This document shows, piece by piece, positions 1-64,000 of a stretch of DNA of 64,000 bases (position 1 is the stretch's first letter; every line of letters begins with the position of its first letter). A program made the translations under genes and the position numbers. Under the pieces are notes generated by a model, which was not told where the DNA came from, ran no database searches, and saw nothing but the letters and a program-made list of their open reading frames with translations. Origin of the DNA: Corynebacterium silvaticum (GTDB lineage: Bacteria > Actinomycetota > Actinomycetes > Mycobacteriales > Mycobacteriaceae); contig NZ_SDQO02000001.1 of NCBI RefSeq assembly GCF_004382825.2, positions 620,001-684,000 on the forward strand, written 5' to 3'.

Positions 1-207
1 GGTAAAGATCACATGATGCTCATGGGACTGGAGAAGCCTGTTGCAGCGGGAGATTCTGTAGACGTGACTCTGCAGCTTTCCGACGGATCAACCGTAGCCG
101 TTAAGGAAGTTCCTGTTCGCACCGTTGCCGCTGGAGACGAGAACTATGCTGAAGATGGCTCTTTGCATAAGGAGACCGGTTCCACAGGAATGATGCATAA
201 GCACTAA
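1..207 (+). CDS. PCuAC-type copper chaperone, C-terminal part (5' end outside window)
   Basis: The reading frame is open from base 1, so only the last 68 residues are present. They contain HMMLMGL followed by EKPVAAGDSVDVTLQLSDG, the typical second half of the PCuAC (DUF461) periplasmic copper-chaperone fold, which binds Cu(I) through His and Met residues. The tail ends in GMMHKH, a further His/Met-rich stretch that could bind metal. Family members are exported and deliver copper to oxidases or detoxify it. It is followed by a hairpin terminator and a Tat-exported peroxidase, a pairing that suggests envelope metal/redox function (inference). Signal peptide and first metal motif are outside the window. 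Confidence 0.75.
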   Translation, partial: GKDHMMLMGLEKPVAAGDSVDVTLQLSDGSTVAVKEVPVRTVAAGDENYAEDGSLHKETGSTGMMHKH

Positions 208-215
208 AGATAGCC

Positions 216-241
216 GCCGCGTAATGTATTACGCGGCTTTT
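216..241 (+). terminator. Rho-independent terminator after the copper chaperone gene
   Basis: Perfect 9-bp arms GCCGCGTAA and TTACGCGGC around a TGTA tetraloop, followed by TTTT. It lies 8 bases after the stop codon. Confidence 0.85.
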
Positions 242-250
242 AAAAACTAT

Positions 251-276
251 GGTCTTACTTTAAGTCGAGTAAGGCC
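251..276 (+). repeat. Small inverted repeat before the Dyp peroxidase gene
   Basis: Arms GGTCTTACT and AGTAAGGCC pair with one G-U, loop of 8 bases. It lies between the terminator and the ribosome binding site (GGAG, about 8 bases before the ATG at 320). It could be an operator or an RNA hairpin; nothing in the sequence decides. Confidence 0.3.
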
Positions 277-319
277 ATCAGCCTTGTCGATACCCCATTA
301 ACTGACCCCGGAGCACACG

Positions 320-1627
320 ATGACAGCCGCTCAATCCCATTTTGATTCCCAACTACAGTCAGAAAAATCGCCGCCGGTAAAAGGAATATCTCGTCGTAGC
401 TTTCTTTTAGGGTCGGCTACCGGGGCGACGGTTGTCGGTGGGGCCGCATTGGCTGGATGCTCCAACGCAGAAAAACATGCGACAGCAAAGGATGCGTCGG
501 TCAGTACCGCCTCCATAGCAGCAGCACGCGAGCCTTTTGATGGGACGCATCAGTCCGGAATTGCTACCTCTGCGCAAGCACACCTTACTGTCATCGCTTT
601 GAACTTACGCGCAGGCGTGAACAAAGTTGGCGTACAGCGTTTGCTCAAGTTGTGGACGGAGGATGCTCGTCGTTTGACCCAAGGGGAGAACCCCCTGGGT
701 AGCCTTGAACCGGAAATGGTGACCAAACCTGCGCGTTTGACCATCACATGCGGGGTAGGAAAGCGATTTTTTAGCATCATTGGGAAAGAAGATCAGCGTC
801 CCGCGTGGCTTCAACCCCTCCCTGCGTTTTCCAAAGACAATTTGGATCCACGCTGGGGCGAGTCTGACATCGTGATCCAGATTGCGTGCGATGATCCGGT
901 GACCATGGCTTTTGCCACTCGTCACATGATTCGCTCTGGCACGGACTACACGGAAACTCTGTGGGTACAAAAAGGATTCCTGAACGCCAACGGTGCTAAT
1001 GAAAAAGGTGAGACGCCTCGTAACCTGTTTGGTCAGAAAGACGGAACTGTTAACCCACACAATGATCAAGAATTTGATGCTCAGGTGTGGATTGACAAAT
1101 CAGATGATTCCCCAGCTTGGCTTCATGAGGGATCGTGCATGATTGTTCGTCGTATTGCCATGAACCTTGATACCTGGGAGATTCTTGATCGCGAATCCCG
1201 TGAGATAGTCATTGGTCGAGATCTAAAAGACGGGGCACCGTTAAGCGGTGGTTCTGAGTTTGATGCGCCGGATTTTCATGCTGTTGATGAGTACGGACTG
1301 CCTAAGATCGATGCTCGGTCGCATATGGCGTTAGCAACGCCGCCTTCTGACAGCCCGGATCAGAAGATTCAGCGCCGAGCTTATTCCTATGATGAGGCAC
1401 CTATTCCAGGTTCGGGGCAGCTGTCGAACGTGGGATTGGTATTTTGTTGTTTCCAAAAAGACCCTAGGAAACAATTTATCCCTATTCAGCAGCGCCTCAA
1501 TGATTCGGACCGACTGAACGAATGGATCACCCATATTGGATCAGCCGTGTACGCAATTTTGCCGGGAACCTCTGAGGATAGTGGAAGCAAAAAACACTAC
1601 TGGGGAGCTGCGCTCTTTGAATCCTAA
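320..1627 (+). CDS. Dyp-type heme peroxidase, Tat-exported (EfeB-like)
   Basis: A 435-residue dye-decolourising peroxidase. The N-terminus carries a twin-arginine signal (ISRRSFLLGS, about residues 23-32), a hydrophobic stretch and a lipobox-like LAGC (about residues 44-47), so export by Tat and possible lipidation are likely. The family GxxDG motif appears as FGQKDGTVNP (about residues 238-247), whose Asp acts in peroxide cleavage, and RSHMALATPP in the C-terminal half fits the proximal heme His region. Length and layout match EfeB/Dyp class members, which oxidise substrates with hydrogen peroxide or take part in iron/heme handling. No efeU or efeO gene is next to it, so an iron-uptake role is not supported by context. 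The start has a GGAG site about 8 bases upstream. Confidence 0.85.
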   Translation: MTAAQSHFDSQLQSEKSPPVKGISRRSFLLGSATGATVVGGAALAGCSNAEKHATAKDASVSTASIAAAREPFDGTHQSGIATSAQAHLTVIALNLRAGVNKVGVQRLLKLWTEDARRLTQGENPLGSLEPEMVTKPARLTITCGVGKRFFSIIGKEDQRPAWLQPLPAFSKDNLDPRWGESDIVIQIACDDPVTMAFATRHMIRSGTDYTETLWVQKGFLNANGANEKGETPRNLFGQKDGTVNPHNDQEFDAQVWIDKSDDSPAWLHEGSCMIVRRIAMNLDTWEILDRESREIVIGRDLKDGAPLSGGSEFDAPDFHAVDEYGLPKIDARSHMALATPPSDSPDQKIQRRAYSYDEAPIPGSGQLSNVGLVFCCFQKDPRKQFIPIQQRLNDSDRLNEWITHIGSAVYAILPGTSEDSGSKKHYWGAALFES

Positions 1628-1643
1628 CAACTAGTTGTAGGAT
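1621..1643 (+). terminator. Hairpin over the Dyp peroxidase stop codon
   Basis: ATCCTAACAACT pairs with AGTTGTAGGAT with one bulged base and almost no loop; it overlaps the stop codon and lacks a T-run. A weak terminator or RNA-processing hairpin at best. Confidence 0.3.
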
Positions 1644-1860
1644 GGGAGCTGAGCGTCGGTAAGCATTGGTGTGATACATCTACAGTCATGCTCGCATGAG
1701 TTTTGTGCTTGAGAAATAGTTCTTTTTAAGTACAACCTTGTGCGGGCATTTTCTTAACTAGCACAACTTTCATATCCAGCTTTGGCCTTCGCCGCTATCT
1801 ACAGCCCACGCGTCCAGGTATGACGCTGAGCATGAGCGCAAGTAAGGAGCGCATTTTATA

Positions 1861-3930
1861 ATGGCACATCTCATCGAGGCGACGCCTAATCTGCATCAGC
1901 CGTTCATCGTTCCCGCAGGAGTAGCAGCGGGTGCTGCTATGCGAGAGCTTGAGCTGCCCAATAAGGGGCCAGAAGCAATCGTCTGCGTCAAAGATTCCGA
2001 AGGTACTTTGAGAGACCTTTCCTTTGTCCCCGAGACAGATACGCAGGTAACCCCGGTACCAGCAAACACGGAGGAGGGCCGTGAGGTCATCCGCCACTCG
2101 TGCACCCACGTGCTGGCACAGGCTGTACAAGCTGAGTTTCCCGGGACCAAGCTAGGCATCGGCCCGGCAATCGAGAATGGCTTCTATTACGACTTTGATG
2201 TTGCAGAGCCTTTTACTCCTGAGGATCTGAAGTGCATTGAAAAGCGGATGAAGAAGATCATCAAGCAGGGGCAAAAATTTGAGCGCCGCACGTTTGCGTC
2301 CGTAGAGGAAGCAACAGAAGCACTGAAAAATGAGCCTTATAAGCTTGAGCTGATCCGGGATAAAGGCAGTGTCGATCCTGACTCTGATGAAGCCACTGAG
2401 GTTGGCGCTGGTGATCTGACGGGGTACTACAACCTCAATCCACGCACGGGAGAGGTCGATTGGTATGACCTTTGCCGTGGTCCGCATGTGCCTACCACCA
2501 AGTACATTCCTGCTTTTTCCCTTACTCGATCCTCCGCCGCATACTGGCGTGGAGATCAGTCTTTGGCTGATTTGCAGCGAATTTACGGTACCGCATGGGA
2601 ATCTAAAGAGGCCCTTGAGGAATACCAGACGATGATGGCAGAGGCTGAGAAGCGGGATCACCGCCGTCTAGGAGCTGAGCTTGATTTGTTCAGCTTCCCT
2701 GATGAGATCGGCTCAGGCTTCCCGGTGTTCCACCCCAATGGTGGAGTTGTGCGCTTGGAGATGGAAGAGCACTCCCGCAAACGGCATATTGCAGCGGGGT
2801 ACTCGTTTGTTAATACCCCGCACATTACCAAGGGAGATCTGTTTAAAAAGTCTGGTCACCTGGACTTTTATGCGGACGGAATGTTCCCTCCCATGCAGCT
2901 CGACGGTGAAGTCGATGAGGACGGCAACGTTACCAAGCAGGCGCAGGATTACTACGCTAAACCGATGAACTGCCCGATGCACAATCTCATTTTTGCGTCG
3001 CGGGGACGGTCGTATCGTGAATTGCCTCTCCGACTTTTTGAGTTTGGAACGGTTTATCGTTATGAGAAGTCGGGAGTTATTCATGGCTTAACCCGTGCCC
3101 GTGGGTTCACGCAGGATGACGCCCACATCTACTGCACGGAAGATCAACTGGAAGCAGAGCTCACTTCGGTTCTCGACTTCATTATCTCGTTGCTCAAGGA
3201 CTATGGTCTTGATGATTTCTACCTTGAATTGTCTACCAAAGATCCAAACAAGTTTGTCGGATCGGATGAGATTTGGGAGCGTTCCACCTCGATCTTGGAG
3301 CGTGTAGCAACGAAGTCGGGTCTTGAGTTGGTTCCTGACCCCGCAGGTGCGGCGTTCTACGGTCCAAAGATCTCGGTCCAGGCTCGTGACGCGATTGGCC
3401 GTACGTGGCAGATGTCTACGGTGCAATTGGACTTCAACCTGCCGGATCGCTTCAACTTGGAGTACACGGCTCCTGATGGCAGCAAGCGTCAGCCGATTAT
3501 GATTCACCGAGCCCTGTTTGGTTCCATTGAGCGCTTCTTTGGTGTGCTCTTAGAGCATTATGCGGGCGCCTTCCCCGCATGGTTGGCTCCGCACCAAGTT
3601 ATTGGTATTCCTGTGGCTGATGCCTTTGTAGGACATTTGGAAGAAATGATGGCGCAGCTGCGTCAACGAGGCATTCGTGCAGACGTGGATACTTCTGATG
3701 ACCGTATGCAGAAGAAGATCCGTAACCACACCACAGGCAAGGTTCCTTTTATGGTTCTTGCGGGTGCTCGTGATGTTGAGGCCGGTTCTGTGAGCTTCCG
3801 ATTCCTTGACGGCACTCAGGTTAATGGGGTTCCAGTAGAAAAAGCTGTAGAGATTATCGACCAGTGGATTCGTTCGCGGAACAATGACCAGCCAACAGAG
3901 GAATCTGTAAGCGCCCTGATTCTTGATTAA
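1861..3930 (+). CDS. thrS: Threonine--tRNA ligase
   Basis: Charges tRNA-Thr in the cytoplasm. The 689 residues hold the usual order: N-terminal TGS-like domain (about 1-75), HxxxH editing domain ([11 protein letters not shown] at about 78-88), the class II catalytic core with motif 2 ([11 protein letters not shown]) and motif 3 ([14 protein letters not shown] and later [13 protein letters not shown]), and a C-terminal anticodon-binding domain. AAGGAG lies 11 bases before the ATG. It heads a block that in mycobacteria is also thrS-HIT-pgsA-patA-pimA. A 13-codon open frame (1820-1861) ends in TAATG over the thrS start, but it has no ribosome site of its own and only one Thr codon. Confidence 0.97.
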
Positions 3931-3962
3931 AGAATCAAGCCACTGATATTGGATGGTTTTAT

Positions 3963-4019
3963 CAGAAACACTGTAGCTGCCGAGCCCATTCTGTAGGGTA
4001 AGCGACTACGGTGTTTCTG
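3963..4019 (+). terminator. Long hairpin after thrS
   Basis: CAGAAACACTGTAG (3963-3976) pairs with CTACGGTGTTTCTG (4006-4019), 14 pairs including one G-U, with a 29-base loop and no T-run directly behind. It could end the thrS transcript or protect its 3' end. Just downstream, TTATAT and GCTGTTATATACAGC hairpin-like motifs (about 4036-4060) precede the HIT gene. Confidence 0.5.
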
Positions 4020-4114
4020 TAGGTCGTAAAGCTGTTGTTATATGCAGCTGTTATATACAGCAGTGTATGGCAGCTGGTTTACGTAGTTTGTGAATGCTGA
4101 AGGAGTTCGCGGAT

Positions 4115-4708
4115 ATGCCCTCGTATGGGGAAAACGAGACGTACACAGATCAAGGTGTTGGTATATCCGACGGCTTAGAACGACTGTGGGCACCGTACCG
4201 GATGTCCTACATCCGTAACGATGGGTCTCGTGATCAACGCGATACCAACGAGCGGCCGGCTAATCCGTTTGTCCGAATCCCTGAACTTAGCGACGAAGAC
4301 GGCTTAATCGTTGCGCGCGGTGAGCTTGTTTATTGCGTGCTTAATTTGTTCCCATACAACGCTGGCCACATGATGGTTGTGCCTTATAGGCAAGAGCGGA
4401 ACCTGGAAGACCTTACCGCGGAAGAATCCGCAGAGCTTTTTTCTTTTGCTCAGGCTGCAATTAAAGTACTCAAGAATGTTTCCGCTCCGGATGCCATCAA
4501 TCTCGGTTTCAACCTGGGGAAGGCGTCGGGAGGCTCAGTAGGAGAGCACCTGCACATGCACATTGTTCCGCGGTGGACAGGTGATGCAAACTTTATGACG
4601 ATCATTGACGGAACAAAGGTACTGCCTCAGCTTTTGCGGGACACTCGCTCGCTTCTCGCACAAGCATGGGATGAGATGGACGGAATTCCAGGAGTCGCAC
4701 ATGCTTAG
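4115..4708 (+). CDS. HIT-family nucleotide hydrolase/phosphorylase
   Basis: A 197-residue histidine-triad protein with the catalytic motif HLHMHIVPRW near residues 149-158. Its order between thrS and pgsA matches the mycobacterial Ap4A phosphorylase gene (Rv2613c position), so a diadenosine-polyphosphate substrate is a reasonable inference. I chose the ATG at 4115 because AAGGAG sits 9 bases before it; an in-frame ATG at 4094 lies before that ribosome site and would add seven residues. The stop codon overlaps the start of the next gene (ATGCTTAG), so the two are probably translationally coupled. Confidence 0.88.
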   Translation: MPSYGENETYTDQGVGISDGLERLWAPYRMSYIRNDGSRDQRDTNERPANPFVRIPELSDEDGLIVARGELVYCVLNLFPYNAGHMMVVPYRQERNLEDLTAEESAELFSFAQAAIKVLKNVSAPDAINLGFNLGKASGGSVGEHLHMHIVPRWTGDANFMTIIDGTKVLPQLLRDTRSLLAQAWDEMDGIPGVAHA

Positions 4709-6308
4709 TGTTCATGGTAGAAAACCCGCAGCGGTTATCGTTGAGCCAGTTGCACAGTGTTTCAGCAAAATGGGTTTGTCTCCCAACAGCGTCACGGTGT
4801 TGGGAACAGTTATTACCGTAGCCATCGCAGTCTTTCTGATCCCCACTGGTCATTTAGTGGCCGCCACACTATTGACAGGCCTTTTCGCTGCCTTTGACAT
4901 GGTCGACGGGACTATGGCACGCATGCGGGGTGGCGGAACAAAATTTGGCGCGACTCTTGATGCTTCGTGCGACCGCATCACCGATGGCGCGCTTTTTGGC
5001 GCCATTACGTGGTGGCTGGTGTATAGCTACGATGCGCATAAATCACTGGTGGCGGCGTCTCTTGTTGTACTCGTTTGCTCACAGGTGATTTCTTATGTCA
5101 AGGCTAGGGGAGAAGCCAGCGGATTCTCGATGGTTGGTGGGCTCGTGGAGCGCCCCGAACGCCTTATTATTGGCCTGATTGGAATCGGGCTGACAGGCTT
5201 TGGTGTTCCCTTTGCCATAGACGTTGCATTATGGATCCTTGCTGTAGGAAGCATTTTTACGGTGGGACAAAGGCTGTTTATTGCGTCCCGCTCAGAGTTC
5301 GCTCAAGATAAGATTGCCCCTCCCGCTGGGGTGAAAGAGCATCCTCATGGACAGGCTGTTGATGCCGGAGTCGCGCAGGAAGACAGACGTATGAGCAGTA
5401 ACGCATCTTGGCGTGCGAGAGCATGGGAACAGGTGACATCATGGGGGTATCGCACTGGCTGGGCTGTCGTTCGGATGCTGCCCAGTCGGGTGGCTGACTC
5501 CATTTTTGCTTTTGGGGCCGACGTGGTTTCTCGGCGTGGCGCGGGAATGGAACAGCTGAGAAAAAACTTGGCTAGGGTCGTGGGCACTGAGAATGTGACT
5601 AAAGACTTAGTCCGGGCGTCGATGCGTTCTTACGCGCGATATTGGAAAGAAGCTTTTTGTCTTCCCAGTATGGCGGGAGACCCTCGTGTGATGCGTCGGT
5701 TGGACAATTGCATGCGCGGTAAAGAACATTTAGAAGCTTCTGTGCGTTCGGGTCGAGGGGCGATTGTGGTACTGCCTCATTCCGGTAACTGGGATATGGC
5801 CGGAATGTACGTTGCTCATGCTTTTGGCCCTTTTACTACTGTGGCCGAGCGCCTAAAACCTGAAAGTCTTTATCGAGCATTCGTGGCTTTTCGGGAGACC
5901 TTGGGTTTTGAGGTTTTGCCGCTAACTGGTGGTTCGGCTCCTTTCCCCGAGCTGAAAAGCCGATTGAATGATGGCGGTATCGTGTGTTTATTGGGTGAGC
6001 GCGATCTGCGAAAAACAGGGATTGACGTAGAGTTTTTTGGTGAGCCTACGCGGATGCCAGCAGGCCCCGTAAAGCTAGCTATGGAGACCACTGCTGCCCT
6101 TCACGTTGGGCATGTGTGGTTTGAAGGAGACGGCTGGGGGATAAGTATTTCTCCAGAAGTACAGGTCACTGATGCGAGTTCGACAGTGCAACGTGTTGCT
6201 GACATAATGCAGGAGAATATTGTGGCTCATCCCGAAGACTGGCATGTGCTGCAGCCGCTGTGGATTGCGGATCTGGACCAGGATCGTTTTCAGGCTGGGC
6301 TGTCCTAG
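4701..6308 (+). CDS. pgsA-patA: Phosphatidylinositol-phosphate synthase fused in frame to PIM acyltransferase
   Basis: One uninterrupted 535-residue frame. Residues 1-230 are a CDP-alcohol phosphotransferase with the full motif DG-xx-AR-x8-G-xxx-D-xxx-D (D69, G70, A73, R74, G83, D87, D91) and about six membrane segments; this enzyme makes phosphatidylinositol phosphate. Residues 231-535 are a lysophospholipid-acyltransferase-like protein with HxxxxD (H360 to D365, LPHSGNWD), the PatA enzyme that acylates PI mannosides. In relatives these are two adjacent genes. An ATG at 5391 (residue 231) has AGGAAG 8 bases upstream, so the second domain may also be made separately by internal initiation. 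A hydrophilic linker (GVKEHPHGQAVDAGVAQEDRR) joins the parts. The start at 4701 has GGAG 6 bases upstream. Confidence 0.85.
   Translation: MLSVHGRKPAAVIVEPVAQCFSKMGLSPNSVTVLGTVITVAIAVFLIPTGHLVAATLLTGLFAAFDMVDGTMARMRGGGTKFGATLDASCDRITDGALFGAITWWLVYSYDAHKSLVAASLVVLVCSQVISYVKARGEASGFSMVGGLVERPERLIIGLIGIGLTGFGVPFAIDVALWILAVGSIFTVGQRLFIASRSEFAQDKIAPPAGVKEHPHGQAVDAGVAQEDRRMSSNASWRARAWEQVTSWGYRTGWAVVRMLPSRVADSIFAFGADVVSRRGAGMEQLRKNLARVVGTENVTKDLVRASMRSYARYWKEAFCLPSMAGDPRVMRRLDNCMRGKEHLEASVRSGRGAIVVLPHSGNWDMAGMYVAHAFGPFTTVAERLKPESLYRAFVAFRETLGFEVLPLTGGSAPFPELKSRLNDGGIVCLLGERDLRKTGIDVEFFGEPTRMPAGPVKLAMETTAALHVGHVWFEGDGWGISISPEVQVTDASSTVQRVADIMQENIVAHPEDWHVLQPLWIADLDQDRFQAGLS
5377..5393 (+). promoter_or_regulatory. 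Internal ribosome binding site and start for the PatA part
   Basis: AGGAAG (5377-5382), 8 bases, then ATG AGC at 5391. This is the expected start of a free-standing PatA. In the +1 frame the same ATG gives GTA TGA, the classical ATGA overlap, so a single indel in the pgsA tail could have turned an overlapping pair into this fusion. Confidence 0.5.
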
Positions 6309-6412
6309 TCGATCAGTGAGTAGGGGCCGTCGTTTGCCCCGAGGTTCTGTCTCAGATGACCACCTGAGCTGACCAATACCTAGTGGATGCCTAGTGAAAC
6401 AAAGGAAGATAC

Positions 6413-7522
6413 ATGCGTATAGGAATCGTGTGCCCTTATTCCTTTGACGAACCCGGTGGAGTTCAAGCTCATATCCTTGATCTTGCTCGTAAGCTTATGG
6501 ATATGGGGCACTATGTTGGTGTCATCGGGCCCTGCGCAGAATCAACGGATGTGCCTGATTTTGTTACCAAAGGCGGGCGTTCATGGCCGATTCCTTATAA
6601 CGGATCAGTAGCGCGGCTGGCTTTTAGCCCAAAGACTTTTAGACAGGTCCGTGAGTTTATCCAGCAGGGGAACTTTGACGTACTCCACATCCATGAGCCG
6701 AACTCTCCGAGTTTTTCTTTAGCCGCCTTAAAAGTAGCGCGGGGGCCGATCGTGGCCACCTATCATGCATCGAGTAGCAAGTCGACTCTTTTGACGCTTG
6801 CGTTGCCGTTTTTGCGTGGTTCGCTGGAGAAGATTCGTGGTGGGATTGCGGTTTCTGAAATGGCGCGTCGGTGGCAAGTTCAGATGCTGGGAGGCGACCC
6901 TGTGTCTATCCCCAACGGCGTGGACACGTCGCTTTTTGCGCAGGCTCGTCAAAGTGCTTCTTTGAAGAACCCGAACGACCCAGTAGACATCGTGTTTTTA
7001 GGGCGTATCGACGAACCACGAAAAGGCTTGGACATCCTTTTGCAGGCTGTAGAGCAGCTTGATTGTGGTGTGCATGTCACAGTTATCGGTGGCGGAGCGG
7101 CGCGCCATAATACTGAGTCTGTGGAGTTCGTGGGAAGGGTCTCGGAGGAACGCAAAGCTGAGATTTTGGGTGCGGCTGACATTTATGTGGCGCCAAACAC
7201 CGGAGGCGAGAGCTTTGGCATTGTGTTGGTCGAGGCAATGGCCGCTGGTTGCGCGGTGGTAGCAAGTGACCTGGAGGCTTTTCACGCGGTGTGCGATGCG
7301 GATTCCCCGACACCGGCTGGATTATTGTTCCGTAACGGGGATGCGTCTGCGTTGGCGGATGCGTTGCGCCTGCTTATCGACGCCCCAGCTCGCCGTGAAC
7401 AGCTAGCTAAAGCCGGTGAAACGAGGGCGCGGCAGTATGACTGGGAGCGGGTTGCCTCTGAGGTAGTCCGAGTCTATGAGACTGTCGCTGATGGCACGAA
7501 AGTGGAGGCCTGGTCGTTATGA
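6413..7522 (+). CDS. pimA: Phosphatidylinositol mannosyltransferase (GT4)
   Basis: A 369-residue GT-B glycosyltransferase. The N-terminal domain starts with MRIGIVCPYSFDEPGGVQAH, the PimA glycine-rich acceptor loop. The C-terminal GDP-mannose-binding domain has GRIDEPRKGLDILLQA and the E-x7-E motif in GGESFGIVLVEAMAAG. It transfers the first mannose from GDP-mannose to phosphatidylinositol on the inner membrane face. AAAGGA lies 7 bases before the ATG. It follows the PI synthase/acyltransferase gene and overlaps the next gene by ATGA. Confidence 0.93.
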   Translation: MRIGIVCPYSFDEPGGVQAHILDLARKLMDMGHYVGVIGPCAESTDVPDFVTKGGRSWPIPYNGSVARLAFSPKTFRQVREFIQQGNFDVLHIHEPNSPSFSLAALKVARGPIVATYHASSSKSTLLTLALPFLRGSLEKIRGGIAVSEMARRWQVQMLGGDPVSIPNGVDTSLFAQARQSASLKNPNDPVDIVFLGRIDEPRKGLDILLQAVEQLDCGVHVTVIGGGAARHNTESVEFVGRVSEERKAEILGAADIYVAPNTGGESFGIVLVEAMAAGCAVVASDLEAFHAVCDADSPTPAGLLFRNGDASALADALRLLIDAPARREQLAKAGETRARQYDWERVASEVVRVYETVADGTKVEAWSL

Positions 7523-7977
7523 CTACCGTGCTGATGACGGTTATTGCAGTCCTGCTCACATTTATCGTGGTCTGGGCATGGATGATGGCTCAGCGATTAA
7601 ATCGCTTGCATATTCGCACAGATTCGGCGCTGCAGGCGCTGCAGGCGGCGCTTGATCGCCGGGCAGCGCTGGTGGCTGCATTGCACCCTGAGGCTATTGG
7701 GGATGCCCAGGCGGCACAGAAGATTCAGCTGGGCTATGAGACGTTTGCTGATCGAGCGGAGAAGGAGCGGGCAATCTCTGCGCGGATTGCTGCGATTGGC
7801 GAGTCCGCAGAACCGATGATTGTTGATGCGGAAGTGCGGCTTTCTTTAGCGCATCGCTTTTATAATGACGCTGTTGCAGACACTCGCGCGTTAAGAACAC
7901 GAACACTCGTGCGCTGGCTGCGCTTGGGTGGTACAGCGAAGTTGCCCGAATTTTTCGAATTCGCCGATTATTTATAA
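7519..7977 (+). CDS. Small membrane-anchored protein of the PIM cluster, function unknown
   Basis: 152 residues: one N-terminal transmembrane segment (about residues 4-24) followed by a charged, Ala-rich, helical domain with likely coiled-coil character. It starts in an ATGA overlap with pimA, so it belongs to that operon. In mycobacteria the gene after pimA (Rv2609c) encodes a membrane segment joined to a NUDIX domain; here there is no NUDIX motif, only a protein resembling the N-terminal part. A role in PIM synthesis is only suggested by position. It ends 12 bases before the convergent bioF. Confidence 0.75.
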   Translation: MTTVLMTVIAVLLTFIVVWAWMMAQRLNRLHIRTDSALQALQAALDRRAALVAALHPEAIGDAQAAQKIQLGYETFADRAEKERAISARIAAIGESAEPMIVDAEVRLSLAHRFYNDAVADTRALRTRTLVRWLRLGGTAKLPEFFEFADYL

Positions 7978-7989
7978 TGCGGGGTCCAC

Positions 7990-9204
7990 TCATCGAGGGG
8001 CTTGAGGGAGCAGCCGCTGGATGGCCTCAGCAAGCCGTCTGAGCTGCTGAGTAGTGTGGGCTGCGGTGAGCGTGATTCTCAAGAGTGCTGATTGATGCGC
8101 CACGGTGGGATATCTAATAGCGGGGACAAAGAATCCTTCATCGGCAAGTGATTGAGAGACACGTACAGCGCGCGCGGAATCACCCACATGAATAGGGATA
8201 ATCGGGGTATGCGGCATGGGTATACCAAGGAGCCGGCTGAAATATACGATGTTGTTCTGCAAAGCCTCTAAACGCTCAGGTTCATCTTCGATGACTGAAA
8301 GAGCAGCAGCTACGCTGACCACGGTTGCGGGTGTTGGAGACGTAGAAAAAACATAGCTTCGCGCCCTATTGCGTAGCAGCGTTGCGACCTCATGATTGCA
8401 CAGGACAAAACCACCTTCGGAGCCTAGGGCTTTGCTTGCTGTGCCGATGAGGATTTCACGAGTGGGGTCAATGCCAGTTTGTTCAGTACTGCCTTTTCCT
8501 GTGGGACCTAGCGCGCCGACCCCGTGGGCGTCGTCAAGCAAGAGCCAAGCTTGATGTTTTTTGCAGAGGGCGCGTAGGGCGCTAATATGCGCGACTTCGC
8601 CGGTCATGGAGAAAACGGCGTCGCTGATAACCAAGGCATGGGGTGTTGTGCATTCTTTGAGCAGGTGTTCGAGCGTTTCCATGTCGTTGTGGGGATACAC
8701 GCATACCTGAGCCTTGGACATGCGGCATCCGTCGATAATGGATGCATGATTGAGCTCATCTGAATATATGGTGGTTGAGGCCGTGGCAATCGTGGCGATC
8801 GTCGAGAGATTGGCTTGGTAACCGGTGGCAAAGAAGACGGCATCATCAACTCCAAAGAACGCTGCAAGTTGTTGCTCTAGAGCGGAGTGCAGATTGGTGC
8901 CCGTGGTCAGTCTGCTGCCCCCAGATCCTGTTCCAAAGTCGTGGATGGCCTGGATCGCAGCTTCTTGCACTGCGGGGTGGACTGACAAACCAAGATAATC
9001 TGAGGATGCAAACAAACACATCTCAGTGCCTTCAATAAGGGTCATCGGTGTTTGTGGGCCATCGAATCGCGCGGGAGTCCGTAGCAGTCCTTGTTCGGCC
9101 CAACAGCGGTTTTTCTCTGCTGCAAAGTCTCCGAGAAGAGAGGAGGCTAGTGCAGGGCGCAGGCAGGAAGACGCTGCGGGAGATGGAGAATCTGGGAGAG
9201 TCAT
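7990..9204 (-). CDS. bioF: 8-amino-7-oxononanoate synthase
   Basis: A 404-residue PLP enzyme of the alpha-oxoamine synthase family that joins pimeloyl-CoA and alanine in biotin synthesis. Visible motifs are LNHASIIDG (substrate and PLP contact His), DDAHGVGALG (Asp binding the pyridine nitrogen), and GTASKALGSEGG with the Schiff-base Lys. I place the start at 9204, where ATGA overlaps the bioW stop; a longer open frame upstream is simply bioW read in another phase. Corynebacterium glutamicum is a biotin auxotroph lacking this step, so bioW plus bioF here implies a more complete pathway. Confidence 0.93.
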   Translation of the reverse strand: MTLPDSPSPAASSCLRPALASSLLGDFAAEKNRCWAEQGLLRTPARFDGPQTPMTLIEGTEMCLFASSDYLGLSVHPAVQEAAIQAIHDFGTGSGGSRLTTGTNLHSALEQQLAAFFGVDDAVFFATGYQANLSTIATIATASTTIYSDELNHASIIDGCRMSKAQVCVYPHNDMETLEHLLKECTTPHALVISDAVFSMTGEVAHISALRALCKKHQAWLLLDDAHGVGALGPTGKGSTEQTGIDPTREILIGTASKALGSEGGFVLCNHEVATLLRNRARSYVFSTSPTPATVVSVAAALSVIEDEPERLEALQNNIVYFSRLLGIPMPHTPIIPIHVGDSARAVRVSQSLADEGFFVPAIRYPTVAHQSALLRITLTAAHTTQQLRRLAEAIQRLLPQAPR

Positions 9205-9935
9205 AAAATTAAAACCGGGGTGTTTTCTATGTAATCGATTGCTGCGGCAACGCTTGCTTTCTTCGAGTCTAGGATGAATACCCTTCCACCCAGGGGAGAA
9301 CCCAAACGCTTCATAGTGTGTACCCGAGTATAAACGCCGTTGAGGGAAACATACCCAGTGGTGTAATCGGGATCGTCTGAGATGCAGATCTCGGCGATAA
9401 TTCCTGGCGCGCTCATAACTTTGGAGGATAAGGTGAGAGCCTCGTGGTAGTGGTTTTTCGTTGTTTCCGATTCTGGGCTGTGCGGCTCTGCTGGCGTTGA
9501 TGGTGGTGCGGCACCGAAGTTGGAGGCGCGGACGCCTCTGTTGGGATCGGGTTCGCATCGGCGTGCAGAGTGAGCATCTAGGAGCACGGCCCCGCGCATG
9601 TTGCGGATGGTGAGAAGAAGCTCTAGGGCTTTGTGTGTAACTTCAGGGGAGCACACTGTTGCAAGCTGTTGTTGCACAAAGCCGTGGGCATCGGGGCAGT
9701 CCACCGCTTGATATTCTCGCGTGAGAAGCCGGGGTACACGTTGAATATCGGCGTCTGCAATACGCGTTACTTTTGTGGTGATTGAGTCAGGAGTACCTTT
9801 TGCATGGTTCATCGCGCGTTGGATGAACTGCGCGGTGATGTGGGGGACATCTGTGGGACAAGAAACAAGGGTTTCGGCCCCGGAGATATGTTGGCCTTGG
9901 AGGCTCGCCCGCATCCTAACGCTGTAAAAGGTCAT
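9201..9935 (-). CDS. bioW: 6-carboxyhexanoate--CoA ligase (pimeloyl-CoA synthetase)
   Basis: 244 residues. The N-terminus MTFYSVRMRAS followed by HISGAE is the BioW signature, and GSPLGGRVFILD near the C-terminus matches the conserved glycine-rich block. BioW activates pimelate to pimeloyl-CoA with ATP and feeds BioF directly downstream. The ATG at 9935 forms an ATGA overlap with the upstream glycosyltransferase; a GTG at 9956 would add seven residues but has no better ribosome site. A TATACT box ends 9 bases before the ATG, so a leaderless transcript is likely, under a BioQ-like operator. The pimelate source is not visible here. Confidence 0.9.
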   Translation of the reverse strand: MTFYSVRMRASLQGQHISGAETLVSCPTDVPHITAQFIQRAMNHAKGTPDSITTKVTRIADADIQRVPRLLTREYQAVDCPDAHGFVQQQLATVCSPEVTHKALELLLTIRNMRGAVLLDAHSARRCEPDPNRGVRASNFGAAPPSTPAEPHSPESETTKNHYHEALTLSSKVMSAPGIIAEICISDDPDYTTGYVSLNGVYTRVHTMKRLGSPLGGRVFILDSKKASVAAAIDYIENTPVLIL

Positions 9936-11524
9936 AGTTGTGTAAGTATAAGCCACCGATTTGAACGATGTTCAATTATTCTCCGGTGGCCTGATGCTAT
10001 GTCTGTTGTGTTGTAGAGGGGAAGCGAACGGACCGGCCGGGATACGATGCGCGGTGCCTGCGCGGCCCAATCCGTCGCTTGCTGTACAGCATGCGATTGC
10101 GTGTCTTCGGGGAGGTGCTCCCGGGTAGGAAGTTTTTCTGTTGCCGGAAGTGGTGCGATTTCTGCGACGGGACTTTCTTCTGCGTGCTCTGGCAATGGTG
10201 GCAGGACTTCGGCAGTCTTTGTCTGGAGTGGAGTGGGGTCACGATCCACAGCGGAAGCCCATATCGCCCACACGAGAGCGATGACAGTGGCCACGAGGTA
10301 CAAGACATTGCGAATCACCAGCGCATTAACGCCGTTGGTGTGGTCAAAGGGGACCTGCATAATGCTGGGGTAATTCTGCGGATACACCTGCCAACTGAAA
10401 TAGGCCAGCGCTATCATGAGCAGAGCCTCGATAGCCGCAAAGACAGACTTAGGTTTAACCAATAATACAATAGCGACGAGCGGACCTACCCAGATGATGT
10501 ACTGGGGTGACAACACCTTATTGGTCACAATCAACAGCAAGACGACGGCAATCGACCAACATAACGTGGGATATGCCCGCCACGTGCCCAAAAGAAAATG
10601 CTTGAGCGCCCATAATAAAGCAAAAATAACGGTAGCTCCCATGAGCCAGGTGCTTATCGACGCCGCGGTGTCCACCCCAGGGCCTACAATTTCAAAGCTT
10701 TTCGACGTCGCGTAGAAGACCTCATACTGTTCAGGCGAGGTTATTGCCCGATACATAAAGAGGGTGGCTGGCAAAGACTCAATCTGCAATCCTCGATCGC
10801 TCTGATACGTCAGCGGTGAAAGAAGGCGCTCCCATCCATCTTGGATATAAACGATGGAGCCGAAGGCTACGAGGGCAATCGCAAAGGACAAGAGACGTAA
10901 CCAACTTTTGCCCGAGGAGAATTTTCCTACCAGTCCAGCAGCAAGGACCCCCGGCCACAGCTTCATACTTGTGGCAAAAGCCAGCACCCAGGAGGCCACA
11001 TACGGATGCGAGAACAGTGATAACGCGGCCAGGCCTACAAGTACGCCAGGGACGATATCCAGTCTGAGCACGAACACCTGCATAGTCGCTAGGCCAAAGA
11101 GGCACCAGTACAGGGCCGCTATGATGCGACCCCGCCATCGCGAGCTGACCAGGAAGGCGTAGAAGAGGGCGTCGACAAGCAAACACATGACTACAAAGCC
11201 AATGATGAAATGCTCTAGGTTGCCGCCGGTAATCCAACCGAGCAGGTTAATAGGCCATGTGCCTACCTCGGGATACTCTTTTAACGCGCCGGGTACGAGG
11301 CGGAACACGCCGACAAAATAGTATTTTACGTCCCCTACAGGGCTGGTCTCTTGCAAAACGAGCCGCACCAGCGTTACTCGCGAAGCTACCCACAACACCC
11401 ACAACACAAGGCTCACCAAGGCGGTGCTTGGTATCAGTTTTTTCACTACGTGCACCCTACGAATAACGGACAGCATACGTAAGAAAACATACCGCACCCC
11501 CAATAGTATTAGGTGATCGGACAC
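9932..11524 (-). CDS. GT-C membrane mannosyltransferase-like protein (DUF2029/GT87)
   Basis: A 530-residue polytopic protein with roughly ten hydrophobic segments. After the first one comes an external loop with GDVKYYF (Asp65), in the position of the catalytic Asp of GT-C enzymes such as PimE and Rv2181. A hydrophilic Pro/Glu-rich tail of about 90 residues follows the last membrane segment. GT87 enzymes use polyprenyl-phosphate-mannose to elongate PIMs or lipomannan outside the membrane, so a role in that glycolipid pathway is likely but the acceptor is unknown. Its stop overlaps the bioW start by ATGA. The 5' end is uncertain: the frame opens at a GTG at 11524 without a clear ribosome site, and later starts within the first 30 codons are possible. 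Confidence 0.8.
   Translation of the reverse strand: MSDHLILLGVRYVFLRMLSVIRRVHVVKKLIPSTALVSLVLWVLWVASRVTLVRLVLQETSPVGDVKYYFVGVFRLVPGALKEYPEVGTWPINLLGWITGGNLEHFIIGFVVMCLLVDALFYAFLVSSRWRGRIIAALYWCLFGLATMQVFVLRLDIVPGVLVGLAALSLFSHPYVASWVLAFATSMKLWPGVLAAGLVGKFSSGKSWLRLLSFAIALVAFGSIVYIQDGWERLLSPLTYQSDRGLQIESLPATLFMYRAITSPEQYEVFYATSKSFEIVGPGVDTAASISTWLMGATVIFALLWALKHFLLGTWRAYPTLCWSIAVVLLLIVTNKVLSPQYIIWVGPLVAIVLLVKPKSVFAAIEALLMIALAYFSWQVYPQNYPSIMQVPFDHTNGVNALVIRNVLYLVATVIALVWAIWASAVDRDPTPLQTKTAEVLPPLPEHAEESPVAEIAPLPATEKLPTREHLPEDTQSHAVQQATDWAAQAPRIVSRPVRSLPLYNTTDIASGHRRIIEHRSNRWLILTQL
9945..9950 (-). promoter_or_regulatory. -10 box of the bioW promoter
   Basis: TATACT on the minus strand, 9 bases before the bioW ATG. 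The operator-like palindrome sits about 10 bases further upstream, covering where the -35 region should be. No Shine-Dalgarno is present, which fits a leaderless or near-leaderless mRNA. Confidence 0.55.
9961..9975. promoter_or_regulatory. BioQ-like operator
   Basis: Perfect palindrome TTGAAC-GAT-GTTCAA. It contains TGAAC-N3-GTTCA, close to the published C. glutamicum BioQ consensus TGAAC-N3-GTTAC (recalled from the literature). It overlaps the -35 region of the bioW promoter and lies inside the last codons of the upstream glycosyltransferase gene. BioQ is the TetR-type biotin repressor of corynebacteria; the bioQ gene is not in this window. Confidence 0.7.
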
Positions 11525-11666
11525 AGTGCGGAGGAGTAAAAGATCAGTCAGGGGTACCCAGTTCAGGCATATAGATCAGCTCCCTGAAAAGGCCTGGAAG
11601 TGCGGGTAAATTTGACGAGGATAGTGAGAAAATGAAGAAAGCGCAGATAACGGCGAGGAATTTTCT

Positions 11667-12528
11667 ATGAGCAAGATATATGAAGTATTAAATCTTGAAA
11701 ATATTGATAGAGATATTTTCCGTGGTCCGGCGGTGGCATCTTCCCTTACACGAACCTTTGGCGGTCAGGTGGCCGCACAAGCACTGGTTGCCGCCACCCG
11801 GACGGTGCCCACTGAAGACTTTATTGTGCATTTCCCTTCACGCTTACTTTGTTAGTGCTGGTGATTCTTCTCAGCCCACGATTTTTCAGGTTGATCGGGT
11901 AAAAGACGGCAGGAGTTTTATTGCCCGTCACGTGACTGCAATCCAAGATGGACGCCCTATATTCAGCATGCAGTCGAGCTTTCATCGGCGAGACGACGTA
12001 GGCCCGGAGCACTCTGACCTCATGCGCCGGGTTCCTCATCCAGAAGACGTTCACGTAGACAGAGATGCCCTCCCCGCGAGCTCTCGGGCTCTTCTGAACG
12101 AATGGGGAGACTGGGACATCCGAAAAGTGTCCGACACTGACTTTGATCACAACCCCTATACCGCAAGCCAGCAGGTGATCTGGTTTAAATCAAAAGAAGT
12201 GCTACCCGACGACGAAACCTTTCATATCTGCACCCTTGCATATATGTCTGACATGACGCTATTGCATTCTTCGCTCGTTCCACATCCAAACGAACGCGTC
12301 AAATTAGCATCACTGGATCATGCGATGTGGTTTCTTCGTCCCTTTAGAGCGGATGAATGGCTTCTCTATGATCAGGTTTCTCCATCGGCACATGCAGGTC
12401 GAGCACTGACCCAAGGACGGATTTTTAATAGCTCTGGTGATCTTGTTGCCATGACCACTCAAGAAGGATTAACCAGAACCATCTCGGCTACCGAAGAGCC
12501 GCTTCCCTTCAATACTTCCGAGGCGTAG
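11667..12528 (+). pseudogene. tesB: Acyl-CoA thioesterase II with +1 frameshift
   Basis: The first frame (11667-11855) reads MSKIYEVLNLENIDRDIFRG and ends prematurely after FIVHF. The rest of a TesB hot-dog thioesterase continues in the +1 frame as SLHAYFVSAGD through to 12528. One extra T in the TTT at 11831-11833 accounts for the break: GTG CAT TCC CTT CAC would restore VHSLHAYF. The remainder is well preserved (two hot-dog repeats, QVIWFKSKE, SLDHAMWFLRPFRADEWLLY, about 286 residues), so the lesion is recent or a base-calling error. TesB hydrolyses acyl-CoA to free fatty acid. Confidence 0.85.
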
Positions 12529-12619
12529 AGAGGATAACGAAAACAGTAGGGAAAGGCTGTGTAGAGGAAAACGAGGCCCAAAACCTAGGCCGAACACTAA
12601 AAAATTGCGGATTCTGCCG

Positions 12620-12625
12620 TATAAT
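12620..12625 (+). promoter_or_regulatory. -10 box upstream of yebC
   Basis: Perfect TATAAT in a CCGTATAATGGC context, about 184 bases before yebC. The self-complementary ACGACGTCGT at 12645-12654 lies just downstream. If used, it gives yebC a leader of about 175 bases, in which I see no further gene. Confidence 0.45.
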
Positions 12626-12809
12626 GGCGCCGTTGCGTTACATGACGACGTCGTACGTTCAGTTTTTATGACATTGCTGTTATGGGGTTGCGTTTGATAA
12701 AAATGCGCCCCTGTTTAGACAACGCTAGTAATGACATCGGAACCAAAATATCAGTGCTCACCTTGTAAGAAGTGGGGATTGTACGGCGCACCACTATGAA
12801 AGGGAGTCA

Positions 12810-13562
12810 ATGTCAGGCCACTCCAAATGGGCTACCACCAAGCACAAGAAAGCTGCTAACGATGCTAAGCGTGGTAAAGAATTTGCCAAGCTGATCAAAA
12901 ACATCGAGGTTGCTGCACGTACCGGTGGCGGAGACCCCTCTGCGAATCCAACCTTGGATGACATGATTAAGAAGGCCAAGAAGGCCTCCGTTCCTAACGA
13001 CAATATCGAGCGTGCCCGTAAGCGCGGATCCGGTGAAGAAGCCGGTGGCGCTGACTGGCAGAACATCATGTATGAGGGCTATGGTCCCAACGGAGTCGCA
13101 GTACTTATCGAGTGCCTTACCGATAATCGCAATCGGGCAGCTTCTGAAGTTCGTACCGCTATGACTAAAAACGGCGGAAACATGGCGGAATCCGGTGCAG
13201 TGTCCTACATGTTTAAACGTCGCGGCGTAGTCATAGTAAACAAGGGTGAACTTACCGAGGATGACGTGCTCATGGCCGTGCTGGATGCCGGAGCGGAGGA
13301 AGTCAACGAGATTGGCGATAAGTTTGAGGTGCTATCCGCGCCGGGCGATACTCCTGCTATCCGAGATGCACTCACGGAAAACGCTATTGAGGTAGAGGAT
13401 GCAGACTCTGATTTCCGTGCAGACGTCCTGGTTCCGCTTGATGCAAACGATGCTCGGAAGATTTTCCGCTTGATCGATGCGCTTGAAGATTCTGACGATG
13501 TTCAAAATGTGTTTACCAACATGGATCTCAGCGATGAAGTTCTCGCAGAGCTTGATGTTTAG
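12810..13562 (+). CDS. yebC: YebC/PmpR family transcription or translation regulator
   Basis: 250 residues starting [25 protein letters not shown], the family's invariant N-terminus, followed by the usual three-domain layout and [20 protein letters not shown]. YebC proteins act as DNA-binding regulators or, as shown for some, relieve ribosome stalling. GAAAGGGAG lies about 5-10 bases before the ATG. It precedes ruvCAB as in other actinobacteria, though with a terminator and about 400 bases between. Confidence 0.95.
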
Positions 13563-13582
13563 TAGATAACTTGCCAGTTATT

Positions 13583-13627
13583 AGCCCACCGCAGCCAGTG
13601 CAATGAGTATTGCGCGGTGGGCTTTTC
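13583..13627 (+). terminator. Rho-independent terminator after yebC
   Basis: AGCCCACCGC pairs perfectly with GCGGTGGGCT across a 21-base loop, followed by TTTCTATTGTTTTT. Confidence 0.85.
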
Positions 13628-13969
13628 TATTGTTTTTGCGTCATGGAGTTGTCGGGGAGCTTAAGGAGACTGAGGAAAATGATTGGTGGCTAGGGGCAGA
13701 CTCGCTTTGACTCTAGAAATTACATGGCGAAAGGTTTCGCAATTATGTGCTAAATTTGAAGAGCGTATGGAATCCTTGGCTTGCCGAGAAAATGGGAAGC
13801 GCCGAAAAGCAATCGCGCTTTAAGCGGACTGTTGTTTTTTGGGTAACCACGGACCGCCATTCGGGAAGGCATCGTCTTTCCGCTGTGGTAACGCAGCTGC
13901 GGTGATGCATACGAATATTTGGCAACAATGGCCTTAGGAGTGAGTCCCTAAGCGCACTGATAGGGGAAC
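13628..13969. other. Intergenic stretch between yebC terminator and ruvC
   Basis: About 340 bases without a convincing gene on either strand. Short open frames lack ribosome sites and family features. It presumably holds the ruvC promoter, but I cannot place one with confidence. Confidence 0.5.
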
Positions 13970-13975
13970 ATGGGA

Positions 13976-14557
13976 ATGAGCACCGAGGGTTTACGCGTGA
14001 TGGGAATAGATCCTGGTCTGACTCGGTGCGGCCTATCCGTGGTGCAAGCTGGGCGGGGTCGGCAAGTTATGCCCATTGCTGTGGGCGTTGTGCGAACACC
14101 GCCTCAAGCTGACCTCACTGCGCGCCTGCTTGAGCTCAGCGATGCTGTGAACGAATGGATGGATGAATATCAGCCTGACGTAGTGGCTATTGAGCGGATT
14201 TTTGAGAGAGGCAACATTTCCACTGTCATGCACACCGCACATGGTGTTGGTGTGTTGGTGTTGGCGGCAGCTCAGCGCGGAATCGACGTGCACATGTACA
14301 CACCCAGTGAAGCTAAAAAAGCTATCTCAGGAAATGGGCGAGCAGATAAGAAACAAATGACCGCAATGATTACGCGGATTTTGGGGTTGAATGAACCTCC
14401 CAAACCTGCTGATGCTGCAGATGCGTTGGCCCTTGCAGTCTGTCACTGCTGGCGTGCGCCGATGTTGGAAATACAACGTAGGACTGAAAAACAAAGTGCG
14501 GAACAGAAAAAGCGATTGGCGTTGCTAGCTAAAACCGCTGCATCGGATAACTCATAG
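13976..14557 (+). CDS. ruvC: Crossover junction endodeoxyribonuclease RuvC
   Basis: 193 residues. Catalytic acidic residues are visible in [17 protein letters not shown] and [12 protein letters not shown]. RuvC cuts Holliday junctions moved by RuvAB, encoded directly downstream. The ATG at 13976 is preferred because GGGGAA lies 7 bases before it; an ATG at 13970 is too close to that site. The tail (about residues 170-193) is Lys/Glu-rich. Confidence 0.95.
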
Positions 14558-14719
14558 AACCGGAGTCGGTTCCGTGCAATCCATAGACTGATAATTTTGG
14601 CGATACGATTGGTAGAAGAAAGCTAACTCGCTGCGGACCGTCTTTTGATGAGTCAAACAATGTTCCCGCAATATTCCCACGTGCGTGGAAAAGAAGATTT
14701 TCAATGAAAGGTATTAACC

Positions 14720-15334
14720 ATGATCGTTTCCCTCCGCGGGACTGTAGCCTCCATCGGTCTTGGTAGCGCAGTTATTGAGTGCAACGGGGTCGGCTATGAG
14801 GTACTCGCTAGTCCTAGCACCTTGGCGCACATGAGCAGAGGGGAAGAATTCTTTGTTTTGACCACCATGGTGGTTCGAGAAGACTCCCAAACCCTTTACG
14901 GGTTTGCCAATGACGAGTCTCGTCAGATGTTTACGCTGCTGCAAACGGTCTCTGGTCTGGGGCCAAAACTAGCTCTGGCAGCACAATCGGTGTTGTCAGC
15001 CACAGATTTAGCACACGCGATTGCCAATCAGGATGCAAAGACTCTTCAACGCATACCAGGAGTGGGAAAGCGAGTTGCAGAGCGCATTATCGTTGACCTC
15101 AAAGACAAGGTTTCAGCGTTTATTACCGCTGGAGGTACTGCTGCTCCCGCGCCGGGAGGTACTTCTTTAGCCACGAGCGATGTTTCTGCGCAAGTACTCG
15201 AAGCTCTTCTCGGCCTCGGTTTTACAGAAAAAGTCGCAGAACCTGTGGTCGTTTCCGTGTTGGCAGAGTCTCCGAATGCGACTACGTCCCAGGTGCTGCG
15301 CCTAGCCCTGAGCGCGCTGGGCACAAAGAAATAG
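14720..15334 (+). CDS. ruvA: Holliday junction branch migration protein RuvA
   Basis: 204 residues with the N-terminal OB fold (MIVSLRGTVASIGLGSAVIE), two helix-hairpin-helix motifs (VSGLGPKLALA and IPGVGKRVAERI) and the C-terminal RuvB-binding domain (LEALLGLGFTEKVAEPVV). It holds the four-way junction for RuvB. GAAAGG lies about 10 bases before the ATG. About 160 bases separate it from ruvC, and ruvB follows after 21 bases. Confidence 0.96.
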   Translation: MIVSLRGTVASIGLGSAVIECNGVGYEVLASPSTLAHMSRGEEFFVLTTMVVREDSQTLYGFANDESRQMFTLLQTVSGLGPKLALAAQSVLSATDLAHAIANQDAKTLQRIPGVGKRVAERIIVDLKDKVSAFITAGGTAAPAPGGTSLATSDVSAQVLEALLGLGFTEKVAEPVVVSVLAESPNATTSQVLRLALSALGTKK

Positions 15335-15355
15335 GACGAGGGACGGCTATAACTC

Positions 15356-16453
15356 ATGGCAAATGTAGAAAAGACTGAATTCACCATTGTTCCGTCTGGG
15401 GGTGGGGCTGCTCAGACCGGCAGGCCTCAAGACGCCCCAGTGGACGCTCGGCAGCAGGCGGGGGAAAACGACACAGAAACAACACTGCGGCCAAGAAGCA
15501 TTGATGAGTTTATTGGCCAGCCCAAAGTTCGGGACCAACTTAATCTTGTGCTGACAGGCGCAAAAAATCGAGGGGTGACCCCAGACCACGTGTTGCTGTC
15601 CGGCCCGCCCGGTTTGGGAAAAACAACGATGGCAATGATCATCTCCTATGAACTAGGAACGAGTCTGCGAATGACCTCGGGCCCAGCGTTGGAACGCGCC
15701 GGTGACCTGGCAGCGATGCTGTCTAACCTGATGGAAGGCGATGTGCTTTTTATTGATGAGATTCACCGGATGGCGCGCCCTGCAGAAGAAATGTTGTACA
15801 TGGCGATGGAAGATTTCCGGATTGACGTGATCGTGGGCAAGGGTCCAGGAGCGACGTCGATTCCGCTCGAACTTGCGCCGTTTACCCTCGTGGGTGCTAC
15901 GACTCGCTCTGGAATGCTCACCGGCCCATTGCGAGACCGATTCGGTTTCACCGCTCAGATGGAGTTCTATGAAAACTCTGATCTGACTAAGGTAGTGCTG
16001 CGCGCCGCTAAGATTTTGGGTGTCACTATCGACGATGATGCTGCGGTCGAAATAGCTTCACGCTCTAGGGGAACACCTCGTATTGCTAACCGACTTTTGC
16101 GTCGGGTGCGGGATTTTGCGGAAGTCCATTCTGATGGACATATCGACGTAGAGGCCGCGCGCGCAGCTTTAGTGGTGTTTGATGTGGACGAAAAAGGCCT
16201 TGACCGTCTCGATCGCGCCGTTTTGGAAGCGCTTATTAAAGGCCACGGGGGAGGCCCAGTGGGTGTTAGTACGCTTGCTATTGCCGTGGGTGAAGAACCC
16301 TCAACTGTGGAAGAGGTCTGTGAGCCGTATCTGGTACGTGCAGGGATGGTGACCAGGACGGGTCGTGGACGCGTTGCTACTGCTGCAGCGTGGCGCCACT
16401 TAGGATTAGTGCCTCCGGAAGGCCTCGCGCACTTTAGCGACGAGCGCAGCTAG
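15356..16453 (+). CDS. ruvB: Holliday junction branch migration ATPase RuvB
   Basis: 365 residues. An N-terminal extension of about 45 residues precedes [15 protein letters not shown]+ motifs: Walker [10 protein letters not shown], Walker B LFIDEIHR, sensor [18 protein letters not shown], arginine finger in [13 protein letters not shown], and a winged-helix end (RTGRGRVAT). It drives branch migration with RuvA. It forms the ruvCAB block and is followed by yajC. Confidence 0.97.
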
Positions 16454-16499
16454 GAGGCGGCTACCGCTAGTGCCGCCCTTTCTGGCAGACTGAGGTCCT

Positions 16500-16835
16500 A
16501 TGTCTACTAATTTCATCCTGCTTATTGTCCTCCTCTTGGTTCTCCTTCTTCCGTCGTTTCTGTTTCAGCAGAAGCAGAAACGACGTATACAAGAGCTCAA
16601 GGAGCTACAAAATAACGTGATGATCGGAGACGTTGTTGTCACCACCGCTGGATTGCACGCCACGATCCGAGGCATCGACGCAGAAACTGTTGAACTTGAG
16701 ACAAGCCCTGGAGTTGTCAGCACATATGAGAAGTTTGCTGTGGTGAAGAACCTGACCGCAGAAACCAATAAAGCTGCTGCGGAGGCTAAGTTGGAAAGTC
16801 ATGAGGATGACAATCCGCTAGAACCACAGAACTAG
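16500..16835 (+). CDS. yajC: Preprotein translocase subunit YajC
   Basis: 111 residues with one N-terminal membrane helix (about 5-22), the KQKRRIQELKELQNNVMIGDVVVTTAGLHATI core typical of YajC (given here in two known parts, residues about 24-55), and a charged tail. It forms a membrane complex with SecD and SecF, encoded downstream. GAGG lies about 6 bases before the ATG. Confidence 0.93.
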   Translation: MSTNFILLIVLLLVLLLPSFLFQQKQKRRIQELKELQNNVMIGDVVVTTAGLHATIRGIDAETVELETSPGVVSTYEKFAVVKNLTAETNKAAAEAKLESHEDDNPLEPQN

Positions 16836-17174
16836 CGCGGGTTGCTCAGCGACCTAGGGGGGCTGTGACGTGCCCAGCATCCCAAGCATGCGAACGTAAA
16901 AGATTTTTAATTATTAGGGTCACCTTAACCGGGTGGGGTGCGTGACAACCTACCGGAGTTATGCCGTACCATTAGCCGAGGATATTTCTGTTAGCGTTTT
17001 CTCAGGCGTGGAACGGAACGGTTGTGGCTGCGGTTTTAGCGTGAGTCCCGGCCGCTATCACACATAGATTTGATTTTGCTGACGACGAGCCACCGTGCAC
17101 GTCTGCTGAATCATCGTCGCTCTCTCCTCTACATAAATAAGGGGAGGGCAGAATTGTTAAGAGGAGAACTTCAA
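16836..17174. other. Intergenic stretch between yajC and secD
   Basis: About 340 bases with no convincing gene. It ends with the secD ribosome site AGGAGA (17162-17167). A partial match to the DtxR iron-repressor box (16914-16932) is too weak to call. An in-frame open extension of secD up to 17070 lacks SecD character. Confidence 0.45.
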
Positions 17175-19043
17175 TTGCCTTCGCAATCACAGAAGGCGGC
17201 TAAAGGATCCAGAGCGTGGCCCAAGCAGGCGCTTGCTCTTTTTGTCCTGATTATCGCCGTGATCTATGCATTGATCTTTGCCACAGGTGACCATAAGACC
17301 ACACCAAAGCTTGGTATTGACCTGCAGGGCGGTACCCGCGTTACTTTGGTACCGCAAGGCGCAAACCCGACCGATGAACAGTTGCGGCAGGCGCGGATGA
17401 TCCTCGAAAACCGTGTGAACGGCATGGGAGTCTCCGGCGCAAGTGTTGTCACCGATGGCAACACCCTTGTTATTACTGTTCCCGGTGAAGACACTTCCCA
17501 GGCGCGCGCACTTGGACAAACGTCTCAATTGTTGTTCCGTCCTGTCGCAACTCCAGCGCAGCCAGATACTGCAAAGTTGCTAGAGTCTTTGGAGGCTATG
17601 GCAAACCGTTGGGTCTCTATCGGGGTTCTCAACGCCGATGAAGCAAACACTGCGCTTGAAAACACCTCCAAAGCTTTAGCTAAAGCTCAAGGCAAAGAGG
17701 AAAAGGACGCAAAGGCTCCCAAAGTCACCGCTGCTGTTCCGGAAACTCCAGCTAACTCCATCGAGGCCGAGGCTTTCCGTAAAAAAGTCATTGATGCGCT
17801 GAAGAAGGATCGCCAGTCTACTGATGCCACAACGCAGCTGGCTGCGAGCTCTTTGCTCAAGTGCACTGATCAGCCAGACCCGCTCCAGGGAACTGACGAC
17901 GCAGCTCTGCCACTTGTCACGTGTGACCCCAGTAGCGGCCGCGTTTATGTACTCGACCCAGCTCCTACTCTGATTGGGGAGAATCCGGAGGCCAAGGACG
18001 CGAAGCGGCTTACCGGCAATGAGATTGATACTAACCGTCCGATCACCGGTGGTCTTAATAGTCAAACCGGCCAGATGGAGATTGGTTTCTCCTTCAAGTC
18101 AGAAAACGGCGATCAAGGTAGTACCACTTGGGCTGATCTGACTCAGAAGTATCTGCGGAAGCAGGTTGCTATCACCCTCGACTCACAGATTATTTCTGCT
18201 CCTGTGATCCAGTCTCCGACACCAGTTGGCTCGGCAACGTCGATCACCGGCGACTTTAGCCAGCAGGAAGCTCAAGATTTGGCTAACAACCTGAAATACG
18301 GAGCACTCCCACTGAGCTTCGCAGGCGAAAACGGTGAGTCTGGTGGAACCACCACCACCGTTCCTGCATCGTTGGGAACTGCGTCGTTGAAGGCCGGCTT
18401 GATCGCAGGACTCGTGGGCCTGGCATTGGTAGCGGCATTCTCCTTCTACTTCTACCGATTCTTCGGAATCATCTCGATCTTCTCCCTGTTCACCTCTTTC
18501 ACTCTGGTGTATGGCTCCTTGGTCTTGCTTGGCCGCTGGATAGGCTATTCATTGGATCTAGCGGGCATCGCAGGTTTGATTATCGGTATTGGTACTACAG
18601 CTGACTCCTTTGTGGTTCTTTATGAACGCATCAAGGATGAGGTGCGGGATGGGCGCACTTTCCGTTCAGCCGTTCCGCGTGGTTGGGAGCGAGCTAAGCA
18701 GACGATCATCACGGGCAACGCTGTCACGCTTATTGGTGCGGTCATCATTTACATCCTCGCTGTAGGCGACGTTAAGGGCTTCGCGTTTACACTGGGTCTT
18801 ACCACGCTCTTTGACATTGTGGTGACCTTCTTGGTCACTGCGCCGTTGGTGATTATGGCTTCACGGAAGCCTTGGACCTCTAAACCAAGCGCGAATGGAA
18901 TGGGCAAGATCTTTAAAATCGCTCAACAGCGTGAACAGGAACGGAAGCTGCATCAATCCACGGTGGCTGACTCCGAACATGGGCTCGTCGGGGTATCCGC
19001 CGATTCCAAAGAAGCTGATAAGCATGAGGGAGACAACAAGTGA
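17175..19043 (+). CDS. secD: Protein translocase subunit SecD
   Basis: 622 residues. One membrane segment near the N-terminus, a large external P1 domain beginning KLGIDLQGGTRVTLVP, an Ala/Lys-rich insertion typical of actinobacterial SecD (about residues 155-220), then five C-terminal membrane helices with AGLIIGIGTTADSFVVLYER. SecD with SecF pulls exported proteins across using the proton gradient. I chose the TTG at 17175 because AGGAGA lies 7 bases upstream and LPSQSQKAAKGSRAWPKQAL resembles other SecD starts; an open ATG/GTG frame continues upstream to 17070. The stop overlaps the secF GTG. Confidence 0.93.
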   Translation: MPSQSQKAAKGSRAWPKQALALFVLIIAVIYALIFATGDHKTTPKLGIDLQGGTRVTLVPQGANPTDEQLRQARMILENRVNGMGVSGASVVTDGNTLVITVPGEDTSQARALGQTSQLLFRPVATPAQPDTAKLLESLEAMANRWVSIGVLNADEANTALENTSKALAKAQGKEEKDAKAPKVTAAVPETPANSIEAEAFRKKVIDALKKDRQSTDATTQLAASSLLKCTDQPDPLQGTDDAALPLVTCDPSSGRVYVLDPAPTLIGENPEAKDAKRLTGNEIDTNRPITGGLNSQTGQMEIGFSFKSENGDQGSTTWADLTQKYLRKQVAITLDSQIISAPVIQSPTPVGSATSITGDFSQQEAQDLANNLKYGALPLSFAGENGESGGTTTTVPASLGTASLKAGLIAGLVGLALVAAFSFYFYRFFGIISIFSLFTSFTLVYGSLVLLGRWIGYSLDLAGIAGLIIGIGTTADSFVVLYERIKDEVRDGRTFRSAVPRGWERAKQTIITGNAVTLIGAVIIYILAVGDVKGFAFTLGLTTLFDIVVTFLVTAPLVIMASRKPWTSKPSANGMGKIFKIAQQREQERKLHQSTVADSEHGLVGVSADSKEADKHEGDNK

Positions 19044-20161
19044 GTTCCAAAGGAGTTCTAAATAAGCTGTATACGGGCGACGGTGGCCTCGACTTTGTAG
19101 GCAAGCGTCGGACCTGGTACTGGGCAACTGCGGCGATCTTGCTCGTGTGCCTTGTCAGCATCGCTCTTCGCGGGTTCAGCCTGGGGATTGACTTTGTTGG
19201 TGGCACAAAAATCAACATGCCGGCAGGGAACTTGGAAACTACCTCAGTGTCCAAGACCTTTGAGGAAGCCACGGGCGTTGAACCAAAATTGGTTCAGATC
19301 GTAGGTTCTGGTGATACCCGAATCCTGGAGATTAATTCCAAGCGGCTGTCGGAGGAACAGATCGGTAGCGCCCGCCAGGCACTTTTTGAGGCCTATAAGC
19401 CTGCTGATACATCCGGGAAACAAACTCCAGACGCTATCGGCGATTCCACGGTGTCAGAATCGTGGGGCTCCACGATCACTAAGCGAATGTTGATCTCCAT
19501 GTTCGTCTTTTTGGTCGCCGTGTTTATTTACATTGCGGTACGTCTGGAACGCGAAATGGCCGTGGCGGCTATTGCGGCACTTCTTGTGGACTTTGTCGCC
19601 ATTGCGGGTATTTATGCCCTCCTGGGCTTTGAGGTTTCTCCCGCAACGATCATTGGTCTGCTTACGATCCTCGCATTCTCGTTGTATGACACCGTCATCG
19701 TCTTTGATAAGGTTCGCGAAAACACAGCCGGTTATTTAGGGAACCGATCTCGTACGTACGCAGAACACGCAAACCTAGCAGTCAACCAAACTGTGATGCG
19801 TTCCATTTCCACCACGGTTATCTCGGCGCTCCCGATTCTTGCTCTGATCGTGATTGCGGTGTGGCTGTTGGGTGTGGGAACGCTCAAGGACTTGGCACTT
19901 GTGCAGCTCATTGGTGTTATTGAAGGAACTTTCTCCTCTGTCTTCCTTGCAACTCCCATCCTTGTGAGCCTGAAAAACCGCTCGAAGGAGACGAAGGCTC
20001 ACAATGCAAAGGTTGCTGAACATCGAAACCCTCAGAACGGTGCTCAAGATTCCGCGGAGAGTGCTGATGATGCGCATAGTACTGAGCTTTCCGACGCTCA
20101 CAAGCGCACCGTAAGTTCCCCCACGTCTACGGGTGCGAGCTGGCGTCCACAGCGTCGTTAG
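19040..20161 (+). CDS. secF: Protein translocase subunit SecF
   Basis: 373 residues, GTG start overlapping the secD stop (GTGA). It has a first membrane helix, GIDFVGGTKINM at the start of the P4-type domain, and five C-terminal membrane helices including LTILAFSLYDTVIVFDKVREN, the conserved SecF motif. A hydrophilic tail of about 60 residues follows. It works with SecD and YajC at SecYEG. Confidence 0.96.
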   Translation: MSSKGVLNKLYTGDGGLDFVGKRRTWYWATAAILLVCLVSIALRGFSLGIDFVGGTKINMPAGNLETTSVSKTFEEATGVEPKLVQIVGSGDTRILEINSKRLSEEQIGSARQALFEAYKPADTSGKQTPDAIGDSTVSESWGSTITKRMLISMFVFLVAVFIYIAVRLEREMAVAAIAALLVDFVAIAGIYALLGFEVSPATIIGLLTILAFSLYDTVIVFDKVRENTAGYLGNRSRTYAEHANLAVNQTVMRSISTTVISALPILALIVIAVWLLGVGTLKDLALVQLIGVIEGTFSSVFLATPILVSLKNRSKETKAHNAKVAEHRNPQNGAQDSAESADDAHSTELSDAHKRTVSSPTSTGASWRPQRR

Positions 20162-20176
20162 TGCACAACACTCAAT

Positions 20177-20217
20177 AACTGCCCCCTTGTCCTCTGCAGC
20201 AGGACAAGGGGGCAGTT
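20177..20217 (+). terminator. Strong hairpin terminator after secF
   Basis: Perfect 17-bp arms beginning AACTGCCCCCTTGTCCT with a 7-base loop CTGCAGC. The descending arm ends in GTT; there is no long T-run, but stem strength and position support termination. Confidence 0.8.
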
Positions 20218-20355
20218 GTCTGGAAACCACTCACCAGCACCGGGTGTAGGGGAAGAATATAATAAGGATTGATGTGGTCAGGGGGTTGCGTTCTATACTT
20301 TTTGATATGGAAGCGTAAGCTTCTCACTCTTTAGCTAAATGAAGGGCCCGTCTAA

Positions 20356-22029
20356 TTGAGAGCACCGAAAGACCACGGACGTAGCCATATGCGTCGGCCA
20401 TTGTCGGTAAAACATGGTTGGAACATAGGTTTTGCTTTGAAAGCGCTTGCGGCAGTAGTCGTGTCCTCAGTTCTTTTGACGGAGTGCGGCAGTGACAACG
20501 CGGGGGATGGTGCGGCTGGTAATAGCAAGCACTTTGGGTATGCGGTAGACGATTACCTGGTGACTACAAACGCCGGCACCAATGTTGGAGTTTCTACCAA
20601 TGCCCAGCTGATGGCCGGAAGGCTCTACCCGTCGGCGTATGTGTCAGGTCCTAAAGGCCAATTGATTCCCAATAGAACTCTGGTGGAGACTCAGGTTCTT
20701 CCAGGTCCTAGCCAACGGGTTATTTATAAGATTGCTGATAGTGCCGTCTATTCGGATGGGAAGCCCGTAACATGTGATGCTTTCCTCCTGGCCTTTACGG
20801 CAGGCAGCATGGGGTCTTTGTTTGAGTCTCACATGCCTCTAGCCCAGCAGGTTGATCACGTCGAATGCGCAGCCGGGTCAAAGCAAGCAACGGTGGTGTA
20901 TAAAGAAAACTTTGGTGCTCGGTGGCGCCAGCTTTTTGGAGCCGGTGTGCTCATGCCTGCACATGCTGTAGCGGCTAAAGCGGGCATAAGCCTTGACGAG
21001 CTCAATAGGCTTCTCAAATCCAGAGATTATGTAGCTTTGTCTAAGATCGCAGAGATCTGGAACAACGGGTTTAATTTGAATCATTTTGATCCAGAACTCC
21101 AGGTTGCCTCGGGCCCATTCAAAATAGAGTCGGTGGGGGACAAAGGCGAAGTGGTTTTTGTCCGTAATGATTTGTACAACGGGGAAAAAGCTGCGCTAGA
21201 CCGCCTGGTTGTGTGGCCGCGTGGTGTTGACCTTAACGAGCTGCGCACTAAAGGCAGCCTGCAAATTGCAGATGTGACTAATACGGATTTGATTAGTTGG
21301 CTCGACCGCAATGATTCGCACAACCCCTACACAGTGGAAGCAGAGACTGGCTTGCTCACGGATTCGTTGATTTTGGGTGACGCCGGAATATTCTCGGATG
21401 TGGAAGCACGCCGGGCTTTGGCTGCATGCGTGGATCAAGCGAGCGTAGCCAAAGCCTCCAGTACTGCGTCGGGGGTGGATGTCCAGCCGGTTTATGCAAG
21501 AACCGTGCGCGCAACTGATGCCGTTAACGCACAGCTAAGGGACATTATCGAGCCGCACACCCACGTGAATATCGATGCAGCTAAGCGGCTAGAGGGCAAG
21601 ACGATCAGGGTGGGATACGACGGCCCAGATACTCGGAAGAAAGCTATGGTCGAGGAAATCCGTAAGTCGTGTGCTGCCGCTGGAATCACGATTGAGGATG
21701 CTGCTAAAGAGGCTGCTTCTTTAGCTGATCTGAGCCATACTCACGTCACAGATTCGGGTGTCGGCCTTACCGAGGAAGGCACTATCGACGCCATCTTGAT
21801 GGCAGTAGATCCAGCATCGGAGTATGCGGACGTGGCTAGCTTGAGCAATAACGTCCAAGCGACGCGGGCAGCGGAGCGACGTTCTTGGGAAGAAGTACCC
21901 ACTATTCCTTTGGCTTCCCAGCCCCGAGTGTTTGTAGTGGATAAGGCAGTGGGTAACGTGGTTACTAATACAGACTTATCTGGGATTGGTTGGAATATGG
22001 ATCGTTGGAACGTAGTGGGGGCTCGATAG
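20356..22029 (+). CDS. ABC-type solute-binding lipoprotein (peptide-binding family 5)
   Basis: 557 residues. An N-terminal signal peptide ends in LLTECGSD, a lipobox with Glu at -1 where Gly, Ala or Ser is normal. The mature part looks like SBP_bac_5 dipeptide/oligopeptide-binding proteins, with a family-typical KIADSAVYSDGKPVTCDAF block. Its place between secF and apt equals that of the mycobacterial lipoprotein Rv2585c. No permease or ATPase genes are adjacent, so the transporter partner is unknown. Start: TTG at 20356 has GAAGGG 9 bases upstream; the ATG at 20389 gives a more usual signal length but has a weaker site. Confidence 0.85.
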   Translation: MRAPKDHGRSHMRRPLSVKHGWNIGFALKALAAVVVSSVLLTECGSDNAGDGAAGNSKHFGYAVDDYLVTTNAGTNVGVSTNAQLMAGRLYPSAYVSGPKGQLIPNRTLVETQVLPGPSQRVIYKIADSAVYSDGKPVTCDAFLLAFTAGSMGSLFESHMPLAQQVDHVECAAGSKQATVVYKENFGARWRQLFGAGVLMPAHAVAAKAGISLDELNRLLKSRDYVALSKIAEIWNNGFNLNHFDPELQVASGPFKIESVGDKGEVVFVRNDLYNGEKAALDRLVVWPRGVDLNELRTKGSLQIADVTNTDLISWLDRNDSHNPYTVEAETGLLTDSLILGDAGIFSDVEARRALAACVDQASVAKASSTASGVDVQPVYARTVRATDAVNAQLRDIIEPHTHVNIDAAKRLEGKTIRVGYDGPDTRKKAMVEEIRKSCAAAGITIEDAAKEAASLADLSHTHVTDSGVGLTEEGTIDAILMAVDPASEYADVASLSNNVQATRAAERRSWEEVPTIPLASQPRVFVVDKAVGNVVTNTDLSGIGWNMDRWNVVGAR

Positions 22030-22186
22030 TTTAGTTCGCTTTTTATGACTCGCTGAAGATGATGCTGCAGGTGGCGCTTGAGGGGGCGTCGACAAGCATT
22101 TTCTTGCCGCGTTTCCCGCTGACATCATGGCCGGAATACACAATTCCTGCCCCCATCATTTGAACACGTTGCTCCAAGGACAAAGC

Positions 22187-22744
22187 ATGAGCCACCACAC
22201 TTATATGAACGCACGAGATGCGCTTGCCTCGAAAACGAGGTTTGTTCCAGATTTTCCCGCCCCTGGCATTCTTTTTGAGGACCTGACCCCCGTACTGGCG
22301 GACCCCGAGGCATTTCGGCTTGTGGTAGATGAGTTGTCGGCTGCGGCGAAAACAATGGGGGCGGACCTCATCGGTGGGTTGGATGCACGTGGTTTTCTTC
22401 TCGGCTCGGCGGTGGCTTATAACACGGGTAAAGGAATCCTTGCCATTAGGAAGAAAGGCAAGCTTCCGCCTCCTGTGCATACTCAAGAATATGAACTTGA
22501 ATATGGTACGGCTGCCTTAGAGTTGCCAGGTGAGGGGATCGATCTTCACGGTAAAAAGGTAGTCCTCATTGATGATGTTTTGGCCACAGGCGGTACACTC
22601 GTAGCAGCGAAGTCGCTGATTGAGAATTGTGGTGGAACAGTTGCAGGTTATGCAGTTGTCCTAGAAGTAAAAAACCTCAAAGGGCGAGAGCGTCTCAGCG
22701 ATGCACCTCTTGTAGTAGTGAATGAACCGGAGACCATAAATTAA
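22187..22744 (+). CDS. apt: Adenine phosphoribosyltransferase
   Basis: 185 residues. The PRPP-binding loop [17 protein letters not shown] and [29 protein letters not shown] are diagnostic. It salvages adenine to AMP. The ATG at 22187 has AAGGA 8 bases upstream; the frame is open further up but without family similarity. Genes secF-lipoprotein-apt-rel keep the actinobacterial order. The 157 bases upstream of it hold no gene I can support. Confidence 0.95.
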
Positions 22745-22807
22745 GCTCCGGTTAGCGGATGGATACAAGGGGCTGCCTTATCGGCCCTGCGTATACGGAA
22801 AGGGCAC

Positions 22808-25099
22808 ATGGGTGCGGTGATGGCGCAAGAAAAACGACCGCAGAAGCAGCAGAGCTCGATGCGGAGCATGTCGGCGCGTTTGGCGCGAAGCCTAACGGGT
22901 AACCGAGTCCGCGTTAATCCGGTGTTGGAACCATTATTGGCCATTCACCGGGAGTTTCATCCAAAGGCCGACCCTGTGCTTTTAGATCGGGCTTATACCA
23001 CTGCGGAGCATCTTCACGAGGGAGTGTTCCGAAAATCGGGTGATCCCTATATCACCCATCCGCTCGCTGTTGCGACGATCGCCGCGGAAATCGGCATGGA
23101 CACCACAACGCTGGTAGCGGCGCTGCTCCATGACACCGTAGAAGACACAGAGTATTCCTTAGCAGACCTCACGCGCGACTTCGGAGAAGAAGTAGCACGG
23201 CTTGTCGACGGCGTGACAAAGCTGGACAAAGTCGCCCTAGGTGCGGCTGCGGAAGCAGAGACAATCCGAAAAATGATCGTGGCTATGAGCCAGGATCCCC
23301 GCGTGCTGGTGATTAAAGTCGCCGATCGTCTTCATAACATGCGCACCATGCGATTCCTCCCCCCGGAGAAGCAAGCGAAGAAAGCGCGTCAGACTCTTGA
23401 AGTAATTGCGCCCCTGGCACACAGGCTGGGAATGGCCAGCGTGAAGTGGGAGCTTGAAGACCTCTCCTTTGCCATCCTCTATCCCAAAAAGTACGAGGAA
23501 GTCGTGCGTTTGGTTGCGGACCGCGCGCCCTCGCGAGACCGCTATCTCAAGGAAATCACGTCTCAGCTGCAACAATCTTTGAGAGAAAACCATATTGAAG
23601 CTGAGGTCATGGGGCGGCCAAAGCACTACTGGTCTATCTACCAGAAGATGATTGTTCGAGGTAAAGACTTTGAGGATATCTTTGACCTCGTCGGTATCCG
23701 CATACTCGTAGACAGCATCAATAACTGTTACGCAGCGATTGGCGTTGTCCATGCGCTCTACGCTGCGATGCCGGGGCGATTTAAAGACTATATTTCTTCC
23801 CCCAAATTTGGCGTGTACCAGTCCCTCCACACCACGGTGATGGGGGACGAGGGCAAACCGCTGGAGGTGCAGGTGCGCACCCATGAGATGCACTTTAATG
23901 CCGAATACGGCATTGCTGCGCACTGGCGCTACAAAGAGACCAAGGGTAAAAACAGCGGCGAGCAGGCTGAGATCGACCAGATGTCGTGGATGCGGCAGCT
24001 ACTGGATTGGCAAAAGGAAGCGGCTGATCCTAACGAATTCCTCGACAGCTTACGCTATGACCTCACGAGCAAGCAGATCTTCGCTTTTACCCCCAAAGGC
24101 GATGTGGTCAACTTGCCAGTGGACTCCACTCCTGTGGATTTTGCCTACGCAGTGCACACCGAGGTGGGTCACCGATGCATTGGCGCCAAGATCAATGGCA
24201 AACTCGTAGCGCTTGAAACCACACTCAAGTCTGGCGACCGAGTCGAGGTCTTTACCTCTAAAGACCAAAACGCAGGCCCTTCCCGGGACTGGCAAGACTT
24301 TGTTGTCTCCCCGCGCGCTAAAGCAAAGATCCGGCAGTGGTTTGCCAAGGAACGTCGCGAGGAATACCTTGAGGCTGGTCGCGATGCCCTTGCCGCAGAA
24401 GTGCAGCGGGGCGGGCTTCCTATGCATCGCCTGTTTACCGCGCATTCGATGAAACAGGTGTCAACGGAGCTGCATTACCCGGACGTGGATGCTCTCTATA
24501 CGGCTATCGGCTCGGGCTCAGTGTCGGCAGCACATGTGGTTAACCGACTCATGGCCACATTTGGCAGCACGGATGATGCTGAAGACACTCTGGTGGCGCG
24601 CACGCCGTTTAGCGAGCTCGTTAACTCTAAAACTCAGGTCACGGACAAAAACGGCATCTTGGTCGAGGGCAGCCCGGACGTTATGGCAAAGCTGGCCAAA
24701 TGCTGTATGCCGGTTCCAGGTGACGACATCTTTGGGTTTGTCACACGCGGTGGCGGTGTATCGGTGCACCGGACGGATTGCACCAACGCGGATAGCCTGA
24801 AAAACGAGCCTCAGCGCCTCATCTCCGTCTCGTGGGCATCTGAAGGCGGCTCGGTCTTTGCCGCCACGCTTCAGCTGGAGGCACTGGATCGCGACGGCCT
24901 GCTTATGGACTTGACACGGGTGATCAATGAGCAACGAGTCCAGGTTATTGCCATGAACTCTAATGCTTCTGATGACCACGTGGCCACCGTACGCTTTACA
25001 TTCTCTGTATCGGATACTAAACAGCTGGGATCATTGATGACACAGCTGCGAAACACCGAGGGCGTTTTCGACGTCTACCGGGTGACTTCTGGCGGATAG
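22808..25099 (+). CDS. rel: Bifunctional (p)ppGpp synthetase/hydrolase
   Basis: 763 residues. Domain order: HD hydrolase ([24 protein letters not shown]; about residues 75-180), synthetase ([34 protein letters not shown]; about 290-375), TGS ([14 protein letters not shown]; about 420-480), a Cys-containing region ([20 protein letters not shown]) and a C-terminal ACT domain. Both catalytic halves keep their key motifs, so both synthesis and hydrolysis of the stringent alarmone are expected. Start is the ATG at 22808 (AAAGGG upstream) or ATG 22820. Confidence 0.96.
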
Positions 25100-25116
25100 A
25101 ACCACGCCTGTATGAG

Positions 25117-25145
25117 AGGACTGTCTTGGCACAAGGCGGTCCTTT
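25117..25145 (+). terminator. Terminator after rel
   Basis: AGGACTGTC pairs with GGCGGTCCT (two G-U pairs), loop TTGGCACAA, then TTTTGTT. Confidence 0.7.
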
Positions 25146-25205
25146 TGTTATGACACTCGTGCCTGAGCTAGAGACATATACACGGAGTGTTGTGTGAAGA
25201 AGAAA

Positions 25206-25240
25206 TAAAAAATCCTCCCCGTCAACGTTGCGGGGAGGAG
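25206..25240 (-). terminator. Terminator of the small secreted protein gene
   Basis: On the minus strand TCCTCCCCG and CGGGGAGGA form a 9-bp stem with a 9-base loop, followed by a T-rich run (complement of the A-run at 25206-25213). It lies 27 bases after the stop codon of the 88-residue gene. Confidence 0.85.
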
Positions 25241-25267
25241 AGCGGTCAAGGCCGCGTTAATCAAGAT

Positions 25268-25534
25268 TTACTTGAAGAACTTGTCCAGGCGACCAGCGAA
25301 AGTCAGGATGGTGGTGATGATACCGATGATTGCGGAAACAACGCCGATCCATTCCTTGATGTCTTTTGCGCTGATGTTGCTGTCAGAGCTGCCGGAGCTT
25401 CCTTTGTCCTTAACTTCGTTAGTTCCAGAAGTAGAGGTAGAGTCCTCAGCGAAAGCCGGGGTGGAAAGGGAACCTGCTGCAATGGCAGTGGCGGTGGCAA
25501 CCGAGATGAGAGCCTTGCGGGAGAGGAGCTTCAT
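25268..25534 (-). CDS. Small secreted protein with amphipathic C-terminal helix
   Basis: 88 residues. Residues 1-29 are a Sec signal peptide with cleavage after TPAFA. A Ser/Thr/Gly-rich linker (about 30-52) follows, then a C-terminal segment (KEWIGVVSAIIGIITTILTF, about 60-79) with alternating hydrophobic faces and a basic end (GRLDKFFK). AAAGGA lies 9 bases before the ATG, and the gene has its own terminator. Corynebacteria make small pore-forming and surface peptides of this general design (PorA/PorH-like), but I see no decisive match, so function is unknown. Surface or outer-membrane insertion is an inference. Confidence 0.8.
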   Translation of the reverse strand: MKLLSRKALISVATATAIAAGSLSTPAFAEDSTSTSGTNEVKDKGSSGSSDSNISAKDIKEWIGVVSAIIGIITTILTFAGRLDKFFK

Positions 25535-25943
25535 AGCTATTGGTCCTTTAGGTTAAGGGAATCTAGACTGACGGTGATGGTAGTCTAGTGCACACCTTTG
25601 CGCAACTTTTCTTTTTCACACGCTGTCAGGGGAAATAAGTATTGCCTTACTTTCCTGTGAAAGGTGGGGAGCTTGCAAAGATTGCATTTCCGATTCGGGG
25701 GAGTGGTGGAATAATTTTCAGGATAATTATATATTCTTGCAAGTGTTTGATCAACTTTTGTTAAGTTTTGAAGCGCTTGTTCTTGAATCATGATGACATA
25801 GCCACACAGGGCAAGAACATAAATGGGACAATATAAAAGCCCCATTGCCGCCCTGCTGTATACCAGGATCGCAATGAGGCTTTGAGGGTTATCGCCTGGG
25901 GAGCTCGTGCAGAGGCTTCCGCTAACAGGCAATGGTCGTGAAC
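25535..25943. other. Intergenic stretch between the small secreted protein gene and the cyclophilin gene
   Basis: About 410 bases. It holds the promoter region of the minus-strand small secreted protein and the cyclophilin terminator (25836-25883). An open minus frame in it lacks codon and protein character. The part at about 25690-25790 is AT-rich. Confidence 0.5.
25836..25883 (-). terminator. Terminator after the cyclophilin gene
   Basis: On the minus strand AAAGCCTCATTGC pairs with GCAATGGGGCTTT (12 of 13 pairs), followed by TATATT. The loop is 22 bases. Confidence 0.7.
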
Positions 25944-26798
25944 TTATGACTTCACGGTTGCCTTTTCAATCTTGACTTCTTCAGCAGGAGCTCCATCGGT
26001 GGCGCCGCCCTTGACACCTGCTTCCGCGATGGCGTCGAGAGTCTTCAGTCCGCTGTCTGAGATCTTGCCAAAGTAGGTGTAGTTCGGTGGGAGTGGGGAG
26101 TCCTTGTAGTTGAGGAAGAACTGGGAGCCGTTGGTGTCATTGCCAGCGTTGGCCATGGCAATGGTTCCACGTCCGTAGACAACCGGGGTGGTCGCGCCTT
26201 TCATCTCATCCGTTGGGTACTCATTGGCAAATTGGAAGCCTGGTCCTCCGGAGCCGGCACCGCTTGGGTCACCGCACTGGAGTACAAAGATGCCGTTGGT
26301 GGTAAGGCGGTGGCAAACGGTGTTGTCGTAGTAACCTTCGGACGCTAGGTGCTCAATGGCGTTCACCGTGCACGGTGAAACCGAGCGGTCCAACTCCAGC
26401 CCCACGTCGCCCTTGTTGGTTTTGAGATCAACTGTGACCGTGCCTTTGGTGGTCACATCAGAGGTTTTAGGCTTGGATACTTCTTTGGAAGCCTTGCCCG
26501 CATCCTTGTATTCGCAGGAGACGGAGTCTGGGAGGGCTTTTTCTCGTGTGAGCGATAAAGGTTTGAAATCCGGCTTTTCAGGCGTGGTTGTGGCAGCGGA
26601 GGAGGATTCTGTGGAAACCTGCTCATCGTTGGATCCGGAAGAGTTTGCCCAATAGATTCCACCGACGATAGCCAAGACAGCTACCGCAGCCGTGGCTACT
26701 ACTCCGAGCGGTTTGGTCTTCTCGGAGCGATCCCGCGACTTAATTTCTTTTTCTAGCGCGCGCATCGATTCTTCGCGACGCTGCTTATTGTTGCTCAC
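25944..26798 (-). CDS. ppiB: Membrane-anchored peptidyl-prolyl cis-trans isomerase (cyclophilin)
   Basis: 284 residues, GTG start with AAGGA 8 bases upstream. A basic cytoplasmic N-terminus (about 1-30) is followed by one membrane segment (about 31-50), a Ser/Thr-rich linker, and a cyclophilin domain (about 115-284) with GPGFQFANEYP, GTIAMANAGNDTNGSQFFLN and TYFGKI. The layout puts the isomerase outside the cytoplasmic membrane, where it would help fold exported proteins. It follows rel in inverted-neighbour order as in mycobacteria (Rv2582c). Confidence 0.92.
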   Translation of the reverse strand: MSNNKQRREESMRALEKEIKSRDRSEKTKPLGVVATAAVAVLAIVGGIYWANSSGSNDEQVSTESSSAATTTPEKPDFKPLSLTREKALPDSVSCEYKDAGKASKEVSKPKTSDVTTKGTVTVDLKTNKGDVGLELDRSVSPCTVNAIEHLASEGYYDNTVCHRLTTNGIFVLQCGDPSGAGSGGPGFQFANEYPTDEMKGATTPVVYGRGTIAMANAGNDTNGSQFFLNYKDSPLPPNYTYFGKISDSGLKTLDAIAEAGVKGGATDGAPAEEVKIEKATVKS

Positions 26799-26983
26799 AG
26801 GTAGTTTCCTTACGTTTTATTGATCTTTGCGCGGATGAAGTCGCGGATTATTCTAACCTGAGCCTAGTGGGAGGCAACACTTGATAAAAACTGATGCCGT
26901 TATCTAGGTCAGTGTGAAAGCCGGGGTTATGGGAAATTTCAGGTTTTCTGACCTCAACTATGGCGAAGTTTGCCATTGGCACC

Positions 26984-26989
26984 TATTGT
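26984..26989 (+). promoter_or_regulatory. Putative -10 box for a leaderless tpx mRNA
   Basis: TATTGT, 7 bases before the tpx ATG, with no Shine-Dalgarno. Confidence 0.4.
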
Positions 26990-26996
26990 GGCTGGC

Positions 26997-27494
26997 ATGG
27001 CAACGACACATTTTCATGGAACTAGCGTAACCACCAGCGGAAATCTTCCGAATGTGGGAGAACCGATTAAACGATTCACACTCACCGGAGCCGACCTTGC
27101 GGACCTTAGCGAGGCTACTTTTGCAGGAAAGCGCATTGTTTTTAACATCTTCCCGTCAGTAGATACTGATGTGTGTGCGGCATCGGTCCGTCGCTTTAAT
27201 GAACTCGCAAGCGGGATGGATAACACGGTTGTTCTGTGTGTTTCTATGGACCTGCCTTTTGCGCTTAACCGATTCTGTGCTGCGGAAGGCCTGGATAACG
27301 TGATCCCCGCATCAGCTTTCCGCTCTGCTTTTGGTAAAGACTTTGGAGTTGTTCTGGAGGACTCGCCGTTGAAGGGCCTCTTTGGTCGGGCCGTGGTGGT
27401 TACTGATGAGCGGGGTGTTGTTCAGCACCGAGAGTTGGTTTCGGAGATCACTGAAGAGCCGCACTACGACTCTGCTCTAGCTGCACTGCAGTAG
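26997..27494 (+). CDS. tpx: Thiol peroxidase
   Basis: 165 residues of the atypical 2-Cys peroxiredoxin family. The peroxidatic Cys lies in [18 protein letters not shown] and the resolving Cys in [12 protein letters not shown]. It reduces hydroperoxides using thioredoxin in the cytoplasm. The start MATTHFHG fits the family; upstream in-frame codons to 26970 are not conserved. It is divergent from the cyclophilin gene. Confidence 0.95.
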
Positions 27495-27538
27495 AGCAAT
27501 CTGGAAAGTAATTCTTCGCGTTCAGTACGCTAGGGGCC

Positions 27539-27544
27539 TAAAAT
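27539..27544 (+). promoter_or_regulatory. Putative -10 box for a leaderless mRNA
   Basis: TAAAAT, 8 bases before the ATG at 27553, with no clear Shine-Dalgarno. Confidence 0.4.
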
Positions 27545-27552
27545 AGGGCGTT

Positions 27553-28191
27553 ATGGAGATTCTTGGCTTTGCTACGGGCCCCTATCAAACAAACTGTTAC
27601 GTCTTGGTTCATAGCGACCAAGCTAGCGTCATCGACCCGGGGATGCATGCCCAGTCTCACATTGAGGCCTTTCTTGCTGAACAGAAAGTATCCCTTGTTC
27701 AGGTAGTGCTCACGCATGGGCATATCGATCACATCCGTGATGCGGCGGCATTGGCCAACAAATGGGGTGTGCCAGTTTATATCCACGATGCGGATGCAGC
27801 TTTCCTGGATAAAGGTAAAGGAATGTCCAAGGAGTCCCTGTTGCTTTTTGCGGCCGAGGACATGGCGTTGCCCAATGACAGACAAAGCCTAGAACACGGG
27901 CAGCGCATCGAGCTTGGGGGAGAAGAGTTCGAAGTTCGACACGGGCCAGGGCATTCGCCCGGTTCTGTACTTTTGGTGGGCTCTGAGTTCTGTTTCTCTG
28001 GCGACATTCTTTTCAAAGGATCTATTGGACGGACTGATCTTATGCACTCCGACCCTCAAGCAACGCAAGAGACCCTAAAAAATCAAGTTCTTTGCCTTGA
28101 TAATTCTCTTCAGATTTTGCCGGGTCACGGACCGATGACGACAATGCGCGCTGAGCGAATGAACAATCCGTACTTGCGCCCCTTGCTTTAA
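27553..28191 (+). CDS. MBL-fold metal hydrolase (glyoxalase II-like)
   Basis: 212 residues with the metallo-beta-lactamase motif THGHIDHIRDA, GPGHSPGSV, FSGDILFKGSIGRTD and the closing LPGHGPMT. These ligate two metal ions. The gene's position before hisS matches mycobacterial Rv2581c, annotated as a possible glyoxalase II; the true thioester substrate is unknown. Length and motifs fit the YcbL/GloB-like subgroup that lacks the C-terminal glutathione-binding domain. Confidence 0.88.
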   Translation: MEILGFATGPYQTNCYVLVHSDQASVIDPGMHAQSHIEAFLAEQKVSLVQVVLTHGHIDHIRDAAALANKWGVPVYIHDADAAFLDKGKGMSKESLLLFAAEDMALPNDRQSLEHGQRIELGGEEFEVRHGPGHSPGSVLLVGSEFCFSGDILFKGSIGRTDLMHSDPQATQETLKNQVLCLDNSLQILPGHGPMTTMRAERMNNPYLRPLL

Positions 28192-28274
28192 AAAACACAC
28201 GAGAGTCCAAGCATGTGCGTGGTTGTGTGAACCCACTGCGCGTTCTTGGCTACTCATGACTAAAGTAGTTCGGT

Positions 28275-29546
28275 GTGAGTACAAAGAAGCTTCAGACAAT
28301 CTCGGCACCGAAAGGCGTGCCTGACTATATTCCGCCGGTATCGCCGGAATTCCTTGGTGTTCGAGACACCTTCGCACATCAGGCCCATCTTGCTGGTTAC
28401 GAGCACATCGAGCTTCCTGTGTTTGAAGAGACAGCACTGTTCGCTCGGGGTGTCGGTGAGTCGACGGATGTTGTCTCCAAGGAGATGTACACGTTTGCTG
28501 ATCGCGGAGAACGCTCCGTGACGTTGCGTCCTGAGGGTACCGCCGGCGTTATGCGGGCAGTGATCGAACACAACCTTGATCGCGGTCAGCTTCCGGTAAA
28601 GCTCAATTACTATGGTCCGTTTTTCCGCTATGAGCGCCCACAAGCTGGCCGGTATAGGCAGCTGCAGCAAGTAGGCGTCGAGGCGATTGGCATTGATGAC
28701 CCAGCGTTGGACGCAGAAGTAATCGCTCTCGCTGACAGATCTCTTAAAGCCATCGGTCTACGGGGATACAGGCTGGAGATCACGTCGCTTGGCGACGATT
28801 CCTGCCGCCCGGCGTACCGTCAAAAGCTTCAGGACTTTCTCTTTGCGTTGCCTCTCGACGAGGAGACTCGCCGCAGGGCTGAGATTAATCCGCTGCGTGT
28901 GCTCGATGACAAGCGCCTTGAAGTGCGTGAAATGACAGCCGATGCGCCGCTCATGCTGGATAATCTTTCTTCCGCATGCCGCGAGCACTTTGAAACAGTG
29001 ACTGGTCTTCTTGATGACCTCGGGGTGGCGTACACAGTCAACCCTCGAATGGTGCGTGGCTTGGACTACTACACCAAAACCACGTTCGAGTTTGTCCATG
29101 ATGGCCTTGGTGCACAGTCGGGTATTGGTGGTGGAGGTCGCTATGACGGCTTGATGGCACAGCTCGGAGGACAGGAACTTTCTGGAATCGGTTATGCCTT
29201 AGGCGTTGATCGTTGCCTACTGGCGCTTCAGGTAGAAGAAAAAACTGTCACTGACGGATCCCGCGTTGCTGTTTTCGGTGTTCCGATGGGGGCAACGGCT
29301 AAGCGGAGTATGGTTGGCATCGTCGATAAGCTGCGTGCACAGGGCATCTCTGCAGATATGTCCTATGGCGACCGTGGTTTGAAAGGTGCCATGAAAGGTG
29401 CCGACCGTGCGGGGGCTCGCTTTACGCTGGTTGTAGGAGACCGTGAACTGGAACAAGGTGTTGTTGCAGTTAAGGATATGGTCTCAAAGGAACAACACGA
29501 TATTGCTATAGACGATCTGGTAGCTGAGCTAAAAGCACGTCTTTAA
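28275..29546 (+). CDS. hisS: Histidine--tRNA ligase
   Basis: 423 residues. Class II motifs: motif 2 [20 protein letters not shown] (here the well-known FFRYERPQ), HisA region [11 protein letters not shown], motif 3 [10 protein letters not shown], and a C-terminal anticodon-binding domain. Translation starts at a GTG; there is no clear Shine-Dalgarno. It ends at a bidirectional terminator shared with the convergent sdaA. Confidence 0.96.
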
Positions 29547-29560
29547 CCGTGTGATGGGCG

Positions 29561-29603
29561 AAGGCCTTGACCCCAGAGCAGATATTTCTGGGGTCAAGGC
29601 CTT
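29561..29603. terminator. Bidirectional terminator between hisS and sdaA
   Basis: Perfect 17-bp arms, AAGGCCTTGACCCCAGA and its complement, with a 9-base loop. It lies between convergent genes, 10-15 bases from each stop, and can serve both. Confidence 0.85.
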
Positions 29604-29612
29604 CAACTGTCT

Positions 29613-31019
29613 TTAGCACTCGGTGAGGTTCACTGGAAGTCCGAGGTTGGCTGCCAGGCCTCCCATGGAGGTCTCTTTGTACTTTGTGAGCATGTCTTTG
29701 CCGGTATCTGCCATTGTTTTCACGACTTCATCGAGCTTGAAGCGGTGAGGCCCGGTCTCAATAAGCGACAAGCGTGCTGCGTTGATAGATTTCACGCCGC
29801 CGATTGCGTTGCGCTCGATGCACGGAATCTGGACTAGGCCAGCCACGGGGTCGCAGGTGAGTCCGAGGTTGTGCTCAAGCGCTATTTCCCCTGCATGCTC
29901 TACCTGCTCAGGGGTTCCGCCCATGACTTGGCATAGTCCGGCTGCCGCCATAGCTGACGCTGAGCCGACTTCTCCTTGGCATCCGACCTCTGCGCCTGAA
30001 ATAGAAGCATTGAGCTTGATGATCACTCCTACCGCCGCTGCGGAGAGGAGGAAATCGCGGTGCCAATCAGCGGACAAGTCTTTGCGGAAGTCTCGGGCGT
30101 AGTGCATGACTGCCGGGATAATGCCGGCAGCTCCATTAGTAGGAGCGGTGACAATACGGCCGCCGGCAGCGTTTTCCTCATTGACTGCAAGAGCATAGAG
30201 GTTGACCCATTCCATTGCACGCAGGGTATCCTCGTGAGCGTTGTCTATGTCGCGGTGAAGATACTCGTGAAGCCCGGGTGCCCGGCGCTGGACGTTAAGA
30301 CCACCTGGCAAAATACCCGGTGTCTTAATTCCCTGGACTACGCATTCCTGCATAGCTTCCCAAACCGCATCAATGTGCTTGATGACGGGTGCAGCATCCC
30401 TATGGATTGCCACCTCGTTGGACATCATGATCTCTGCTACGGAAAGTCCGGATTGCTTGCATACAGATAGCAACTCATCGCCCGTGCGGAATCGATATGG
30501 CAGGGGATCGTCGGAAGTAACCCGAGACGTTGTGGATGCGCCAGAACCAAGGGGTTCTTGCTGTGCATGGAATTCCTGCTTAGTCAGGATGAATCCACCG
30601 CCGACGGAGAAGTACACCTCGGGTTCTGCCAGCTGGTTTCCCGTGGAATCATAGGCGATAAACGTCATCGCGTTGGGGTGCTCTGGAAGGGGCGTGGGAT
30701 CAAAAATAAGTTGGTAAGAGACGATGCCGTCGGGGCCAGTAACCGTGCCTTCAGTGGCTACTGGTTCGCCGAATGCTGGAGCGATGTCGGGGGTGGTAGT
30801 GGTTGGCTCATAACCTACAAGACCGAGTATGGTTGCGCGGTCAGTTCCGTGACCGACTCCGGTTGCAGCAAGAGATCCGTGCAACGTGACGGAAATTTTT
30901 GCGCCTAAGAGTTCTGGATGGGCGCTGGAAAAATGGTTCGCGGCGCGCATCGGTCCTACTGTGTGTGAGGACGAGGGGCCGATGCCGATACTGAACAAGT
31001 CGATGATGCTGATGGTCAT
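29613..31019 (-). CDS. sdaA: L-serine ammonia-lyase, iron-sulphur type, single chain
   Basis: 468 residues combining beta (about 1-165) and alpha domains. [15 protein letters not shown] is the serine-binding N-terminal motif. Cluster-ligand cysteines appear in [17 protein letters not shown] and [16 protein letters not shown], and the protein ends in TEC, the C-terminal Cys that reaches the active site in this family. It converts serine to pyruvate and ammonia. The ATG at 31019 has AAAGGAG 6 bases upstream. Confidence 0.95.
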
Positions 31020-31251
31020 CTGTGCTCCTTTAAAAACGGGTGAGTGAGATCCATAGTAGAGATAGAGCACAACAAGTTCAGCCCCCGAATGGTGGCGATA
31101 TGGCGTCTAGCGATCTAGTGGTCTGTGATTATGGCGTTTAATAAGTCTGTTTTCTGGGGTAATGCAGGGTGTGATGATTCTACATTCGTGGTGAGAATTT
31201 TCTGTTATTGCCGTTATCACGGGGACTAAAACATCGTATTTTTTTAAAACC

Positions 31252-31788
31252 CTAGGGCGTTAAAAGAAGCGCAAGCTCGTGTGCCGCGCGGTGGATTCGT
31301 TGGCAGAAGGCATCGGAATTTTCCGGCAGTCTATCGTGTGGCGTGGCCAGAATTGCGGTGGGAACAGTCGCCGCTTTGAGATACGTAAACAATGGGCGTA
31401 CGGCGTATTCAAGGACGAGCGCATGCCGCTGGGAACCTGCATTAGCGGCGATGATCACAGGCATTTCATGAATATCTTGTGGTTGTAATACATCAAAGAA
31501 CATCTTGAAAAGGCCGGAATAGCTGGCCTTAAACACCGGGGTTACCGCGATGAGGGCGTCGGCGGAACGTACAGAATCAATAGCCTGCTGCAATTCCAAG
31601 GAGGTAGCGTTTTCTGTCACCGAGTGCGCGAGATCGACCGCAAGATTGCGTAACTCTATAACCTGCACTGTGAGCGTTTGCCCTGAGGCTGCAACTTCCT
31701 TGCGAACCTCAGCGGCGATTTCTTGTGCAAGAGATAAAGAGCTTGATGGCGTGGAGAGTCCTGCGGACACAATGGTCACTGTTCGCAC
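31252..31788 (-). CDS. NADPH-dependent FMN reductase-like flavoprotein
   Basis: 178 residues of the flavodoxin-like FMN reductase family: an N-terminal beta strand and loop (VSAGLSTPSSSLSLA), then ADALIAVTPVFKASYSGLFKMFFDVL, and an internal PVIIAANAGSQRHALVLEY block. It probably supplies reduced FMN or acts as an oxidoreductase. Its start lies inside the 3' end of the tetR-like gene (13-base overlap), so the two form an operon. No monooxygenase partner is next to it. Confidence 0.85.
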   Translation of the reverse strand: MRTVTIVSAGLSTPSSSLSLAQEIAAEVRKEVAASGQTLTVQVIELRNLAVDLAHSVTENATSLELQQAIDSVRSADALIAVTPVFKASYSGLFKMFFDVLQPQDIHEMPVIIAANAGSQRHALVLEYAVRPLFTYLKAATVPTAILATPHDRLPENSDAFCQRIHRAAHELALLLTP

Positions 31789-32378
31789 GATGAAGAGGCC
31801 TCCTTAATAGATATTCCGGCGCGGCATCCCGCTAAGTAGATAGCGATGAGATGTTTTGTTGATGGGGCGGGGAGCGTTCCCATATCAAAGTGTGGGGGTG
31901 CGCATAGCGCGATAATCCCAGTGTAGAAGTCAATGCCGGAGATACTGGAATGGATAAGGCCTGTGGTGCGGAGATTCGTGTCGATTCTGCGGATCTGGGT
32001 GAAAAGTGCCTCGCGGGGTCTCACAAAATCGGGAGGAAGTTGTTTTTCCTCGGGTTGGACTAGCGCCGGGATAAGTATGTTGAGTCCGACAGCCGTGATG
32101 AGGTTAACCAGCTCATTGAGCTGGTCTAGTGCGGCTTCTTGATCGCAAGGTGGGGCGTCGGCTATGCGCTTGAGCTCAGCGACTCCACGGTCAGCGATAG
32201 CGATAATGCAGCTATGGACGAGGTCGTTACGCGTGGGGAAATTGCGATACAGGGTGGCAATGCCTACTCCGGCTTCCTCGGCCACTGATTCGAGCGTCAT
32301 GTCCTTTCCATCCCTGATGAGCAGGGACATCCCGGCTTCAATGAGACTATTACGTCTGCGCATGGCGTCGGATCGCAT
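31776..32378 (-). CDS. TetR-family transcriptional regulator
   Basis: 200 residues. N-terminal helix-turn-helix: AGMSLLIRDGKDMTLESVAE followed by EAGVGIATLYRNFPTRNDL, typical of TetR proteins. The C-terminal ligand domain is not assignable. AAGGAA lies 8 bases before the ATG at 32378. It is transcribed with the FMN reductase and divergently from the ABC-like/YhgE pair. The shared 160-base region holds a palindrome that is a candidate operator. Confidence 0.88.
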   Translation of the reverse strand: MRSDAMRRRNSLIEAGMSLLIRDGKDMTLESVAEEAGVGIATLYRNFPTRNDLVHSCIIAIADRGVAELKRIADAPPCDQEAALDQLNELVNLITAVGLNILIPALVQPEEKQLPPDFVRPREALFTQIRRIDTNLRTTGLIHSSISGIDFYTGIIALCAPPHFDMGTLPAPSTKHLIAIYLAGCRAGISIKEASSSCEQ

Positions 32379-32477
32379 TATGGGGTTCCTTGTGCTGGGA
32401 GGGGTATAAGCTTTGCTGAAGTATCTGTGCGCAGGCCTGTTTGACATTGCAGCACGGGGAGAGAAATATGTTGTTGA

Positions 32478-32490
32478 CTCCAATGTGGAG
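32478..32490. promoter_or_regulatory. Candidate TetR operator between divergent transcripts
   Basis: CTCCA-ATG-TGGAG, flanked by GTTGA and GGTAAC that extend the symmetry imperfectly. It lies 48 bases before the ABC-like gene and overlaps a possible promoter (TTGTTG, 16 bases, TAACAT). Confidence 0.4.
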
Positions 32491-32538
32491 GGTAACATCT
32501 CACTTTGGTTCTCGTAAACCAGTGAAGCAGAGGAATAC

Positions 32539-33306
32539 ATGGACCCGTCTGAAGCACACACGTCATCGCAGGCTCCCGACGAGCCGGTGGTGCTGACCGC
32601 TCGAGACCTCGTACTCACCAGCAGCACTGAATTGCCGTATCTTGATGTTGAACCGGGGTTGACATTGCTGCATTGCGGTCGCGAAAACTCGGCGACCACG
32701 CTGTCATTGACCCTGGCTGGGCGTATGAAGCCTAAGTCTGGGACAGTGATGCTTAACTCTGCATCAGGAGAAATGACTACTCCACGACAGCTCCATAAGC
32801 ATGTGGCTTTGGCAGGAATCCCTGAATTTGATTCGCTGGAACGGCTTGTGCCGGTCAAAGCTGTGGTGCGCGAGCAGGCAGCGTGGACGAGTAGCTGGTG
32901 GCGTCGGGTGCCTTCTTCGATTGAGAAGATCGATAGCTTTGTTCAAGCGGCAGAGTTACTTGGTATCCAGGCCACTGCGAGTTTTGGCAAAAAGAAGGTC
33001 GGTGAGCTAGATCCGCTGGAACGCTTTGCGTTGAGGATTGCTTTGGCCTTGACGTCGCGACCCGATGCGGATCTTCTTATCGTGGACGATATTGACCAGA
33101 TTAGGAGTCTCCGTCTGCGAGCGGATCTCTTACGCCAGCTGAAAGTAGTATCCGAGGTGCTTCCGGTAGTCACGGTGTCTGCTAACTCGGATGTGGACGG
33201 AATTTGCGATGCCGATGTACCGGTGGCCGGTGCGCTAAAACGGGCGCAGGATCGGGAGAAAAATGTACTCGATAACCTGTTGCAGCTGGGGGATAGCAAT
33301 GAGTGA
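32539..33306 (+). CDS. Degenerate ABC ATPase-like protein paired with YhgE
   Basis: 255 residues with the outline of an ABC nucleotide-binding domain but decayed motifs. The Walker A position reads GRENSATT (residues about 47-54), lacking the invariant Gly and Lys. The signature LSGGQ is replaced by VGELDPLER, and there is no H-loop His in VVTVSANSD. A Walker B-like DLLIVDDID remains. It is therefore probably not an active ATPase, or binds nucleotide weakly. It lies 42 bases before a YhgE/Pip membrane protein, suggesting that it is that protein's cytoplasmic partner (inference). Confidence 0.75.
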   Translation: MDPSEAHTSSQAPDEPVVLTARDLVLTSSTELPYLDVEPGLTLLHCGRENSATTLSLTLAGRMKPKSGTVMLNSASGEMTTPRQLHKHVALAGIPEFDSLERLVPVKAVVREQAAWTSSWWRRVPSSIEKIDSFVQAAELLGIQATASFGKKKVGELDPLERFALRIALALTSRPDADLLIVDDIDQIRSLRLRADLLRQLKVVSEVLPVVTVSANSDVDGICDADVPVAGALKRAQDREKNVLDNLLQLGDSNE

Positions 33307-33348
33307 TATGAAGCAACAACGCCAACGGATAGGAAAGGGGATAGGCGA

Positions 33349-35370
33349 GTGAACCTATTCCATATTGGGACCGAGTTTCGTCGGTTCGGGCATGGCAAGC
33401 TCCCCCCGCTGGCTATCGTCGTGATCGTTTTGATGCCGCTGCTTTTCGGTGGCCTTTTTGTCTGGTCTTATTGGGATCCAATCGGACGCCTTAACAAGCT
33501 TCCTGTGGCCGTAGTCAATTCTGACCAAGGCGCGACAAAGGACGGCAAAGATATTAAAGCCGGTGACCAGATTGTGGAAAAACTGGTTAACAATCCGGCG
33601 GCTAAATTCATTGAAGTCGATCCTGAGACAGCAAAAGAGGGCATAGCTAACGGCACCTATTATTTTGCCATCGAGTTCCCCTCTGACTTCTCTGAAGCAG
33701 CAATCAGTGCGAGCACGGATAAGCCACACCAAGCCAAGCTCAATGCCGTGTACAACAATGCCAATGGTTTTCTGGCCACCACGGTGGGAAATCAGGTAGT
33801 GGCACGCGTGCTAGCCAGCGTTAATGAGCGTCTTGGAACGCGAGTAGCAAACCAGCTGTTGGTGGGGTTTAACGCAATCGGCAGCGGGCTGCATGCAGCA
33901 GGCGACGGGGCGCACAAGCTTGCCGACGGCACCGGCACGGCAAAGGACGGCGCGCAAAAACTTGAGGGCGGTACGAAGCAGCTTCACGACGGCATCGAGG
34001 CTGCCGACCAAGGCGCGCACAAGCTTGCCGACGGCACAAAGCAACTCCACCAAGGAATCGGCACGGCAAAGGACGGCGCAGACACTCTAGCCTCTGGGTT
34101 GCAACGGCTTAATACCGCCACAGATACCCTAGGTGATGGGGCAGGGCAGGTATCGGCGGGCGTCGATAAGCTTGTAGGTGTTGCGCGTCAGGCAAGTAAC
34201 GCCCAGGATCAGCTGACTATTCCGCTGGTCAATTTGAGTGCACAGCTGCGGGCAACGGGTATTCCGCAAGCAATCGACCTAGCCAATAGCGCAGATGCAA
34301 TCATCGCGTCTATTACTGCACAAGGTATCGGCGGAAACTCTGAAATCATCGGGCAGCTCAATAAGCTTTCTCATGGAGCTGCGGAAATCCATCGCCAGCT
34401 TTCGGATCCCGCAGCGCCCTACCGTTCCGGCGTCAACCAGGCAACGGATGGTGCGCAGAAGCTCTCCACTGGGTTGCACAAGCTTGCCGACGGCTCCGAA
34501 CAACTCGTCGTGGGAACGCAAACCCTTGCGGACGGAACGAGTCGGCTTTCTGAAGGCTCCCAGCAACTCACCGTTGGCGCTGCGCAGCTAAGCTCTGGCC
34601 TGGTCAAACTCTCCGAAGGATCTGGCGAATTAGCGCTCAAACTCAACCAGAGTGCAGACAAGGTTCCTTCTTTTGACGAAAAAACGATAGACGATGCCGC
34701 CCGGAATGTGTCGACCCCAGTCAAACAAGAAGTAACCAAAGACACTATGTCCCTCTTTGGAGTGGGACTTTCACCAATGTTTATTGCGCTCGGGCTATTC
34801 ATGGGCGGAACCGTCACCTTTATGCTGATGCGTCCCCTGCAACGTCGAGCCATCGAAACCGGCGTAGCCCCCTTCAGAGCAGTGCTCGCATCGTACCTTC
34901 CTGCCGTCATCGTGGGTTGTTCGCAGGCGACAGTAATGTTCTTTGTCCAGCGCTACGCGATCGGTCTAGATGCATACAACGAGATCGGCCTTTGGGCGGC
35001 CATGTGTGTATCTTCCATGGCGTTTATGGCTATCACCCAAGGTTTCAACGCAGTCTTTGGCTCCACCGTTGGCCGAGTGCTCTGCATCGCCTTTATGTCC
35101 TTGCAGATTGTCTCCTCAGGCGGACTATATCCACCGGAAACACAACCTGCACCGCTGCGTTGGTTCCATACATACGATCCGATGACCTACTCGGTAAATC
35201 TCCTGCGCCAGATGATCTACCACACTGATATGACGCTGGATCATAGAGCGCTTCAGTCCCTAGTAGTGCTCTTCTTCATCGCTGCACTATTCCTTAGCTT
35301 CTCCACCTTTGCAGCACTGCGAGAACGGCAAATGAAGATGAAGGACCTACACCCAGAAGTTTCTGTCTAA
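33349..35370 (+). CDS. YhgE/Pip-family membrane protein
   Basis: 673 residues, GTG start with AAAGGGGA upstream. One N-terminal membrane helix (about 22-42), PVAVVNSDQGA at the start of the external domain, a long central region of Gly/Asp repeats with heptad spacing (HKLADGT, KDGAQKL, GTKQLHDGI; about residues 180-450), and five or six C-terminal helices of the ABC-2 type. This is the layout of phage-infection-protein / YhgE and of EsaA-like proteins. The repeats probably form an extended helical stalk outside the membrane. Transport or secretion is likely; the cargo is unknown. Confidence 0.85.
   Translation: MNLFHIGTEFRRFGHGKLPPLAIVVIVLMPLLFGGLFVWSYWDPIGRLNKLPVAVVNSDQGATKDGKDIKAGDQIVEKLVNNPAAKFIEVDPETAKEGIANGTYYFAIEFPSDFSEAAISASTDKPHQAKLNAVYNNANGFLATTVGNQVVARVLASVNERLGTRVANQLLVGFNAIGSGLHAAGDGAHKLADGTGTAKDGAQKLEGGTKQLHDGIEAADQGAHKLADGTKQLHQGIGTAKDGADTLASGLQRLNTATDTLGDGAGQVSAGVDKLVGVARQASNAQDQLTIPLVNLSAQLRATGIPQAIDLANSADAIIASITAQGIGGNSEIIGQLNKLSHGAAEIHRQLSDPAAPYRSGVNQATDGAQKLSTGLHKLADGSEQLVVGTQTLADGTSRLSEGSQQLTVGAAQLSSGLVKLSEGSGELALKLNQSADKVPSFDEKTIDDAARNVSTPVKQEVTKDTMSLFGVGLSPMFIALGLFMGGTVTFMLMRPLQRRAIETGVAPFRAVLASYLPAVIVGCSQATVMFFVQRYAIGLDAYNEIGLWAAMCVSSMAFMAITQGFNAVFGSTVGRVLCIAFMSLQIVSSGGLYPPETQPAPLRWFHTYDPMTYSVNLLRQMIYHTDMTLDHRALQSLVVLFFIAALFLSFSTFAALRERQMKMKDLHPEVSV
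33910..34079 (+). repeat. Internal DNA direct repeats in the YhgE-like gene
   Basis: A 23-base unit starting GCGCACAAGCTTGCC occurs at 33910-33932 and 34015-34037, 105 bases (35 codons) apart; part of it recurs at 34477-34494. A second 21-base unit starting CGGCACGGCAAAGG occurs at 33933-33953 and 34059-34079. These encode the stalk repeats and could allow in-frame length changes. Confidence 0.85.
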
Positions 35371-35405
35371 CGCTGAAGTCAAGCAGTGACCTAGACTTCT
35401 AATAC

Positions 35406-38169
35406 ATGGATCGTAGTCACCTCACCGCTATTCGAGGCCGCGCGCAACAGCTCATCTCCCTCAAAGATAGAGCCGTTGCCGTGGCCTCATATGTTTCTGG
35501 AGACCTCCCCACAGCTCGTGCCGTACACATGGGGATTGAGGCCGGATCGGTGCGATTGATTGACACATCCACTATCACCTGGCCACACGGGCTTTACCTG
35601 CACGCAGAGTTCGCCGAGGAAAAAGAAACGATAGCGGCCACAGTGCAGAGCTATTCTGCACTCATTAACCCACTGATCCCGTTGCTAGATCAGTCTGCGA
35701 ACGCCGCAAACGGCCGGCTTTTCAGCTTCTTTAGCTCTACTAACGTCGCTGCCGCTCAACAAGCAACAGCCGAGCTAGAACGCCTCCTATCAAACCCCGC
35801 CATTGATAGCGCCACGCTGAGCATCATGCATATTCTTTCGCGTGCCGACGACGCCAATCGCGCCCAACACCTAGGCGTACACCTCACCCCAGGCATCCAC
35901 GGCACACCAGAACACTACCTTGCCGCTGCCCGCGGCTCCCTGGCACAGGCCCTTGGGATAGGCGTGGGAATAGGCACCGCGACTTTCGATTCCCTCGACC
36001 GTAGCTATGTGATCCCCGCCAGGAGACTAGTAACCCAGATAGAAAACGACCCCAATTCTGTCTCTAACCTGCGAGGGCAAGCAGAACACATTGCACGAGC
36101 AATCACATCGCGTCAAGCCTCCGAACTCGTACGCGGCCTACCGCTAGACGCACTCAAAGAAGTCACCAATGAGCGCCTAAGATTCACCGGGCTGGAAAAC
36201 GTGGGAGTTTTTAGCGTGCTTGACGTGCTCTCAACCCCAGAGACTACGCTCACCCAGGTATCCGGGATCGGGGCCGCCACCGCCAAAAGAATCAAAGGCG
36301 CTGCCCAGACACTTTACTCTGAGGCCATGGCAGCACCACTGACCAACCTTGGAGACACCCGCACACCCGAACTAGTACAGCTGCTACAAATACTGGCCCG
36401 CTTTGAACAAGCCGACAACCTGTCGGAAGAGCAACGCAATAGAAGAGACCGACTCATCGGATACTTCCGCGGCACCCCACGAGACATCGCGCTTATCGGC
36501 GCCCCCTTCCTTGTCGCCCGCACGGCAAACCCCACAGGGCTTATCGACCCCTCCTCAACACAGCGCAGCACCGACGCAGATTATGAGCAGTTCATCGAAG
36601 ACATCTCGTGGGCTAACGCAGCACCCCAAACATTTGCCACGCCTCCCGTTGCAGACCCTGGTGAAGCCGTGTGGGAGGACTACCAAACGCGCCCGGCGCA
36701 CTACCAAACCCTCTGGTCTGCATTAAGACAAGTAGAAAGCAATGAATCAGGGCAATCTGCCCTGCCAGAAGAGACAATCGCCAAAATACGAGCTCTTCGC
36801 CTCGATCAATCACTGCTCACAGAGCTTTACCTTCGCGGATACCAAAGCTTTGGTGCCAAATTCGCTCTAGTACAAAAGAAAGTCATCCTCGGCGATGAAA
36901 TGAGCCTAGGAAAAACAGTCCAAGCTATCGCTGCCGCAGCGCATATCGTCGCACAAGCAGACACCGCAGAAGACGCACGAATACTCGTGGTAGTGCCTGC
37001 GTCCCTCATCGTTAACTGGCGCCGAGAGTTCGGCAAATTCTCAACAATCCCTGTCCATGTGGCCCACGGAGAACTCAAAGAAGCAGCCCTGTCCACCTGG
37101 ACCACCAAAGGCGGAGTGCTGATCGTCACCTATGAAGGCGCACGATCCTTACCAATCCCCGCGCCAGCCATATCCATCATTGATGAGGCACACTTCATCA
37201 AAAACCCCGCCGCCCAACGATCCCAAGCCGTCAAAGCTCTCATCGAACAGTCCGAATACGCACTGCTTATGACAGGCACCCCGCTAGAAAATCGACTGAG
37301 CGAATTCCGTCAACTAGTCGCTTACATACAACCAGACCTACTTACTAGATCACAAAGAAAACCTCCGCCCACAACAATTTAAAACCGCAATCGCGCCAGC
37401 TTATCTCCGCAGAAATCAAACAGACGTCCTTGACGAGCTCCCCACGAAAATCGAGACAGATGAGTGGATCGACCTCACAGAACAGGATCTCGCAGAATAT
37501 AAACACGCCGTGGCAGAAGGCAATTGGATGTCCGCGCGCCGGGCTGCGATGGTCGCGCAACGCCCGCTGTGTGCAAAAGTTGAACGAATCATCGAACTCG
37601 CTGATGAGGCCGCCACCGAAGGCCGGAACATCCTTATCTTTAGCTACTTTAGAAATGTCCTTGATCGGCTACATCTTGAGTTTGGCCAGAGAAGCGTCGG
37701 AATCATCAACGGCGATGTTGCTCCGATTAAAAGACAAGAGCTCGTGGACAGGCTTGGGTCCAATGGACAAGACGTTTTGTTGGCTCAGATAAGTGCCGGG
37801 GGCGTGGGGCTTAATATCCAAAAGGCGAGCGTGGTGATGCTCACCGAAGTACAGGTAAAGCCTGCGTTAGAAGATCAAGCCATTGCCAGGGCGCACCGCA
37901 TGGGACAAACAAAGCCGGTAAGCGTTTATAGGTTGCTCGGAGATGAGACCATCGATGAACGATTACTGGAGATCAATGCTCAGAAACGTAAGCTTTTCGA
38001 CGAATACGCGCGCGAAGCAGCATCGGCAGACGTGCACGATGCGGTCGATGTGTCTGAAGCTCAACTAGCTAAGGATATTTTAGCTGCCGAGCGTGTGCGT
38101 CTTGGACTAGATTCTGCTGAGCCTTTTGAGACCGCGGATGCTGCAGAAAACGTTGCGGATTCGCAGTAG
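35406..38169 (+). pseudogene. SNF2-family DNA/RNA helicase with +1 frameshift
   Basis: Two frames together encode about 920 residues. Frame one (35406-37382) has an N-terminal domain of unknown role, a helix-hairpin-helix (LTQVSGIGAATAKRIKGAA, about residues 278-296), helicase motif I GDEMSLGKTVQAIA, motif II DEAH and motif III LLMTGTPLENRLSEF. After YIQPDLL the correct frame shifts by +1 within about 37339-37350 and continues LDHKENLRPQQFKTAIAPAY, then the second RecA domain with ISAGGVGLNIQKA and AIARAHRMGQTKPV to 38169. One inserted base explains the break. An internal GTG at 37510 could start only a C-terminal fragment. All motifs are otherwise intact, so the lesion is recent or a sequence error. 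Confidence 0.85.
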
Positions 38170-38191
38170 CATCCTGGTCTAGCGTGGCAGG

Positions 38192-38220
38192 TAAGCGCCT
38201 GCCTTGTGGAGGCGCTTATT
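38192..38220. terminator. Terminator between the SNF2 gene and the metallopeptidase gene
   Basis: Perfect 9-bp arms TAAGCGCCT and AGGCGCTTA with a 9-base loop, then TTTG on the plus strand. The right arm contains the stop codon of the minus-strand metallopeptidase gene. Confidence 0.75.
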
Positions 38221-39091
38221 TGTAGACGTTGCGTTGGAGGAAATCGCAGGAGCTCATCTTCCCCGAGCGATACCCGGCAAGGAACGCCTCTTGGCGCTGC
38301 TGAGAAGAACCGTGTGTAAAGGATTCTTTGTTGACTCGTCCGGTAGCGCGCTCCTGAATATTATCGTCTCCCACTGCGCGTGCGGCGTTGATAGCGTCGT
38401 TAACCTGCGCCTCGGTGATTGGCTCTAAGAAAGCGTTCTCGCCTTTATCCGCGTAATGTCCCCAGACTCCCGCGTAGCAGTCTGCCTGGAGCTCGATCTT
38501 CACTGCATTAGAATTAGGGCCGGGGTCATTGTAATTGGATAGGCCTAGAGTGCCCTCAATGTTTTGGATGTGGTGACCGATCTCGTGGGCAACGATGTAT
38601 TCCTGTGCAAACGGGGTGTTTTTACCGCCGTATTTGGACAGTTGATCGAAGAAACTCACGTCAAAATAAGCGGTCTGATCGCTGGGGCAGTAAAAAGGTC
38701 CCGTAGCGGCGGATGCAGCGCCGCACCCCGTGTTGGTGGCGTTGTTAAACACAACTAGTTGAGGTTTTTTAAAAGCTAGACCGGCTTGGGCGGGGAGCTG
38801 TTCCGCCCACATTTGGTTGACGGAAATGCCAGTGAACTCTACGCGGCAATCTGTGCGCTGATTCGCGTCATCAGTCGTTTTACAGTGCTCCAATGTGCCA
38901 GAGCTTTGAGAGGTTTGTGGCTGGTTAGTGTCTCCCAAAAACTGGCCTAGGTCAGAAGGACTTCCACCCATGAGCAAAAAGATGCCCACGAGAAGGAGGG
39001 TTCCGATACCGCCGCCGGCCGCGATTTTTCCACCACCGCCACCAGTGCGCGCAAGGTTTTCAGGCTTTTCTATACCGCCACGGAAAGTCAT
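38216..39091 (-). CDS. ypfJ: Neutral zinc metallopeptidase, YpfJ family, membrane-anchored
   Basis: 291 residues. MTFRGGIEKPENLARTGGGG is the family's usual N-terminus, followed by one membrane helix (about residues 27-47). The zinc motif HEIGHHIQ lies near residue 165 in the external domain, with QADCYAGVWGHYA supplying the further Glu/Asp region. Substrate unknown. The ATG at 39091 gives the conserved start; a GTG at 39109 is also open. A GATAAT sequence lies only 3 bases before the ATG, so the promoter position is unclear. Confidence 0.88.
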   Translation of the reverse strand: MTFRGGIEKPENLARTGGGGGKIAAGGGIGTLLLVGIFLLMGGSPSDLGQFLGDTNQPQTSQSSGTLEHCKTTDDANQRTDCRVEFTGISVNQMWAEQLPAQAGLAFKKPQLVVFNNATNTGCGAASAATGPFYCPSDQTAYFDVSFFDQLSKYGGKNTPFAQEYIVAHEIGHHIQNIEGTLGLSNYNDPGPNSNAVKIELQADCYAGVWGHYADKGENAFLEPITEAQVNDAINAARAVGDDNIQERATGRVNKESFTHGSSQQRQEAFLAGYRSGKMSSCDFLQRNVYK

Positions 39092-39411
39092 GGAATTATC
39101 ATGCCACACGACTTGACCCTTTCATCGGCGCTCAAGAGGAAAAGAAGGAAAGATTCAGCAATACTTCACCTAAAAGCCGAGAAAAGAATGAGAAATCCGT
39201 CAAAAGAATGCCCTCTGTCACGTGCTTAGGCTAGTCCAGGTCTTTGCATGGCCTTATGGGCAAAGGTTTTCCTGTGTCTTTCTACCTTGTCAATCACGGA
39301 ATAATAATTGTGGCGCCCGCTGTCGCGCGGGGCGTACCTCAAGGGGTAGAATCGAGCAGTTGATAAGCAAAGGGCGGATTGAATCCGCACAAGCGAAAGG
39401 ATTTGGTGCAC

Positions 39412-41205
39412 GTGTTGCGCACTCATCTCGCGGGTGATCTCCGTAAGGATATCGCTGGGCAGACTGTTACCCTCACTGGTTGGGTTTCTCGCCGTCGTGA
39501 TCACGGTGGCGTTATCTTCATCGACCTAAGGGAATCTTCTGGTCTTGTTCAGGTGGTCTTCCGTGAGAACGACGTGGCCGAGAAAGCTCACCATTTACGC
39601 AGTGAGTTCTGCGTCAAGGTTACTGGTGTCGTGGAAGCTCGCCCTGAAGGATCTGAGAACCCTAACCTAGCGTCGGGTGAGATCGAGGTGAACGTTAGCG
39701 ATCTTGAGATCTTGAACGAAGCCGCAGCACTGCCGTTCCAAATCGACGATGCATCCCAAAGCGGCGGAGAAGTGGGAGAGGAAGCGCGACTGAAGTACCG
39801 CTACCTCGACCTCCGCCGTCCTACACAGGGTGGGGCACTGCGTCTGCGTTCAAAAGCTAACCAGGCAGCACGTCGAGTGCTCGATACCCATGACTTTGTG
39901 GAGATCGAGACTCCTACGCTGACTCGCTCTACCCCTGAAGGCGCACGAGACTTCCTAGTACCTGCTCGTTTGAAGCCTGGCTCATGGTACGCGCTTCCTC
40001 AATCACCACAGCTTTTCAAGCAGCTGCTGATGGTTGCAGGCATGGAGCGCTATTACCAGATTGCGCGCTGTTACCGAGACGAGGACTTCCGTGCTGACCG
40101 CCAGCCGGAGTTCACTCAGCTTGACATCGAGATGAGCTTCGTCGACCAAGATGACGTCATTGCTCTTGCAGAAGAAATTGTTACCGAGATCTGGAAACTC
40201 ATCGGTTACAACATTCCTACCCCGATCCCACGTATGACGTATGCCGATGCTATGCGTCTTTACGGCTCTGATAAACCAGACCTGCGCTTTGACATCAAGA
40301 TCGTAGAGTGCGCTGATTACTTCAAGGACACCACTTTCCGTGTTTTCCAAAACGAATACGTGGGCGCTGTGGTCATGGAAGGCGGAGCATCGCAGCCACG
40401 TCGTCAGCTCGATGCATGGCAAGAGTGGGCTAAGCAGCGTGGCGCAAAGGGACTTGCATACATTTTGGTGGGAGAAGACGGAGAACTGTCTGGCCCAGTA
40501 GCCAAGAACATCACTGAGGCAGAGCGCGCTGGAATTGCTGCGCACGTTGGGGCAAAACCAGGCGACTGCATCTTCTTTGCCGCCGGTGACACAAAGAGCT
40601 CTCGTGCCCTCCTTGGCGCAGCCCGTGGCGAGATTGCTCGCAAGCTGGACCTTATCAAGGATGGCGATTGGGCCTTTACCTGGGTCGTCGACGCGCCTTT
40701 GTTTGAATCTGCCGCGGACGCTACCGCTTCTGGTGACGTAGCTCTAGGACATTCCAAGTGGACGGCTGTGCACCACGCGTTTACTTCTCCAAAGCCAGAA
40801 TGGATGGAATCCTTCGACGAAAACCCAGGTGAGGCTACAGCCTACGCTTACGATATCGTCTGCAACGGCAACGAGATCGGCGGAGGTTCGATTCGTATCC
40901 ACCGCCGTGATGTGCAAGAACGCGTGTTCAAGGTCATGGGCATCACGGAAGAAGAAGCTCGTGAGAAGTTTGGCTTCTTGCTTGACGCCTTCGCTTTCGG
41001 TGCGCCGCCACACGGTGGAATCGCCTTTGGTTGGGACCGCATTGTCTCCCTGCTGGGCGGCTTTGATTCTATTCGTGACGTCATTGCCTTCCCCAAGTCC
41101 GGCGGCGGAGTTGATCCGCTAACTGACGCTCCTGCGCCGATCCCACTGGAACAGCGTCGTGAGACAGGGGTAGATTTCAAACCTAAGAAGAAGTCTGCGG
41201 AATAG
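39412..41205 (+). CDS. aspS: Aspartate--tRNA ligase
   Basis: 597 residues. OB-fold anticodon domain ([19 protein letters not shown], about 17-35), class II core with motif 2 ([20 protein letters not shown]), the bacterial GAD insertion domain, and motif 3 ([10 protein letters not shown]). GTG at 39412 gives the expected [11 protein letters not shown] start with AAAGGA 10 bases upstream; a GTG at 39406 is two codons earlier. It may be non-discriminating (also charging tRNA-Asn), as in many actinobacteria; the sequence alone does not settle this for me. Confidence 0.96.
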
Positions 41206-41339
41206 TCTGGTATTAAGCGATCCCGCATTTGTGAGAGTTACCGAGGCTTGCCTCGATTATCATCCGAGTCGTTGTGTTTGGTTGTACACCTGCAGTTCGA
41301 CTCGGATGTGGCACGACATGCTCGAGGAGGGCAGTGCAC

Positions 41340-42671
41340 ATGGGCCGAATGAGCAAGAACAGCAAACTTGGTGTCCAAGTGGTCGTTGACCATGCTGAAA
41401 ACAAAACATCCGTCGAATCTATAGTGGAAGCGGCGCAAGAGCTCCTTTCAAAGCGATATGGCGGACGGCAAGAACTACTAGAAGTAGAAAAACTAAACGG
41501 CTCGGGTACTGCGATTGTGCTAAGAGCTAGGGTTGCTCCATCGCCGTTTTTACAGCAACGTTCGGTGGTCCTTAAATATATTCCCCCGACGGGACGGCTT
41601 ATCGACGAATCCACGTTAATGCGGGAAGTGGTTTCTTATCAGTTCACGACTTCCTTGAACGAAGAAGTCCGACCTGGCCCTGTGCTGTTGGCGTATGACG
41701 TTGACGAGCACATCCTGGTCATTTCAGATTCTGGTGATGGCGATACTTTTGCTGACCTGCTTGATAGCTCAAACGCCGATTTGCGTATTGAAATTCTCCG
41801 CAATCTGGGAGAAGCGATAGGCAAGCTGCACGTGGGAACGGCATCCAAAGAGCAGGATTTTGACATCCTTTTGCACCGAATGCTGACCAAGCATCCTGAG
41901 ATCACGGAGATGCACGACTTCCGTGAGCGCTTACTCCGAATGTATATCGAGGTAGGCATCAAGCTCATTGAACAGCAGGGGATCATTGTCCCCGAGGTGG
42001 TAAAGGAATTTGCTGATAATGCCCGACGTCGTTTGACCTCGGGGCAGCATCGAGCGTTTACGCCTTTTGACTTGTCTCCAGACAACATTATCGTTTCCGA
42101 TAAGACGCATTTCTTAGACTATGAGTGGGCTGGGTTCAGGGATGCTGCTTTCGACGTCGCATGCGTGGTGGCTGGTTTCCCGCAGTTCCTCTTTGCTCGT
42201 CCAGTCATGGACGATGAAGCGGACATCTTTATTGACTCTTGGGCACAGCAGGTTGCAGGCATGTGGCCCAACGTTCGGAATCTCTCGCGACTCCATGCCC
42301 GTATCCTTACCGCATTGGTTGGTTGGGCGTTTTCCTCCGTGGCCATGATGCATATGGGATATGACAATGAAGCGTTTGAGGATCTCTATCAGGGGATGGT
42401 TTCCGATGGCGCGGAGTCCATGAATGTTGACGCAATAGTCGCGCGGCTTACGACTTCTGGTAACACTTTGTTGCACGACATCTTCCGTATTGCTGAGGAA
42501 GAAGACGATGAAAATGCCGTTTTTGATGAGGACAAAGAAGCTCTGCTCCTCATCAGAAGAGACCTGTATGAAACATTTGAAGCCTTGTACAGGTTTGCGC
42601 GGCGTGAGTCAGACTCCCGCTTCCCTGTAGTAGCGGATTTTGCAGGTAAGTTCGTAGAAAAGCTCGATTAA
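41340..42671 (+). CDS. Aminoglycoside-phosphotransferase-like kinase fold protein
   Basis: 443 residues; the ATG at 41340 follows GAGGAGGG. The fold resembles APH/choline kinases: the catalytic loop reads FDLSPDNIIV, in place of HGDLHPGN, and the metal-binding DFD/DWE equivalent is FLDYEWAGF. The catalytic Asp and Asn are kept but the preceding His-Gly is not. A long Glu/Asp-rich C-terminal part (about residues 380-443) follows. The substrate is unknown; sequence drift in the loop leaves open that it is a pseudokinase. It stands alone between aspS and a terminator. Confidence 0.75.
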   Translation: MGRMSKNSKLGVQVVVDHAENKTSVESIVEAAQELLSKRYGGRQELLEVEKLNGSGTAIVLRARVAPSPFLQQRSVVLKYIPPTGRLIDESTLMREVVSYQFTTSLNEEVRPGPVLLAYDVDEHILVISDSGDGDTFADLLDSSNADLRIEILRNLGEAIGKLHVGTASKEQDFDILLHRMLTKHPEITEMHDFRERLLRMYIEVGIKLIEQQGIIVPEVVKEFADNARRRLTSGQHRAFTPFDLSPDNIIVSDKTHFLDYEWAGFRDAAFDVACVVAGFPQFLFARPVMDDEADIFIDSWAQQVAGMWPNVRNLSRLHARILTALVGWAFSSVAMMHMGYDNEAFEDLYQGMVSDGAESMNVDAIVARLTTSGNTLLHDIFRIAEEEDDENAVFDEDKEALLLIRRDLYETFEALYRFARRESDSRFPVVADFAGKFVEKLD

Positions 42672-42691
42672 CAGCGTTAAACCAAACGCTG
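42672..42691 (+). repeat. Short hairpin after the kinase-like gene
   Basis: CAGCGTT and AACGCTG pair perfectly around a 6-base loop, starting right after the stop codon. A stronger terminator follows at 42729. Confidence 0.5.
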
Positions 42692-42728
42692 GGCACAGAA
42701 AACGGCTGATTATTCAGGCCTCATTGTG

Positions 42729-42766
42729 TAGAGGTGCTAGGGATATACTTGCACCTCTATGTTTTT
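42729..42766 (+). terminator. Rho-independent terminator after the kinase-like gene
   Basis: TAGAGGTGC and GCACCTCTA form 9 perfect pairs with a 13-base loop, then TGTTTTT. Confidence 0.85.
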
Positions 42767-42875
42767 CACATGGGCTCACGTTCTCATGTTAAGGCTCACT
42801 CAACAATCAGGACTTAACGTGCAGCTGTAGCTTGACCGGATTGTGTTGAACTCAAAGAGGAGGGGCGAACACATC

Positions 42876-44213
42876 ATGGAGGATCTCTTTAGCACCGGGG
42901 AAAAAGGAAACACTGTTAAACCTGAAGTCTTTGCAGCCGGTGCACATTCTCCTCTAGCTGCGAGAATGCGTCCGCGTTCGCTTGACGAGGTCGTGGGACA
43001 GCAGCACTTACTGGGGCCGGGGCGGCCACTACGGCGCCTCATCGAGGGATCAGGTGAGGCATCCGTGATTCTGTACGGGCCACCGGGCACCGGCAAGACT
43101 ACGATCGCGTCGCTTATCAGCTCGGCCACCGGCCATCATTTTGTTGGCTTATCGGCGCTGAACTCCGGAGTAAAAGAAGTGCGTGCTGTGATCGACGAGG
43201 CCCGGCGCAGCCTTATCCACGGCAAGCGGACCGTTTTGTTTATCGACGAGGTGCACCGATTTTCTAAAACACAGCAGGACGCTCTCCTTGCTGCTGTGGA
43301 AAACAGAACTGTGCTCCTTGTTGCTGCCACTACAGAGAACCCTTCTTTTTCCGTCGTTTCTCCGCTTCTGTCCCGATCTTTGGTATTGCAGCTGCAACCA
43401 TTAGATCCGGATGCTATTAAGGAAGTACTTCAACGAGCGATCGTCGATCCCCGTGGATTAGGGGAGCGAATCCAGGTCACAGATGAAGCTCTTGAGCAGC
43501 TGGTGTTGCTAGCAGGCGGAGACGCGCGCAGAGCGCTTACATATCTTGAGGCCGCAGCAGAAGCTATTCCTGATAATGAGCAGCTCACGGTCGACGCTAT
43601 TCGCGAGAACGTAGACCGTGCCATCGTGCGTTATGATCGCGACGGCGATCAGCATTATGACGTGACCAGTGCCTTTATTAAATCAATCAGGGGCTCAGAC
43701 GTGGATGCTGCGTTGCATTATTTGGCGCGAATGATCGATGCAGGGGAGGATCCACGATTTATCGCTAGGAGATTGATCATTCATGCTAGCGAAGACATTG
43801 GTATGGCCGATCCTTCTGCTCTGCAAACAGCTGTAGCGGCAGGGCAAGCAGTTCAGATGATCGGAATGCCTGAGGCTCGGATAACGTTGGCCCAAGCAAC
43901 GATTCATTTAGCTACTGCGCCGAAGTCCAATTCCGTGATTTGTGCAGTAGATGGAGCTCTTGCGGATATCAGAAAAGGGAAATATGGCCCAGTGCCGGCA
44001 CATTTACGTGATGGGCATTATGCGGGAGCAAAACAGCTGGGAAATGCTGTGGGCTATAAATATCCGCACGATGATCCACGTGGCGTGGTACAACAACGCT
44101 ATGTGCCGCCTGAGCTAGATAATGCAGTGTATTACCACCCCACGAAACACGGTGCAGAAAAACGGATTTCTGATTACATTGGCCGGCTTCGTCGGATGAT
44201 TCGGCCTTCGTAG
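42876..44213 (+). CDS. rarA: Replication-associated recombination ATPase RarA (MgsA)
   Basis: 445 residues. [25 protein letters not shown] (opening of the AAA+ core, residues about 27-50), Walker [11 protein letters not shown], Walker [12 protein letters not shown], sensor [16 protein letters not shown], and the C-terminal tetramerisation part with [18 protein letters not shown]. RarA acts at stalled replication forks. GAGGAGGGG lies about 10 bases before the ATG at 42876. Confidence 0.95.
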
Positions 44214-44445
44214 CGTTGCCCTTCTGCGTTATTTTCGAGGGGACTCGGTGGTATTTGAGGGAGTCAAGCATGGAATCAGGACTGCGAGCGGGTAGAGTAG
44301 TAGCCCGACTGCCTAGATTCTTCCGCGTAGGGTGATGAAGGGCCTCATGAGGCGTGATGGTGTGTGATGCTGGATGCGTCGAAAAGCTGTTGCTGGCCTC
44401 GTGAGTATTACTAGATTCTTAAGACAACAAGCGAGGAACACTGCC

Positions 44446-47118
44446 GTGCAGACCCATGAAATTCGGGAACGCTTCACCAATCACTTTGTTAAAGCTGGCC
44501 ACCAGGCTGTGCCAAGTGCGTCGCTGATCTTGGATGACCCGAACCTGCTTTTTGTTAACGCCGGCATGGTTCCGTTTAAGCCATACTTCCTCGGACAACA
44601 GAACCCGCCATTCCCTAACGGCACTGCTACGTCGATCCAAAAGTGCGTGCGTACTCTGGATATTGAAGAAGTCGGAATTACCACCCGTCACAACACGTTT
44701 TTCCAGATGGCTGGCAACTTTTCTTTCGGCCAGTACTTTAAAGAAGGCGCGATTACCCACGCATGGTCGCTGCTCACGGAGCCCGTAGCCGAAGGCGGAT
44801 TTGGGCTTGATCCAGAACGCCTCTGGGTCACCGTTTATCTTGACGACGACGAGGCCGCCGATATCTGGAACAAAAAGATCGGCATCCCCGCAGAACGTAT
44901 TCAGCGGCTAGGGATGGCAGATAACTACTGGTCAATGGGTGTCCCAGGTCCTTGTGGCCCGTGCTCTGAGATTTACTATGACCGCGGTGCCGCATACGGC
45001 AAAGAAGGCGGCCCAATCGCCGACGATAACCGCTACATGGAGATCTGGAACCTGGTCTTCATGCAGAACGAGCGCGGTGAGGGAATCGGAAAAGACAACT
45101 TTGAGATTCTGGGCCCGCTGCCTAAAAAAAACATTGATACCGGCCTGGGCGTCGAGCGCGTCGCGTGCATTCTCCAAGGCGTAGACAACGTCTATGAGAC
45201 AGACCTGTTGCGTCCAGTTATTGATGTAGCAGAGAAGCTTACGGGTGCTTCCTATGGCGAGGGCGCACCGCAACAGGACCTTATCCGATTCCGCGTGATT
45301 GCGGATCATTCGCGCACTGGCATGATGCTGATCCTTGATGGCGTTACCCCAGGTAACGAGGGTCGTGGGTACATCTTGCGCCGTCTCCTGCGTCGTATCA
45401 TTCGTTCCGCGCACCTTCTTGGCGCCAAGGGCAATACCCTGGAACAATTCATGAACACCATCATGGATACGATGACTCCGTCTTATCCTGAGATCGCGGA
45501 CAACCGTGAGCGTATTCTCAAGGTTGCGCTTACAGAAGAGAAGGCCTTCCTTAAGACGCTTGCCTCCGGAACGCAGCTTTTTGAGGAAAAAGCAGACGAG
45601 GTGAAAACCGAGGGCAAGAAGCTTCTCGACGGCGCATCTGCCTTCAAACTGCACGACACTTACGGTTTCCCCATTGACTTGACTCTGGAAATGGCTGCTG
45701 AGGCTGGACTGGAAGTAGACACTGCTGGTTTTGATTCACTCATGGCTGAGCAACGTGCGCGCGCCAAGGCCGATAACCGGGCTAAGAAGCACGGACACGT
45801 GGATCTCAGTATCTACCGCGAGTGGGTAGACGAGCACCCGACCGAGTTCACGGGATATAGCGAGCTCAGCACGGAATCGAAGGTGCTCGGCATGATCGCC
45901 GGAGGAGCTAAGGTCCATGAGGTCGCCGCTGGTGATGAAGTCGAAATTATCTTGGAAGCCTCTCCGCTGTACGCCGAAGCCGGCGGTCAGATAGGAGACC
46001 GTGGCACAATCGTCATGGGCGATACCATAGTAAACGTCAACGATGTGCAGAAGATCGGCAAGAAACTATGGGTGCACAAGGCAACTGTGGCTCAAGGTGG
46101 ATTAAGCATCGGGGATACGGTTTCTGCGAACGTCGATAAGCAATGGCGCCATAGCGCGCGCCAAGCGCACTCGGCTACGCACTTGATTCACGCGGCACTG
46201 CGTGACGTGCTCGGTCCTACTGCAGTTCAGGCTGGTTCCCTGAACCGGCCAGGGTATCTTCGCTTTGATTTCAACTACACCGAAGCACTGACGGCTGAGC
46301 AGCTCGCACAAATCCAGTTGATCACTAATCAAGCTGTAGACGTTGACTGGGCTGTGAACACCATTGAAACCTCGCTTGATGAGGCGAAAGCTATGGGTGC
46401 TATGGCGCTGTTCGGTGAGAACTACGGTTCTACTGTGCGTGTTGTAGAAATCGGTGGCCCATTCTCAATGGAACTCTGCGGTGGAACTCACGTTGAGCAT
46501 TCCTCGCAGATTGGTCCGGTAGCTATCCTAGGTGAGGCCTCCGTGGGCTCCGGTGTGCGCCGTATCGAGGCATATTCCGGCCTTGACTCGTTCCAGTATT
46601 TGGCAAAAGAACGGGCATTGGTTGAAGGAATCGCTGCCTCGATGAAGGCCAAGACGGATGATGTTCCTGAGCGGATCGCATCTCTTACCCAGAAGCTCAA
46701 GGAGGCTGAAAAAGCCGTGGCCGATCTTCGCGCAGCGCAACTGCGTAACCAGGCCGCTACACTTCTGACGGACGCCGATGAGGTTAACGGAGTGACCGTT
46801 GTGGCCCATCGCTTGGCAGAACACGTTTCCAGCAATGATGTGCGTGCTTTGGCTATCGACCTGAAGTCACGCCTAGGAGATAAACCAGCCGTGATCGCTT
46901 TGATTGCGGAAGACGGCAGCGGCAAGACTCCATTTGTGGTTGCTGCAACGAAGGCTGGAGTCGCACAAGGCGTGAAAGCTAATGAGCTGGCCAAGGTGCT
47001 TGGTGGTTACATCCAAGGTAATGGTGGCGGTAAACCAGATATGGCTCAGGGGTCTGCGCGAGACATCGCGGGCTTTGATTCGGGTGTCGCGGCTGTTAAG
47101 GATGAAATCCGCAGCTAG
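44446..47118 (+). CDS. alaS: Alanine--tRNA ligase
   Basis: 890 residues. Catalytic core from QTHEIRERF to about residue 250, tRNA-recognition part, editing domain with zinc ligands [10 protein letters not shown] (HxxxH) and [10 protein letters not shown] (CxxxH), and the C-Ala domain with a coiled coil (about 715-760) and a Gly-rich end ([12 protein letters not shown]). GTG at 44446 has GAGGAA 8 bases upstream and gives the usual [10 protein letters not shown] start. It is followed by a promoter and a structured RNA before ruvX. Confidence 0.97.
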
Positions 47119-47147
47119 TAACGGTATAACGTCTGTGACGTAGATCG

Positions 47148-47153
47148 TATAAT
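47148..47153 (+). promoter_or_regulatory. -10 box after alaS, driving the candidate small RNA
   Basis: Perfect TATAAT 29 bases after the alaS stop. The predicted start, 7-8 bases later, coincides with the first base of a stable hairpin (47161). A similar TATAAC lies at 47125-47130. No good -35 is visible. Confidence 0.55.
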
Positions 47154-47160
47154 GCTGCAT

Positions 47161-47266
47161 ACAAGGCACTGGTCCCCAAGGAGATAAGGTCTCTCGGAAG
47201 GGTCGGTGCCTTGTGCATATGGCGGCGTGAGACTCTGGACCGGGGTCACGGAAAGCGCCATTTTAT
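47161..47266 (+). ncRNA. Candidate structured small RNA between alaS and ruvX
   Basis: Helix 1: ACAAGGCAC (47161-47169) with GTGCCTTGT (47206-47214), enclosing GGTCCCC, a GAGA/TCTC mini-stem and CGGAAGGG. Helix 2: ATGGCG (47219-47224) with CGCCAT (47256-47261), an inner CGTGA/TCACG (47226-47230 / 47246-47250), then TTTA. GGTCC in helix 1 can pair with GGACC in the loop of helix 2. A TATAAT box sits directly upstream, so this can be an independent RNA of about 105 bases ending at helix 2. It does not match SRP RNA, tmRNA, RNase P or 6C RNA by eye. The simpler alternative is a compound alaS terminator. Confidence 0.5.
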
Positions 47267-47483
47267 GGAACTACCTATGTGTGCAAACTTGAGATTGAAT
47301 TAATGATCGTTGGACGTTCCCGGTCACAAAAAGGTAACGTTGTTATGTCCCGTTCCATTCTTTGGAGCGCAGTCTTTGAGTGATTCGCCTTTTGTGCAGG
47401 TATACGCATTCTTTTTCTGAAGATGTTGTGGCGTGCATAGGTGGTTAGTCCAGGTTTTAGCTATAAGAGTTTAAAGGATACCT
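47267..47483. other. Intergenic stretch before ruvX
   Basis: About 215 bases with no gene seen on either strand. It ends in AAAGGA, the ruvX ribosome site. Confidence 0.4.
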
Positions 47484-48077
47484 ATGCCAATTACCCCCGA
47501 TACCCCTGGTATTGACGATCCTGGAAATGGACGACGACTGGGTATTGACGTAGGCACTGTACGAATCGGCGTGGCCGCATCCGATCGGGATGCTCGATTG
47601 GCGATGCCAGTGGAAACTGTTCCTCGTAAAACAGGCCTGAGAGATCGAGACCAGGGCGACATAGATCGGCTACTAGAGATTATTCGTGAGTACGCCGTGG
47701 TGGAAGTCGTAGTGGGACTTCCTAGAGACCTCAAGGGAAATGGCTCTAAGAGTGTCAAGCACGCCAAGGACATAGCTTTTAGGATTTCTCGACGCCTCCA
47801 GGCTTCCGAATCTTCGATTCCCGTACGGTTAGCTGATGAACGGCTCACCACGGTCGTCGCCACGCAAGCGCTTCGTGCTTCCGGCATTTCCGAGAAAATA
47901 GGGCGAAAAGTAATTGACCAAGCCGCTGCGGTAGAAATTCTACAATCGTGGTTGGATGGGCGACACGCGTATAAAGAGCGGAATGATATGGCAGGCTCGA
48001 CAGAAGACGGCTACACAGATGCTTCGGTCATTCCAGAGGCAGCTTTGAATCCAGAATCCCCGAACGAAAGGCGTTGA
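47484..48077 (+). CDS. ruvX: Putative pre-16S rRNA nuclease / Holliday junction resolvase RuvX
   Basis: 197 residues of the YqgF family. [20 protein letters not shown] holds the first catalytic Asp; [29 protein letters not shown] and [14 protein letters not shown] complete the RNase H-like fold. About 45 extra residues at the C-terminus are not part of the domain. AAAGGA lies 5-6 bases before the ATG. It is followed by mltG after 3 bases, the usual actinobacterial alaS-ruvX-mltG-aroE order. Confidence 0.93.
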
Positions 48078-48080
48078 TCG

Positions 48081-49229
48081 ATGCGAATGGAAAGTAAGTA
48101 TGTCAAGCGCCGTCAGCGTGGCCTAGCCGTTTTGGTAGCAGCGCTTGTTTTAATCATCGGTGCTGTTACTTATATTGGTGTGCATCTTTTTAACGGTGGA
48201 TCAGATTACAAGGGCGCTGGTAACGGAAATTATGAGTTAGTGGAGATTCCTGAGGGCTCTTCTCTCTCTGAACTAGGTCCTGAGCTAGAAAAGCGCAAGG
48301 TCGTAGCAACAAATAACGCTTTCCAATCCGCAGCGTTTTCCCACCCCAACGCTAGCCGTATTGAGCCAGGATTTTATCGGCTGCAGCAGCATATGAGTGC
48401 GGCTGAGGCAGTGAAGGCTCTTCTCGACCCCGCTAACAAGGTCGAGGCCCTGGGGATCCCTGGTGGTGCCACATTGCTCGATGTCACAGTTGTGAAGGGG
48501 AATACCCGCAAGGGCATCTATTCGATGATCTCCGACGTAACGTGTACTCAGGGATCTACAAACTGCATTTCCCCAGAGGAACTCCAAAAAGTGGCTGGTA
48601 CCGCAGATCCCTCGGAGTTGGGAGTCCCTGCGTGGGCGGTTGAAGCGGTGAAGGCTCGGGGTAATGACCCTAAGCGCCTGGAAGGACTTATTGTCCCAGG
48701 AACCTACATCGTGAACCCCACTAGCGATGCCAAGGGCATCTTGAACGATTTGATTACCCGTGGTGCTAAGTCGTTTGAAAGCACGGACTTAGAAGGCCGT
48801 GCTAATGCCATGGGTATTAAGCCATATGACCTGCTTACTGCAGCATCACTCGTAGAGCGAGAAGCACCTGCGGGAGACTTTGATAAGGTCGCCCGAGTGA
48901 TCTTGAATCGTCTGGCTAAGCCGATGCGGCTGGAATTCGACTCCACCGTTAACTACGGGCTAAGCGAGCAAGAAGTTGCTACCACGGATGAAGACCGCGG
49001 AAAAAAGACTGCGTGGAACACATACGCTATGGAGGGTCTACCAGCGACTCCGATTGCTAGCCCCTCTAAAGAAGCCATCGATGCAATGGAAAACCCAGCA
49101 ACTGGCGATTGGCTCTACTTTGTTACCACCCATCGCGATGGAACAACAGTATTTAGCAATAATTTCGACGATCACCAGCGAGCAACGCGTGATTCGATCC
49201 AAAATGGCGTTCTAGATAGTAACCGTTAA
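48081..49229 (+). CDS. mltG: Endolytic murein transglycosylase MltG
   Basis: 382 residues: a short cytoplasmic start, one membrane helix (about 15-36), then the YceG domain. The catalytic Glu lies in LTAASLVEREAPAGDF; RVILNRLAKPMRLEFDSTVN and GLPATPIASPSKEAIDA are family hallmarks. It cuts nascent peptidoglycan strands at the outer membrane face and ends glycan elongation. It starts 3 bases after ruvX. Confidence 0.94.
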   Translation: MRMESKYVKRRQRGLAVLVAALVLIIGAVTYIGVHLFNGGSDYKGAGNGNYELVEIPEGSSLSELGPELEKRKVVATNNAFQSAAFSHPNASRIEPGFYRLQQHMSAAEAVKALLDPANKVEALGIPGGATLLDVTVVKGNTRKGIYSMISDVTCTQGSTNCISPEELQKVAGTADPSELGVPAWAVEAVKARGNDPKRLEGLIVPGTYIVNPTSDAKGILNDLITRGAKSFESTDLEGRANAMGIKPYDLLTAASLVEREAPAGDFDKVARVILNRLAKPMRLEFDSTVNYGLSEQEVATTDEDRGKKTAWNTYAMEGLPATPIASPSKEAIDAMENPATGDWLYFVTTHRDGTTVFSNNFDDHQRATRDSIQNGVLDSNR

Positions 49230-49332
49230 AAAACCGGGCGACAGCTTCTGGGATAGCACACAAGAAAACCTCCGACCATGTTTCAGGCGGCACTTTTATA
49301 GTGACCATGAGACAAGGGGCGGAGGCTCTTTC

Positions 49333-49338
49333 TATACT
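49333..49338 (+). promoter_or_regulatory. Putative -10 box for a leaderless aroE mRNA
   Basis: TATACT, 8 bases before the ATG, with GAGACA 18 bases further up and no Shine-Dalgarno. Confidence 0.5.
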
Positions 49339-49346
49339 TAGCTACC

Positions 49347-50222
49347 ATGACCACACTGTCTGCATCGTCTGCTCCTTCAGTAACAATCACACACCGCGCT
49401 GCGGTGCTGGGCAGCCCCATTGAGCATTCTTTATCTCCCACGCTGCATAACGCTGGTTACCAGGCGATGGGGTTAACTCATTGGGAGTACGGCCGAATCT
49501 TGTGCACAGAGGCGCAATTGTCCGAAATAGTGGGCAACGCAGACGCCACGTACCAAGGTTTTTCTGTGACTATGCCGGCAAAGTTTGCAGCGTTGGACTA
49601 TGCCACAGAAGTCACCCCTAGGGCCGCCCGGATTGGTGCAGCGAACACTTTAGTTCGCAGCGATACTGGATGGCTTGCGGATAACACAGATGTAGATGGG
49701 GTGACAGGCGCCCTTAGCGAATTATTCGACGGCGACCTCGCCGCGCTTCAGGGGGCGCATGCGCTCGTCATTGGTGCAGGAGGAACGGCTAGGCCTGCTG
49801 TGTGGGCATTGATTCAATCTGGGATCAAACACATCACGATAGCTAACCGCAGTGAGCGTAGCGTGGAATTTTATCCCCTTATAGAAGAGACGGATGCATC
49901 CTTGTCCTTCGCCCGTCTTGATGGGGACATAAGCGAGATCGCTGCAAAGTCTGCGGTAACAATTTCTACGATCCCGGCTCAGGGGAGCAGCCAGCTAGCG
50001 TATCAGGCTGTTCACGCCCCGCTTCTCGACGTCATCTATTCCCCGTGGCCCACCCCATTAACCCAAGCGGCAAGCGCGCATGGCACCCCTGCAGTAGGTG
50101 GGCATGTCATGCTGGCACATCAGGCCTTTGGACAATTCAGACTCTTTACCGGACACGATGCTCCACGCGAGGCAATGAGATCTGCCTTATATCGGGCGCT
50201 GCACATAGCTCCTGAGGAATAA
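49347..50222 (+). CDS. aroE: Shikimate dehydrogenase
   Basis: 291 residues. Shikimate-binding SPIEHSLSPTLHNAG, catalytic Lys in SVTMPAKFAAL, NTDVDG with the catalytic Asp, and the NADP-binding GAGGTARPAVWAL. It reduces 3-dehydroshikimate to shikimate. It begins a shikimate block with aroC, aroK, aroB and aroQ, interrupted by a prepilin peptidase gene. Confidence 0.94.
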   Translation: MTTLSASSAPSVTITHRAAVLGSPIEHSLSPTLHNAGYQAMGLTHWEYGRILCTEAQLSEIVGNADATYQGFSVTMPAKFAALDYATEVTPRAARIGAANTLVRSDTGWLADNTDVDGVTGALSELFDGDLAALQGAHALVIGAGGTARPAVWALIQSGIKHITIANRSERSVEFYPLIEETDASLSFARLDGDISEIAAKSAVTISTIPAQGSSQLAYQAVHAPLLDVIYSPWPTPLTQAASAHGTPAVGGHVMLAHQAFGQFRLFTGHDAPREAMRSALYRALHIAPEE

Positions 50223-50265
50223 AACGGCGAGGGGGAACGTACAGACGTCGAAAAGCTAAGAACGC

Positions 50266-50271
50266 TAGTGT
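50266..50271 (+). promoter_or_regulatory. Putative -10 box before the prepilin peptidase gene
   Basis: TAGTGT, 7 bases before the ATG at 50279; no Shine-Dalgarno. Weak as a promoter on its own. Confidence 0.3.
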
Positions 50272-50278
50272 TAGCAGC

Positions 50279-50809
50279 ATGGGGGAGCAACATAACGTAG
50301 TAATGCTGGAAGAATATGCTGATGCAGCGGTAGTGCTCGTTGTTGTGGCATGGGCAGGTGGTCTGTGCCTCTACGATTTACGGTATCGCACGCTACCGGA
50401 CGTACTCACTATTCCCGTGGCTATAGGTGTGGTCGTTGGGGCCGTAGAGATTGGTCGCCCGAGCTGCTTATTGGGCGGAATGGTGTGGGCAGGGATGTAT
50501 TTTTTATTAGGACTAAGCCTGCAAGGTGCCATAGGCGGCGGTGACATTAAATTAGCGCTTATCACCGGTACCGTTGCTGCCATGCATTCGCCGTTAGCCG
50601 TAGTATGCGCGATGGCAGTGGCTCAGCTGGTTAGCCTATGCGCAGGGGCCATTATGGTCTTTTATCAAAAGTCTCACAGCGTGCAGGCGTGGGGTAGGAA
50701 CGTAAAGAGCCATGGTGTCAGAGATTCTGTTCAACAGCGCACCGTACGTATCCCGCATGGGCCGGCAATGCTCCTGGCCACGGCTTTCTCCTATGTGATT
50801 ACCCCCTAA
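50279..50809 (+). CDS. Prepilin peptidase, A24 family, peptidase domain only
   Basis: 176 residues with five or six membrane helices. The two catalytic Asp residues of type IV prepilin peptidases are in [10 protein letters not shown] and GGGDIKLA. The N-terminal methyltransferase domain of full-length PilD is absent, as in Tad-type CpaA peptidases. It would process pilin-like signal peptides. No pilin or secretion genes are in the window, so its substrates must be encoded elsewhere. It sits between aroE and aroC. Confidence 0.87.
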
Positions 50810-50878
50810 AGGTGTCTCATGGGATGGGATAGGCGTCATTTTTGGCGCCGAAAGAGGGCTAATGTCATACCTTCATGT

Positions 50879-50884
50879 CATAAT
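50879..50884 (+). promoter_or_regulatory. Putative -10 box for a leaderless aroC mRNA
   Basis: CATAAT, 7 bases before the ATG at 50892, with no Shine-Dalgarno. It overlaps the upstream in-frame codons. Confidence 0.4.
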
Positions 50885-50891
50885 GCGAACC

Positions 50892-52106
50892 ATGCTTCGT
50901 TGGACTACTTCAGGAGAATCTCACGGCCAGGCACTCGTTGCCATGCTTGAGAATATGCCCGCTGGTGTCTCTCTCTCTAGAGAAGACATTTCTGCTCAAC
51001 TCGCGCGGCGCCGGCTCGGACACGGGCGAGGCGCTCGGATGAAATTTGAAGCCGACGAGGTCACGATTCTTGGTGGGGTTCGGCATGGCAAGACCTTGGG
51101 GAGTCCGATCGCTATCATGATCGGCAACACCGAATGGCCTAAATGGACTGCCATTATGTCTGCCGACCCATTGGATCCTCATGACCAAGAAGCCGCTGAT
51201 GCGATGAACTCTGGTCGTGGCGCTCGGCTAACGCGTCCTCGCCCAGGCCACGCTGATTTTTCTGGCATGATCAAGTATGGATTTGATGAGGCACGGCCAG
51301 TGCTTGAGCGATCATCTGCGCGAGAGACTGCTGCACGGGTAGCGGCAGGAACCGTAGCCCGAGCGTTTTTGCGTGAAGTATTCAATGTAGATGTGTTGTC
51401 TTATGTCGTGTCCATTGGGCGCTCGGAACCTTATGAGGGACCGCTGCCTTCTGTGGAAGACCTCGATAGAATCGATGCGTCGCCAGTGCGTGCAGCTGAT
51501 GAATCATCAGAAGCCTCAATGGTGAGCGAGATCGAGCAAGCAAAGAAACAGGGGGATACGCTCGGCGGAATCGTGGAAGTAGTAGTTTCCGGTCTCCCCA
51601 TCGGATTGGGCTCGCATATTTCTGGTGACAATCGTCTTGATGCACAACTGGCAGCTGCATTGATGAGTATCCAAGCCATTAAAGGGGTTGAAGTCGGCGA
51701 TGGCTTTGAAGAGGCGCGCCGTAGAGGCTCGGAAGCCCACGATGAGATTGTGCGTACGGCCGACGGTATCCAGCGTCTGAGTAACCGAGCAGGCGGACTA
51801 GAAGGGGGTATGACCAACGGAGAAACCCTGCGTTTGCGTGCGGCGATGAAGCCGATATCAACAGTTCCCCGTGCCCTGAAAACTATAGACATGACGGATG
51901 GAAAACCTGCGACAGGAATACATCAACGCTCGGATGTCTGTGCTGTACCCGCAGCTGGCGTAGTCACAGAGTCGATGGTGGCGTTGGTCTTGGCTCGTGC
52001 TGCCTTGGAGAAGTTCGGCGGAGATTCAGTTGCAGAAACTAAACGGAATGTGAATTCTTATTTAGAGTATGTACAGAACCGACTGTGCTTTGATGTGGAA
52101 AGCTAA
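50892..52106 (+). CDS. aroC: Chorismate synthase
   Basis: 404 residues. [33 protein letters not shown] and the closing [20 protein letters not shown] are signature blocks; [17 protein letters not shown] binds FMN. It makes chorismate from EPSP. The start at 50892 matches relatives; ten further in-frame codons upstream (from 50862) are not conserved. aroK follows after 8 bases. Confidence 0.96.
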
Positions 52107-52114
52107 GAGGGGCA

Positions 52115-52711
52115 ATGCCTGACCAGACTGAGATTCCTGATGGCCCTGCGATGAAAGACCTTGAGGAAGGCGCTGCGGAGCAATCTGTTCCCAGGACACG
52201 TCCCCTAGTGGTGCTCGTAGGGCCACCAGGTGCGGGAAAAACCACAGTGGGGAAGCGACTCGCCAATGCGCTACACACTACTTTTGTGGATACTGACGCA
52301 TTGATAGAGCAGTCCACTGGGCAATCATGCGGTGTGATTTTTAGCCAGATGGGCGAGCCCGAATTTAGAAAACTCGAAGAGGAGAAAGTACGAGAAGCCC
52401 TCGGCACCTCCGGCGTAGTTAGTTTGGGTGGGGGTGCAGTCTTAAGCCCTCTCACGCGGAGTTTATTGCTTGGGCATACCGTGATATGGATAGACGTGAA
52501 CCCGGAGGAAGGCGCTAAGCGAACAGGTGCAGATAACTCCAGGCCGATTCTTCAATCGCAGGATCCTATTGCGCATTATCGCGAGCTTGTTGAGTCTCGT
52601 CGTCCGCTGTACCGGGAAGTATCACGGCATCGCTCTAACACCACGGGGCGAGGCCCGCAACGAGTAGTCGCAGACATACTGGGTTATTTAGAGTCCATCA
52701 AAGAGCACTGA
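52115..52711 (+). CDS. aroK: Shikimate kinase
   Basis: 198 residues. P-loop [15 protein letters not shown], shikimate-binding [11 protein letters not shown] and [12 protein letters not shown]. About 30 extra hydrophilic residues precede the core. It phosphorylates shikimate. AGAGGGG lies about 4-5 bases before the ATG, and it lies between aroC and aroB in a tight operon. Confidence 0.95.
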
Positions 52712-52760
52712 TACAGAAGTATTCACGCTTTCCTTTTCACGCAGTACAAGACGGGAAAAT

Positions 52761-53840
52761 ATGCAAACGATTGAAGTCAATGGAGCAGCGCCGTACAAGG
52801 TAATGATAGGACACAGTCTTTTTGAAGACGTGGCCAAGCGCGTGAAAGAGGTGGGCGCGGCGCAGGCTGCCATTATCATCCAACCAGTGATGAACGATGC
52901 GGCTAAGGAGCTTGCGAAGGTCATTGAAACGCAGGGTCAACAAGTAACAATCATTACTGTTCCCGATGCTGAAGATGGAAAAACCCTAAACGTGGCTGGC
53001 GACTGCTGGGATACGTTGGGGAAGAAGACCTTTGGGCGTAAAGACGTCATCATTGGTCTTGGTGGTGGGGCCGTGACTGATCTTGCAGGTTTTGTCGCGG
53101 CATGCTGGATGCGTGGGATCGCAGTGATACACGTGCCGACCACACTCTTATCAATGGTGGACGCTGCTGTGGGTGGAAAAACCGGGATCAATACGGAGGC
53201 CGGAAAGAACCTTGTAGGTGCATTTCATGAGCCTTCTGGTGTTTTTATTGATCTAGACATGATCGCCACGCTGCCAGATCAGGAAAAAATCTCGGGATCA
53301 GCAGAGATCATTAAAACAGGTTTTATTGAGGACACTAAGATCCTTTCGCTCTATGAGGAGAACCCGGAAGCCTGTTTCAGCGTAGAAGGGGATCTGCCTG
53401 AGCTTATTGCTAGGTCCGTGGCCGTAAAAGCTCGCGTGGTTGCTTCAGATTTGAAGGAAGCTGGTTTGCGGGAGACCCTCAATTATGGGCACACCTTTGG
53501 TCATGCAGTAGAGCTCAAAGAAAATTTTGAATGGCGACACGGCAACGCTGTAGCTGTGGGCATGATGTTTGTGGCAGCGCTGGCTCGTAATCGAGGCCTG
53601 ATCACAGATGAGCTATACCTGCGCCATAAAAATATCCTTAGCTCCGTGGGATTGCCTACCGCTTATCCAGAAGGGCATTTTGATGAGCTCTACCAAGCCA
53701 TGCTGCGAGATAAGAAGAATCGAGATGGGCGTATCCGGTTTGTTGCCTTGACCGGTGCAGGGGAGACTACTCGCATAGAAGATGCAGAAAAAGCCGAACT
53801 GATTGCTGCATATGAGACTCTGAACGCAAGGGGTGCGTAG
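52761..53840 (+). CDS. aroB: 3-dehydroquinate synthase
   Basis: 359 residues. NAD-binding [38 protein letters not shown] and the zinc ligands in [12 protein letters not shown] and [10 protein letters not shown]. It converts DAHP to 3-dehydroquinate. The next gene, aroQ, starts 2 bases after its stop. Confidence 0.97.
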
Positions 53841-53842
53841 CC

Positions 53843-54283
53843 ATGAATATTCTGGTTCTTAACGGCCCCAATCTTGACCGCTTGGGTAAACGGCAGCCGG
53901 AAGTGTATGGCCGGACCACGTTAGCCGACGTGGAAAAAACACTTGTGGAGCGGGCAGCCGCGTTGGGTGTGACAGTTACCGTTAGACAATCCAATCATGA
54001 GGGAGAACTCATAGAGTGGGTGCACGAGGCCGCTGATGCCGGCTGGCCCGTGATTATTAATCCTGGTGGGTTGACCCATACCTCAGTGGCGCTGCGTGAT
54101 GCTCTCGCAGAAGTTCATGAGGGTGTAGGGTTTGTAGAGGTGCATATCTCCAACATCCATGCACGCGAGGAATTCCGCCATCACAGTTTCCTTTCTCCTA
54201 TTGCGCGAGGAGTCATAGCTGGTTTAGGTGTGATGGGATATGAGCTAGCCCTTGAGTATTTGGTGTCGAATAGTCATTCTTGA
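53843..54283 (+). CDS. aroQ: 3-dehydroquinate dehydratase, type II
   Basis: 146 residues. [17 protein letters not shown] with the catalytic Tyr, [14 protein letters not shown], and [14 protein letters not shown]. Type II enzymes are small dodecamers that dehydrate 3-dehydroquinate. It is in the aroC-aroK-aroB-aroQ operon, and its end overlaps an open upstream extension of pepQ. Confidence 0.96.
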
Positions 54284-54360
54284 ACTACGCAAAACTGAGG
54301 CGTTACGGAGCATTTAAAAGCACGAATTTTCTAGAGATCAATTTCAGATGGAGAACAGAA

Positions 54361-55455
54361 ATGGCTTTGCACGACACACGATTTGAGACGCGTCGTAGAG
54401 CACTGGCTGCTGAGCTGGCCAGTCAGCGTATCGATTCCATGTTGATTACTCATCTCACTCATGTGAGGTATTTGTCCGGATTCTCGGGTTCTAATGCCGC
54501 CCTCCTTATCAATAAGGATTTGTCTGCGCGTATATGCACAGATGGTCGTTATACCACGCAGGTAGGGGAGGAAGTCCCTGATATTGAGGCTCTGATCAAA
54601 CGTAATTCGGCTCAAGAGTTGCTCGCTCAGGTTGATGGGCCACGCCGGATTGGCTTTGAGGCTGATTATGTTTCCTTTGCTCACAAAGAGACGCTGCAAA
54701 AGAATTGTGGCGACGACATCACGTTAGTTCCTGTTTCCGGTGTGATTGAAAATATACGATTGCGCAAGGATCCACACGAGCTTGATCGGCTTCGCGAAGT
54801 CGCAGATATTGCTAACTCGTCGTTTCAAGAGCTTATCGACGCCGGTGAGATCGCAGCGGGCCGTACAGAGATGGAGGTCGCAGCAGACCTTGAATATCGG
54901 ATGAGGTGTAAGGGCTCAGAACGTCCCAGCTTTGACACAATCGTGGCTTCCGGTCCTAACTCCGCTAAGCCGCATCATGGAGCTGGCTCTCGGGTTATCC
55001 AGGCAGGGGACATCGTCACGATTGACTTTGGAGCGCATGCTTATGGCTATAACTCTGACACCACTCGCACCGTTATGGTGGGGCACGCGACGGATTTTGC
55101 GCAAGAGATTTACGGCATCGTGCTCGAAGCTCAATTGGCTGGTTGCGCTGCTGCTGTACCCGGCGTGGAGCTAGTAGACGTGGACCGCGCTTGCCGATCT
55201 GTGATTGAAAAAGCTGGCTATGGTGATTTTTTTGTTCATTCCACGGGCCATGGACTTGGCTTAGATGTGCACGAAGCGCCCTCCGCCGCACAGACCGGTA
55301 CCGGCGTACTTGAAGAGAACATGACATTGACTATTGAGCCCGGCATTTATGTCCCAGGTCAAGGCGGAGTACGGATTGAAGATTCCCTCATTATTAAGCA
55401 TGGTGGTGCTGAAAATCTGACCAAGCTTTCTAAAGATCTGTTGATTCTCCCGTAA
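54361..55455 (+). CDS. pepQ: Xaa-Pro dipeptidase/aminopeptidase (M24)
   Basis: 364 residues. Creatinase-like N-terminal domain (about 1-130) and a pita-bread C-terminal domain with metal ligands in TIDFGAHAYGYNSDTTRT, STGHGLGLDVHEAP, TIEPGIYVPGQGGVRIEDS. It cleaves peptides with proline in the second position. The ATG at 54361 has GGAGA about 8 bases upstream and the conserved start; the frame is open back to 54280 without similarity. Confidence 0.93.
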   Translation: MALHDTRFETRRRALAAELASQRIDSMLITHLTHVRYLSGFSGSNAALLINKDLSARICTDGRYTTQVGEEVPDIEALIKRNSAQELLAQVDGPRRIGFEADYVSFAHKETLQKNCGDDITLVPVSGVIENIRLRKDPHELDRLREVADIANSSFQELIDAGEIAAGRTEMEVAADLEYRMRCKGSERPSFDTIVASGPNSAKPHHGAGSRVIQAGDIVTIDFGAHAYGYNSDTTRTVMVGHATDFAQEIYGIVLEAQLAGCAAAVPGVELVDVDRACRSVIEKAGYGDFFVHSTGHGLGLDVHEAPSAAQTGTGVLEENMTLTIEPGIYVPGQGGVRIEDSLIIKHGGAENLTKLSKDLLILP

Positions 55456-55615
55456 AACGAAAATACGCAGTCGCGTGCTGGCCTACCTAAGGCGTCGGTG
55501 TCCCACTCATGGATATTAAGAGCACCCTTGTTATGATTACATCAGGTTTCATGGTGTACCCTTGGTAGGCTATTGACAGCACTAGGTTTTCCAACCACAG
55601 AAAGAAGTTCTAAGC

Positions 55616-56179
55616 GTGGCAACCACCGCTGATTTCAAGAACGGTCTTGTACTTAAGATCGATAATAAACTGCAGCAGATTATCGAATTCCAGCACGTCA
55701 AGCCAGGCAAAGGTCCTGCGTTTGTTCGTACCAAGCTGAAGGACGTTGTTTCAGGCAAGGTTACGGATAAAACCTTCAATGCCGGCGTGAAGGTAGAGAC
55801 CGCTACGGTTGACCGCCGTGACATGACCTACCTTTACAATGACGGCAGCAACTACGTGGTTATGGATGAAAAGAACTACGAGCAGGTAGAACTCGCTCCT
55901 CATATCATGGGTGAGGCTGCACGCTTCCTCTTGGAGAATACTTCGGTTCAGGTCTCCTTCCATGAGGGTGAGCCACTGTTCGCAGAACTTCCTGTGTCCG
56001 TCGATCTTCGTGTTGAGCACACTGACCCAGGCCTGCAGGGAGACCGTTCTACCGGTGGAACCAAGCCTGCTACCTTGGAAACTGGTGCGGAGATTCAGGT
56101 GCCGTTGTTCATTGAGACCGGAAACGTAGTCAAAGTTGATACGCGTGATGGCTCTTACCTGTCTCGTGTTAATAACTAG
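55616..56179 (+). CDS. efp: Elongation factor P
   Basis: 187 residues, GTG start. Three beta-barrel domains; the modification-loop region reads [18 protein letters not shown] with Lys at the tip. It relieves ribosome stalling at polyproline. Order pepQ-efp-nusB is conserved in actinobacteria. nusB begins 2 bases after its stop. Confidence 0.96.
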
Positions 56180-56181
56180 TT

Positions 56182-56829
56182 GTGGGCATGAGCGAATCTG
56201 AAACGAAAAGTTCCGAGGCTGGGAAAGCTTCGGAGTCGTCACGAGTACGTGGGCGCAAGCGCCATGGTTCCCGGTATAAGGCTCGGCGTCGTGCAGCGGA
56301 GGTTCTTTATGAAGCCGAGGTACGAGACGTAGATCCAGTAGCGATCGTCGAGGATCGAATTTCTCTGTCCTATCACCAGGATCTTGGGGTCGCTCCGGTT
56401 GCTGCTTATACAAAGGAAATCGTAGCGGGTGCTGCCCAGGAACTTGATCGTATCGACGGACTTATCGCTGCGAACCTAGCTGAGAACTGGGAACTTGAGC
56501 GTATCTCTGCTGTTGATCGAGCTATCTTGCGTGTTGCGGTATGGGAGCTCATCTTTAATGAAGACGTCCCTGTTGCTACCGCAGTTGTTGAGGGAGTGGA
56601 ACTAGTAAGCCAATACTCAACTGACGTGGCACCTGCTTATGTCAACGCTTTGCTCGATAGTATCGCGCAGAATATTGAAAAGCATCGTGCTGAGCCCACT
56701 GAAGCACCCGCGGAAGAACCGTTGGAGCAAGAAGATTCAGCGGACGACACCACGGAAGTTGCGGTAGAGGATTCCTCGGTAAAAACAACTGACGAGGAGC
56801 GTATCGTTTCTGAATCAATTCCGGAGTAG
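56182..56829 (+). CDS. nusB: Transcription antitermination factor NusB
   Basis: 215 residues (213 if the ATG at 56188 is used). [19 protein letters not shown] is the boxA-RNA-binding start; [17 protein letters not shown] and [11 protein letters not shown] complete the helical fold. A Glu/Asp/Thr-rich tail of about 50 residues follows the domain. With NusE it supports rRNA antitermination. A strong terminator follows. Confidence 0.94.
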
Positions 56830-56860
56830 CGTACATAAAGCACACCGGAAAGTGCCGTCA

Positions 56861-56917
56861 AAGACCAGGGCCGTTCCCATCGTGGAGAGGGAAAACGGCC
56901 CTGGTCTTATTTTTTTT
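56861..56917 (+). terminator. Strong rho-independent terminator after nusB
   Basis: Perfect 15-bp arms, AAGACCAGGGCCGTT and its complement, with an 18-base loop, followed by a run of T. The T-run abuts the stop codon of the convergent minus-strand gene. Confidence 0.92.
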
Positions 56918-57342
56918 TAAGGCGCTGTTTCTGTGAGTGAGTTCGTGGCCGAGTCAAAGGCGTCGAAAAGCTTAAAAATTGTATTGATCGACGTCTCTAG
57001 GGCTGCGCCTAACTGCTTATCTGTCAATCCGGCTGCGCATGGGTTCTCTACCTCCGCCCGAAGAAGTGGCGGAGTTGTTCTGTCCACAATGGTTACCGAG
57101 CCCAATACTGTTGAATTATTAACGCTATTGGCAGCGATGCATAAGCCGGAGATTTCACCGGATGGACAACCCCGGTCGGAGCGTATGACGAGGGTCGAGA
57201 GCAGCGCCATGAAAACAAATTCTGCGCCGTTAAGATTTGCCATTGCGATTCCTCGTTGTGGATCAATAACGCGCAACGTGATCCCAAACGTGGACATCGC
57301 AGCAGTCACTCGATCCAGATTTATAGCTAGCGGCTTAGGCAT
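56917..57342 (-). CDS. YbjN-like (type III chaperone-fold) protein, second copy
   Basis: 141 residues from ATG at 57342, within the last codons of its neighbour. Pattern of an alpha/beta YbjN domain: NLDRVTAAMSTFGITLRV at the start, a central hydrophobic sheet, and a C-terminal helix (IFKLFDAFDSATN). It is a distant paralogue of the protein encoded just upstream, and the pair is likely co-translated and may form a heterodimer (inference). Function unknown; related domains in actinobacteria are linked to stress or surface structures. Confidence 0.7.
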   Translation of the reverse strand: MPKPLAINLDRVTAAMSTFGITLRVIDPQRGIAMANLNGAEFVFMALLSTLVIRSDRGCPSGEISGLCIAANSVNNSTVLGSVTIVDRTTPPLLRAEVENPCAAGLTDKQLGAALETSINTIFKLFDAFDSATNSLTETAP

Positions 57343-57808
57343 CAGGATTCTCCCAACTGACGAGGTGTGGGAAAGCAACATCAAAGTGATTCCATAAACC
57401 CACGAAAGCATCGATGGTGGACACCAAGAAAGCGCCTACCTGGTTGAAACTAGCGCCCTCAGAAACTCGCAACACTCGGTGGGAAATGACCTGTAGGTTG
57501 CGCTCGGGTGTCTCATGAAATTTTACTGTGGGCAGCAGTGTAGTGAGATTCCACTCATTAACGTGTGCCAATAGTTGGGGAGCTTGATCAGCCGGGACAA
57601 ACGCACGCCATTGGCTCCGTGCCAGAAGATAACCATCGGACATAGCGAGGCTGATGGAATTATTGATAAAACCAGTGTGCAGCATGTCCTCATCCCGCAC
57701 ATAGTGGAGGTCTTCTTGAGTAAGGATGGTCTCTAGTACGTCAAGGCTGAGTGAGCCGACGTCGAGTCGGTCGTGCTCTGTTGTCGAGGTGTCATAAGAA
57801 GTATTCAT
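57335..57808 (-). CDS. YbjN-like protein, first copy
   Basis: 157 residues from ATG at 57808. VLETILTQEDLHYVRDEDM, ISLAMSDGYLLARSQWRAFV, LLAHVNEWNLTTLLPTVKF and LVSTIDAFVGLWNHF are typical YbjN-domain blocks. It starts 4 bases after the upstream epimerase stop, overlaps the second copy by 8 bases, and so is in a three-gene minus-strand operon. Function unknown. Confidence 0.78.
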   Translation of the reverse strand: MNTSYDTSTTEHDRLDVGSLSLDVLETILTQEDLHYVRDEDMLHTGFINNSISLAMSDGYLLARSQWRAFVPADQAPQLLAHVNEWNLTTLLPTVKFHETPERNLQVISHRVLRVSEGASFNQVGAFLVSTIDAFVGLWNHFDVAFPHLVSWENPDA

Positions 57809-57812
57809 GCTG

Positions 57813-59192
57813 TTACTTTGCGGTGGTATCGGGGTCATTGGCCAGAGGTTCCCCACCTAATTCATGTGCTAGGCAGGCATCAACGTGCAGGTAGCGGAAT
57901 GTGTGATCGAGCTGGAGCATCCGGAAAGGGGAGACTCGCTGATTAGCAAAAGCCACTTCTTCCGCTCCCTGGGCGCCCAGAATTAGTTTGGGACCGATCG
58001 ATGGAATAGGAAACTTGGACGGCCGTTTGAGCTGAGTCCCCAGGGCCTTGGCAAAATCCTGGTTACGGATAGGGTTAGGTGCAACAGCGTTGATAGGGCC
58101 AGACATGGAGGGGTCGACTAGCGCTCTCACATAAAGATCACACAGGTCATCTATGGAGATCCATGAAACCCATGGGGCACCACCTTCAAATGAACCCCCT
58201 AAGCCCACAGAGAAAAGAGTTTTCAGCACGGGAAGTACTCCGCCGCGTCCGCTTAGCGTTGCGCCTGTGCGTAGATAGACTGCTCGTTTACCAGCTGCTG
58301 CAACTGCTGCGCTGGCAAGCTCCCAATCCTGCACAACGTCCGCAAGGAAACCAGATCCTGCTGATGAACTCTCATCCAGTACTTCATCCTCGCGTTGGAC
58401 TCCATAAAAACCTATGGAGGACGCTTGTATAAGTGTGTGGCAGGTAGGACTCTCAGCGACTAATGCGGCAAGATGCTGAGATGGCTCGATGCGGGAATCC
58501 CGAATCGCTTTTTTGCGGGAATCCGTGAATCGTCCGGCTATTGACTCACCTGCGAGGTGTATCAGTGCATCCACGCCCTCAAGGAGATTGCTGTTGGGAC
58601 TCAGCGGATCCCATAGACGTTCGCCGTCAGATGGGTGCGAGCGAACAAGCGGAATTACTGTGTGCCCCAAGGACGTTAGCTGAGCACGGAGTGCTTTACC
58701 TACCAAGCCGCGAGAACCGGTCATGGCTACGGTTAAAGAAGTCGTGGCACCTGAATTGCGCTGTTGTATTTCCGCAAATCTTTGACCAGCTACAATATCA
58801 TGAATCAGCTGTTGTTGGCGGTACGCGAAGGAAGGTGCGAGCGTAGATTTAGGTGCGCGGGTATAAACCGTATCCGTAATCGCTGTGCCATGTGCGTGGT
58901 CAGAAAACTCGTGTACGTGCCGCCAGTTAGCTAAAGCCTTAATCGGGGATGTTACGCATACATCAGTGAATCGGTACCCTTTGACATACCCGGACAAATC
59001 ATGACGGGCCTCCCATCGAAGTCCTGCAGGAAGCGAAAAAACGGTTGTTCCTGCCGCTAAGTCGGGGGTCTCCTGCGTGGGCGTCATGGGGAAAAAGGGA
59101 GGAGTAAGCCGCACAATAGCGCCTGGTCGGGTGTGCCACATCCAGACGTCATTGCGGGAAGCTGGTACCACGTGGGTGGTGCTAAAGCTCAT
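57813..59192 (-). CDS. TIGR01777-family epimerase with N-terminal SRPBCC domain
   Basis: 459 residues. An N-terminal START/SRPBCC-like domain (about 1-145) is joined to an extended SDR with TGSRGLVGKAL for NAD(P) binding, LIHLAGESIAGRFT and GFYGVQREDEVLDE (YxxxK equivalent region). The fused form is common in actinobacteria. Substrate unknown. AAGGAG lies 6 bases before the ATG. It heads the operon with the two YbjN-like genes. Confidence 0.88.
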   Translation of the reverse strand: MSFSTTHVVPASRNDVWMWHTRPGAIVRLTPPFFPMTPTQETPDLAAGTTVFSLPAGLRWEARHDLSGYVKGYRFTDVCVTSPIKALANWRHVHEFSDHAHGTAITDTVYTRAPKSTLAPSFAYRQQQLIHDIVAGQRFAEIQQRNSGATTSLTVAMTGSRGLVGKALRAQLTSLGHTVIPLVRSHPSDGERLWDPLSPNSNLLEGVDALIHLAGESIAGRFTDSRKKAIRDSRIEPSQHLAALVAESPTCHTLIQASSIGFYGVQREDEVLDESSSAGSGFLADVVQDWELASAAVAAAGKRAVYLRTGATLSGRGGVLPVLKTLFSVGLGGSFEGGAPWVSWISIDDLCDLYVRALVDPSMSGPINAVAPNPIRNQDFAKALGTQLKRPSKFPIPSIGPKLILGAQGAEEVAFANQRVSPFRMLQLDHTFRYLHVDACLAHELGGEPLANDPDTTAK

Positions 59193-59723
59193 GTGACTCC
59201 TTAAAACATGGCATGGGGGGCTACAGCTCTATTGTTAGGTCAGCATCGTGGGGCATATCTGACTGAGTGTATCCGCTAAACGGTCACTGTGGGGATCGGC
59301 TGGCGCGGCGTTTGGAAAACGTGTTTATGCGTTGGATGACGGTGCATCCAGATGTTCACAACTTTCCCAGACTCCGCATCCTAGAGTAGCGCTTAATATT
59401 ATTTTGTTGGGAAACCTATTGTGCGTGTGATTCCGGACGTGGATAGAAAACAGGTGAGAAGCCGGTGAGAAGTCTATGCCAAGAAAAATCTGTGAACTCG
59501 ACTTTTCTGAACGTTGTTTAACCTAAGGGGGTATCCCCAACATCGGGATATAGTCAAATGTGCGCCCTTTGTGTCGAATTGGGAAACTAAGTGCTACTAT
59601 CACTTGCAGTCACGGTTTTTACGCTGTGTTTTCACCGTTCATAATAGGTTGTTCATTGGTTTCCTCAGGAACTTGATGGGCGAGTCATAATGGCTTGTGA
59701 GCTTACATATATATGTTCGACAT
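59193..59723. other. Intergenic stretch between the epimerase gene and pyrR
   Basis: About 530 bases with no gene I can support. It must hold divergent promoters for the minus-strand epimerase operon and the pyr operon. TACTAT at about 59595-59600 is a possible -10 for pyr. A partial DtxR-box-like match (59508-59526, 12 of 19) is noted but not called. Confidence 0.45.
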
Positions 59724-59757
59724 CCTTTAACAGACCGCACAGAGAGGCGGGAAAGGA
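59724..59757 (+). promoter_or_regulatory. PyrR-binding RNA hairpin covering the pyrR ribosome binding site
   Basis: In RNA form: outer stem CCTTT with AAAGG, asymmetric internal loop (AACAGA / G), inner stem CCGC with GCGG, and loop ACAGAGAG. The loop plus first stem bases read CAGAGAGGC, the conserved core of PyrR binding loops. The 3' arm AAAGG is part of the Shine-Dalgarno AAAGGAGGT, so PyrR binding would block pyrR translation, as described for mycobacteria. Confidence 0.75.
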
Positions 59758-59764
59758 GGTCACG

Positions 59765-60337
59765 ATGAGCGAAAACTCGCAAGGGATTATCGAGCTGCTT
59801 GGCAGCGACGATGTCTCTCGAACCGTCGCACGCATCGCGCACCAGATCATTGAAAAAACGGCCCTTGATTCTGAGGGCTCTTTACCGGTAATACTGCTGG
59901 GCATTCCGTCCGGAGGTGTTCCTTTAGCGCACCACTTGGCTGCGAAAATTTCTGAATTCGCCGGTGTAGCTGTTCCCGTGGGATCTTTGGACATTACGTT
60001 GTACCGAGATGACCTGCGGACAAAACCCCATCGTGCGTTACAACCAACTCTGATTCCTCAAGGTGGAATCGACGGTACGCACATCATTATCGTTGATGAT
60101 GTTCTCTATTCCGGCCGCACCATCCGTGCCGCGTTAGATGCTCTCCGCGACATCGGGCGCCCCGAGACCATCCAATTAGCTGTTCTTGTTGATCGTGGAC
60201 ACCGTCAGCTGCCTATCCGTGCTGATTATGTAGGTAAAAACCTTCCGACTTCTCGTGAAGAAGACGTGAAAGTCCTAGTCGAAGCAATTGATGGCCGAGA
60301 CGCTGTCATCCTGACTCGTGAAGCATCGGAGGCCTAG
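59765..60337 (+). CDS. pyrR: Bifunctional pyr operon regulator / uracil phosphoribosyltransferase
   Basis: 190 residues. PRPP motif [32 protein letters not shown] and [18 protein letters not shown] are PyrR signatures. It senses UMP/UTP and binds pyr mRNA. The ATG at 59765 has a near-perfect AAAGGAGGT 5-6 bases upstream, itself part of the PyrR hairpin. pyrB starts 2 bases after its stop. Confidence 0.95.
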
Positions 60338-60339
60338 CC

Positions 60340-61281
60340 ATGAAGCACCTTCTGTCTATCTCAGATCTCAGCAAGGACGAGATTCTCGGAATCATGGATG
60401 AGGCTGATCGTTTCCGCGAGGCACTTACTGGCCGAGAGATTAAAAAGCTTCCTACCCTCCGCGGTCGGACTATCTTCACGTTGTTCTATGAGAACTCCAC
60501 GAGAACTCGTTCTTCTTTTGAAACCGCTGGAAAATGGATGAGCGCTGATGTGATTAACATTTCCGCTAGTTCTTCTTCCGTGAAAAAAGGGGAGTCGCTC
60601 AAAGACACCGGCCTGACCTTGTCAGCTATCGGCGCCGATGCCATCATCATCCGGCACCCTTCGTCTGGCGCGGCTCAGCAATTAGCGCAGTGGGTTGCGC
60701 CGGAGGGACAAGGCCCCAGCGTTATTAATGCTGGCGACGGTTCCCACCAGCACCCCACGCAGGCGCTTCTCGACGCCATCACGATCCGGCAGCGACTCGG
60801 AAACATCGAAGGTCGCAAAATCGTCATTGTGGGAGACTGCCTTCACTCTCGCGTTGTTCGTTCTAACGTAGACCTGCTCACCTGCTTGGGTGCAGAAGTG
60901 GTGCTTGTCGCGCCTCCGACGTTGCTGCCCTTGGGCATCGAGCAATGGCCCGTTCGTTGCTCATACACTATGGACACCGAGATTAAAGACGCAGATGTGG
61001 TGATGATGCTCCGCGTGCAGCAGGAGCGTATGCATGGCGGATTTTTCCCATCGCACCGCGAATACGCAGCGTTGTATGGCATGTCTAAGGAACGCGAGTC
61101 ACGGCTGCAGGATCACGCAATTGTTATGCACCCTGGGCCAATGTTGCGAGGCATGGAAATTAACTACGCCGTGGCTGACGCGCCCCGCACAGCGGTGCTT
61201 CAGCAAGTAAATAACGGTGTACACACTCGCATGGCAGTTCTGTTTACCCTCATCGCCGGCACAAATACCCCCGGTTTCTAA
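60340..61281 (+). CDS. pyrB: Aspartate carbamoyltransferase catalytic subunit
   Basis: 313 residues. Carbamoyl-phosphate loop [15 protein letters not shown], the 80s loop with [22 protein letters not shown], and [12 protein letters not shown]. It makes carbamoyl-aspartate. Immediately after pyrR, before pyrC. Confidence 0.97.
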
Positions 61282-61299
61282 AAAGGAGTTTGGCTCGAA

Positions 61300-62658
61300 G
61301 TGACTACCCCTAACGACTACCCAGAGACTGGACAACTTGCTCCCGCCCCAGAGCGGACTCTTCTGCTCACCAACGTTCGACCTTATGGTGAGGACGAACC
61401 GACCAGCGTATTCATCTCTCAAGGCACGATCACAGCCATGGGATATGACGCAGATAAGTACTCTGCAGACGACGTCGTAGATGGAGAAGGCAACATTCTC
61501 CTTCCAGGTCTCGTGGATATGCATGTTCATCTACGTGAGCCAGGGCGCGAAGATACGGAAACAATTGCAACTGGTTCCGCAGCAGCAGCTAAAGGCGGTT
61601 TTACAGCAGTTTTTACTATGGCCAATACTCTTCCAGTGTTGGACCAGCCGATTATCGCCGAATCCGTATGGGCTAAGTCGCAGCAGATCGGCCTATGCGA
61701 CGTCCATCCTGTTGGCTCAATCACCAAAGGACTCCAAGGCAAAGAGCTCACTGAGTTTGGCATGATGGCCAATTCAGACGCCAAGGTTCGCATGTTCTCG
61801 GATGACGGAAAATGCGTTGATAACCCGCTTATCATGCGTAGGGCCGTGGAATACGCCAAGGGAATGGATGTTCTCCTAGCGCAACACTGCGAGGATCCTC
61901 GTCTGACCGATGGCGCTGTGGCTCATGAAGGAAAGATCGCCGCTGAGCTTGGACTCGGTGGCTGGCCGCGCGTTGCAGAGGAATCTATTGTTGCCCGCGA
62001 CGCTATCTTGGCCCGTGATTACGGCGGCAGAACGCATATCTGCCATGCCTCTACTGAAGGCACCGTGGAGCTGCTTAAATGGGCAAAAGCGCAGGATATC
62101 CCGCTGACTGCAGAAGTAACCCCGCACCATCTTTTGCTTACCGACGAGCGCCTGCACACCTATGACGGCGTTAACCGAGTCAATCCGCCGCTGCGGGAAG
62201 CCCGGGACACACTGGCGCTGCGAGATGCGCTTTTGAATGGTTTTATCGACTGTGTTGCCACAGATCATGCACCGCACGGATCTGAGGATAAATGTTGCGA
62301 ATTTGAGCATGCGAAGCCAGGAATGTTAGGGCTTGAAACATCGCTGCCGATCATTGCGCAGATTTTTGTGGATAGCGGCCTGGCTGACTGGAGATTCGTC
62401 GCAAAGGTCATGAGTGAGCGTCCTGCGGAGATCCTGCGTCTTCCTGGACATGGGCGCCCCATCGCAGTGGGAGAACCAGCAAACTTGACTGTGGTTAACC
62501 CCCATAGCCCTTGGACTGCGCATGGTTGCGATATGGCCTCCAAAGCAGAAAACACCCCCTTTGAAGGGATGGAGTTTACAGCCAAGGTAACCACCACGAT
62601 CCTGCGCGGTCGGCTGACCTGCATTGATGGTCAACCGGCGAGCCCGCGATCCGCCTAG
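61300..62658 (+). CDS. pyrC: Dihydroorotase
   Basis: 452 residues, GTG start with AAAGGAG upstream. Metal ligands in [29 protein letters not shown] and [14 protein letters not shown]; the usual carbamylated Lys of type I enzymes is replaced by a region that needs structural checking ([12 protein letters not shown] follows). It cyclises carbamoyl-aspartate. carA follows after about 100 bases. Confidence 0.95.
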
Positions 62659-62681
62659 ATACTTTAGTGTTCTCTGATTTG

Positions 62682-62719
62682 TTACCTCAGGTGCTGCAAA
62701 ACACGTAAACCTGAGGTAA
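62682..62719. repeat. Perfect inverted repeat between pyrC and carA
   Basis: TTACCTCAGGT (62682-62692) and ACCTGAGGTAA (62709-62719), 11 perfect pairs with a 16-base loop, no T-run. It could be an attenuating or processing hairpin inside the pyr operon, or a protein-binding site. Confidence 0.6.
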
Positions 62720-62761
62720 GCGGGTCCACAGCATGCTCCCCAAAATTTTTCAAGGGAAAAC

Positions 62762-63994
62762 ATGACCACAACTTATTCACCCCAGCGCGATTATCGCGGT
62801 GCGGATATAAATACAGCTAAGAAAGGCGACACAGTGACGTCGACGTTCCAGAATCGATCCGAAGCCGTCCTTGTTCTTGCAGACGGACGCATCTTCCGAG
62901 GTCAATCCTTTGGTGCTTTAGGAACCACGCTTGGCGAAGCCGTATTTACTACTGCGATGACTGGTTATCAAGAGACTATGACAGACCCTTCCTATCATCG
63001 CCAGATCGTTGTATCCGCGGCACCTCATATTGGTAACACCGGATGGAATGATGAAGACAGCGAGTCTTATGGGGAAAAGATATGGATCGCTGGTCTAGTA
63101 ATCCGCGATCTTTCTCACCGCGTTTCCAACTGGAGGGCTTCTCGTAGTCTTGAAGAAGAAATGCAGGCTCAAAATATTGTCGGAATCTCTAGCCTAGACA
63201 CCAGGACTATCGTCCGCCATCTCCGCAATTTTGGCTCGATCTCGGCAGGAATTTTCTCAGGGGAGGACGCTGCTCGGAGTCCTGAAGAACTCGTAGACAT
63301 TGTTAAAGGGCAGCCGAGCATGGCTGGTGCCGATCTTGCCGGTGAAGTATCAACCGATGCGCCGTATGTGGTCGAGGCAGAGGGGGAGACCACGTTTACG
63401 GTGCTCGCCTATGACATGGGCATTAAAACAAATACTCCTCGAAACTTTGCGGCGCGGGGCATACGGACAATCGTGGTTCCAGCCAACACCCCATATCAGG
63501 AGATTGTGGGATATAACCCTGACGGTGTGTTTATTTCCAACGGCCCTGGTGATCCTGCCACCGCAGACGTTATGGTCGGGATCGTCCAAGAAGTTCTTGA
63601 ACACAAAATCCCGCTATTCGGCATTTGTTTTGGCAATCAGATCCTTGGGCGTGCCTTAGGCATGAAGACTTACAAGATGAAATTCGGGCACCGAGGGATT
63701 AACGTTCCCGTCCTCAACCACCTCACGGGGAAAATCGACATCACAGCGCAAAACCATGGTTTCGCGCTAGAGGGCAAAGCCGGAGAAACATTTGAAACTC
63801 CGTTTGGGGACGCACACGTAACGCATACGTGCCTTAATGACGACACGGTAGAAGGCGTTGCCTTGGTCAACGGACTTGCTTATTCCGTTCAGTATCACCC
63901 CGAAGCAGCAGCTGGTCCTCACGATGCAAACCCGCTGTTCGATCAGTTTGTTGAACTGATGTCCACTCACAACTCCGCTGTTACTGCGAACTAA
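62762..63994 (+). CDS. carA: Carbamoyl-phosphate synthase small subunit
   Basis: 410 residues from ATG at 62762 (AAGGG upstream), or 386 from GTG at 62834, which has AAAGGCG 8 bases upstream and fits family length better. N-terminal domain LVLADGRIFRGQSFG, then a class I glutaminase with Cys in FGICFGNQILGRAL and His-Glu in VQYHPEAAAGPHD. It supplies ammonia to CarB for carbamoyl phosphate. carB presumably begins beyond the window. Confidence 0.95.
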   Translation: MTTTYSPQRDYRGADINTAKKGDTVTSTFQNRSEAVLVLADGRIFRGQSFGALGTTLGEAVFTTAMTGYQETMTDPSYHRQIVVSAAPHIGNTGWNDEDSESYGEKIWIAGLVIRDLSHRVSNWRASRSLEEEMQAQNIVGISSLDTRTIVRHLRNFGSISAGIFSGEDAARSPEELVDIVKGQPSMAGADLAGEVSTDAPYVVEAEGETTFTVLAYDMGIKTNTPRNFAARGIRTIVVPANTPYQEIVGYNPDGVFISNGPGDPATADVMVGIVQEVLEHKIPLFGICFGNQILGRALGMKTYKMKFGHRGINVPVLNHLTGKIDITAQNHGFALEGKAGETFETPFGDAHVTHTCLNDDTVEGVALVNGLAYSVQYHPEAAAGPHDANPLFDQFVELMSTHNSAVTAN

Positions 63995-64000
63995 AACCAG

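Follow-up and report, generated by a model that had tools for sequence, protein, structure and literature searches.

Hairpins behind alaS in Corynebacterium silvaticum: a putative terminator in front of a conserved ruvX upstream region

The gap between alaS and ruvX in Corynebacterium silvaticum opens with a TATAAT box and two predicted hairpins, an arrangement that an earlier note on this DNA read as a free-standing structured RNA with its own promoter. We ask here what these hairpins are: an RNA that acts on its own, a regulated leader of ruvX, or a part of the alaS transcript. The window referred to throughout is the whole analysed stretch of 64,000 nucleotides (positions 620,001 to 684,000 of contig NZ_SDQO02000001.1), in whose numbering all coordinates are given. 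The two flanking frames, which we take to be alaS and ruvX, leave a gap of 365 bases, and the TATAAT and both hairpins lie within its first ~140 bases (Table 1).

Table 1. Features of the alaS-ruvX locus in window coordinates
Feature	Position	Strand	Basis and remarks
alaS (alanyl-tRNA synthetase)	44374-47118	+	ORF list; same gene matched in related loci; hairpins adjoin its 3' end
TATAAT, possible -10 box	47148-47153	+	predicted start ~47161; reads TACGAT in G225, whereas G139 lacks the segment
Hairpin 1, long stem	47156-47217	+	compensatory changes preserve the fold in two relatives; candidate for the main hairpin of the alaS terminator
Hairpin 2 and TTTTAT end	47219-47266	+	weaker, fold not conserved in relatives; candidate for a second terminator in tandem, perhaps the more effective one here
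ruvX upstream region, gap-free	47259-47483	+	87-91% identity in three species; probable promoter and 5' leader
ruvX	47484-48077	+	ORF list and related loci; downstream gene

Predicted fold and comparison with known RNAs

The two helices proposed for this gap do fold as described. Hairpin 1 starts 38 nt past the alaS stop codon and is a GC-rich stem of -31.0 to -31.8 kcal/mol, with a continuous helix from 47161-47214 inwards; hairpin 2 spans 47219-47261 and is followed by TTTAT, the run of T consisting of 47262-47264 plus the paired base 47261. The segment 47158-47270 reaches -47.9 kcal/mol compared with -35.05 +/- 3.15 kcal/mol in shuffled copies (z -4.08), with one of 200 shuffles folding at least as well, and the z value is -2.77 for the interval chosen in the earlier note (47119-47280). 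A loop-loop pairing of GGTCC with GGACC, also suggested there, is not supported by this fold, in which most of both motifs sits inside helices; the counterparts in two related species (GTTCT/GAGCT and GG[C]TCT/GGGTT, by eye) do not restore Watson-Crick pairing.

The size of hairpin 1 is ordinary because it ranks fourth by hairpin energy among 36 gene ends in the window, where genes were defined by a simple longest-ORF rule and ranks 1 and 3 represent a single inverted repeat read in either direction. Its stem is longer than that of a minimal terminator, yet not longer than others in the window, and the idea that this gap contains much more structure than a terminator needs loses its force in view of this ranking. 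A very strong inverted repeat is found elsewhere in the window, at 29547-29619 (-44.6 kcal/mol in one direction and -35.7 kcal/mol in the other); it lies between converging frames and is apparently a two-way terminator.

The earlier impression that the element matches none of the common RNA families agrees with Rfam, where no family reached its gathering score in the window and none matched positions 46900-47500 at E up to 10. This absence of a match distinguishes the element from the 5' leader elements found with Rfam in corynebacteria, which are likewise structured RNAs upstream of a gene (TPP, cobalamin, cspA, mraW and msiK, as named in the main text of PMC5784534). CoRP, the Corynebacterium RNA polymerase-binding RNA, is also a structured non-coding RNA of corynebacteria, but according to the main text of PMC11077062 it is located between tRNA genes and is cleaved into pieces of 318 and 198 nt; the present element, predicted at ~105 nt and flanked by alaS and ruvX, is set apart from it by location and size. 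The search for other copies in the element's own genome returned only matches of 17 nt or less, and PLSDB plasmids gave no match in distant mode. Among the literature matches listed, titles and abstract openings contain nothing on an alaS-ruvX element, and alaS and ruvX go unnamed in the main texts of two RNA-seq studies, on C. glutamicum (PMC3890552) and C. diphtheriae (PMC5784534), of an RNA polymerase pull-down study (PMC11077062) and of a small-RNA database paper (PMC8247434); their supplementary tables may list the element.

Conservation of the two hairpins

The hairpin region has clear blastn counterparts in two of the 241 other genomes of the genus, referred to as G139 and G225. The E values for the three genomes, the window's own included, are 1.3e-71, 1.8e-13 and 2.7e-8 (242 genomes searched), and 13 further matches of 17-32 bases (E 0.0135-0.0947) were taken as chance. 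A covariance model of both hairpins, run against the 242 genomes with stricter filters applied, recovered the three species plus an echo on the reverse strand of G139 (E 0.0016). Three further matches of the model, with E values per genome of 0.0035, 0.0078 and 0.031, are at about chance level for 242 genomes, and neither alaS nor ruvX was found by tblastn at any of these loci; the best match outside the three species (L148) is, by eye, a GC-rich hairpin ending in TTTT.

Between the three species the hairpin region is 65-70% identical, compared with 57-75% at four-fold synonymous sites of alaS and ruvX, which suggests that it drifts about as freely as those sites, that is, near-neutrally. Despite this drift the structure of hairpin 1 is kept and that of hairpin 2 is not. 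The fold energies of hairpin 1 are -31.8, -36.1 and -32.7 kcal/mol across the three species. Its pairs were counted in a structural alignment made by hand, which covers 18 basal positions and leaves out the apical part: 15 positions are paired in all three species, of which eight are unchanged, four changed on one side, three changed on both sides and none broken, and the remaining three consist of two pairs inserted in G225 and one bulge that is paired in G139. When the observed substitutions were placed at random (2000 trials per comparison), equal stability of hairpin 1 was reached in 0-0.1% of trials in the four comparisons with a relative as the target, and in 3.9% and 4.75% in the two with the window as the target. 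Because of the compensatory changes, and because random placement so rarely keeps the stability, the fold of hairpin 1 is probably under selection, as judged from these sequence comparisons. RNAalifold, applied to a MAFFT alignment of both hairpins, found changes on both sides in 5 of 36 consensus pairs; in the same alignment 11 of the 36 are broken in at least one species and part of G225 is misplaced.

An apparently better conservation of the apical loop than of the stem (9 of 14 versus 17 of 57 columns, P 0.03, in alignment A4) was discarded as an alignment artefact. In A4 one arm of G225 is displaced by one base, and the better alignment A2 has 9 of 14 versus 21 of 40 invariant positions (P 0.54).

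The energy of hairpin 2 is -16.5 kcal/mol in the window compared with -8.4 and -6.9 kcal/mol in the relatives, where it is no stabler than randomly changed versions (fractions 0.33-0.71); the window's copy is somewhat stabler than random (fractions 0.04 and 0.06). All three species have TTTTAT at its end. Compensatory changes in relatives, which the earlier note had named as a check on its proposal, are thus present in hairpin 1, whereas the fold of hairpin 2 is not conserved in the two relatives.

The alaS end and the TATAAT box

Gaps between alaS and ruvX were collected from 113 loci (83 + 30), mostly named or placed as Corynebacterium, and comprise 97 distinct sequences, 30 of which, mycobacterial ones included, are shorter than 60 nt. 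For each of the 67 gaps of 60 nt or more, the most stable hairpin within the first 130 nt was compared with 20 shuffles; in 37 gaps it was more stable than every one of them (mean -29.7 kcal/mol versus -20.4 kcal/mol shuffled). In the other 30 at least one shuffle folds as well, and these include the window (one of 20 shuffles is as good as hairpin 1); the two relatives, with 0 of 20 each, belong to the 37. By eye, several gaps, for example L082, L086 and L119, contain textbook terminators whose sequences bear no relation to that of the window. A strong hairpin immediately following alaS is a common feature.

We therefore consider it probable that hairpins 1 and 2 are a putative terminator of alaS, probably a tandem one, that insulates a ruvX gene with its own promoter in 47259-47483. 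RNA polymerase leaving alaS would transcribe a long GC-rich hairpin, stall and release, and ruvX would start from its own promoter inside the conserved stretch. If selection acts on folding alone, the sequence would drift near-neutrally and paired positions would change together. The likeness to an intrinsic (Rho-independent) tandem terminator consists of a GC-rich hairpin behind a gene, a drifting sequence and a T-rich end of the arm in the relatives; the differences are the poor T-tail after hairpin 1 and the TATAAT in front of it.

The T-tail of hairpin 1 is poor in this species: after the GC core, its 3' arm reads TTTT in both relatives, bases that the predicted fold pairs with the 5' arm, and TTGTG in the window, with tail scores of 3.52 and 3.78 in the relatives versus 2.28 here. 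Neither hairpin was listed in a terminator scan requiring at least five T in eight positions. Because the window has TTGTG where the relatives have TTTT, and because hairpin 2 is stronger here and has TTTTAT, the working hairpin may have shifted; perhaps hairpin 2 with its TTTTAT does the terminating in this species, the release point having presumably moved there from hairpin 1.

The long double-stranded stem would also suit a 3' untranslated stabiliser or an RNase III processing site of a transcript reading through from alaS into ruvX, two genes that are close in some species (the 30 of 97 distinct gaps below 60 nt). As described in the main text of PMC3890552, transcript ends at predicted terminators in C. 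glutamicum lie mostly inside the first stem, and cleavage of double-stranded RNA is one reason offered for this, which fits such a reading. Nothing in the present data separates it from a terminator, but the T-rich arm ends of the relatives would not be needed, and we assign it only the slightest probability.

The proposed -10 box, a perfect TATAAT, is present and is placed as expected: with a spacing of 6-9 nt, transcription would start near A47161, which lies 7 nt after the box and is the first base of the continuous helix. In C. diphtheriae this spacing is 6-9 nt with a mean of 6.9 (main text of PMC5784534). No -35 box was seen for this TATAAT, and a two-hexamer promoter scan did not list it. 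G225 has TACGAT at the same position; in G139 the segment with the TATAAT is missing, the hairpin starts 9 nt after the alaS stop codon, and the sole TAnnnT seen nearby by eye overlaps that codon. In these two relatives, then, a promoter of its own is not kept together with the RNA. The window contains fewer TATAAT boxes than expected (7 versus 13.35), and four of the seven fall in gaps of at least 100 nt, which account for 9.6% of its length (P 0.002, post hoc). Since a perfect box lies directly before hairpin 1, and in view of this enrichment in gaps, the TATAAT may be a real promoter, from which a short RNA or a leader of ruvX may be transcribed in this species.

What stands of the free-standing structured RNA is accordingly the conserved fold of hairpin 1, but not a TATAAT shared by the relatives, and an alaS terminator is the better fit for the position, the size, the freely drifting sequence and, in the relatives, the T-rich arm ends. 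A separate small RNA of ~57-105 nt, running from A47161 to an end after hairpin 1 or hairpin 2 and acting alone, is favoured by the perfect box at the right distance from where the helix begins, the TACGAT at the same place in G225, the rarity of TATAAT in the window together with its enrichment in gaps, and the conserved fold of hairpin 1. We nevertheless regard it as unlikely: G139 lacks the box though it keeps hairpin 1, the sequence drifts near-neutrally, the element is single copy in its own genome with confident matches in three species only and at the same place, and no seed stands out because the apical part is kept no better than the rest of hairpin 1 in alignment A2. A far more speculative version, to which we attach very little weight, is a short hairpin RNA with its own promoter of which only the shape is selected; it would bind a protein (RNA polymerase or an RNase) and tune ruvX or other genes in a few corynebacteria.

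The conserved region upstream of ruvX

The region 47259-47483 (225 nt) is better kept in the three species than synonymous sites and is probably the ruvX promoter and 5' leader, a putative assignment. A search with the part just upstream of ruvX found the same three genomes, with the relatives at 89 and 91%; a 25-nt match in G120 was judged to be chance, since the large frames at that locus look like other genes. A first view of this conservation as exceptional had to be toned down, since, of the 22 other gaps in the window that reach 100 nt, four are conserved at least as well in both relatives (judged by the best-conserved stretch, 200 nt at most, with genes defined by the longest-ORF rule, so that small genes may sit in gaps). 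No long frame with a coding-like pattern was found in the conserved region. A tiny frame at 47265-47303 (MELPMCANLRLN, 12-13 residues) has two synonymous and zero amino-acid changes in the three species, too little for a coding claim at such a length.

Two sequence elements may be relevant to ruvX transcription. The first, GGTAACGT at 47333-47340, is invariant in the three species, resembles GGTAACAT in G039 (L114) and is a possible candidate for the -10 box of ruvX. The second is the motif ACACGCC, mostly as GACACGCCG, which occurs upstream of ruvX in 31 of the 67 distinct gaps that reach 60 nt (for example L023, L025, L028, L049 and L129) and is absent from the window's gap. In L025, L026 and L028 it is closely followed by a TATGTT-like box, and it is possibly a shared operator or promoter element.

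The TATAAT, the hairpins, the conserved region and ruvX share one direction, and it is therefore conceivable that transcription starts at the TATAAT, that the hairpins stop most of it, and that some signal lets a part through to ruvX. A consensus multibranch fold with 75 pairs is predicted for the conserved region, which also contains a locally stable domain in columns 127-184 of alignment A3 (z -2.9, -4.6 and -4.3 against shuffles in the three species; -1.8, -3.7 and -2.1 for columns 9-213); both would fit such an attenuated leader. However, only one of the 75 pairs is changed on both sides and the covariation term is unfavourable, columns 45-123 are no stabler than shuffles (z -0.7, -1.3 and -0.3), the high conservation of the region is matched by other gaps, the promoter is not common to G139, and no antiterminator pairing was noticed. 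We consider attenuation of ruvX improbable, slightly more so than a small RNA. Taken together, the small RNA and the ruvX attenuator retain a minor though not negligible share of our expectation, mainly because the TATAAT may be active and such boxes are enriched in gaps; an active box would make the element either a small hairpin RNA or an attenuator of ruvX.

The hairpins resemble a routine stop signal behind alaS more closely than a new regulatory RNA. A strong fold with a -10-like box in an intergenic gap may thus be a fast-drifting terminator, and the study of these hairpins directs attention to the better conserved stretch just downstream, which adjoins ruvX.
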